Source: a virus
Reading direction: 5' to 3' (one strand)
Length of the DNA stretch: 31,465 bases
IMG/VR virus record: IMGVR_UViG_3300014962_000036
Coordinates: 1 to 31,465 of that record
The notes under the pieces were generated by a model. It worked only from the letters and a program-made list of their open reading frames with translations. It ran no database searches and was not told the origin of the DNA. The position numbers and the translations under genes are program-made. Below, piece by piece: positions 1 to 31,465 of the stretch; within the stretch, counting starts at the first letter, position 1; each line of letters begins with the position of its first letter.

Positions 1-420
1 TACATCCAGTGCCAATTGAAAGCCATTGTCAAGGCTATTGAAGGATTTAATCAGGCTATTGACCTGAAACCCATTGAACATTGCAGGACCCCCCTTATCT
101 ATTTCACTAATGACATCAAATACAGAATTGAGTTCTTTATACAACTCAATACTTATGACATCATTCACCCATAAATGGTTGAGAATCAGTGAGCAAGATG
201 CTGGAAGGTCTGCATCATGATGATGGTCAAATAATTTGAAATAGGGATCATGTTTACCTCCTACATCAATTATCCACACATCAAAATTCAAAACGTCGTC
301 TGTAGAAATAGTTCTTGTTCTCTCTACAGGGACTTCTCCAATCGTCTCAAATATCAAGGCTATTGCCATAAGTTCGTCTGCATGAAATAGCCCATCATGC
401 GTAATAATCTTTTTAATCAT
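1..420 (-). CDS. MYG1/UPF0160-like hydrolase, partial
   Basis: This reading frame opens with ATG at 420 and runs off the left edge after 140 codons without a stop, so its C-terminus is missing. The N-terminus reads MIKKIITHDGLFHADE. It is followed near residues 50-58 by WIIDVGGKHDP and near residues 61-67 by KLFDHHH. This succession (THxGxFHxDE, then DVGG, then DHH) is the signature of the MYG1/GAMM1 (UPF0160) family, metal-binding proteins related to DHH phosphoesterases; the eukaryotic member is described as an RNA exonuclease. A nucleic-acid or nucleotide phosphoesterase role in the phage is inference. It is the last visible leftward gene and is separated from the gene to its right by a strong terminator at 449-510, so it probably has its own transcription start. 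Confidence 0.75.
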   Translation of the reverse strand, partial: MIKKIITHDGLFHADELMAIALIFETIGEVPVERTRTISTDDVLNFDVWIIDVGGKHDPYFKLFDHHHDADLPASCSLILNHLWVNDVISIELYKELNSVFDVISEIDKGGPAMFNGFQVNSLIKSFNSLDNGFQLALDV

Positions 421-448
421 ATTATAATTTGTTTTAATGTGCAGAAAA

Positions 449-510
449 ATGTAGGCACACCACACTATTATGTACATAAAAATGTACACAAAAATGTAAT
501 GTGCCTACAT
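449..510 (-). terminator. Intrinsic terminator after gene 513-764
   Basis: Arms 449-459 and 500-510 form an 11-bp perfect stem (ATGTAGGCACA / TGTGCCTACAT). A second GTACAT/ATGTAC hairpin lies inside the loop. Read leftward the stem is followed by a run of five T. It lies just past the stop of the leftward gene ending at 513. Confidence 0.75.
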
Positions 511-512
511 AA

Positions 513-764
513 TCAGGACGCTGAGGTTTCAAAAAGCCTCAATTTGTCTTCATTGGAAGACATTTCATCAAGGACTTTTTTTGCACCATTGACATTTCCT
601 CCTGAAAGATGATTCAGAAGGAACATGTTGCAATGCATAAGAACAAGACTCTTCTTTTCCTCGTCCTCAGGAAAAAGAAGGAAATCTTGCAGAGCATTTT
701 TAAGTTCCTCTGCAATGTCTGTGGCTGGCATCATAGCCGCCATCATTACCATGAGTTCTTTCAT
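513..764 (-). CDS. Small hypothetical protein
   Basis: An 83-residue product that I do not recognise. It starts MKELMVMMAAMMPATDIAEEL and looks wholly alpha-helical, with a hydrophobic, Met-rich N-terminal helix followed by charged helices (EDEEKKSL, GAKKVLDEMSSNEDK). No signal peptide or metal-binding residues are visible. The stop lies next to the terminator at 449-510. Upstream come a weak terminator-like hairpin and a TTTTTGTAA sequence, the same order as seen before other leftward genes here. The opposite strand is open as well, but its product is low-complexity and fits neither the terminators nor the gene direction around it. Confidence 0.5.
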   Translation of the reverse strand: MKELMVMMAAMMPATDIAEELKNALQDFLLFPEDEEKKSLVLMHCNMFLLNHLSGGNVNGAKKVLDEMSSNEDKLRLFETSAS

Positions 765-804
765 GATGATGTTTGGTTTATGGTGAAAAATAAATTACAA
801 AAAG

Positions 805-830
805 AACCTTCTGTTGCCAGGCACATGGTT
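805..830 (-). terminator. Weak terminator after gene 855-1190
   Basis: AACC (805-808) pairs with GGTT (827-830) around a small GCC/GGC core and, read leftward, is followed by C then TTTTT. The stem is short, so this is the least certain terminator of the left arm, but it sits just past the stop of the gene ending at 855. Confidence 0.35.
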
Positions 831-854
831 AAAGCCCCGATGATTCACACCAGT

Positions 855-1190
855 TTAGCGAGCAATCCAGTTGACGATTGCACGAGACATGCTAATGTTC
901 TCTTTGCTCATGTTTTGGAGTTCTTCCAAAGTCATGACATGAACATCACCATACGTGCTGATACTATGGTTAGTGTTGTCGGTGTAAACATCAACAATAC
1001 CATTATCACCATAATACTCATTACAAAGCTCCTGAACTGTAAACTCATTGGTATGAGTCTCCCAAGACAGACTGCCATAGCACCTCAAACACGTAACATA
1101 AATGTTACCGTCAGAATACTGTTGCAGTTGATTTCTAAGAGTGTTTACTCGTTCTAGAGCCAAATTGTACTCATTAATAAGAGTTTCCAT
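855..1190 (-). CDS. Hypothetical protein, 111 aa
   Basis: An unrecognised 111-residue product. Residues 1-27 form a likely amphipathic helix (METLINEYNLALERVNTLRNQ). The middle contains C-x-x-C (CLRC) and an acidic, aromatic stretch with YYGDNG and VDVYTDN. The C-terminus (TLEELQNMSKENISMSRAIVNWIAR) again looks helical. A single CxxC is not enough to call a zinc site. The gene is preceded by a terminator and a TTTTGTAACCAATT motif at 1211-1224, 22 nt from its start codon to the motif core, so it is probably transcribed alone. Confidence 0.6.
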   Translation of the reverse strand: METLINEYNLALERVNTLRNQLQQYSDGNIYVTCLRCYGSLSWETHTNEFTVQELCNEYYGDNGIVDVYTDNTNHSISTYGDVHVMTLEELQNMSKENISMSRAIVNWIAR

Positions 1191-1210
1191 AAAATATATT
1201 TTAAAGTTTA

Positions 1211-1224
1211 AATTGGTTACAAAA
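1211..1224 (-). promoter_or_regulatory. TTTTGTAACCAATT motif, copy A
   Basis: Read leftward, TTTTGTAACCAATT immediately follows the T-tract of the terminator at 1233-1273 and lies 22 nt (from its core) before the ATG at 1190. The 12-base core TTTTGTAACCAA recurs exactly at 1543-1554 and 1807-1818. It may be a phage-specific promoter or an mRNA 5'-end signal; the position is seen, the function is inferred. Confidence 0.5.
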
Positions 1225-1232
1225 TAGAAAAG

Positions 1233-1273
1233 CAGCCCCTTCCACGCATTTCTACGCTTCAGAGGCTGCTACA
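1233..1273 (-). terminator. Intrinsic terminator after gene 1295-1525
   Basis: Read leftward, AGCAGCC and GGCTGCT form a 7-bp stem around a loop of roughly 26 nt, followed by TTTTCTATTTTG. It lies 20-60 bases past the stop of the membrane-protein gene. Confidence 0.65.
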
Positions 1274-1294
1274 ACGTTCACTACTCATTGATTT

Positions 1295-1525
1295 TTAAAT
1301 TCTCCCATTATTCCTCCTTTTTCTATCGTTATCATCCATAATGAATCCCACTGCAACGAGTGATGAAAGCCAATACATCACCGAGAGTGACCAAAATATG
1401 GGTCCTTCAAATATACTTTTCACGGAGAAAAGGCATCCTGAAAGCAACCATGCTCCCCATATGAGGATGAATGGGACAATGAAAAACATAAAAAACAACA
1501 TAAAGAATTCGATAATCTGTTTCAT
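1295..1525 (-). CDS. Small membrane protein, two TM helices
   Basis: A 76-residue protein with two hydrophobic segments: about residues 5-31 (a Phe/Met/Ile-rich run followed by IWGAWLLSGCLF) and about residues 42-63 (GPIFWSLSVMYWLSSLVAVGFIM). They are joined by a short polar loop, and the tail DDNDRKRRNNGRI is strongly basic. By the positive-inside rule the C-terminus should be cytoplasmic. Such small inner-membrane proteins in phage early regions often act on the host envelope or in superinfection exclusion, but nothing here identifies the role. The start codon lies 17 nt after the TTTTGTAACCAA core at 1543-1554, and its own terminator follows at 1233-1273. Confidence 0.65.
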   Translation of the reverse strand: MKQIIEFFMLFFMFFIVPFILIWGAWLLSGCLFSVKSIFEGPIFWSLSVMYWLSSLVAVGFIMDDNDRKRRNNGRI

Positions 1526-1540
1526 AATTTATTGTAATTG

Positions 1541-1554
1541 AATTGGTTACAAAA
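1541..1554 (-). promoter_or_regulatory. TTTTGTAACCAATT motif, copy B
   Basis: Identical over 14 bases to copy A (1211-1224). It lies directly after the T-tract of the terminator at 1561-1612 and 17 nt (from its core) before the ATG at 1525. Confidence 0.5.
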
Positions 1555-1560
1555 GAAAAA

Positions 1561-1612
1561 GTCAAGCTATACACTTACATTTCTATGAAAAATGTAAGCA
1601 TATAACTTGACG
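1561..1612 (-). terminator. Strong terminator after gene 1619-1795
   Basis: Arms of 22 nt pair nearly end to end (GTCAAG...ACATTT), followed leftward by TTTTTCTTTT. The non-Watson-Crick positions are G.U on the minus strand and would be A.C on the plus strand, so the RNA is read leftward. Confidence 0.85.
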
Positions 1613-1618
1613 AAACTC

Positions 1619-1795
1619 TTAGAACATATAGTCATAAATATCACAGATTAAGGCTGTGACACTTAAAACTATATATCCATCTTGTGTAGCTAATTCCATA
1701 GCCCTGTTTTTGCTTCGGGCTATATACATAACTACTACACTAGAACCTGTTGCTGTCTTTACAACAACTTTGAATGTCCTTGTTTGAAGGCTCAT
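1619..1795 (-). CDS. Small hypothetical protein, 58 aa
   Basis: A 58-codon frame from ATG at 1795 to TAA at 1619-1621, starting MSLQTRTFKVVVKTATGSS. The layout is a beta hairpin (TFKVVVKTATGSSVVVMYIARS), then a helix (KNRAMELATQDG), then a strand (YIVLSVTALI). This beta-beta-alpha-beta pattern is frequent in tiny phage proteins, but I cannot name the family. Support for a real gene is mainly positional: it fits between two strong hairpin terminators, with the TTTTGTAACCAA motif 11 nt upstream of its start. The compact, balanced composition also argues for coding. Confidence 0.6.
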   Translation of the reverse strand: MSLQTRTFKVVVKTATGSSVVVMYIARSKNRAMELATQDGYIVLSVTALICDIYDYMF

Positions 1796-1806
1796 ATGAT
1801 GGAAAT

Positions 1807-1818
1807 TTGGTTACAAAA
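1807..1818 (-). promoter_or_regulatory. TTTTGTAACCAA motif, copy C
   Basis: Same 12-base core as copies A and B, again directly after a terminator T-tract (hairpin 1823-1855), 11 nt before the ATG at 1795. Confidence 0.5.
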
Positions 1819-1822
1819 TAAA

Positions 1823-1855
1823 AGAGGGAAGAACATTATTACATGTTCTCCCCTC
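1823..1855 (-). terminator. Intrinsic terminator upstream of gene 1619-1795
   Basis: Read leftward, GAGGG-G-AGAACAT pairs with ATGTTCT-T-CCCTC (one G.U wobble) and is followed by TTTTATTTTG. It must end a transcript coming from the gene-poor stretch to its right. Confidence 0.75.
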
Positions 1856-2516
1856 AAAATTTCCCCTCTGCACTCAGAATGTAATAGCTTCACCTGGACA
1901 TATGTCCATCTTTTGCAGGTTTTATTATTATCCTCAGACTTTGGTTCAATGACCTTGGCTCCTCTTACTCGATATTTTATTACCGCTATTACATATCTGC
2001 TCACCCTTGGGAAGTGAGTTGTGGTGCATTACAGCGAGCATTTTTTAGTTTGTTTCGTTCTCTATGTGTCCTTAATACCAACGAAAACTTTGCATCAGGT
2101 TTCAATACATGTTTATTGCCATCGGCCATGTATCGCTAAACTGACATAGATGCTGTGTGCTCCCGACCATCACAACAACTATTTTGGTGCATTAAAAAGA
2201 TAAGCGAGGTCAGATTTTGCCCACTCGCTTGTTTACATTGCCTGACATTCTCCATATAAATATGGTGGCTATAGTGATATTCTGTTTTTCAACAGAATAT
2301 AGCAATGAAACTCCCAATAAGCGTATGCATCCACTTATTAGGAAAAAAGAACAAACTCCTTTACCACAAGGTTGGCATATAATAGCCCATCAGTTTGTTC
2401 AATGTATGTTTTTTCGATTCAAGAAACATACAAAACTTGGGTTGTAGTTTTACTTCCCACTTAACCAGAGGAGAAGAAGCAGTTTATAGACATGCTTAGG
2501 TCTTTTTCTGCGAGGA
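1856..2516 (-). other. Gene-poor, hairpin-rich stretch
   Basis: No convincing gene is visible in these 660 bases. The only notable frame, a GTG-started 70-codon one at 1792-2004, would translate straight through the terminator at 1823-1855 and into the next gene. The stretch is instead dense in inverted repeats: a 14-base palindrome TGGACATATGTCCA near 1894-1907, a CGTT/AACG stem within about 2053-2090, ATACATG/CATGTAT within about 2107-2135, and the string of six hairpins annotated at 2202-2432. The most economical reading is one or more leftward non-coding RNAs. Confidence 0.5.
2202..2432 (-). ncRNA. Candidate structured RNA, six hairpins
   Basis: Read leftward, six hairpins follow one another with few unpaired bases. 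They are TGTATGTTT/AAACATACA (2403-2432), GAACAAACT/AGTTTGTTC (2349-2400, then TTTTTT), CC-AATAAG/CTTATT-GG (2314-2342), ATATTCTGTT/AACAGAATAT closed by a GAAA tetraloop (2277-2300), CCATA/TATGG (2252-2265), and AAGCGAG/CTCGCTT (2202-2230, then ATCTTTTTAA). A GTCAG/CTGAC pairing around 2213-2247 would interlock with the last hairpin as an H-type pseudoknot. The GAAA loop exists only on the minus strand, and one non-canonical pair is G.U there but C.A on the plus strand. There is no open frame of note. No known RNA family is recognised. Confidence 0.45.
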
Positions 2517-2768
2517 TTATATGCAATCATCGCAGAAAGTTCCCATTCCGTCAACCACATTTTGGTTGACGTGAACGGCAACTCCACAATTCCAGCAAGC
2601 ACTCATTGCTTGCTTAGAAACAACAGGGTGGACTCCTGTGACATGACCACTGTCATGCCAATTTATCTTGAATGTCCTTCCATCAGTGGTTTGGAAGGTG
2701 TCATGGTTAAATCCCCATGACTCGAAGGATGTGCCATTATCGGCACAAAATTTCTTAACGTCAAACAT
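2517..2768 (-). CDS. Small zinc-ribbon-like protein
   Basis: An 83-residue protein, MFDVKKFCADNGTSFESWG onward. The N-terminal half (DGRTFKINWHDSGHVTG) looks like beta strands. The C-terminus carries CWNCGVAVHV and then CDDCI at the very end, two CxxC pairs about 17 residues apart, the spacing of a zinc ribbon. Function unknown; nucleic-acid binding is plausible. The start codon lies inside a GTCAAAC/GTTTGAC hairpin (2760-2778) downstream of a cloverleaf leader, so translation may be controlled. A TTTCTGCGA/TCGCAGAAA stem spans the 3' end of the gene but lacks a T-tract. Confidence 0.65.
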   Translation of the reverse strand: MFDVKKFCADNGTSFESWGFNHDTFQTTDGRTFKINWHDSGHVTGVHPVVSKQAMSACWNCGVAVHVNQNVVDGMGTFCDDCI

Positions 2769-2778
2769 ATAGTTTGAC
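2760..2778 (-). promoter_or_regulatory. Hairpin enclosing a start codon
   Basis: GTCAAAC and GTTTGAC pair perfectly (7 bp) around the loop TATAT. The ATG of the gene starting at 2768 straddles the loop and the 3' arm, so this fold would hide the start codon. It lies directly 3' of the cloverleaf leader. Confidence 0.5.
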
Positions 2779-2788
2779 AGTTTTTATA

Positions 2789-2894
2789 GAGGTGTCTCCT
2801 CTTTATTTGGTTTGAGCATGGCAAAGCATCTAAACCTATATATTGAACAAATATATAGACCAAACAGGAATATTCCTGTTTTGCACCAAATAAA
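2789..2894 (-). promoter_or_regulatory. Cloverleaf leader RNA, copy 1
   Basis: Read leftward, a 10-bp closing stem (2885-2894 with 2802-2811, TTTATTTGGT/ACCAAATAAA) encloses three hairpins. P2 is a 20-base perfect palindrome (2862-2881). P3 is CTATATAT/ATATATAG (2836-2858). P4 is ATG/CAT around a CTTTGC loop (2818-2829). Junction segments GTGCAAA, TTGGTC, GGTTTAG and GCTCAAAC are shared with copy 2 at 3207-3308, while the stems differ and still pair. A small GAGG/CCTC hairpin (2789-2801) and TATAAA follow before the start codon at 2768. It resembles a riboswitch or other structured leader; I recognise no known class. Confidence 0.65.
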
Positions 2895-2902
2895 AAAAGT
2901 GA

Positions 2903-2925
2903 GGTAGTTTATTGTCATACCTCAG
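2903..2925 (-). terminator. Terminator after gene 2935-3183
   Basis: GAGGTA/TACCTC stem with an 11-nt loop. Read leftward it is followed by AC and seven T, which merge into the first strand of the cloverleaf leader. Confidence 0.7.
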
Positions 2926-2934
2926 GACAGAAGA

Positions 2935-3183
2935 CTATTTTACCTTGTTGGGATATAGCCTTTTTGCTTCATTTTTGAAGCAAGTATAAGCTTTGTAATC
3001 CCTTCTGTTGTGTAGAGCGTATGTCTCACCCCAAACATTGTCAGTTGGTCCTAACTTATCTACACGGGTTACCCCATTGTAGGGGCAATAAATTTCCCAT
3101 TGCGAATCCTCTTTTGCAATTAAAGAAAGGACATAAAATTCAAATTTGTTAAAATTTACCCAATTGGGAACATTCTTTACCAT
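2935..3183 (-). CDS. Small hypothetical protein, 82 aa
   Basis: An unrecognised 82-residue protein, starting MVKNVPNWVNFNKFEFYVLSL. It is rich in aromatic residues, with WEIYCPYNG in the middle and a basic C-terminal segment (HNRRDYKAYTCFKNEAKRLYPNKVK). The two cysteines are far apart, so no metal site can be claimed. A small DNA- or RNA-binding or host-takeover role is conceivable from the charge and context only. It is monocistronic: terminator 2903-2925 follows it, and terminator 3317-3340 plus cloverleaf leader copy 2 precede it. Confidence 0.6.
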   Translation of the reverse strand: MVKNVPNWVNFNKFEFYVLSLIAKEDSQWEIYCPYNGVTRVDKLGPTDNVWGETYALHNRRDYKAYTCFKNEAKRLYPNKVK

Positions 3184-3206
3184 ATAACACAGTCTCTAAT
3201 ATTTAT

Positions 3207-3308
3207 ACACCTAATGGACCAGAGGTGTTGTGTTTGAGCGTCGTAAAGACCTAAACCTGTATATATAATAATATACAGACCAATAGACATTTGTCTATTT
3301 GCACACAA
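3207..3308 (-). promoter_or_regulatory. Cloverleaf leader RNA, copy 2
   Basis: Same architecture as 2789-2894. The closing stem is TTGTGT/ACACAA (3303-3308 with 3228-3233). P2 is AATAGAC/GTCTATT (3282-3299), P3 is CTGTATAT/ATATACAG (3257-3278), and P4 is GTC/GAC around TTTAC (3240-3250). Junctions GTGCAAA, TTGGTC, GGTTTAG and GCTCAAAC are identical to copy 1, while all four stems have changed on both sides. An ACACCT/AGGTGT hairpin (3207-3228) and TATAAA follow before the gene starting at 3183. Confidence 0.65.
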
Positions 3309-3316
3309 AGGAAAAG

Positions 3317-3340
3317 AGAGAGCCTCATTATAGGCTCTCT
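3317..3340 (-). terminator. Terminator after gene 3328-3723
   Basis: AGAGAGCC/GGCTCTCT, 8 bp, with the TAA stop of the gene inside the loop. Read leftward it is followed by CTTTTCC. Cloverleaf copy 2 begins only a few bases further on. Confidence 0.75.
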
Positions 3341-3723
3341 TTATTTATAATGTCTGTTGCCATCCTAATGACATCAACATCTCCTGCCACCTTTTCCTCA
3401 TCATAATAATAAGGAGCAGATTCTGTATCTGCCGTTGCACCCACAACATCTCCATTTCTGTCTAGGATGACAAGAGAATAGGCATATACATCCTGCCCAT
3501 CTGATGTCCAAGAAAGCTTGGAAACATTCAAATGAACGTAATATGTGCCTGTTATCTGCACATCTGTAGGCCACGCATTCTCGTAGAAAGTTTCCTCTTC
3601 TCCATCATAAACAGATTCTGTTTGAAACTGCCAATAAACAGCCCTATCATCATCCATCTCCATCTCACTTTCTTTAACAATCATCTCTTCCATATTAGGA
3701 AGAACAATCTTTAAGAGTTTCAT
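3328..3723 (-). CDS. Acidic hypothetical protein, 131 aa
   Basis: A 131-residue protein starting MKLLKIVLPNMEEMIVKES. It is strongly acidic (EMEMDDDR, YDGEEETFYE, YYYDEEKVAGDVD) and rich in Tyr and predicted beta strands, for example TGTYYVHLNVSKLSW and YAYSLVILDRNGDVVG. Acidic small phage proteins sometimes act as DNA mimics or inhibitors, but nothing specific supports this. No membrane segment or catalytic motif is seen. About 200 bases of hairpin-rich sequence precede the start at 3723, suggesting a long structured leader. The stop codon is embedded in its terminator. Confidence 0.6.
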   Translation of the reverse strand: MKLLKIVLPNMEEMIVKESEMEMDDDRAVYWQFQTESVYDGEEETFYENAWPTDVQITGTYYVHLNVSKLSWTSDGQDVYAYSLVILDRNGDVVGATADTESAPYYYDEEKVAGDVDVIRMATDIINKESL

Positions 3724-3747
3724 AATAGATTGAGTTTATTTATTAAT

Positions 3748-3885
3748 GAACAATATAAATGCTATATATATGCTCTCAAGGAGCAGAATTGTAAATGTTC
3801 TTTGTGTCCCATATATATGAGACTACTTATACATCACCTCTCACATTCCTCTCTAACTCACTCAAAATCAATGAGTTATGATGTA
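3748..3885 (-). promoter_or_regulatory. Structured leader of gene 3328-3723
   Basis: Three hairpin units are read leftward. The first is TACATCA/TGATGTA (3830-3836 with 3879-3885) enclosing TAACTCA/TGAGTTA (3854-3860 with 3872-3878). The second is GTCTC/GGGAC around ATATATAT (3806-3823). The third is TGCTC/GAGCA (3771-3785) inside GAACA/TGTTC (3748-3752 with 3796-3800). In the second, the odd pair is G.U on the minus strand but C.A on the plus strand, which assigns the RNA to the leftward transcript. Nothing in this stretch is coding. Confidence 0.45.
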
Positions 3886-3897
3886 TTTTTTCTATTA

Positions 3898-3935
3898 GCC
3901 CACCCTAAGAAGTGTACTTCCCACCCTATATATAA
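3898..3935 (-). promoter_or_regulatory. TATATA / double GGGTGGG element, copy B
   Basis: Read leftward: TATATA, GGGTGGGAA, a GAAG/CTTC hairpin, then GGGTGGG. It lies between the multi-branched RNA (3939-4060) and the structured leader of gene 3328-3723. Same layout as copy A at 4142-4190. Four G-triplets allow a quadruplex. Confidence 0.5.
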
Positions 3936-3938
3936 TAA

Positions 3939-4060
3939 TGACACACGACAGACCCAATAACTTAGGGTTTCTTGGACTCAGAGAGTATCCTACTGTCTAC
4001 TTCCAAAGAGTGCAATACCTCTTTGGTATTGATACAGATTGCCTGTATCTCAGTGTGTCA
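3939..4060 (-). ncRNA. Candidate multi-branched RNA, about 122 nt
   Basis: The ends close with an 8-bp perfect stem (TGACACAC 3939-3946 with GTGTGTCA 4053-4060). Inside, GATACAG/CTGTATC (4031-4049) and CCAAAGAG/CTCTTTGG (4003-4026) are perfect hairpins. GACAG/CTGTC (3947-3951 with 3993-3997) stacks on the closing stem and encloses ACCC/GGGT (3952-3968) and GGACTC/GAG-TA-TCC (3974-3990). AATACC/GGTATT (4014-4030) competes with the second hairpin, giving two exclusive folds. No open frame of note. The minus strand is inferred from the surrounding terminators; no known family is recognised. Confidence 0.5.
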
Positions 4061-4065
4061 ATATT

Positions 4066-4180
4066 ATAAAAGAAAGAGAGCCCTGTGTATCATTTCAAGG
4101 GATGCTCTCGTGTGCTAAGTCCAACGTGTCATTTCATTTCACTATTCCCACCCACAAATGACGCATGTCATTCCCACCCA
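4066..4180 (-). ncRNA. Candidate small RNA between two terminators
   Basis: After the terminator of gene 4252-4611, a TATATAT box is followed by GGGTGGGAA, then about 70 nt without a useful frame. A hairpin with arms GAGAGC/GCTCTC (4076-4081 with 4104-4109) and a TTTCTTTT tail ends the unit. This gives a discrete unit of about 115 nt. The 5' end is inferred from the TATATA box only, so the boundaries are approximate. Confidence 0.35.
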
Positions 4181-4190
4181 TATATATAAT
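4142..4190 (-). promoter_or_regulatory. TATATA / double GGGTGGG element, copy A
   Basis: Read leftward: TATATAT, GGGTGGGAA (4171-4179), the perfect hairpin AATGAC-ATGC-GTCATT (4157-4172 region), then GGGTGGGAATAG (4142-4153). The last 12-mer occurs again, on the other strand, at 4803-4814 ahead of the first rightward gene. Confidence 0.5.
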
Positions 4191-4207
4191 GGTGTTATTG
4201 ACGGAAA

Positions 4208-4243
4208 GCAAGGCTGCCACTCAATTAAGAGCAGCAACCTTGC
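4208..4243 (-). terminator. Terminator after gene 4252-4611
   Basis: Arms 4208-4222 and 4229-4243 pair over 15 positions with a 6-nt loop, followed leftward by TTTCC. Three pairs are G.U on the minus strand and would be C.A on the plus strand, which fixes the direction. Confidence 0.8.
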
Positions 4244-4251
4244 AAAAGCGG

Positions 4252-4611
4252 TCAGATGTTGACCGCAGCGAGAGCCTTCAGGCTCTCTTCTGTGAGCCCA
4301 GCAGCCTTTGCTGCTGTGACAAAGGCGGACTCTGCCTCTATCACAAGAAGCCTGTCCGAATTCCAAGCCTCAATAGCAGAGGCTTTTGAAGTGAAGGCTG
4401 CCATTATCTCGTCCCTTACGAGTTCCTTTCCTTCTTTATCAGTACGTGTTACCGTACTGACAATAGCAAAGAAACTCTCAGGAAGCTTGTCTCCGAACGT
4501 TCCTTTAGCAGCCTTCTCAGGCATTATGAACTGCACGCCATCAGAACTCTTACCTACTAAGCGACCTGCACCTGAATAATACGGATTCAGGATTTGAACT
4601 AATTTCTTCAT
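4252..4611 (-). CDS. Hypothetical protein, 119 aa
   Basis: I choose ATG at 4611 (MKKLVQILNPYYSGAGRLVG) over a TTG three codons upstream, because it is the first conventional start after an A/T-rich leader. The product is about 119 residues. An N-terminal beta part (VGKSSDGVQFIMPEKAAKG) is followed by an Ala- and Glu-rich helical C-terminus (SKASAIEAWNSDRLLVIEAES and AAGLTEESLKALAAVNI). No recognised family. Its GC content is higher than in the neighbouring left-arm genes. It is the first gene leftward of the divergent control region, so probably the first of the left arm to be transcribed, and it ends at the strong terminator 4208-4243. Confidence 0.65.
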   Translation of the reverse strand: MKKLVQILNPYYSGAGRLVGKSSDGVQFIMPEKAAKGTFGDKLPESFFAIVSTVTRTDKEGKELVRDEIMAAFTSKASAIEAWNSDRLLVIEAESAFVTAAKAAGLTEESLKALAAVNI

Positions 4612-4620
4612 AATTTGCAA

Positions 4621-4850
4621 TTTTATAAATGAATGAATAAAACACGGGGGCTACCTCACCCTCCGCTAACCCGTACGGGAGGTAAAAAAAGGAGTACCCA
4701 TCTCTCTTGTTGATATGATGGGGGGAGTGTTTTAAATCCCCCCTACCCAGAAAAAAATTTTTTTTTGGTGGTGTTATTAAAGCCCTTAATTTTGGGGGAG
4801 GAGGGTGGGAATAGATCCTTCAGAAGGAAATTGTATAAAAATGGTTTGTT
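4621..4850. promoter_or_regulatory. Divergent control region with outward G-runs
   Basis: This 230-base gap separates the leftward and rightward arms. On the plus strand it holds GGGGGAGGAGGGTGGGAATAG (about 4794-4814) heading right. On the minus strand, GGGTAGGGGGG heads left (4737-4747 region). It also contains a GGGGGG/CCCCCC hairpin (about 4720-4743), the palindrome CCCGTACGGG (4670-4679), and an A7T9 tract (4751-4766) that should bend DNA. No frame and no host-type promoter is seen. A bidirectional promoter is the likely role; an origin cannot be excluded. Confidence 0.5.
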
Positions 4851-5081
4851 ATGATGTATGGTTTATTGGTTATAGTGGTTATTGCTCTTGTTCTTGGATG
4901 GTGGAAGTCTGAAGAATTTGAAATAGCTTTAGAGATTAATATGTTTACAGGTCCTTCTTTTAAAATTGGAGTGACATCTGAGAGGTATTATACACAAGAG
5001 GATGTACAGGATGAAGTGATTATTGGATTGTTTATTGTCAATGTTATATTTACGTTTCATAAACCTCTTGAAGAAATTTGA
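4851..5081 (+). CDS. Small single-pass membrane protein
   Basis: A 76-residue product, MMYGLLVIVVIALVLGWWKSEE onward. Residues 3-18 form one hydrophobic helix followed by a WWK interface, so it is probably an N-terminal membrane anchor with a soluble domain of about 55 residues. The soluble part (FEIALEINMFTGPSFKIGV, YYTQEDVQDEV, VNVIFTFHKP) looks mostly beta. Two Met codons are adjacent (4851 and 4854) and either may be used. It is the first gene of the right arm, after GGGTGGGAATAG at 4803-4814, and lies ahead of the consensus promoter at 5114-5144, so it may be transcribed separately from the genes that follow. Unrecognised. Confidence 0.55.
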   Translation: MMYGLLVIVVIALVLGWWKSEEFEIALEINMFTGPSFKIGVTSERYYTQEDVQDEVIIGLFIVNVIFTFHKPLEEI

Positions 5082-5113
5082 GCCATAATATAGCATTATA
5101 ATATATTTAGTTG

Positions 5114-5144
5114 TTTGCAATACATTGATAAACAGCTAATTTTG
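5114..5144 (+). promoter_or_regulatory. Consensus Bacteroidota promoter
   Basis: TTTG (5114-5117), a 19-base spacer and TAATTTTG (5137-5144) match the Bacteroidota primary-sigma consensus (-33 TTTG, -7 TAnnTTTG) exactly. The ATG at 5157 is 12 bases beyond, so the mRNA would have only a very short 5' leader. Confidence 0.7.
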
Positions 5145-5156
5145 CTTTAATTATAT

Positions 5157-5510
5157 ATGGAAAAGAAGACAATTGTACAAAGAATGAGGAAGCCCTCTAA
5201 GGACATTTATGAATGTGCCCAGAGGTATTACAGTGTTCTTAGTGCAATTAATGGGCTTCATATGACGGAAAGGGAATTGCAGCTTACAGCTTTTACGGCT
5301 GTAAAGGGGAACATTTCCTATTCTAATATAAGGAAGGAGTTTTGTGATGTGTACAAGAGCTCTCCTCCTACGATAAATAATATGATTTCCAAGCTGAAGA
5401 AGATGGGGGTGTTTGTGAAGGATGGGAATAAGGTGAAGGTCAATCCTGTTATTTGTTTGGATTTCAACAATGATGTGCAGCTGGAAATAAAATTGTCTGT
5501 AGATGGATAA
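5157..5510 (+). CDS. Winged-helix-like DNA-binding protein
   Basis: A 117-residue protein. Residues 1-50 are helical (MEKKTIVQRMRKPSKDIYE, RELQLTAFTAV). Residues 51-95 read as helix-turn-helix plus wing: SYSNIRKEFCDVYKSS, PPTINNMISKLKKMGVF, then VKDGNKVKVNP. This resembles MarR-like or replication-initiator-like winged helices, and DNA binding is likely although the target is unknown. It is the first gene behind the consensus promoter at 5114-5144 and overlaps the next gene by 8 bases, so it heads the packaging/head operon and could regulate late expression. No enzyme motif is seen. Confidence 0.6.
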   Translation: MEKKTIVQRMRKPSKDIYECAQRYYSVLSAINGLHMTERELQLTAFTAVKGNISYSNIRKEFCDVYKSSPPTINNMISKLKKMGVFVKDGNKVKVNPVICLDFNNDVQLEIKLSVDG

Positions 5511-5916
5511 GCCAATGAGTATGTCTGTCAAGGATTATTTGATAAGAATCCTTGCTGTGAAGATGATGGTGGATGAAAAAACAGTGGAAGCAGTTGTCAA
5601 TCATCAGTTTACGTCATGTCTGGAAGCCATGAAGACAAATGATTCTGTTGAGCTTTCAGGCTTTGGAAAGATGTATTTCAATAGGAACAAGGCTAATAAG
5701 AAATATGAAAAGGGGTTGTCTAAGAAGGCATTTTTTCAAAAGCAGGTGGATGATGAATCCCTCTCCCCAGCAAAAAGGCTTTCTGCTCTTAATAAGCTGA
5801 ACAATACAATCTTGGGATTGGAGAATTTAAAACCAAAAGTAGATGAGTTTGTTGCAAATCTATCAGGGATGGAAGAACAAGCTGTTCCCTTCTCCAGAAA
5901 TGAAGGAGCAAATTGA
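5503..5916 (+). CDS. IHF/HU-like DNA-binding protein
   Basis: A 137-residue protein. Residues 10-65 match the HU/IHF core: two helices (VKDYLIRILAVKMMVDEKTVE, VVNHQFTSCLEAMK) then NDSVELSGFGKMYFNRNKANKK, which corresponds to the family segment around GFGxFxxxxRxAR. The long beta arm is shortened, and a helical tail follows (SPAKRLSALNKLNNTILGLENLK). IHF-like genes are a recurrent feature of crAss-like phage structural regions, and a DNA-bending role in packaging or late regulation is inferred. Its start overlaps the previous gene by 8 bases. Its 3' end overlaps the next gene by 74 bases. Confidence 0.7.
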   Translation: MDKPMSMSVKDYLIRILAVKMMVDEKTVEAVVNHQFTSCLEAMKTNDSVELSGFGKMYFNRNKANKKYEKGLSKKAFFQKQVDDESLSPAKRLSALNKLNNTILGLENLKPKVDEFVANLSGMEEQAVPFSRNEGAN

Positions 5917-6169
5917 AACAGTTGCTAATGAAAGGCTTGCTATATGCTCGCAATGCAGCTTTCAATCTGAGGTGAGGAAACGGCTTTCTGATTATAAAAC
6001 CATTAGGCCAGATGTCCATTGTACAAATTGTGGATGTACGCTTGCTGCTAAAACGAGGTGTCTTTCCTGCAGCTGTCCCATAGGTCTTTGGAAAGAAGTG
6101 TTGACAAGCGAACAGGAAGAAGAAATAAAAAACCTGATGGCAAATGAAAATAAAGAAGGTTCCTCTTAA
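5843..6169 (+). CDS. Small zinc-ribbon protein
   Basis: A 108-residue protein. After an N-terminal helix (MSLLQIYQGWKNKLF) comes ANERLAICSQCSF (residues 29-41), then HCTNCGCTLAAKTRCLSCSCPIGLW (about residues 59-83). These give CxxC, CxxCxC and CxxCxC clusters able to bind one or two zinc ions. Small phage proteins with an ERLxIC-C...C-CGC-L-AK-R--CPIGxW pattern recur in tailed phages of several groups; their function is not established. I keep the start at 5843 because the N-terminal LLQIYQGW helix is typical of this family, although this gives a 74-base overlap with the preceding gene. A later ATG near 5900 is the alternative. Confidence 0.65.
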   Translation: MSLLQIYQGWKNKLFPSPEMKEQIETVANERLAICSQCSFQSEVRKRLSDYKTIRPDVHCTNCGCTLAAKTRCLSCSCPIGLWKEVLTSEQEEEIKNLMANENKEGSS

Positions 6170-6371
6170 AAGGCTTATAGAAACGCTCATTTCATTATAT
6201 AATAAAGGAGTGGATTATATTGATATTCATCCAATGGATGATCAGGATGGGGTTCCTTCCATAGGCATTTCCTTTGTAGAGGATTATATGAGCAAGGAAG
6301 CAAAGAAGAATTTTGATAACCCTCCGATTAGCGGAAATATTTCAGAAGACGATTTAAACCAATTGATGTGA
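6144..6371 (+). CDS. Small hypothetical protein, 75 aa
   Basis: A 75-residue product, MKIKKVPLKRLIETLISLYNKG then VDYIDIHPMDDQDGVPSIGISF. This suggests a helix followed by two beta strands, and an acidic C-terminus (SEDDLNQLM). It is unrecognised. It overlaps the preceding zinc-ribbon gene by 26 bases and the next gene by 4, so it belongs to a translationally coupled chain upstream of the terminase genes. Confidence 0.6.
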   Translation: MKIKKVPLKRLIETLISLYNKGVDYIDIHPMDDQDGVPSIGISFVEDYMSKEAKKNFDNPPISGNISEDDLNQLM

Positions 6372-6565
6372 ATTACAAAACTACACAAGACGCATTCATT
6401 ATTATTGAGAAGCTGGCAGCATTATGTGCTACAGAAGGGGTGGATGAGGACACAAGGAAGGTGGCTAATGTAAGAATGCAGGAATTGCTGGACAGTGTGT
6501 TGAAAACAGCTGTTGTGGAATTGAGGAGCTCAGGAGTGGGGATAGTTACAATGAATGATGTATGA
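6368..6565 (+). CDS. Small helical protein, GTG start
   Basis: A 65-residue helical protein starting at GTG (6368), overlapping the previous stop as GTGA. The sequence (NYKTTQDAFIIIEKLAALC, then DEDTRKVANVRMQELLDSVLKTAVVELRSSG) suggests two long helices. No family is recognised. The 4-base overlaps at both ends indicate coupled translation within the small-gene chain before the terminase. A GTG start is unusual here, since most neighbours use ATG. Confidence 0.55.
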   Translation: MNYKTTQDAFIIIEKLAALCATEGVDEDTRKVANVRMQELLDSVLKTAVVELRSSGVGIVTMNDV

Positions 6566-6837
6566 GCAGGAAAGCGAACATGTACAATCAGGTGCTGAAT
6601 GTTCTGAAGGAACTACATAAAACCCATCCCCATTTTAATATGGGAAGACACCTTTCTACAGCATTGGATGGATATGGGGATGTATGGGGAGTGACGGATA
6701 AGGAGCTTTTATATGCTCTTGAGAAGTATAAGAATGAATTGGAATTCAACAAGTTGGAGGATATTGAGTTTATTCTTAAGGATGGTGCCGATCTTGATAA
6801 TATGTTAATGGAAGAAGACAATGGCGAAGACTTCTAA
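6562..6837 (+). CDS. Small hypothetical protein, 91 aa
   Basis: A 91-residue protein, MSRKANMYNQVLNVLKELHK then HFNMGRHLSTALDGYGDVWG. It is helical with an acidic end (DGADLDNMLMEEDNGEDF). Small proteins with a GRHLSTALdgYgd-like motif occur upstream of terminases in crAss-like phages as far as I recall, but no function is known. It overlaps its neighbours by 4 and 17 bases. Confidence 0.6.
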   Translation: MSRKANMYNQVLNVLKELHKTHPHFNMGRHLSTALDGYGDVWGVTDKELLYALEKYKNELEFNKLEDIEFILKDGADLDNMLMEEDNGEDF

Positions 6838-7156
6838 AACTACATATGTTAATGCAGAGCTTGATTGGGCTGAAGAACAACTTCAGTCCTGGAAGGCTTA
6901 TGTGGATGCCAATCCTCTTCACACTTTGAAGGATAGGATTGAATGGAAGCCCACATCAAAAGGAGGAATGCTTCCTATGGTGATTGCCAGTATTGAGGCA
7001 CAGGGTAAGTTTATTCAGGAGACAATGAAGAATTATTTGGCTCTTTTGGAAGTGGTTGACAAGCTTAGGAAGATTGAAGAGGCTAAGGTGGAAGTGAGGG
7101 GAAAGGTTGAGCTTGGAGGAATGGCTGAGGATTTTCTAAAGAGTAGGAATAAATGA
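6821..7156 (+). CDS. Possible small terminase subunit
   Basis: A 111-residue protein, mostly helical. Residues 5-30 (SKTTYVNAELDWAEEQLQSW), an ordered loop around DRIEWKPTSKGG, then a long helix from about residue 55 to 95 (MVIASIEAQGKFIQETMKNY and beyond) with coiled-coil character. The stop overlaps the start of the large terminase gene as ATGA, the usual place for TerS. Small terminases share little sequence, so the assignment rests on position, size and helical content. It could equally be an unrelated packaging accessory protein. No separate helix-turn-helix is obvious. Confidence 0.45.
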   Translation: MAKTSKTTYVNAELDWAEEQLQSWKAYVDANPLHTLKDRIEWKPTSKGGMLPMVIASIEAQGKFIQETMKNYLALLEVVDKLRKIEEAKVEVRGKVELGGMAEDFLKSRNK

Positions 7157-10100
7157 TTCATAGTATAGATTATAAAGATTGGCTTATAAATCAAAAGCGT
7201 CTCCCTGATAGGGAGTCAGAAGAATATAAACCCTTTTTTGACTTTCATAAGGAGCTATGCTTGGAAGGAGCTATGATGAATGGGGTGTATATCAACCCCT
7301 TTTTATATTGGCATTTGAACGTATGGCATACGGAAGTGGATATTATTGATGAGCGTGGGAAGATTTCCCAAAAATATAACAATCCTCTTCTTAGGGACAA
7401 TGAATGGATAGTGACCAATGAGATAGACAAAGCCCAAAAGGAAAAGAAAGGGCTTGTTATTCTTGGTATTAGAAGGTTTGCCAAAGCCCTTCAAAACGAT
7501 GAGCTTCTATATACACCCAATGGAGAAATAACCATAGGGGAAATAAAGGAAGGAGACAGGATATACGGAGCTGATGGAAAGCTCACCACCGTCACAGGAG
7601 TATTTCCTCAAGGGAAGATTCCTATATATAAGATGGTGTTGGAAGATGGAAGAACTATATTGTGCTGCGAAAACCATATTTGGAGGGTGAAAGATAGACG
7701 AAATGGAGGAAGTATAAAGAACCTCACCGTCAAACAACTTCTTCCAATATACAAAAACAAGAGAGTACATAATGGATACAAAGATGGTGTGCAAAGAACA
7801 GTTGATGAATGCCTCTTTGCTATTCCTAATAACAATCCTGTAGAATATGAAGAACAGGAGCTTCCCATCAGTCCTTATTTTTTGGGACTTTGGCTTGGTG
7901 ATGGAAGCTCAAGAAGGACAGGCATCACCACTATTGATAGGGAAATAGTCGATTATTTACATAAGTATGCTAGTTCTTTAGGACTTTTTGTAAGACAGGA
8001 TGAAACAGAATATATAATTACATCTGGCAAAATGGGAGGAAGGGCTGATAAAAATCCCCTTCTGAATGCCATGAAGGAATGTAATTTGATAAGAAATAAG
8101 CACATCCCTTCAGATTATTTGTATTCCAGTGTTGAGCAAAGGATGGAACTTCTCAAAGGTCTGATGGATACAGATGGTACAGTTTATTCAAACGGAACAA
8201 TAAGTTTTACAACTACAAATGAGAACATTGCCGAAGGATTTTACACCATATGTAGGAGCTTGGGAATAAACCTAACAAGAAAGAAGTTTATTCCAAAGTT
8301 GTATGGAAAACCCTGCGGAGAAGGGTGGTTGTTCACTATATTCACAGAACTTCCAATATTCAAACTGGAAAGAAAGCTGAAAAATTACAGAATAGGGAAT
8401 AAGGGAAAACAGTTTAAAATAAACTATACATCCATAAGAGAGATTTCTCTGATGGGAGAGGACTATGCCACTTGTATTACGGTGGATAATAAGGACAAGT
8501 TATTTCTAACTACCAATTACACTGTTACACATAATTCTGTATTGGAGGCAAGCTATATAGCATGGGGAGCTACATTTGATGAAAACTCTCAAAATATCAT
8601 TGCTGGTCTGAATGCTCCAGATATAAAACTAATTACGGACAAGATAGACAAAGGTCTTAACTTCCTTCCTGAGTATTGGAGGTGGCAGAGGATTGAGGAC
8701 AATTGGAAGAACCAAGTGACGTTAGGTATAAAGACCAGGGGAGGAGAAAGAATCCCGTTCTCACAAATCCTCATAAGGAACCTTGACGAGGGTAATAATG
8801 AAGAGGCTATTGCAGGTACAAAGCCCCGTAAACTCATCATTGATGAGATTGGTAAGGGAAGCTTTCTGAGAGGATTTCAGGCAGCTGTTCCTGGTTTCAC
8901 TACTCCTTATGGATGGGGATGTTCCCCCATTTTGACAGGTACAGGTGGTGATATGAAAAAATTCATGGACGCTAAATCACTTATGTTCGATGTGGACAAC
9001 TTCAACTTCCTTTCCTACAACAATTCAAATGATAGCAAAAGAATGCACGGATTGTTCATATCCTACAAATACCGCATGGAGGCTAAGGAACAATCTAGTT
9101 TGGGAGTCTACCTCAACACACCAGTCAACGATTTACACAACATACCTATGTTAGTGAGCAATGAATCACTAGCCAAGGAAATTACATCAAAGAATCTAGA
9201 AAGACTAAAGAAGGCAGGGGATAGGATAGCCTACCTAAAGGAAAAAATGTACTACCCACTTGAAGTGGATGACATATTTCTCAACGAAGACACTAACATA
9301 TTTGATATTGAAGCTGCAAAAAGGCAGAAGACAAGAATTCAGAATGCAGAAAAAACAGGGATTCCTGTAGTGTTGTTTGCTGATGAAAATAAGATTTCCC
9401 ACGAATTCACTGATAAACAACCAATTACAAACTTTCCTCTAAAAAACTCCGATTTAAAGGATGCTCCTATAATAATATATGAGTTTCCTGTAGAAAATCC
9501 TTCATACGGACTGTATGTTGCTGGAGTGGACCCCTACAGACAAGGGCAATCGGCATATAGCTCCTCTTTAGGAGCAGTGTATGTTTATAAACGAATGCAC
9601 GATATTACAGGAGAGAAATATCAGGACATGTTTGTTGCATCTTATGTAGCAAGACCTGATAAGAAAGAAGTGTGGGAAGAACAAGCAAGATTGCTCATCA
9701 AGTATTACAATGCAAGGACGCTTTGTGAAAACGATGACATATCCTTTATAGAATACATGAAGGCCAAGGGAGATGCCCATTATTTGGAAAAACAACCCCA
9801 ATGGCTTCTTGAAGTGGTACCAAACACCACGGTAAAGCGTGAATATGGTGTGCACAGGAGTTCTCAGAAGGTGATTGACTATCTGCACAATTGCCTCAAG
9901 AAGTATATGGAGGAAGTGATACATGTGGAAAAGGATGACGATGGTAATATTATAAGGGAAGTTACAGGGGTGAGCAAGATGTTCGACCCTGTACTTTTAG
10001 AGGAAATCATACAATATCATGATGGTGGCAACTTTGACCGTATAGTTGCTGCAGAACTGGCAATTGCACAGGCTTTAAAAATGGACCCCATAATGGGAAG

Positions 10101-10227
10101 AGTGGGGGGAAGTGGAGATAGTAGGGTGGCTGCACTGTTTTCAAAGAAACCAACAGAAAGAAGACTGTTCAATTCTTCTTCTTCAGGAATGTTTGGAACT
10201 AAAACAAAACGTAAACTTTTTACATAA
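7153..10227 (+). CDS. terL: Large terminase subunit with intein
   Basis: The packaging motor ATPase and nuclease, 1024 codons, of which residues 112-461 are an intein; the spliced protein would be 674 residues. The ATPase P-loop is GIRRFAK (105-111) joined after splicing to S462, matching the GxRRxxKS/T form of crAss-like terminases. Walker B is KLIIDE (560-565). The RNase H-like nuclease shows VAGVDP with D793, E859 in TLCENDD and D962 in FDRIVAAE as likely metal ligands. The gene starts inside the stop of the preceding small gene and ends on the start of the portal gene. Because the insertion splits the catalytic Lys from the following Ser, unspliced protein should be inactive as an ATPase. 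Confidence 0.95.
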   Translation: MIHSIDYKDWLINQKRLPDRESEEYKPFFDFHKELCLEGAMMNGVYINPFLYWHLNVWHTEVDIIDERGKISQKYNNPLLRDNEWIVTNEIDKAQKEKKGLVILGIRRFAKALQNDELLYTPNGEITIGEIKEGDRIYGADGKLTTVTGVFPQGKIPIYKMVLEDGRTILCCENHIWRVKDRRNGGSIKNLTVKQLLPIYKNKRVHNGYKDGVQRTVDECLFAIPNNNPVEYEEQELPISPYFLGLWLGDGSSRRTGITTIDREIVDYLHKYASSLGLFVRQDETEYIITSGKMGGRADKNPLLNAMKECNLIRNKHIPSDYLYSSVEQRMELLKGLMDTDGTVYSNGTISFTTTNENIAEGFYTICRSLGINLTRKKFIPKLYGKPCGEGWLFTIFTELPIFKLERKLKNYRIGNKGKQFKINYTSIREISLMGEDYATCITVDNKDKLFLTTNYTVTHNSVLEASYIAWGATFDENSQNIIAGLNAPDIKLITDKIDKGLNFLPEYWRWQRIEDNWKNQVTLGIKTRGGERIPFSQILIRNLDEGNNEEAIAGTKPRKLIIDEIGKGSFLRGFQAAVPGFTTPYGWGCSPILTGTGGDMKKFMDAKSLMFDVDNFNFLSYNNSNDSKRMHGLFISYKYRMEAKEQSSLGVYLNTPVNDLHNIPMLVSNESLAKEITSKNLERLKKAGDRIAYLKEKMYYPLEVDDIFLNEDTNIFDIEAAKRQKTRIQNAEKTGIPVVLFADENKISHEFTDKQPITNFPLKNSDLKDAPIIIYEFPVENPSYGLYVAGVDPYRQGQSAYSSSLGAVYVYKRMHDITGEKYQDMFVASYVARPDKKEVWEEQARLLIKYYNARTLCENDDISFIEYMKAKGDAHYLEKQPQWLLEVVPNTTVKREYGVHRSSQKVIDYLHNCLKKYMEEVIHVEKDDDGNIIREVTGVSKMFDPVLLEEIIQYHDGGNFDRIVAAELAIAQALKMDPIMGRVGGSGDSRVAALFSKKPTERRLFNSSSSGMFGTKTKRKLFT
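7486..8535 (+). mobile_element. Class 3-type intein with LAGLIDADG nuclease
   Basis: A 350-residue in-frame insertion, TerL residues 112-461. Block A is ALQNDELLYTPNG, so residue 1 is Ala instead of Cys/Ser. Block B (GRTILCCENHIWRV) has His at B:10 and Trp at B:12 (intein W66). Block F (ATCITV) has Cys at F:4 (intein C330). Block G (NYTVTHN) has Thr at G:5 and ends His-Asn, followed by extein Ser. Trp B:12, Cys F:4 and Thr G:5 are the signature of class 3 inteins, in which the F:4 Cys replaces the missing N-terminal nucleophile. Two LAGLIDADG motifs, YFLGLWLGDG (intein 131-140) and LLKGLMDTDG (222-231), mark an apparently intact homing endonuclease. Confidence 0.9.
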
Positions 10228-12827
10228 TGGCTATTATCAGATATACAAAGGATGCCACAATAAGGTATGCCTATTTGAACATATTCCCTGACCAGTTCAA
10301 AACAGAGAAAGAAAAGAGGGATGAAAGTTGGATAAAGAATACAATGGACTATTTTGCAAACAAGGCTTATGCCGAGTATGTAAAAAACAGGGATACATTT
10401 GTAAAAAATTACGATCTTGTAAAAGGCATCCTTCGCATGGAGGATTTCTATCAGGAACCTCAAGTGAAGAGTTTTACAGAAATGCTCACGTCAGACCTTG
10501 AACTTCCTGCCTATGTGAAACATTATTCCATCATCACTACACCAATTAATGAATTAGTTGGAGAAATATCCAAACGTCCTGATAGTTTTAGGGTGAAGGC
10601 TTTCGATGATGATTCTCAATCTGAAGAACTGGAATATAAAACCCAGATTCTTCAAGACTACATACTGGCAAATGCCAAACGTAAAATCCTTGAGAAAATT
10701 GCTATGTCAGGAGAATCTCCAGAAGAGGTTGATGAGGAGGAGCTTAATCAAATGACATTGGAAGAGGTAAAGGATGATATTGATAGTTACACCTCTACGG
10801 CAGAAAAATGGGCAAATCATCTGCTTACATGCACTAAGGCAGACTTCAATCTAAAGGAAAAGTCAGAGGATGCTTTCAGGGACATGCTTATAGCTGCCAG
10901 AGAATACTATCATATATATGAAGACAATTCCAAAACAGGATATAATATAGAAGTGCTCAACCCCAAGAACACTTGGTTCCTCACCACTCCTGACAGGAAA
11001 TGGATATCTGATCCCACAGGTAGGGCACAGGGAGCGTATGCTGCTGGTAGTGTGCAAGTTATGGAGCTTTCTGAAATCATTGAATCTATCCCTGACTTGA
11101 CAAAAGATGAGATTGACCATCTAAGGAGTTCCTTGCAAGACTATGGGTTGATCAATGTTCGTGAGTCCAACTTGGGTAATCCTAATGTGTCTCCAGGCAT
11201 TGACTCTGTAACATATGATACTTATGACCCATTGGTCCTTCAGACAAGGATGGTGATTGAAAGTGAAATGAAGGAAAACAATGATGGTCTCAAGGACTTT
11301 TTAGGTCTTACATCAAACGTGTCCTCATTTGGATATAAGTATGTGGTGGTGAGGGCTTATTGGATTTCCAAAAGGAAAATAGGAAAGCTCATCTATTTGG
11401 ATGAATTAGGTAACGAGCAGTCGATGTTAGTAGATGAAAACTACAAGAGTGGTTCAATTCCTACAGAACAATCATTGGAATGGGGATGGGTGAATCAGTG
11501 GTATCAAGGAACAAAGATTGGTCCAGACATCTATCATATAAAACCATTCAAACTTCTCACTTATTGTCCTATTATTGGAATAAATTATGAGGTGAAGAAT
11601 ACAGAAGCTAAGTCTTTGGTAGACCTCATGAAACCTTTTCAGGTGTTGTATAATGTGTGTATGAATCAATTGTACAAGTTGCTTGAGAAGGAAGTTGGTA
11701 AAGTTTATCTGACATCCATCAGGCATGTACCTGTTCCTAAGGATGGGGATGCGCAGGATGCTCTTGATATTTGGGAGATGGAGGCAAGAAATAGAGGAGT
11801 GGTATTCATTGATGATAGTCCTGAAAACCTGAAGAGTCCGTCAAGCTTTAATCAATTTAGGGACATCGATCTTACAAGGACACAGGAAATTCAATCTCGT
11901 TATCAATTGGCAATGCAGTTGAAAAATGAGTGTTGGGAATTGATAGGAATGTCAAGACAAAGGTTGGGAAGTATATCTGCAAGTGAATCTGCAACAGGAA
12001 CTAATGCTGCCATTACACAGTCTTATTCTCAAACTGAACCTTTGTTTGTAGCACATGAGTATGTACTGGGTCAACTCTATCAGGCAATCATTGATGCATC
12101 ACTTTATGTAGAAAGCAAGAAACCGCAATCCACCCTGTCATACATCACATCTGAAGGAGAATCAGCATTTGTACAAGTGAATGGTACAGACCTCAGATTC
12201 CGTGACCTCAAAGTGTTTCTTACCAATCGTCCTGAAGATAAGAAGATGTTTGAGGAGATTAGAAGTCTTTCTCAGGCAGTTATTCAGAATGGTGGGTCTC
12301 TTCACGATATTATAGAACTGTATTCCACTGATTCTATCAGGCAAATGAAGAATGTCTTCAAAAAACTGAAGGATAGACAAGAACAATTGCAAGACCAGCA
12401 AATGCAACAGCAGCAACAACAAATGGAGCAGCAACAACAAATTGCCCAACAACAGATGGAAGAAGCCAAGATGCTTCAGCAAGAGAAACTTGCCCACGAT
12501 GACTACCAAAGGGAGCTTGATAGAATTAGTAAAGAGAAAATTGCAATCATTCAGGCTACAGGATTTGGTAAGGTGGAGAGTGAAGATGTTAATCAGAACG
12601 CTGTTCCTGATGTCCTTGAGATGAGTAAGTTTGCAAGTGAGGAAGCTAAAGCCGCCAAAGAATATCAATTGAAACTCTCGGATATACAGAATAAGAATAG
12701 ACAAGCTGCTGAGAAAATGCAGATTGAAAGGGAAAAACTTCAGATTCAGAGGGAAAACATGGCAAATGACCTTGCTATTGCCAAAGAGAATGCAAAGGGT
12801 AGGAACAAAGCTCCAAAGAAGAAATGA
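10227..12827 (+). CDS. Portal protein
   Basis: An 866-residue protein directly after the terminase, the position and size of the dodecameric portal ring through which DNA enters the head. The N-terminal two thirds are a mixed fold with segments such as YWISKRKIGKLIYLDELGN and HIKPFKLLTYCPIIGINYE. Residues about 155-190 are very acidic. From about residue 712 the chain becomes a Gln-rich coiled coil (DQQMQQQQQQMEQQQQ) and ends in a basic tail, RNKAPKKK, probably in the helical barrel pointing into the head. The start shares one base with the TerL stop. The gene overlaps the next by 4 bases. Assigned by position and resemblance to crAss-like portals. Confidence 0.85.
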   Translation: MAIIRYTKDATIRYAYLNIFPDQFKTEKEKRDESWIKNTMDYFANKAYAEYVKNRDTFVKNYDLVKGILRMEDFYQEPQVKSFTEMLTSDLELPAYVKHYSIITTPINELVGEISKRPDSFRVKAFDDDSQSEELEYKTQILQDYILANAKRKILEKIAMSGESPEEVDEEELNQMTLEEVKDDIDSYTSTAEKWANHLLTCTKADFNLKEKSEDAFRDMLIAAREYYHIYEDNSKTGYNIEVLNPKNTWFLTTPDRKWISDPTGRAQGAYAAGSVQVMELSEIIESIPDLTKDEIDHLRSSLQDYGLINVRESNLGNPNVSPGIDSVTYDTYDPLVLQTRMVIESEMKENNDGLKDFLGLTSNVSSFGYKYVVVRAYWISKRKIGKLIYLDELGNEQSMLVDENYKSGSIPTEQSLEWGWVNQWYQGTKIGPDIYHIKPFKLLTYCPIIGINYEVKNTEAKSLVDLMKPFQVLYNVCMNQLYKLLEKEVGKVYLTSIRHVPVPKDGDAQDALDIWEMEARNRGVVFIDDSPENLKSPSSFNQFRDIDLTRTQEIQSRYQLAMQLKNECWELIGMSRQRLGSISASESATGTNAAITQSYSQTEPLFVAHEYVLGQLYQAIIDASLYVESKKPQSTLSYITSEGESAFVQVNGTDLRFRDLKVFLTNRPEDKKMFEEIRSLSQAVIQNGGSLHDIIELYSTDSIRQMKNVFKKLKDRQEQLQDQQMQQQQQQMEQQQQIAQQQMEEAKMLQQEKLAHDDYQRELDRISKEKIAIIQATGFGKVESEDVNQNAVPDVLEMSKFASEEAKAAKEYQLKLSDIQNKNRQAAEKMQIEREKLQIQRENMANDLAIAKENAKGRNKAPKKK

Positions 12828-13036
12828 TGTTAGAATTTAAAAATCCCATACCTGTCGTCACTTTAGATGGTGACGATGGGTATGCAATTTATGTAACTAA
12901 CAGTGGAATGTTTGAAAATGATGTATGGTGTGTTGTCCTATGTAAAGGAGGAATCATAAGACATTATACATCTGACCAGCTTAGAATTTATAAAAATGCC
13001 ACATTTACAATTGAAAAATTAAACAATGCCGATTAA
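12824..13036 (+). CDS. Small beta protein between portal and scaffold
   Basis: A 70-residue protein (MMLEFKNPIPVVTLDGDDG) that reads as alternating beta strands (GYAIYVTNSGMFENDVWCVVL, GGIIRHYTSDQLRIY), consistent with a small SH3- or KOW-like barrel. Two Met codons are adjacent (12824 and 12827). It overlaps the portal stop by 4 bases and the next small gene by 11. The next gene encodes a protein of the same size and similar strand pattern. Function unknown; related small proteins occur beside the portal genes of other crAss-like phages as far as I recall. Confidence 0.55.
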   Translation: MMLEFKNPIPVVTLDGDDGYAIYVTNSGMFENDVWCVVLCKGGIIRHYTSDQLRIYKNATFTIEKLNNAD

Positions 13037-13247
13037 ATATAAGGTGGATCTTGATTGGTACCAGCCATTATATCTAGTGACAGACCTTGAACAAGTACCT
13101 TGGATATTGATTGGTATTAATTTGACGCCTAATGGTCCAATGTTCAGTTTAACAAATAATGGAGAAGTGATAGATGTATATGACGGAGAGTTCTCCATTG
13201 ATGTAAATCATAAACTGAAATTAGGATTGGAAAACAAACTTGATTAG
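13026..13247 (+). CDS. Small SH3-like beta protein
   Basis: A 73-residue all-beta product: MPIKYKVDLDWYQPLYLVTD, then PWILIGINLTPNGPMFSLTN, then GEVIDVYDGEFSID. The pattern xYLVTDxEQxPxIxxGI...PxGxxFxLxxxGExxxVYDxExS resembles a small phage protein family with SH3-like appearance. It may have arisen by duplication together with the gene at 12824-13036. It ends with TAG, the only TAG stop I verified among the right-arm genes. The next gene has its own promoter. Confidence 0.6.
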   Translation: MPIKYKVDLDWYQPLYLVTDLEQVPWILIGINLTPNGPMFSLTNNGEVIDVYDGEFSIDVNHKLKLGLENKLD

Positions 13248-13305
13248 ATGAAAAAATATTAATGCTATATTAACGACAAAAAACTACTATATACTGTTCT
13301 ATCTA

Positions 13306-13336
13306 TTTGATAATCAGGCTACATAACATACTTTTA
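13306..13336 (+). promoter_or_regulatory. Bacteroidota-type promoter before scaffold/capsid genes
   Basis: TTTG (13306-13309), a 19-base spacer and TACTTTTA (13329-13336, seven of eight to TAnnTTTG allowing free n positions). It lies in a 118-base gap and would start transcription about 20-25 bases before the ATG at 13366. It would boost the scaffold and capsid genes. Confidence 0.55.
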
Positions 13337-13365
13337 CACCGAAAACCAATAATAAAAACTACATT

Positions 13366-14607
13366 ATGGCCGATAATCTGGACACTTCCCAAGGATTTGG
13401 GAATTTTAGCATTGAGGACACTCTTGAAATGGGTGGGGTAGGCAACACTGAATTGCTTAAAGATCTCCTTGGTCCCGAAACTTCTACAGGTTCTCCTGAT
13501 GATATTCAGGATATAAAAGAAGAAGCCCCACAAAAGCAATCCTCACAAAAGCAATCTTCTGCAAAAACTGAAGACGCTGCCCCCGAAGGTAATGCTATTC
13601 AGGATTTTCTCCTTGGAGGAGATGACGAGGAAGATGATGAAGAAAGTGCTGAACCAGCACCTTCTATAAAAAAGAAACCTATTGAAGAACCTATTGCTGA
13701 GGACGGGGAAGACGTTGACGAGGGTGTAAATCAATTTGTAGCTCTTGCAAAAGACCTTGTTAAACTTGGTGTATTCTCACAAGAAGAAGACGAAGAAATA
13801 GATGTAACCACCCCCGAAGGTTTCCTTGAGAAATTTCAAGCTGAAAAGAAAAAAGGAGCAATTGAAATTGTAAATAATTTCATTGGTCAATTTGGAGAGG
13901 AGCATCAAGATGCCTTCCAAGCCATCTTTGTAAAGGGAGTAAATCCAAGAGATTATTACGGTACATATAATAAGATAGAGAGTTTTGCTGAAATGGATTT
14001 GTCAAAAGAGACAAACCAAGAAACAATACTCAGACAAGCTCTTACAGACCAAGGTTTTGATTCTGAGGATATTGACACAGAGATTGAGAGGCTGAAGAAC
14101 TATGGTGATCTTGAATCAGTTGCAACAAAACACCACAAGGTGTTGGTTAAAAAGGAAGCTCAAAAGCTTCAACAACTAGAACAAGAAAAAGAGCAACAAC
14201 TTAAACAACAGGCTGCAATTAAACAGCAATATATGCAGAATGTTTCGACTGTTCTGCAGGATAAATTGAAAATAAAGGAATTTGATGGTATCCCCATCAA
14301 TCCTAAACTTGCTGGCGAACTACAAGATTTCCTATTGACTGACAAATACAAACTCCCTTCAGGGGAACTGCTTACAGAATTTGACAGAACAATATTGGAT
14401 TTGAAGCGTCCTGAGAATCATGAAATGAAAGTGAAGGTGGGTCTTCTTCTCAAAATTCTTGAGAAAGATCCTACACTCTCCACGATTCAAAAGACAGGAA
14501 TCACCAAAAAATCTAATGAACTTTTTGGTGAGGTGGCAAGACAAGCCAGCAAATCTTCAGTGAAATCAAGTAAGTCAGCTAGACCTAATTCGTGGTTTAC
14601 TAATTGA
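13366..14607 (+). CDS. Putative capsid scaffolding protein
   Basis: A 413-residue protein immediately before the major capsid gene. Residues about 45-125 are low-complexity and acidic (PQKQSSQKQSSAKTED, GGDDEEDDEESAEPAP, EDGEDVDEGVN). Residues 264-290 are a Gln/Glu/Lys coiled coil (AQKLQQLEQEKEQQLKQQ). The C-terminus is basic and Ser-rich (SKSSVKSSKSARPNSWFTN). A disordered acidic N-terminus, a coiled coil and a basic capsid-binding tail are the classic layout of scaffolding proteins, and the position between portal and capsid agrees. It carries its own promoter at 13306-13336. No protease motif is seen. Confidence 0.65.
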   Translation: MADNLDTSQGFGNFSIEDTLEMGGVGNTELLKDLLGPETSTGSPDDIQDIKEEAPQKQSSQKQSSAKTEDAAPEGNAIQDFLLGGDDEEDDEESAEPAPSIKKKPIEEPIAEDGEDVDEGVNQFVALAKDLVKLGVFSQEEDEEIDVTTPEGFLEKFQAEKKKGAIEIVNNFIGQFGEEHQDAFQAIFVKGVNPRDYYGTYNKIESFAEMDLSKETNQETILRQALTDQGFDSEDIDTEIERLKNYGDLESVATKHHKVLVKKEAQKLQQLEQEKEQQLKQQAAIKQQYMQNVSTVLQDKLKIKEFDGIPINPKLAGELQDFLLTDKYKLPSGELLTEFDRTILDLKRPENHEMKVKVGLLLKILEKDPTLSTIQKTGITKKSNELFGEVARQASKSSVKSSKSARPNSWFTN

Positions 14608-14634
14608 TTAATAACTTAAAAAAGCTAAAATAAC

Positions 14635-16188
14635 ATGGCTATTCAAACAATCCCAGGTGTAACTGGTTTTACCTATGCAAGGGTTGCCTCTATGGACAAA
14701 CGTGCAGTGGGTAAATTGACGGACGCTAACCACTTGGAAAGCTTCCACTCTACTGAAGCTGCAGACTATGACAAGAAAATCATCAGTCTCTACACTCAGA
14801 GCTCGTTGTACAGCAACGACTTTTTGGACATGATTAACAAGTCCACTCCCTACTACATTGACAACAATAGTGATGCTTGGAAATGGCAAATTGCTGTTCC
14901 TTACAAGTTCCCCAAAATCATTGATGTTCCTACAACAACTACTAACTTGTTGAAGCCAGGTATTGATGGTCAGGAGTTTTCTCTTGTACTGGATACCAAC
15001 GAGTTCTCCAAGAACGCAATTGTATCTGTTGGTTCTCGTCAATATGGTCCTAGGTTTTATGTTGTAAAAGATCCCGTTCCTTGGAATGCTGGCTATCTGT
15101 ACACTTTCACCTTGGTAAGTGACAATCCCACTGTAGACTTTGTAAGTTCTACGTTCCTGCAAACAGGTATTGAATTGGAAATGGTGGATGCTGCTATTGG
15201 TGAATTTGACCAAGATCTGCTGGGTCTTCCTCGCTTGGGTGAGCAAATCACTATGTTTGAATCCCTTGGTAGTGCTTATGGTTTTGAGCACAAAATCACC
15301 GAATGGGCAGATGACAAGATGATGCGTGATGCAAGTGGTCGTCCTTTGGACATTCTGGTTTATGCTCCTCAACGTAGGAACCAATTACCCCTCACTCGTA
15401 ATGATGTTAAATGGGAGCCGTTCATTGAATTCTGGATGCGTAAGTCTATGCTTGAATTGAAAATCAAGCGTATGATTTGGAGCAAGCCTGGAACTGTTAA
15501 AACTAATGGTTCTAAGCAAGAATTGAAGCGTACTTCTGCTGGTGTATATCACAGGATGCGTAATAATGGTAACCTTGTACAATACAACCGTGGAGAATTC
15601 ACTGCAAACCTTATTCGTTCTGTATTTGGTGACCTGTTTTATCGTAGGGTGGATGTAAAAGACCGTAGGGTGAAGATGTACACTAATGAAGCAGGATTTG
15701 ATGTATTCCAGCAAGCTTTAAAGGCAGATGCTTTGAACAGTGGTCTCACCTTTATGGCAGATAGCGGAAATCGTTATATGCAAGGCGAAGGTCAACACAT
15801 CACCTACAACTTTGCTTTTGATAGCATGGTTACAAGGGAAACTGGTCGTGTTGAACTTATTCACCTGAAGGAACTTGACCTTCCTCAGAGCAATCTGGAA
15901 TTTGGTCAGAACAAGAAGTCCACTCCTGTATTCATGGTGTTTGATGTAAGTCCGATGAGCGATGGCTCTATGGTGAATAACATTCGTGAAGTGAGGATGA
16001 AGGGTGCTCCTTCCATGACTTGGGGATATATTGATGGTACTCGTCACCACTTGGGCTTTGCCAAGTCTCAAGGTATGAGTTCTGCTAATAAGTTCCCTGG
16101 TTATGAAATCTGGATGAAAGACCGTTGTGATGTATTCATTGAAGACCTGTCTCGCACAGTTCTGATAGAAGAAATACCGCAGTTCTAA
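14635..16188 (+). CDS. Major capsid protein
   Basis: A 517-residue protein after the scaffold, resembling the crAss-like major capsid protein (HK97 fold). The N-terminus, MAIQTIPGVTGFTYARVAS, leads into a helical arm (DKKIISLYTQSSLYSNDF), and the body includes WKWQIAVPYKFPKI and LRFYVVKDPVPWN-like strands. The gene uses more C-ending, highly regular codons than its neighbours, consistent with very high expression. The start is preceded by an A-rich leader (AAAAAAGCTAAAATAAC) without Shine-Dalgarno, as in Bacteroidota. Its mRNA runs into the structured region at 16197-16356. Confidence 0.85.
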   Translation: MAIQTIPGVTGFTYARVASMDKRAVGKLTDANHLESFHSTEAADYDKKIISLYTQSSLYSNDFLDMINKSTPYYIDNNSDAWKWQIAVPYKFPKIIDVPTTTTNLLKPGIDGQEFSLVLDTNEFSKNAIVSVGSRQYGPRFYVVKDPVPWNAGYLYTFTLVSDNPTVDFVSSTFLQTGIELEMVDAAIGEFDQDLLGLPRLGEQITMFESLGSAYGFEHKITEWADDKMMRDASGRPLDILVYAPQRRNQLPLTRNDVKWEPFIEFWMRKSMLELKIKRMIWSKPGTVKTNGSKQELKRTSAGVYHRMRNNGNLVQYNRGEFTANLIRSVFGDLFYRRVDVKDRRVKMYTNEAGFDVFQQALKADALNSGLTFMADSGNRYMQGEGQHITYNFAFDSMVTRETGRVELIHLKELDLPQSNLEFGQNKKSTPVFMVFDVSPMSDGSMVNNIREVRMKGAPSMTWGYIDGTRHHLGFAKSQGMSSANKFPGYEIWMKDRCDVFIEDLSRTVLIEEIPQF

Positions 16189-16196
16189 TAACCTCT

Positions 16197-16356
16197 CTAA
16201 GGATAGTATCCTTAGACCTACATCGAAAGATGTTTCACCCTACCGAGAGAAGACTCTCCGAACTCCTCCTCCCTTAGGAGGGTCTTCTCTCAAAACTACG
16301 GAGTGCGTGTGTTGGATTATGTGTCCAAGAGCACTGTCTTTAATGACAACACTCTG
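16197..16356 (+). promoter_or_regulatory. Structured RNA between capsid and next gene
   Basis: Four folded units: CTAAGGA/TCCTTAG (16197-16215); ACATC-GAAA-GATGT with a GNRA tetraloop (16220-16233); GAGAGAAGAC/GTCTTCTCTC (16245-16254 with 16282-16291) enclosing CCTCCT/AGGAGG (16265-16281); and a three-way junction closed by CGGAGTG/CACTCTG (16299-16305 with 16350-16356) holding TTGGA/TCCAA (16312-16328) and TGTC/GACA (16335-16348). The GAAA loop and a G.U pair exist only in the plus-strand RNA. No T-tract follows, so it is not a plain terminator. RNA processing, mRNA stabilisation or attenuation after the capsid gene is inferred. Confidence 0.6.
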
Positions 16357-16382
16357 CTATAAACCAAATTAAATAACTAAAT

Positions 16383-17348
16383 ATGGGCAGAATAGGGAAA
16401 ATTTCCACGATTAAGAAAGACTACACGACCAATGGTTTGCAAACAATGCAACAAGGATTGGCATCTAGAGGTATGACAAGGGTTCCTGGAACTGGTGTTT
16501 TTAAGTATCCTTACAAGGAACTTGATGGACAATATAGGACAGGACTTGATCCAAATGCATCATACATTCGTAGAATTTCAGATCCTCAAGAAAGAGAAAT
16601 AGAACAAGAAAGGGTGAAGGAACTCAGGGAAAAACTTGAGCTTGCACTAAATCTTGATTTAGGTCCTCGTTCCAAGTTTTGGAATCATGCACTTGCAACC
16701 TCTACAGATGATACACTGCATGTGCAACCTGTCAAACTGATAGATGGGGATAACTATTTCGATCTCTCAGTCCCTTTTCAGGAACTTACATTTGCTTGGC
16801 TTCGTGCACACCCTACTATTGCAAGCTCTTATCAAGCTTGGGAAAGAGGTGACTTTCCTGCAGATACACAGTTTTATGTGGCAGATGAGGATATTGAGAA
16901 CGCAGTGATATTCAAAAAGAAGCAAATTATCAATAGGGCTATTGCCAAATTTGATGCAATGACTCCTGAAAAGAAAAGGAAAGTGGCAAGGCTGCTTGGT
17001 CTTCCTGTCACAGATGATACCAAGGAAGAAGCAGTGTATGTTCAAGTGGACAATATTCTCAAACAAACAGAATTCAAAACTGGCAAATACCAAGGACTTT
17101 CCACTGTGGAAGTGTTTACAAGGTTTGCTGATATGAAGGAAAATCTGCTCCATATCAAAGATTTGGTTAAACAAGCAATCAATCATTCCATATACAGGGT
17201 GAAAGCCAATGGCAGGGTTTATGAAGGAGAATATGAGGTGGCCATTGACGAAGATACACTCGTAAAAGAACTTGCTGATGATGATAATCAAGATCTCCTC
17301 ATCACTCTTGAGCAAAAATTAAAAGGTAAGAAGTTGGCTGCTATCTGA
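16383..17348 (+). CDS. Conserved head-associated protein
   Basis: A 321-residue protein directly downstream of the capsid gene. Residues 1-35 (MGRIGKISTIKKDYTTNG...) look extended. Residues 65-92 form a charged helix (EREIEQERVKELREKLELAL). The rest is helical with a KKKQIINRAIAKF segment, then a small beta end (YRVKANGRVYEGEYEVAI). No enzyme motif is visible. Its fixed place after the major capsid protein suggests a virion or head-assembly protein of crAss-like phages. I cannot assign a specific structural position. It lies behind the structured RNA region and 22 bases before the connector gene. Confidence 0.6.
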   Translation: MGRIGKISTIKKDYTTNGLQTMQQGLASRGMTRVPGTGVFKYPYKELDGQYRTGLDPNASYIRRISDPQEREIEQERVKELREKLELALNLDLGPRSKFWNHALATSTDDTLHVQPVKLIDGDNYFDLSVPFQELTFAWLRAHPTIASSYQAWERGDFPADTQFYVADEDIENAVIFKKKQIINRAIAKFDAMTPEKKRKVARLLGLPVTDDTKEEAVYVQVDNILKQTEFKTGKYQGLSTVEVFTRFADMKENLLHIKDLVKQAINHSIYRVKANGRVYEGEYEVAIDEDTLVKELADDDNQDLLITLEQKLKGKKLAAI

Positions 17349-17370
17349 TAATCAATTAATACTCAGTATA

Positions 17371-18102
17371 ATGATTCCTGTAGATAGTTTATTATATAAA
17401 ATAGACCAAAAACTAAATAAACTATCAACTAACGAACATCAACAAATAGCTCTTGAAGACAAGATTTTGGCTTTGAATGAAGCACAAATAAAGTTGATAA
17501 AGCAAAAAGTTGATGGGTTTAGCACAGTGAGTGGTATGGGATTGGATGCATTCAAGAAAAGATACGAAGACCTTCAAAGTCTTGTAATTACATATAATGA
17601 GCAACCACTTGATTTGAAGCTGAAGAACTCAGTAACTAATCAGTGGTTTGCTAATTTGCATCAACTATCTCCTAAATACATGTTCTATATTGATAGTTAT
17701 GTTTTGGCAGACAAGGGTAGATGCAAGGATAGGGTGATTTGGATTAATAAGGATTTGGCTAAACATGGTGACCTTCAGTTTATTCTGAACAATAATCATT
17801 ACAAACCGTCCTTTGAATATCAGGAAACGTTCAATTTCCTTTCATCTGATGAGATAAGTGTATTCACAGATGGTACATTCACTCCTAAACAAGTGTTTAT
17901 TTCCTACATGCGTTACCCAGTTTATATCAATAAAGAGGGATATGTAATGTTGGATGGACAAGATTCTTATAATCAAGATTGTGAACTTGAAACATATCTA
18001 GAGGATGAACTTTTAGATCTTACAGTTCAAAATCTTGCAATGTACACAGAAAATGTATCTGCTGTCCAAAGTGCTCAAGTGAGAATACAAACAAACGAAT
18101 AA
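17371..18102 (+). CDS. Putative head-tail connector (ring) protein
   Basis: A 243-residue protein. Residues 1-50 are helical (SLLYKIDQKLNKLSTNEHQQ). The C-terminal half contains KQVFISYMRYPVYINKEGYV followed by DCELETYLEDELLDLTVQN. That pattern, SYxRYPxYInxxGY...SxxDCELxxyLxdEIldLav, is common among adaptor/connector proteins of Bacteroidota podoviruses. The order after the capsid genes fits a ring that docks under the portal. It resembles the protein at 22882-23613, which also has a short strand-rich stretch followed by a helical C-terminus with YxE-like residues, so both may be rings of one neck. Exact ring number not assigned. Confidence 0.6.
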   Translation: MIPVDSLLYKIDQKLNKLSTNEHQQIALEDKILALNEAQIKLIKQKVDGFSTVSGMGLDAFKKRYEDLQSLVITYNEQPLDLKLKNSVTNQWFANLHQLSPKYMFYIDSYVLADKGRCKDRVIWINKDLAKHGDLQFILNNNHYKPSFEYQETFNFLSSDEISVFTDGTFTPKQVFISYMRYPVYINKEGYVMLDGQDSYNQDCELETYLEDELLDLTVQNLAMYTENVSAVQSAQVRIQTNE

Positions 18103-18130
18103 GTTTTTTAACAATTCAAAATAAAACAAA

Positions 18131-19300
18131 ATGGCTGATTTTTCTTTAACTACACTCTTCGTGGTTCCTGTTGGCAGTGGTATTGCCAGTAGCGGTTCTA
18201 CGCAAGACCTCACCCCTGGTAAAGTGGGCTTTTTCAAAAGCGATTACACTGTTGCCAATGCAGGAAACATTGCTGCATCCCCTTATTTCTACGTTGCTCA
18301 AGGTAGGACTAACACCTATCTGCAGGGCTCTAAGCGTTCTGATAAGATTAAAGGATGTCCTACAGCAAACTGTAAATCTAATGTTACAGAGTGGTATAAG
18401 GTGAGTGGTTGCCCCACTCCAATTACGCAAATCACTGACGTAGGCGGTTGGAATGTAAAATGTGGTGAAGTGGTAACTGTTACCCTTCGTGCACACTCTT
18501 CCTATCTGGACACCTTGTATTTCAATGGTTTCACTCGTAGTGTAACTGTTCAAGCTCCTTGTTGCGACTGTGGTGCTGATCCCTGTGATCTGGTTGATGT
18601 ACCTGCTTTGATTGATAGTATTATTGCTAAGTTCCTTCAGAATGGTCCTGGTAATAATCCTGACAACATCACCTTTAGTGATTTCTATGATTTCCAAAGG
18701 ATTGGTAATGATGCTTCTGCTGTTCTTCGTATTAGCGGTAAAGCTCTTACTAAGTATGGTCAACCGTGTGATGTTGCAGCATTTCCTTTTGAGTATGACA
18801 GGATGTACTTCCGTACCTTTGTGTACAGCGGTCCTGCTACCACTGCTGACTTTATTGTTGCAGATGCTTGTAATTTTGTAGCAACGCCAGTAGTTGTACA
18901 ACGTGCTTCTTATGCCGTAGGTACTTCTGACGAAATTGCTCAATTGGAAAAGAACTATTACAGTTACCAAGCTGGTTATCTGAAGCATCTGTACAGGATG
19001 GCAGGATATAATCAAAACTTTGAATCTTGGGTTTCTTCAGGTGTAAGTTATGACACCTATTACATCAAGTTCAATGAATATGACAAAACTGCCTATCAGT
19101 GGGGTGATTATATTGAAGAAGATAGCATGGTGATTCTTGCTGTACAAGCAGGTTCTGCTGAAGCCACTTCAGTGAGTTCTATTCTCACTGCTGCTTTGGG
19201 TTCTCCTGAAGACAAAGGTGCTGTGTGTCTCACTACGACATCCACTACCACTGAGGTGCCTCCTTCTACGACCACTTCAACTACTACGCTTATCCCGTAA
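18131..19300 (+). CDS. Virion protein with Thr-rich C-terminus
   Basis: A 389-residue protein, MADFSLTTLFVVPVGSGIAS onward. It is mostly beta, with Cys-rich patches (CPTANC near residue 76; CCDCGADPC near 144) and a helical stretch VDVPALIDSIIAKFLQN. Residues about 367-389 form a Thr/Ser/Pro linker (TTTSTTTEVPPSTTTSTTT) that ends the chain, a feature shared with the muzzle protein and the gene at 30516. Its codon use is as regular as that of the capsid gene, suggesting an abundant virion component, perhaps an auxiliary capsid or neck protein. The gene is followed by a strong terminator. Confidence 0.6.
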   Translation: MADFSLTTLFVVPVGSGIASSGSTQDLTPGKVGFFKSDYTVANAGNIAASPYFYVAQGRTNTYLQGSKRSDKIKGCPTANCKSNVTEWYKVSGCPTPITQITDVGGWNVKCGEVVTVTLRAHSSYLDTLYFNGFTRSVTVQAPCCDCGADPCDLVDVPALIDSIIAKFLQNGPGNNPDNITFSDFYDFQRIGNDASAVLRISGKALTKYGQPCDVAAFPFEYDRMYFRTFVYSGPATTADFIVADACNFVATPVVVQRASYAVGTSDEIAQLEKNYYSYQAGYLKHLYRMAGYNQNFESWVSSGVSYDTYYIKFNEYDKTAYQWGDYIEEDSMVILAVQAGSAEATSVSSILTAALGSPEDKGAVCLTTTSTTTEVPPSTTTSTTTLIP

Positions 19301-19331
19301 TAGAAGATACAGAAACAATATCATATAACCT

Positions 19332-19376
19332 GAGCCAGAGGGTAAGAGAGGACTTCTCAAATCCTCTGGCTCTTTT
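19332..19376 (+). terminator. Terminator after virion gene 18131-19300
   Basis: GAGCCAGAGG/CCTCTGGCTC, a perfect 10-bp stem (19332-19341 with 19363-19372), with an inner GAGA/TTCTC hairpin and then TTTTA. Readthrough must still feed the following genes, since no promoter is evident between it and 19388. Confidence 0.85.
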
Positions 19377-19387
19377 ACTTGGAACAT

Positions 19388-19951
19388 ATGGCTCTTAATT
19401 TAGATATATTGGTAGTTCCTACATATGATGTCCTTACGATGGGTGTGTTGGATGCTTCCTCTTACGATGTTCCTCCTACAAATCCTACACTGACTATTGT
19501 GGTTCCTGGTTTTGATCCTGTATCTATTCCATTTGCCCCTGCACAAATAAATATTCTCAATTCTTTCAATTTAGGATTGACGGCACTTGGTGAAGACCTT
19601 GTCCCAATTCCTGATGGTGTCTACACTCTTACATATTCCATTGACCCAGTAGTTTCAAACTATGTGACAAAGAATATAATGAGAGTGGATCAGATACAAG
19701 AAAGGTTTGACGAAGCATTCATGAAGCTTGACATGATGGAATGTGATTTGGCTATCAAGAAGCAACAAAAGGTGGATTTGGACAGTGTGTATTATTTTAT
19801 ACAGGGATCCATTGCTGCAGCAAATAATTGTGCTGTTGAAACATCTGTAAAGCTGTATCAACAAGCATCTAAAATGCTTAGTTACTTTTCCAAAGGAGAT
19901 TGTGGATGTTCAGGAACAAATTATACAACTAACGTAATATACAATTGCTAA
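19388..19951 (+). CDS. Conserved virion-region protein, 187 aa
   Basis: I start at ATG 19388 (MALNLDILVVPTYDVLTMGV); an in-frame TTG at 19379 overlaps the terminator tail and is less likely. The N-terminal 100 residues are beta (TLTIVVPGFDPVSIPFAPAQ, DGVYTLTYSID), followed by helices (MRVDQIQERFDEAFMKLDMM) and a Cys-bearing end (KGDCGCSG, VIYNC). The layout, a beta domain with IPDGVYxLTYSI then a CD-x-IK helix and a GCGC end, recurs in structural modules of Bacteroidota phages. Function unknown; probably virion or tail assembly. The stop overlaps the next ATG by one base (TAATG). Confidence 0.6.
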   Translation: MALNLDILVVPTYDVLTMGVLDASSYDVPPTNPTLTIVVPGFDPVSIPFAPAQINILNSFNLGLTALGEDLVPIPDGVYTLTYSIDPVVSNYVTKNIMRVDQIQERFDEAFMKLDMMECDLAIKKQQKVDLDSVYYFIQGSIAAANNCAVETSVKLYQQASKMLSYFSKGDCGCSGTNYTTNVIYNC

Positions 19952-20094
19952 TGGCTACTTGTAGTAAATGCGGAATGAACGTAGGTTGCGGATGTCAACT
20001 GATAAATGGATTGTGTGCAACCTGTAATGCAGCTCTTAAACAACTATCTCAAAAGTTCAAAAATGTTATCACCAAGACTTACCAATTGCGCTGA
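19951..20094 (+). CDS. Tiny zinc-ribbon protein, 47 aa
   Basis: A 47-codon gene starting in the stop of the previous gene (TAATG) and reading MATCSKCGMNVGCGCQLING then LCATCNAALKQ. CxxC (C4, C7), CxC (C13, C15) and CxxC (C22, C25) make a plausible zinc ribbon or knuckle, followed by a basic helix (LKQLSQKFKNVITKTYQLR). Translational coupling and the dense Cys pattern support it as real. The last 32 bases overlap the start of the next gene in another frame. Function unknown. Confidence 0.55.
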   Translation: MATCSKCGMNVGCGCQLINGLCATCNAALKQLSQKFKNVITKTYQLR

Positions 20095-20329
20095 ATGTGC
20101 TTCAATTCCTGTACTACTTGCAGACATTGATTGCAAGTTAACAGAATTGGCAAAGAATGCGTACAATAACATAGTGTTTTCTCTCAACAAACCCATCTGT
20201 GGAACATTGGTGAGCACACTGTTGAATTACAAGAGAATCTTGTTGTACAAGCACTGCAATCCAGATTATGCCTCTTGTTACACTGTTGAAAGTATAGCAA
20301 GTAGGGTAAAAGTGTTAATCAATAAATAA
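20063..20329 (+). CDS. Small conserved protein, 88 aa
   Basis: I choose ATG 20063 (MLSPRLTNCAECASIPVLLA) over an in-frame ATG at 20006, because the region before it is better explained by the zinc-ribbon gene. The product is about 88 residues and helical, with NCAECASIP, LADIDCKLTELAKNAYNN, and KHCNPDYASCYTVESIASRV. The pattern NCxxCAxIPxLLxDIDCxLxELAKNxYNN...LLNYKRIL...CNPDYAxCYTxExIASRVK is familiar from structural regions of Bacteroidota phages, but I know no function. The Cys pairs could bind zinc. Confidence 0.6.
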   Translation: MLSPRLTNCAECASIPVLLADIDCKLTELAKNAYNNIVFSLNKPICGTLVSTLLNYKRILLYKHCNPDYASCYTVESIASRVKVLINK

Positions 20330-20336
20330 TTCTAAA

Positions 20337-21461
20337 ATGTCATGCTCTAATTGCTATAATGGGTGCGCTGAAATAGTTTCAGATAAGTGCATCAAATATA
20401 CAGGGGTGGATGTACCTCTATTACAAATCTCCAATGGGGACACATTGTTCCACGTGGAACAACAGCTCATTACCTTTCTGTCATCGACATTAAACGGTAG
20501 TGGTATAAAGATAGCTCTTCAACCATCTGTATATTGTGAGATAGTTACAAAATATTTGCCTTGCTGCACAGATATTACATTGATTGATGTACTGAAAGCA
20601 TTAGTGCAAGCTGCCTGTGATTTGCAAGTGCAAGTGACAGCGTTGGCTGCTGACATGGCTACATTGAACGCAGATTACGATGTAAATTGTCTTTCGGGTG
20701 TAACTAATTCTTCAGATACACACGATGTTGTACAAGCTGTTATTACAAAACTTTGTTCTGTAAGTAGTGATTTGACAGCTCTTTCTCTCAATGTTGCATC
20801 AAATTATGTAGCCGTAGCAGATATTAATACATATATTGCCACCTATCTCGCATCTATTCCATCAGCAAATAAGGCATACAACAATATGGTTCCTTTTGTT
20901 GCAGTGGAATATTATGGTCCATTAGCCAACTATCCTAATCCAGGAGATGCACTGAGCATCACTGGACAAGGAACTGGATTTTGGGAAAAGGTGTATTTGT
21001 GTAATGGACTAAACAGCACCCCTGATAAACGTGGTAGAGTGGCAGTGGGAGCTATTTCAGGAGTTGGGGGAGGACCACTTTCTTCTGACGTAAATCCTGC
21101 AACAAGCCCTTTTAATCCAAACTATGGTAACGGAACTCTTGCTGGTTCAAATGCTGTAGCTCTCACAGCTTCACAAATACCTGCTCACACACATGTTTTG
21201 AGTATTGTAGATCCTGGACATGTACATCCAATTGGTAAGTTTTATTCAAGATATATTAACTACGGAACTGAAAATTCCACTCCTGTTCTTCAAAAGGAAC
21301 CAGGTGCCAATTCTTCATTGATAACTCCTGTCGTAGATAACAGTGCAACAACTGCCACCACAGGCATCACTGGTACAGCTTTGACTAATGTTGGCGGTGG
21401 AGGAGCTCATGCTAACAACCAACCAGCTATAGGATGTTATTACATAATGTATAAACCGTAA
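20337..21461 (+). CDS. Fibre protein with collar-type tip
   Basis: A 374-residue protein. The N-terminal 150 residues contain Cys pairs (MSCSNCYNGCAE, LPCCTDITL) and helices typical of a virion-attachment region (VQVTALAADMATLNADYDVN). From about residue 185 to the end it resembles phage tail-collar and short-fibre tips: GFWEKVYLCNGLNSTPDKRGR, then IPAHTHVLSIVDPGHVHP (281-298) with paired His residues as possible metal ligands, then GGGGAHANNQPAIGCYYIMY at the end. It is likely a trimeric receptor-binding or head/tail fibre. The gene is followed by two stacked hairpins and a new promoter. Confidence 0.7.
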   Translation: MSCSNCYNGCAEIVSDKCIKYTGVDVPLLQISNGDTLFHVEQQLITFLSSTLNGSGIKIALQPSVYCEIVTKYLPCCTDITLIDVLKALVQAACDLQVQVTALAADMATLNADYDVNCLSGVTNSSDTHDVVQAVITKLCSVSSDLTALSLNVASNYVAVADINTYIATYLASIPSANKAYNNMVPFVAVEYYGPLANYPNPGDALSITGQGTGFWEKVYLCNGLNSTPDKRGRVAVGAISGVGGGPLSSDVNPATSPFNPNYGNGTLAGSNAVALTASQIPAHTHVLSIVDPGHVHPIGKFYSRYINYGTENSTPVLQKEPGANSSLITPVVDNSATTATTGITGTALTNVGGGGAHANNQPAIGCYYIMYKP

Positions 21462-21466
21462 GATAT

Positions 21467-21528
21467 AAATTTTGCATTTGTTGGTTTTTGCAAAATTTAG
21501 CCCTGACATTTCTATGTTGGGGCTTTTT
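21467..21528 (+). terminator. Double hairpin with terminator
   Basis: Two abutting hairpins: AAATTTTGC/GCAAAATTT (21467-21475 with 21490-21498) and AGCCCTGACA/TGTTGGGGCT (21499-21508 with 21515-21524, two G.U pairs), then TTTTTAA. The wobble pairs are G.U on the plus strand, so this ends the rightward fibre-gene transcript. Confidence 0.8.
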
Positions 21529-21570
21529 AATCAATTTAATTAATAGATATAATTCATTAGGTTAAATTAA

Positions 21571-21602
21571 TTTGGATATTTTCAAACTATTTCTTATCTT
21601 CA
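21571..21602 (+). promoter_or_regulatory. Candidate promoter of the tail cluster
   Basis: TTTG (21571-21574), a 20-base spacer and TATCTTCA (21595-21602), matching TAnnTT of the -7 element but not the last two bases. It lies after the double terminator and 29 bases before the ATG at 21632. Confidence 0.45.
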
Positions 21603-21631
21603 CCTCAATTTTTTACCAAACAATTTCATAA

Positions 21632-22882
21632 ATGATTGATAATCAACACTTGCTAACCCAGCTTGAACAATTATTGAGTTGGAAGAAAAGTAAAAAATTC
21701 TACGCAGAAAAGCTTGGAGTTACAGAAGTTGAAGTGGAAACCCTTTTGAGGGAATTGAAGGATAGGGAGATTTTAACAAATGACGCAGAAACTGCAAACT
21801 ACATATCAACTTTGGAAGATATAGTAGTGCAATATAAGGAGGATTTGAAAGATGGGCTTGGTGAAATAATTATCAACTCTCCTGATGAAATCCGAACATT
21901 GGATGAACTTATTGAAAAATGTAAGATTGATACATCTAAATGGGAGATAACTAAATATGTACAAAACTACTGGGGCAATTCTTCTCACCCTTATTGGCAA
22001 GTGAAAGCTTGGCTCTCAAGGAAAAAAGAAGAGCAAGTGTTTCAGGACACATTTATAGATTTTCTATCCTCCTATCAACCATCTTCAGGAAAGGTGGAAC
22101 CAGTTGAATATGAACCTTCTAAGGCGTTTGGGTGTCTGGTGATAAATAAACAAGATGCCCATTTTGATAAATACGATGTCGATGGAAACAATGACATCAA
22201 TGACAGATTCAACAATGTGTTGACTAAAATCCAAGTGATAGTAACCCAAGCATCACTAGGAAGTAATCTTGAAAAGATTGTTTACATTGTAGGGTCTGAC
22301 GAATTCAATAGTGAATTTACAGGAACCACTACAAAGGGAACTCCTCAAGAGAACATAGATTCATATCACTCCACGTTTGAGCAAATCTGCAATCATGAAA
22401 TAGCTGTGATATCTCTTCTGCTAGAAGCATCTTTTCAAGTGGAGGTGGTTTACGTTGCAGGAAATCATGATGAATATGTAGGATGGCATTTGGTTAATTG
22501 GCTGAACACCTACTTTAGGGATGAGAAAAGGGTGACATTTGATGGCTCTCCGAAGTATAGAAAGTATCTAAGTTATGGATGCAGCGCATTGATGTTCAAT
22601 CATGGAGATGTAATAAAACCTGCAAAACTGGCTGCAATATTTCCTATGGAATACAAGAACAAGTGGTCAGAGCATGATAACTTCTATATTTTCACAGGAG
22701 ACAAACACCATGAAGTGAGTCAAGATTTCAATGGTATAAAATTCTATCAAATCCCAGCGTTCTCAAATGCTAAAAGCAAATGGGATGAAAAGAATGGTTA
22801 CACTTGCACAAAAGCGGAAGTGACAGCTTTTCTTATTGAGAGGTTTGAAGGATTGACAAATATATTCAAACAGAACTTATAA
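21632..22882 (+). CDS. HTH-metallophosphoesterase
   Basis: A 416-residue protein. Residues 1-50 suggest a helix-turn-helix (SKKFYAEKLGVTEVEVETLL). Residues 165-375 carry calcineurin-like phosphoesterase motifs: QDAHFD (D175, H177), GSDEFN (221-226) in place of GDxxD, GNHDE (277-281), HGD (324-326), and GDKHH (356-360). Between motifs II and III is TTTKGTPQ (232-239), which I recall from phage members of the family. It should hydrolyse a phosphodiester or phosphomonoester with two metal ions; the substrate is unknown. It heads the tail cluster behind promoter 21571-21602 and shares one base with the following gene, so it is made together with connector proteins. Confidence 0.75.
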   Translation: MIDNQHLLTQLEQLLSWKKSKKFYAEKLGVTEVEVETLLRELKDREILTNDAETANYISTLEDIVVQYKEDLKDGLGEIIINSPDEIRTLDELIEKCKIDTSKWEITKYVQNYWGNSSHPYWQVKAWLSRKKEEQVFQDTFIDFLSSYQPSSGKVEPVEYEPSKAFGCLVINKQDAHFDKYDVDGNNDINDRFNNVLTKIQVIVTQASLGSNLEKIVYIVGSDEFNSEFTGTTTKGTPQENIDSYHSTFEQICNHEIAVISLLLEASFQVEVVYVAGNHDEYVGWHLVNWLNTYFRDEKRVTFDGSPKYRKYLSYGCSALMFNHGDVIKPAKLAAIFPMEYKNKWSEHDNFYIFTGDKHHEVSQDFNGIKFYQIPAFSNAKSKWDEKNGYTCTKAEVTAFLIERFEGLTNIFKQNL

Positions 22883-23613
22883 TGGCAACATTAAGAAAAT
22901 TGGTCTCAGATGTGAGGGCTATGCATAGATTGCTCTCTACGGATGCAGTTATCACTGATAGGGTGATTGCTTCTGAGATTAAGAATAACACTCTCCTTTT
23001 GGTAAAAAGGGAGACCAATCTTAGGAAGCTTTGGGCTACGAGCACAATATTTACTACTATTCCTTGTTTGGAAATGGTGGAAGTTCCTATTTCTGAATGT
23101 TGTGATTATGCTGATCCCTGCACTGTTGCAAGAAGCAAATACAAACTTCCAAAGATAGCAGAAGGTAATTATCAATATCTGATTCAGGGAGTATATTCCA
23201 TAAATGCCATGAGTGGCACAGGAAAGAAAATAAAAGAAATAACTATAAACAGGTATGTTAATCTTCTGAAGCTCCCAGTAATAAAAAAAGAAGAATACTA
23301 TTGGATATCAAATGGTTACCTGTATATAAGTAATCCAATGTTACAGGCAGTTCGTATAAGTGCTTATTTTGAAGAAGATGTAAATAACGAACTTCTCTAC
23401 CCTCAAGATTGTGAATGTAATAAACAACCTGTGACAACAGAAGAGTGGTGCATGAATCCTCTTGATAAGGAGTATGCTTGTCCAGGTTATTTGGAAAAGC
23501 AAGTGTTAGAGCTCACTTCTCAGAAACTCCTTAGTACATATTTTAGGGTGAAGGAAGACATAACATCAAATAACTTAGATGGACAAGCTGCAAATGTACC
23601 AAATAACCAATGA
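22882..23613 (+). CDS. Putative connector/ring protein
   Basis: A 243-residue protein. The helical start (MATLRKLVSDVRAMHRLLST) and DRVIASEIKNNTLLLVKRET precede a beta region with Cys (LEMVEVPISECCDYADPC), then INRYVNLLKLPVIKKEEYYW and GYLYISNPMLQAVRISAYFE, and a helical end, PGYLEKQVLELTSQKLLSTY. The build (helix bundle, beta domain with PxLxxVRIxAyFE, helical C-terminus) is that of crAss-like neck ring proteins; exact ring not assigned. Its start shares one base with the phosphoesterase stop, and it overlaps the IHF-like gene by 4 bases. Confidence 0.6.
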   Translation: MATLRKLVSDVRAMHRLLSTDAVITDRVIASEIKNNTLLLVKRETNLRKLWATSTIFTTIPCLEMVEVPISECCDYADPCTVARSKYKLPKIAEGNYQYLIQGVYSINAMSGTGKKIKEITINRYVNLLKLPVIKKEEYYWISNGYLYISNPMLQAVRISAYFEEDVNNELLYPQDCECNKQPVTTEEWCMNPLDKEYACPGYLEKQVLELTSQKLLSTYFRVKEDITSNNLDGQAANVPNNQ

Positions 23614-24083
23614 GAGTAGCAATTGATTGGCGAAGTGCAAGTAAAGAAAACTACAATAATTTTTGCAGGAAGCATCCTTCTCTAAAACTTTCCTTTGATG
23701 AATGGAAGAATATTGTGTATTCTTTCAACGAAGCTTTCAGAAATTACATACTTGAAACTGGAGAAAAAGCCAAGCTTCCTTATGGAATTGGTGAATTCTC
23801 TATTAATAAAAAGAAACGTAGAAAATTAAAAGGTCTGAACAATGAATTTATCAATCTTCCTATTGACTGGCAAAAGACAAAAGAAAAGGGTAAACGAATA
23901 TACAATTTCAACTACCACACTGAGGGGTATTTCTTTGGTTGGATGTGGTTCAGAAAATCAGCAAGATTTAAACATGCAGATCTTTGGTATTTTAAACCTT
24001 CAAGAGTGACTTCCAGATTATTGTCACACTACCTAAAAATTGATGATAAATACCAACACATCTATAGAACTTGGAAAATTTAA
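23610..24083 (+). CDS. IHF-like protein
   Basis: A 157-residue protein. Residues about 29-70 recall the HU/IHF core: FDEWKNIVYSFNEAFRNYIL, then KAKLPYGIGEFSINKKKRR, where PYGIGEFSINKKKRR parallels PGFGxFxxxxRxAR. The C-terminal 85 residues (basic and aromatic, e.g. GYFFGWMWFRKSARFKHADL) are not part of HU. IHF-like genes inside the tail cluster are characteristic of crAss-like phages. It may bind DNA in the capsid or neck, or be a structural descendant that lost DNA binding. It is the second IHF-like gene in the window (the first is at 5503-5916) and overlaps its left neighbour by 4 bases. Confidence 0.6.
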   Translation: MRVAIDWRSASKENYNNFCRKHPSLKLSFDEWKNIVYSFNEAFRNYILETGEKAKLPYGIGEFSINKKKRRKLKGLNNEFINLPIDWQKTKEKGKRIYNFNYHTEGYFFGWMWFRKSARFKHADLWYFKPSRVTSRLLSHYLKIDDKYQHIYRTWKI

Positions 24084-24086
24084 AAT

Positions 24087-25049
24087 ATGTCATACTATTA
24101 TAAATACGATTTCATTTCCCCTGAAGTTGTGTATTCTACTGTAAAAGAAGAACTCAAAAGTTATTTTGATACAGGAGCTGTTGATGACTTGATGTTTCCC
24201 ACCTATCTCGACAAATGTCTAAGAAAACTGGGAAGGTCAAGTTATGTCATTTCTGAGGAACCTTTAGAAATAGATGATTTCCAAGCAAGGCTTCCAGATA
24301 ACTTTTATGCTGTAAGGGAGGCGTGGATGTGCACAGAGATTCCACAATACCCCTATCAAACAGCAAATTCTTTTTATTCCCAAGCGGCTTCGGAGACCAC
24401 TATACAAGTGAGTCCCATTATATCAAATGGCACTCCTTGCACGGCAAATTGTCCTCCTGACAATTGCACATGTATGCCTGATCTTATTCAGGCAGTGTAT
24501 AAGACCAATCACCAGATGACAAGGTCTTATAAAAAATCCTATCTTCTAAAACCTGGCAATATTTCTGCAAGGAGCAAGTGTGATGTGGAATACACAAATG
24601 CTTGGAATTTCACAGCAACAAATCCCTTGCTACACGAATTCACCCCAGGTTCTGCAGGATATGATTCATTTGATATAAGAGACAATAAATTTGTCACTAA
24701 TTTCAGGACAGGGATAGTGCATTTGATATTTTATGCAAATGAATATGATAATTCAGGAAACCAACTTCTTCCTGACAACTATCGTATCAGGGAATATGTA
24801 GAAGCATTTATTAAGTATAAAGTATTTGAGACATTGTCAAATCAGATAAACGATGAGACATTTGACCAAATACAAAAGAAACTTGCATATTACAAGCAGC
24901 TTTCTGAGGAAGCTTTCATCATGGCTAACATAGAAATCAAGAAACAAGATGTCTATGTAAAACAACGAAGGATAAAGCAAGACCTCAACAGGTTCAACAT
25001 GTATGAACTTCCCAATAGAATTTCTAGGAATTGGCGTAGAAATAACTAA
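24087..25049 (+). CDS. P22 gp4-like tail stabilisation protein
   Basis: A 320-residue protein. The N-terminus SYYYKYDFISPEVVYSTVKE followed by LKSYFDTGAVDDLMFPTYLD, CLRKLGRSSYVISEEPL and FQARLPDNFYAVREAWM is the pattern I associate with the crAss-like tail stabilisation protein related to P22 gp4. The middle holds a small Cys cluster (CTANCPPDNCTCMPD). The C-terminus is a long helix (QIQKKLAYYKQLSEEAFIMA) ending in basic residues. Such proteins form a ring below the portal that seals DNA in. It lies just before the muzzle gene, as expected. Confidence 0.7.
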   Translation: MSYYYKYDFISPEVVYSTVKEELKSYFDTGAVDDLMFPTYLDKCLRKLGRSSYVISEEPLEIDDFQARLPDNFYAVREAWMCTEIPQYPYQTANSFYSQAASETTIQVSPIISNGTPCTANCPPDNCTCMPDLIQAVYKTNHQMTRSYKKSYLLKPGNISARSKCDVEYTNAWNFTATNPLLHEFTPGSAGYDSFDIRDNKFVTNFRTGIVHLIFYANEYDNSGNQLLPDNYRIREYVEAFIKYKVFETLSNQINDETFDQIQKKLAYYKQLSEEAFIMANIEIKKQDVYVKQRRIKQDLNRFNMYELPNRISRNWRRNN

Positions 25050-25051
25050 TC

Positions 25052-28000
25052 ATGGCTGACGAGCAACAATCAAACATAAAGCAGGAAAGCAACGTTGCTG
25101 TGGCAGGTCTAAATATGGACCAAACCCTTAATCAAGTTCAAAGGGGAAAGCTCACTTATGCATTAAATGCTGCTGTTGAGAATTACGATGCTTCTGGTGT
25201 AAATTACCAGAATGAACCAGGGAACGAACTTTGTTTGAATTTCCCTGAGAACTATCATGTTATTGGTACACATAGCATTCTTGAGCAAGGAAAACATATA
25301 TTCTTTTTAACTGACCCTGAAACAGGAGATAGTGAAATTGGATATATGGATAATAATGATTGTATATATAAGACATACATAAATGCAAAATGTCTGAATT
25401 TCAACATCAACAATCCTATACACAAGTCAGTACATAAAATTACTAATTGCAGTACAGAAATATACTGGACAGACGGGGTGAATCCTCGTAGATACTTGGA
25501 TATCAACAACTTACCTTATAAAATTGCACCAGGATCTGATGTTTGTGACAATGAAACAATTCCCCAAATAGACTGTAATAAACTAAGTGTACAGCCTAAT
25601 TTCAATATTCCTCAGCTTGAGGTAGTTGATGTTGTCAATGGAGGAGACCTAACTGCAGGAACTTATCAGTTTGCAATACAATATAGTGATGTTAACGGAA
25701 ATGCTTACACTTCCTATTATTCCATCACAAATCCTACACCGATATCAAATCCTGATATCACTACACCAGACTTCAATTACTCCGTAGGAAAGTCAATAGT
25801 ATTGAATATATCAAACATTGACATTACAGGATACTTCCAATATTTCAATTTGGCAGTGATCAAAACTGTCAACGCAATTACGTCAGTGGAACTGGTAGGT
25901 ACATATTTCATTGATACAAACAATAAACAATTCACTTACACTGGACAGAACAAAACTCAAATAAGACTCACTGTTGATGATGTATTTGAGAAGTTTCCAT
26001 ATTACGAGATTGCTGAAGATATAACATCTGTTGAAGACACTCTTGTTTGGAAGGGGTTGACGTCCATAGATAGAATCAACTATCAGCAAATTGCCAATCA
26101 AATAAAACTGCAATGGCAAAGCTATAAGCTTCCTGCTACAGAAAACTATGCAGATGAACTGAACGCTACCAATCTTAGAGGATATTTAAGAGATGAAGTG
26201 TATGCTTTTGAGGTTGTTTTTCTTTTAAAGAACGGCAAACAGACAGATGGATTTCATATCCCTGGAAGAACAATTTCTGCAACAGAAGCAAGCTTACCTA
26301 ATATCCCTAATACTAACCCAGACTTCATAGGTGATGGTACAAGTGCTCCTTATTGGAAGATTTACAACACAGCTTCCGTAATAGGGGATGCTATAGGAGA
26401 AAACATTAACTCTGCCACTCCTTATAAATATGGAGAGTTTGCATATTGGGAATCTGAGGAAACTTATCCTTGTAACACTGATGTGTGGGGAGAATTGGCA
26501 AGTCAGCCCATCAGACATCATAAGTTTCCAGATGTAAGGGTGAGTCCTATATTTGAAAGTGGTTTATACACTGTTACTCCAAACATGCCAGTTGTAATGG
26601 AGGAGCGTTCTGTGTTTCCTTTGGGCGTAAAGTTTGATGTACAGCAAGTGATTGCTCTTATACAGACATCATCGCTTACACAAGAACAGAAAGATAACAT
26701 TGCAGGATTTAAGATAGTGAGAGGTGACAGGAGCACCAATAAATCAATTATTGCAAAAGGTATTCTTAGGAACGTAGGTAAGTATGATAGGGAAGGAACT
26801 TCTTATTATTTTCCAAACTATCCATACAATGACCTTAGGCAAGACCCATTTATTCTGCAGAAAAGCAATGCTTACACTAATAGTGGAGATCCCTATTCAA
26901 GTGGATGCAACACTTTCAGGATATATGGCGTAGTGGCAAGTGGTTCTTACACCTATACAGATTGCTACACAAATACGGTGGTTACAAAAACACTTTCCGT
27001 AGGAGATGATTTTAGTATATGTTCCCTCACCCGTCCTACATTCTCTTCTGCAGGAATAGCGTCAATAACACAAACGTCATTTGCTACATACAAACTCACT
27101 TGCTATGGTCCTGGAATTTGTGAGTTCATAACTTATGGTGATATAGGTGCTGCAAATCCTCTTGCAAGTGTACTAAGTGGCACATCTCTCACTGTTATAT
27201 CATATCTATATCCATCTCGCCCAGCATCAAGTGTAACCTACACTATTGAGAAAGTGAGTGTAAACGGTGTGAATGGATGTGCACCAACTCCTTTGAATGC
27301 ATATGATTACACTGATGTAGGACTAAGGCAAGTGTTCAATTCTCCAGAAACTTCTTTTGGCAATCCCACTCTTGGAAATGTACTAAAATTAGAAAGTGCA
27401 ATATTTGGTGCTGGAAAAGCACATCATGTTGAAGTGAAGAAACATGCAATGTATAAACTTGTTTCTGCTGAAGCTCAACAGGATGCATTGCTTTCAAGTA
27501 CAAAGATAGCTAATATTACAGGCACGTTTGATGCTAGTGCAATGTTTGTGGCATATCAGTCATACTTGACAATATATATAAATGGAATAACAAGAAGAAA
27601 TTACGCATATTCATATAACTCAAGAGCGCAATATGATTACTGGGCACCAATAGACAATAATCTTGGAATAAAGCAGAGGGTTATTGACAATGCTCAGTAT
27701 CTCTTCTCTGGAGTACAGAACATTGGTGAAACAATAAATTTCAATAATTACAATAGAGAATCATCTGTTTATATTAAAACTAACACTTCTCTTCCTGTTC
27801 CAAACAAAACAAATAGCCTATGGATTGGACCAGTGGATCCATCAATAGAGGATGTTTCTAGATGGACAATATCTGAAAAGAACAATTGCAATACTCCTGA
27901 GAATCAGTTTGATATAAAGGTGGTATCCTACTATGCTTCAATAAAGAACAACCTCGTAAACCAATGGGGTCAAATATATTCATACAATACAATAGACACA

Positions 28001-30505
28001 GGTTTTCAAGTTCCTATTGACACATCACTTTCAAATGTTACAGTGTTTGGTGGAGATACATTTATTAATAAATTCTCCTTCAAGACAAAACTTCCTTTCT
28101 TTATTGACAATAGGGTGGGAGCTCCTGATGACAGTGACATATACTATGATGAAATAGGAAATGTAGCCTATCCAAAGTATTGGTTTTCAGCACGTTCTAT
28201 TCTTTCTGATTATCTGGTGACAACAACCAGCGGAAGTGAGGAAATGAAAAACATCATATCAATCAAAGCACACAACTTTGATTGTCCTAATAGTCAAATT
28301 CCTCCTCCCCAGCCAAATGCTGTTCCTCCTGTAGAAAACCTTAATAGAACATTTTATGATGGTAAGATGTATCTATTTGCCTATGGGATTCCAACATTCT
28401 ATTGTGAGTCAAGCGTTAACGTAGATTTAAGGCAAGCATTTAATAATAGGGAAGGAGATTTCTTCCCACATGTAAGCTCAGGTATTCCTGATGAATGGTT
28501 CCAAGAATCAGTAGTTCCAATAGCTCTTGATAATACATATTATTATAACGTAACATATTCTAAACAGAACGATGAGAATTTCTTTTCCCATCTTCCTGCT
28601 GATTGGACAAGTGAACTATGTTACAGTAATTTTCCTTTCAGGGCAATATATTCAGATAGACAACAAAGTTTCTCTGATAATAGAATCAATAGTTGGTTGA
28701 TTTACAGACCAATTAGCTTCTTTGATTTCCCTCAAAACTACGGAAAGCTAATTAGTTTAGATGGCATACAAAATAGGGCTGTACTTGCAAGATTTGAAAA
28801 CAAATCTCTATTGTACAATACCATGTTATCAATTGATACAACTAACCCAAAGGCTGCTTATATTGGTAATGACACTTTGTTTAGGAGCAGTCCCCCCATT
28901 GATTTTGCTGAAACAGATTTGGGATATGCAGGTTCTCAGAATAAAATGCTTCTTAAAATTCCTCAAGGACAGATAACAGTTGATGCTAAAAGAGGTCAAG
29001 TGTTTCTTATTGAAGGAAATGGTGCAAAAGATCTCTCTGCATTTGGTTCTGGGTTAAATAGGTTCTTTACCGACCATCTTGCATTTGAAATTTTAAGATA
29101 TTTTCCAAATGTAAACATTGATAATCACTTTAATGGTGCTGGATTACATGGTGTATATGATAGTAAGTTTGATAGGGTGATAATTACAAAACTTGATTAT
29201 ATTCCCTTATCAAACAATGTTAAATATGATGAAGCCACAAAAGAGTTCTACACAGAAACAAAATACGACAATGATTTTGTATTCAGAAAGCAGGTGTATT
29301 TGACAGATCCTGAGTATTTCTGCAATAAATCATTCACGCTATCTTACAATTTCAATACGCAAAGTTGGATAAGCTTTCATACATATTTGCCAAACTGGTA
29401 TATAGGAGAGAACAATTTCTATTATTCAGGACTGAACGAAGGTTGTGACCTTGATATAATTGCTGCAGAAGAAACACCATTTACCACAACGACCACTTCT
29501 ACAACAAGAGCAATAGATTGCTACATTGCAGGAAATGCCAAGTATGACGATTGTGCTTTGGAAGGAACTGCAGTGGCATTTACTCCTACCAGCACTACAT
29601 CTACCACAACATCTTCAAGTACGTCTACAACAACATCAACATCTACATCAACGTCCACATCTACAACAACTTCTACAACAACAATACCTATGCCTTGTGA
29701 ATGTCATGATGGTACAATTGGAAGCTCTGGATATTATTCATTCTACAGTTGTGATGGTACATTCAATGAAGGAATCGGTGACTTTGGTTTGTTGATGTGC
29801 TATGATATAAACAAGCCTCATACAACCAATATAAATGATGACGGACCTTCAGATTTCTGTGAATGTTATCCTCCTCCGTCAAGTAGCACTACATCAACTA
29901 GTTCTACAACATCAACATCAACAACAAGTACAACAAGTACAACAAGCACAACTACAAGTACATCTACAACAACATCCACCACTACCACTCTTTATCCTTA
30001 TTCATATTCAGGGATGGTAGGTAAAGTGTTTCCTGAATGTTGCACTCCAATAGGCACATTTGTCACTGCTTATACAATATGTTCTCCTGTAGTGCTAGGT
30101 TGTATATTGTATGATTCGTTGAGTGCTCCTATTGCAAATCAGAAGTTTACATCTGCAGGAAAGTGCTATGAAACAGATTATACAGGAGCCGTAATTTCAA
30201 TTATAGATTGTACAACAACTACAACTACCACATCATCTTCTACATCTACAACTACATCGACTACTACCACACCTGCTCCTGCGTGTGAGTGTTATTCGTT
30301 CTATAGTCCGTTCTCAGGAATGGGGGACACCATAACTGTAACGCTTTGTGGAGATGATGTTAGCTCTGAAATATTTATACCTAGTGGAACAACTAATCTT
30401 TGTCTGAAGGCTGGCTCTACCATAACAGTGCCTCCTGCAGTGTCTTATGCCGCATGTGGTGTCTCTTGTGTAAGCTCTGAAACTTGTACAGATTGTCTAT
30501 CATAA
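25052..30505 (+). CDS. Large muzzle-like tail protein
   Basis: An 1817-residue protein, the largest in the window. Residues 1-60 (ESNVAVAGLNMDQTLNQVQR, GKLTYALNAAVEN) and the body, with repeated beta signatures such as GTYQFAIQYSDVNGNAYTSY and DPFILQKSNAYT, match my recollection of the crAss-like muzzle protein that closes the tail tip. From residue about 1476 the chain changes: four Thr/Ser-rich linkers (near 1477-1487, 1511-1547, 1609-1646, 1719-1741) separate small Cys-containing beta modules, two beginning CEC (PCECHDG, ACECYSF). The C-terminal part could be a surface-exposed appendage. Tail-cluster position after the gp4-like gene supports the call. Followed after 10 bases by the next gene. 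Confidence 0.7.
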   Translation: MADEQQSNIKQESNVAVAGLNMDQTLNQVQRGKLTYALNAAVENYDASGVNYQNEPGNELCLNFPENYHVIGTHSILEQGKHIFFLTDPETGDSEIGYMDNNDCIYKTYINAKCLNFNINNPIHKSVHKITNCSTEIYWTDGVNPRRYLDINNLPYKIAPGSDVCDNETIPQIDCNKLSVQPNFNIPQLEVVDVVNGGDLTAGTYQFAIQYSDVNGNAYTSYYSITNPTPISNPDITTPDFNYSVGKSIVLNISNIDITGYFQYFNLAVIKTVNAITSVELVGTYFIDTNNKQFTYTGQNKTQIRLTVDDVFEKFPYYEIAEDITSVEDTLVWKGLTSIDRINYQQIANQIKLQWQSYKLPATENYADELNATNLRGYLRDEVYAFEVVFLLKNGKQTDGFHIPGRTISATEASLPNIPNTNPDFIGDGTSAPYWKIYNTASVIGDAIGENINSATPYKYGEFAYWESEETYPCNTDVWGELASQPIRHHKFPDVRVSPIFESGLYTVTPNMPVVMEERSVFPLGVKFDVQQVIALIQTSSLTQEQKDNIAGFKIVRGDRSTNKSIIAKGILRNVGKYDREGTSYYFPNYPYNDLRQDPFILQKSNAYTNSGDPYSSGCNTFRIYGVVASGSYTYTDCYTNTVVTKTLSVGDDFSICSLTRPTFSSAGIASITQTSFATYKLTCYGPGICEFITYGDIGAANPLASVLSGTSLTVISYLYPSRPASSVTYTIEKVSVNGVNGCAPTPLNAYDYTDVGLRQVFNSPETSFGNPTLGNVLKLESAIFGAGKAHHVEVKKHAMYKLVSAEAQQDALLSSTKIANITGTFDASAMFVAYQSYLTIYINGITRRNYAYSYNSRAQYDYWAPIDNNLGIKQRVIDNAQYLFSGVQNIGETINFNNYNRESSVYIKTNTSLPVPNKTNSLWIGPVDPSIEDVSRWTISEKNNCNTPENQFDIKVVSYYASIKNNLVNQWGQIYSYNTIDTGFQVPIDTSLSNVTVFGGDTFINKFSFKTKLPFFIDNRVGAPDDSDIYYDEIGNVAYPKYWFSARSILSDYLVTTTSGSEEMKNIISIKAHNFDCPNSQIPPPQPNAVPPVENLNRTFYDGKMYLFAYGIPTFYCESSVNVDLRQAFNNREGDFFPHVSSGIPDEWFQESVVPIALDNTYYYNVTYSKQNDENFFSHLPADWTSELCYSNFPFRAIYSDRQQSFSDNRINSWLIYRPISFFDFPQNYGKLISLDGIQNRAVLARFENKSLLYNTMLSIDTTNPKAAYIGNDTLFRSSPPIDFAETDLGYAGSQNKMLLKIPQGQITVDAKRGQVFLIEGNGAKDLSAFGSGLNRFFTDHLAFEILRYFPNVNIDNHFNGAGLHGVYDSKFDRVIITKLDYIPLSNNVKYDEATKEFYTETKYDNDFVFRKQVYLTDPEYFCNKSFTLSYNFNTQSWISFHTYLPNWYIGENNFYYSGLNEGCDLDIIAAEETPFTTTTTSTTRAIDCYIAGNAKYDDCALEGTAVAFTPTSTTSTTTSSSTSTTTSTSTSTSTSTTTSTTTIPMPCECHDGTIGSSGYYSFYSCDGTFNEGIGDFGLLMCYDINKPHTTNINDDGPSDFCECYPPPSSSTTSTSSTTSTSTTSTTSTTSTTTSTSTTTSTTTTLYPYSYSGMVGKVFPECCTPIGTFVTAYTICSPVVLGCILYDSLSAPIANQKFTSAGKCYETDYTGAVISIIDCTTTTTTTSSSTSTTTSTTTTPAPACECYSFYSPFSGMGDTITVTLCGDDVSSEIFIPSGTTNLCLKAGSTITVPPAVSYAACGVSCVSSETCTDCLS
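29479..30273 (+). repeat. Thr/Ser-rich coding microsatellites
   Basis: Four tracts (29479-29510, 29583-29692, 29878-29990, 30208-30273) of near-repetitive ACA/ACT/TCA/TCT codons inside the muzzle-like gene. Unit lengths are multiples of three, so slippage or recombination would change linker length without breaking the frame. A shorter tract of the same kind is at 30739-30792 in the next gene and at 19223-19298 in the virion gene. Confidence 0.75.
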
Positions 30506-30515
30506 AATAAAAAAC

Positions 30516-31115
30516 ATGTCTCAAACAGTAACTATAACTCTAACAGTAGCAGGTACAGATAGTGGACCTTTTGATCTTTATTCTGATGCTGACGGATATG
30601 CATTCCCTTTTGATACAGGAATCAGTAAATCAGCATTGCTTGCAGGATATACATCAACACTAGTTCCAGATAGTGCCACAATAATAAGAGTGAAATCTAC
30701 AGGAGTATGTACAAATTACAAAGATTTGGCTATCACTGGAACCACCACTACAACTACGTCTTCAAGCACCACATCTTCAAGCACTACACAGTCAGGTTAT
30801 TTGATTGTGTATGCTAGGGACATCGGTGTGGGAGGAAACTCTACACCTGTTTTGGAATATACAGTGAACGGAGGACCTGTGGTTACACTTGGTAATATAA
30901 CAAGTGCTTCTTGTCAACCGCTATCATCATTGATAGGAGGATTGTTTGCAGGAGATAATGTAGTGTTCACCACTCCACAAACCTATGCAATGGGAGGAAC
31001 AAATGGTGCTAATGCATGTCCTGCAATTTCTTCAGGAAGTGCCTATCTCTATGTAGTGCCTGTAACAGGTGCAAACAATGTAAGCATAACAGTGGATAGA
31101 GACAACATTGTATAA
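30516..31115 (+). CDS. Two-domain virion appendage protein
   Basis: A 199-residue protein. Domain 1, residues 1-72 (SQTVTITLTVAGTDSGPFDL ... IIRVKSTGVCTNYKDLAI), is a compact beta domain. A Thr/Ser linker follows (about 75-92), and domain 2 (GYLIVYARDIGVGGNSTPVL ... VTGANNVSITVD) is again beta. Domain 1 is a type of module I recall in Bacteroidota phage virion genes, with AGTDsGPFdLYSdaDGY, SkaaLlaGYtS and IRVKSxGxCTNY. It resembles the N-terminus of the next gene, so the two are tandem paralogues. Probably an accessory or host-contact protein of the tail; function unproven. Confidence 0.55.
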   Translation: MSQTVTITLTVAGTDSGPFDLYSDADGYAFPFDTGISKSALLAGYTSTLVPDSATIIRVKSTGVCTNYKDLAITGTTTTTTSSSTTSSSTTQSGYLIVYARDIGVGGNSTPVLEYTVNGGPVVTLGNITSASCQPLSSLIGGLFAGDNVVFTTPQTYAMGGTNGANACPAISSGSAYLYVVPVTGANNVSITVDRDNIV

Positions 31116-31117
31116 AC

Positions 31118-31465
31118 ATGGACAAGACTATCACCATAAAGATTAAAAAGGCTGGAAACAGAACAAGCATATTTTCCATATCCGATGATAGGGGAAACCT
31201 ACTTGCCCAAAATGTACCAAAATCTACATTGATAGAAGGCTTAGCAGTGACCGTAAACAATGATGTAAATGTCATTGTCATTACATCTGAAGGAGTTAAT
31301 TGTTGCTCAAAAACATGGAACATTCCCATAACATATGCCACTAAACAAGAGCTTGCAGATATTAAATTCACTCCGTTGAACACAGCATCTATGTGGATTC
31401 ATCTAAAAAATCCTACAATATACAACACTTATTATGGATGTATAAAACCCTACATAATAGAATAC
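31118..31465 (+). CDS. Paralogous beta-domain protein, partial
   Basis: ATG at 31118, two bases after the previous stop, open for 116 codons to the window edge, so incomplete. The N-terminal 70 residues (MDKTITIKIKKAGNRTSIFS, NVPKSTLIEGLAVTV, NDVNVIVITSEGVNCCS) align in spacing and key residues with domain 1 of the gene at 30516: TxTIxxxxAG, SxLxxG, VxxD, IxVxSxGVxC. Without the Thr linker it continues into TYATKQELADIKFTPLNTAS and MWIHLKNPTIYNTYYG, which I do not recognise. Probably another virion appendage component. Confidence 0.6.
   Translation, partial: MDKTITIKIKKAGNRTSIFSISDDRGNLLAQNVPKSTLIEGLAVTVNNDVNVIVITSEGVNCCSKTWNIPITYATKQELADIKFTPLNTASMWIHLKNPTIYNTYYGCIKPYIIEY

Follow-up and report, generated by a model that had tools for sequence, protein, structure and literature searches.

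To our knowledge, only about nine to ten classes of natural self-cleaving ribozyme are known. Twister-sister, in its four-way form, is a multi-helix junction ribozyme, and hatchet cleaves at its own 5' side. In phages, hammerheads flank single genes, and cleavage of long phage transcripts has been proposed as their function (Perreault et al. 2011, PMC3088659); one of them, HHphage, is located 13 nt ahead of an early gene's start codon, and the 5' end mapped for its transcript falls within 3 nt of the cleavage site (PMC3088659). RAGATH RNAs take their name from their association with ribozyme-linked genes (PMC11061315), and hatchet and pistol, too, were found in the vicinity of such genes and of phage genes (PMC4604424, PMC4604425, PMC6154101). 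HK022 put, a cis-acting RNA of a phage early operon, consists of two stem-loops near a promoter (PMC9378689).

The window analyzed here, a viral DNA of 31,465 nt (positions 1 to 31,465 of IMG/VR record IMGVR_UViG_3300014962_000036), carries two copies of a four-way-junction RNA motif. An earlier note on this DNA had described two leader elements at 2789-2894 and 3207-3308 and named no strand; both are present, and their limits, taken from P1 to its 3' partner P1', were refined to 2804-2892 (copy A) and 3228-3308 (copy B), with both copies and all of their parts on the minus strand. Read from 5' to 3', the element consists of P1, GU, P2 (GCAAA...TTGGT), P3 (C...G), GUUU, P4 (AG...CU, with a bulged G), a position N, AAAC, and P1'. 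In copy A, the 5' strand of P1 (TATTTGGT, 2885-2892) has its partner ACCAAATA at 2804-2811, P2 (2859-2884) combines a GCAAA..TTGGT base containing an A.G mismatch with the hairpin ACAGGAATATTCCTGT, P3 (2836-2858) reads C[TATATA..TATATA]G, the GUUU linking P3 and P4 occupies 2835-2832, and P4 (2815-2831) reads AG-ATG..CAT-(G)-CT with G2817 bulged. In copy B, TTGTGT (3303-3308) pairs with ACACAA (3228-3233) to form P1, followed by P2 at 3302-3279, P3 at 3278-3257, and P4 at 3252-3237. Two covariance models, R1 built from 11 sequences and R2 from 29, score copy A at 74.4 and 71.8 bits and copy B at 81.4 and 74.9 bits, respectively.

Each copy leads a small gene on the same strand. Downstream of copy A lies a gene (2517-2768) for an 83-aa protein that has two CxxC pairs and matches no family above cut-off, and downstream of copy B one (2935-3183) for an 82-aa protein of no family. 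Several details reported previously were borne out: the blocks GTGCAAA, TTGGTC, GGTTTAG, and GCTCAAAC are identical in the two copies, the stems are unlike in sequence yet pair in both, and each copy is followed by a small hairpin, TATAAA, and then the ATG. None of the other carriers of the motif was seen to have this hairpin and TATAAA tail. A terminator-like hairpin (AGAGAGCC..GGCTCTCT plus a T run; 3314-3345, minus strand) lies directly upstream of copy B, and an equivalent one lies upstream of copy A at about 2895-2925 on the same strand. In single-sequence folding, the helices of the model were recovered at low energy, with z-scores of -4.2 for copy A and -2.4 for copy B, and shuffled sequences folded as well in 0 of 200 and 5 of 200 cases, respectively. 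Taken alone, the two copies in the window are weak to modest evidence for a structured RNA; the additional copies described below exclude chance.

When 2.9 million viral contigs were scanned for three of the blocks (TTGGTC, GGTTTAG, and GCTCAAAC), 12 stretches were returned, six of which carry the unasked fourth block, GTGCAAA, in the correct place, together with stems that differ in sequence but pair. Similarly, GCT(C/G)AAAC reappeared in matches from a scan that omitted it, as did GTGCA..GGTC in matches from another, so that the sequence blocks are not an artefact of the query. Among the matches of the scan omitting GTGCA..GGTC, no circularly permuted copies were found. Together, the pattern scans and covariance models yielded 31 copies in approximately 29 diverse phage records, each record holding one copy or two near each other. 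The later scans were near saturation, adding one new copy (L390). A covariance-model search, which the earlier note had proposed as a check, thus produced about 30 additional copies whose stems covary. Among the pattern matches, the majority of those in genomes and numerous ones in viral contigs were due to chance or to coding sequence and were rejected by structure and model score; none of the GTGCA(G/C)A variants searched for was true, and a similarity to MT835593 was rejected as coding-like (7.6 bits).

Covariation was evaluated in a 29-sequence alignment that was fitted to the covariance model and so favors the structure; in this alignment, 96.8% of pair cells are standard, compared to 32-42% for register-shifted partners, 15 of 23 pairs are changed on both sides, P1 covaries across the 29 copies, and double-change cells number 157, compared to 50.5 in shuffles. 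Alignment of the first 11 sequences by MAFFT, without any structure, gave 97.8% pairing. Mean pairwise identity among the aligned copies is 60%, and 26 near-invariant bases lie around the junction. One G.U pair is kept in 29 of 29 copies, and there are 57 G-U cells against 3 A-C cells, an imbalance implying that the sense strand is under selection as RNA. The motif is a structured cis-acting RNA family, its helices covarying above controls and its orientation the same as that of the downstream gene.

The alignment also defines the conserved anatomy. The base of P2 comprises an invariant G.U, a C-G, an A.G mismatch, a pair that swaps between A-U and U-A, and an A-U, beyond which covariation is free; through a compensated change in P2, 13 copies have GTGCAAA..TTGGTC and 16 have GTGCATA..TAGGTC. 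P3 opens with an invariant C-G, while P4 opens with AG/CU after the GUUU and has the bulged G opposite. The AC before P1' can pair either with the GU before P2, giving a longer P1, or with the GU of GUUU (GUUU/AAAC), giving a longer P4. Both of these alternative states are approximately 97% satisfied, and a natural variant, L218 (GC..GC), slightly favors the state that extends P1. The sole base of the block GCUNAAAC that varies freely is N, which is mostly C, G in several copies, and U in L390, and in L233 there is an insertion beside it. Long insertions are tolerated in both P3 and P4, and the 67-nt copy of L390 is the natural minimum.

The absence of any recognized RNA class, also claimed previously, held up, in that no Rfam 15 family matches the motif. 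Searches at both gathering and permissive thresholds (E up to 5-10) gave no overlapping match, a result that covers Rfam, whereas motifs published elsewhere could remain. Specifically, the Rfam models of hammerhead, hatchet, pistol, twister, twister-sister, HDV, and RAGATH do not match the motif, and neither ARAGORN nor the Rfam tRNA model detected a tRNA or tRNA-like RNA at the site. Phage hammerheads (RF00008, RF02276, and RF03152) resemble the motif in being intergenic and located a few nucleotides before the start codons of single phage genes, and in two carriers they share both this slot and 3' leader sequence with it, but the motif lacks the CUGAUGA/GAAA core and has a four-way rather than a three-way junction. 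Hatchet (RF02678) is likewise metagenomic, phage-borne, and composed of four helices; in contrast, its fold and conserved bases are different, and its model is unmatched. RAGATH RNAs, several of which proved to be ribozymes, are, like the motif, conserved phage and metagenome RNAs near known ribozymes, although they were found by gene association and the motif by direct pattern and model search. HK022 put shares with the motif its nature as a cis-acting RNA of phage early operons present in one or two copies per genome, but it acts on RNA polymerase and has neither a four-way junction nor a tie to an ATG. The blocks GUGCA, GGUC, GGUUUAG, and GCUNAAAC are not known to belong to the twister-sister core. 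Regardless of the chemistry involved, the motif constitutes an RNA family that is well supported and unregistered.

All copies except one are found in viral contigs. The exception, L113, is an 86-kb contig that has been binned into a bacterial draft genome and is probably phage. A scan of a genome collection gave at least one true match, no match to the motif was found in 395 Bacteroidota genomes under strict filters, and no isolate carriers were found in INPHARED. The window itself derives from a distant crAss-like phage, as judged by a portal 25-27% identical to those of Crassvirales and by its terminase and head families, and three other carriers are crAss-like by terminase: L215, L223, and L006, the last through resemblance to the terminase of the window. 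There are four crAss-like carriers by terminase or portal, but the motif is not general to the group: a set of 12 reference phage records, composed mainly of Crassvirales, contained no significant match (best E 0.05).

The motif is found among small genes of an early type, often oriented divergently with respect to the structural genes. It nearly always ends 5-40 nt before an ATG, and the genes that it leads are small and mutually unrelated. One phage clade has a common 133-aa family downstream, with a very basic 70-87-aa protein encoded just upstream of the motif. The ORF starts of the carriers examined are A-rich and have no real excess of Shine-Dalgarno sites, as in Cellulophaga phage phi14:2, which points to hosts of the Bacteroidota type. 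Terminator-like hairpins occur upstream of the motif in 29% of cases, compared to 17% in other intergenic gaps of the carriers, and are not clearly commoner there; placement next to a terminator was accordingly rejected as a special feature. As a separate observation, a conserved element, AGTGGTGACCACACTATAAACGGACG (a small hairpin plus TATAAACGGACG), lies just upstream of the motif in L002, L204, L219, L032, L237, and L011 and is possibly a phage promoter. Other features of the carriers include GroEL-like chaperonins (encoded by L001, L219, and L223), four CRISPR-DR7 repeats with 74-nt spacing in G027 (L316:2837-3095, minus strand), and, in one carrier phage, a group I intron (86.3 bits; L354:7083-7308, minus strand) beside several tRNA genes.

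In 4 of the approximately 29 carrier records, a known ribozyme is located 0.1-3.2 kb from the motif on the same strand. Two of these are hatchets: that in G003 (L003; 83.4 bits, L186:1219-1383, minus strand) starts 118 nt after the motif, the interval containing a 24-aa ORF and a hairpin, and that in L390 (56.2 bits, above cut-off; L390:5923-6092, plus strand) is 3.2 kb downstream. In G016, a genome of 183 kb, a RAGATH-1 hammerhead (60.7 bits, above cut-off; L318:163-229, plus strand) is located 1.3 kb upstream of two copies of the motif, with its end approximately 17 nt before an ATG. In L113, a hammerhead (L187:1176-1297, minus strand) is found approximately 190 nt downstream of the motif, after the motif-led 63-aa ORF, and ends approximately 20 nt before the next ATG; it scores far below the Rfam cut-off, having a long stem III, but is perfect by descriptor and fold, with CUGAUGA, GAAA, and a GGUUAA/UUAACC stem I. 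As controls, 148 kb of non-carrier viral DNA contained only tRNAs, hatchet was found in 0 of 22 control contigs, and the hammerhead descriptor had no match in 2.3 Mb of other loci. Hammerhead II was found neither across the carriers nor in the control genomes. A hatchet-like match in G028 was rejected as coding.

The two hammerheads also share sequence with the motif on their 3' side. In G016, the 3' product of the hammerhead (GUC/AAACUGUAAAAC...) and the 3' segment of the motif (GCUC/AAACUGUAAAAC...) have 14 nt in common (TCAAACTGTAAAAC), and the 12-mer CAAACTGTAAAA is found nowhere else in the 183 kb. In L113, an 11-mer (AACCAAATAAA) that is unique in the 86 kb is common to the product of the hammerhead (GUA/UUAACCAAAUAAA...) and to the motif (GCUC/AAACCAAAUAAA...). 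Compared with the other ORF leaders (433 and 156), the 14-nt and 11-nt matches rank first. Another G016 gene, which has no known ribozyme, matches the downstream half of the leader over 13 nt, indicating that the leaders are partly generic. The simplest reading is that the motif and the hammerhead do the same job, leaving the same kind of mRNA 5' end.

Leader words were also observed apart from the motif. A strongly folding stretch of 250 nt between a hatchet and an ATG (L415:5400-5656, plus strand) ends in AAACTCAAAA, the leader word of the motif in that genome, and is possibly a further new RNA. In the G004 phage, both motif copies have the leader AACCAAATAAA in common, and a third gene (L350:17400-17860, plus strand) has this leader without the motif, preceded by a structured gap of about 440 nt.

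The earlier note had offered a ligand-binding RNA, a ribozyme, or a protein-bound leader as possible identities. A conserved cis-acting RNA with covarying helices is confirmed, and among these options the evidence leans toward a ribozyme, because the slot and the 3' leader are common to the motif and known self-cleaving ribozymes, while a riboswitch is disfavored. We judge the chances to be evenly balanced that the motif represents a new class of self-cleaving ribozyme, built on a four-way junction, whose cut near GCUN/AAAC would leave a short A-rich leader. The fuller proposal, that it represents a new natural ribozyme class, interchangeable with hammerheads in phage early operons and making 5'-OH A-rich leaders for hosts that lack Shine-Dalgarno sites, is put forward more tentatively and falls somewhat short of even. 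The cut is placed at N/AAAC on the basis of the alignment of leaders with hammerhead products and the variability of N, and the predicted scissile bond in the window would be C2814/A2813 in GCTC/AAAC for copy A (2813-2814) and, on the same grounds, C3236/A3235 for copy B (3235-3236), both on the minus strand.

According to this model, the motif would act in cis in phages of Shine-Dalgarno-less hosts, as a four-way junction 5' of single early genes that cuts its own transcript near GCUN/AAAC. The short P1, weak and A/U-rich, would then open, and the downstream mRNA would be released carrying a 5'-OH, with about 20-30 nt of unstructured, A-rich leader ahead of the ATG. A long early transcript might thereby be cut into single-gene mRNAs, as has been proposed for phage hammerheads. 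In the window the leader is longer, with the extra hairpin and TATAAA. The lack of host-genome copies in the 395 Bacteroidota genomes also favors a ribozyme. Several points weigh against it. The motif core is unlike every known catalytic core, a known ribozyme is nearby in only 4 of the approximately 29 carrier records, and elements of all these kinds may merely accumulate in early intergenic gaps. The leaders are partly generic, permuted copies were absent from the scan mentioned above, and the strict 5'-leader position also fits a translational regulator. If true, the proposal would provide a new self-cleaving class that has a defined site of predicted cleavage and about 30 variants in nature. 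It would also bear on the means by which phages of Shine-Dalgarno-less bacteria produce and regulate early mRNAs for single genes, and on why ribozymes sit just before the start codons of such phages.

The main rival to self-cleavage, which we regard as a serious possibility albeit an unlikely one, is a translational or mRNA-stability leader recognized by a phage or host protein or by the ribosome, in which the junction would bind the factor and govern the accessibility of the A-rich start region, which lies about 10-30 nt downstream. Such a leader would be consistent with the location right before an ATG in almost every copy, the 26 near-invariant bases around the junction, the absence of Shine-Dalgarno sites from the carriers, the presence of one or two copies per genome, and the very basic 70-87-aa proteins encoded just upstream in one phage clade. 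However, no partner protein was found, the downstream genes are unrelated, and a translational leader does not predict known ribozymes that have the same slot and leader words.

A metabolite riboswitch, with the conserved junction binding a small molecule to control the downstream gene, appears improbable. The combination of a conserved junction, variable stems, and a 5'-leader position is what a riboswitch would display, and the mutually exclusive GU/AC and GUUU/AAAC pairings could serve as a switch, but beyond this alternative pairing neither an expression platform nor a systematic downstream terminator was seen, the unrelated small ORFs downstream have no common function, and the distribution (no copy in the 395 Bacteroidota genomes, and at least one true match in the genome-collection scan) speaks against it.

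We consider it similarly improbable that the motif is a put-like antitermination RNA, which would bind the elongating RNA polymerase and allow read-through of early-operon terminators. Restriction to phages, one or two copies in a region of small early genes, and nearby terminator-like hairpins would all suit such a function; on the other hand, HK022 put is a pair of stem-loops near a promoter (PMC9378689), whereas the motif is a four-way junction tied to an ATG. In addition, the motif sits after one or more early genes of the operon, and the terminators are upstream of it and not enriched. Finally, it is very improbable that the motif functions as DNA, whether as a cruciform promoter, a single-stranded DNA recognition site, or the like, for while phage N4-type virion polymerases use hairpin promoters and crAss-like phages carry virion polymerases, the 57 G-U against 3 A-C cells and the G.U pair kept in 29 of 29 copies are expected only for a sense-strand RNA.

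Several additional features of the window were recorded. Early genes at 1213, 1543, and 1805 (minus strand) have the leader TTTTGTAACCAAWTT in common, located 10-25 nt ahead of the ATG, and these leaders come after terminator-like hairpins. An intergenic stretch of about 720 bases among the early genes (1796-2516, minus strand) contains several hairpins and no convincing gene. On the plus strand, the large terminase gene (7153-10227) contains an intein carrying a LAGLIDADG homing endonuclease domain, with Pfam Hom_end and LAGLIDADG_3 at residues about 318-378.
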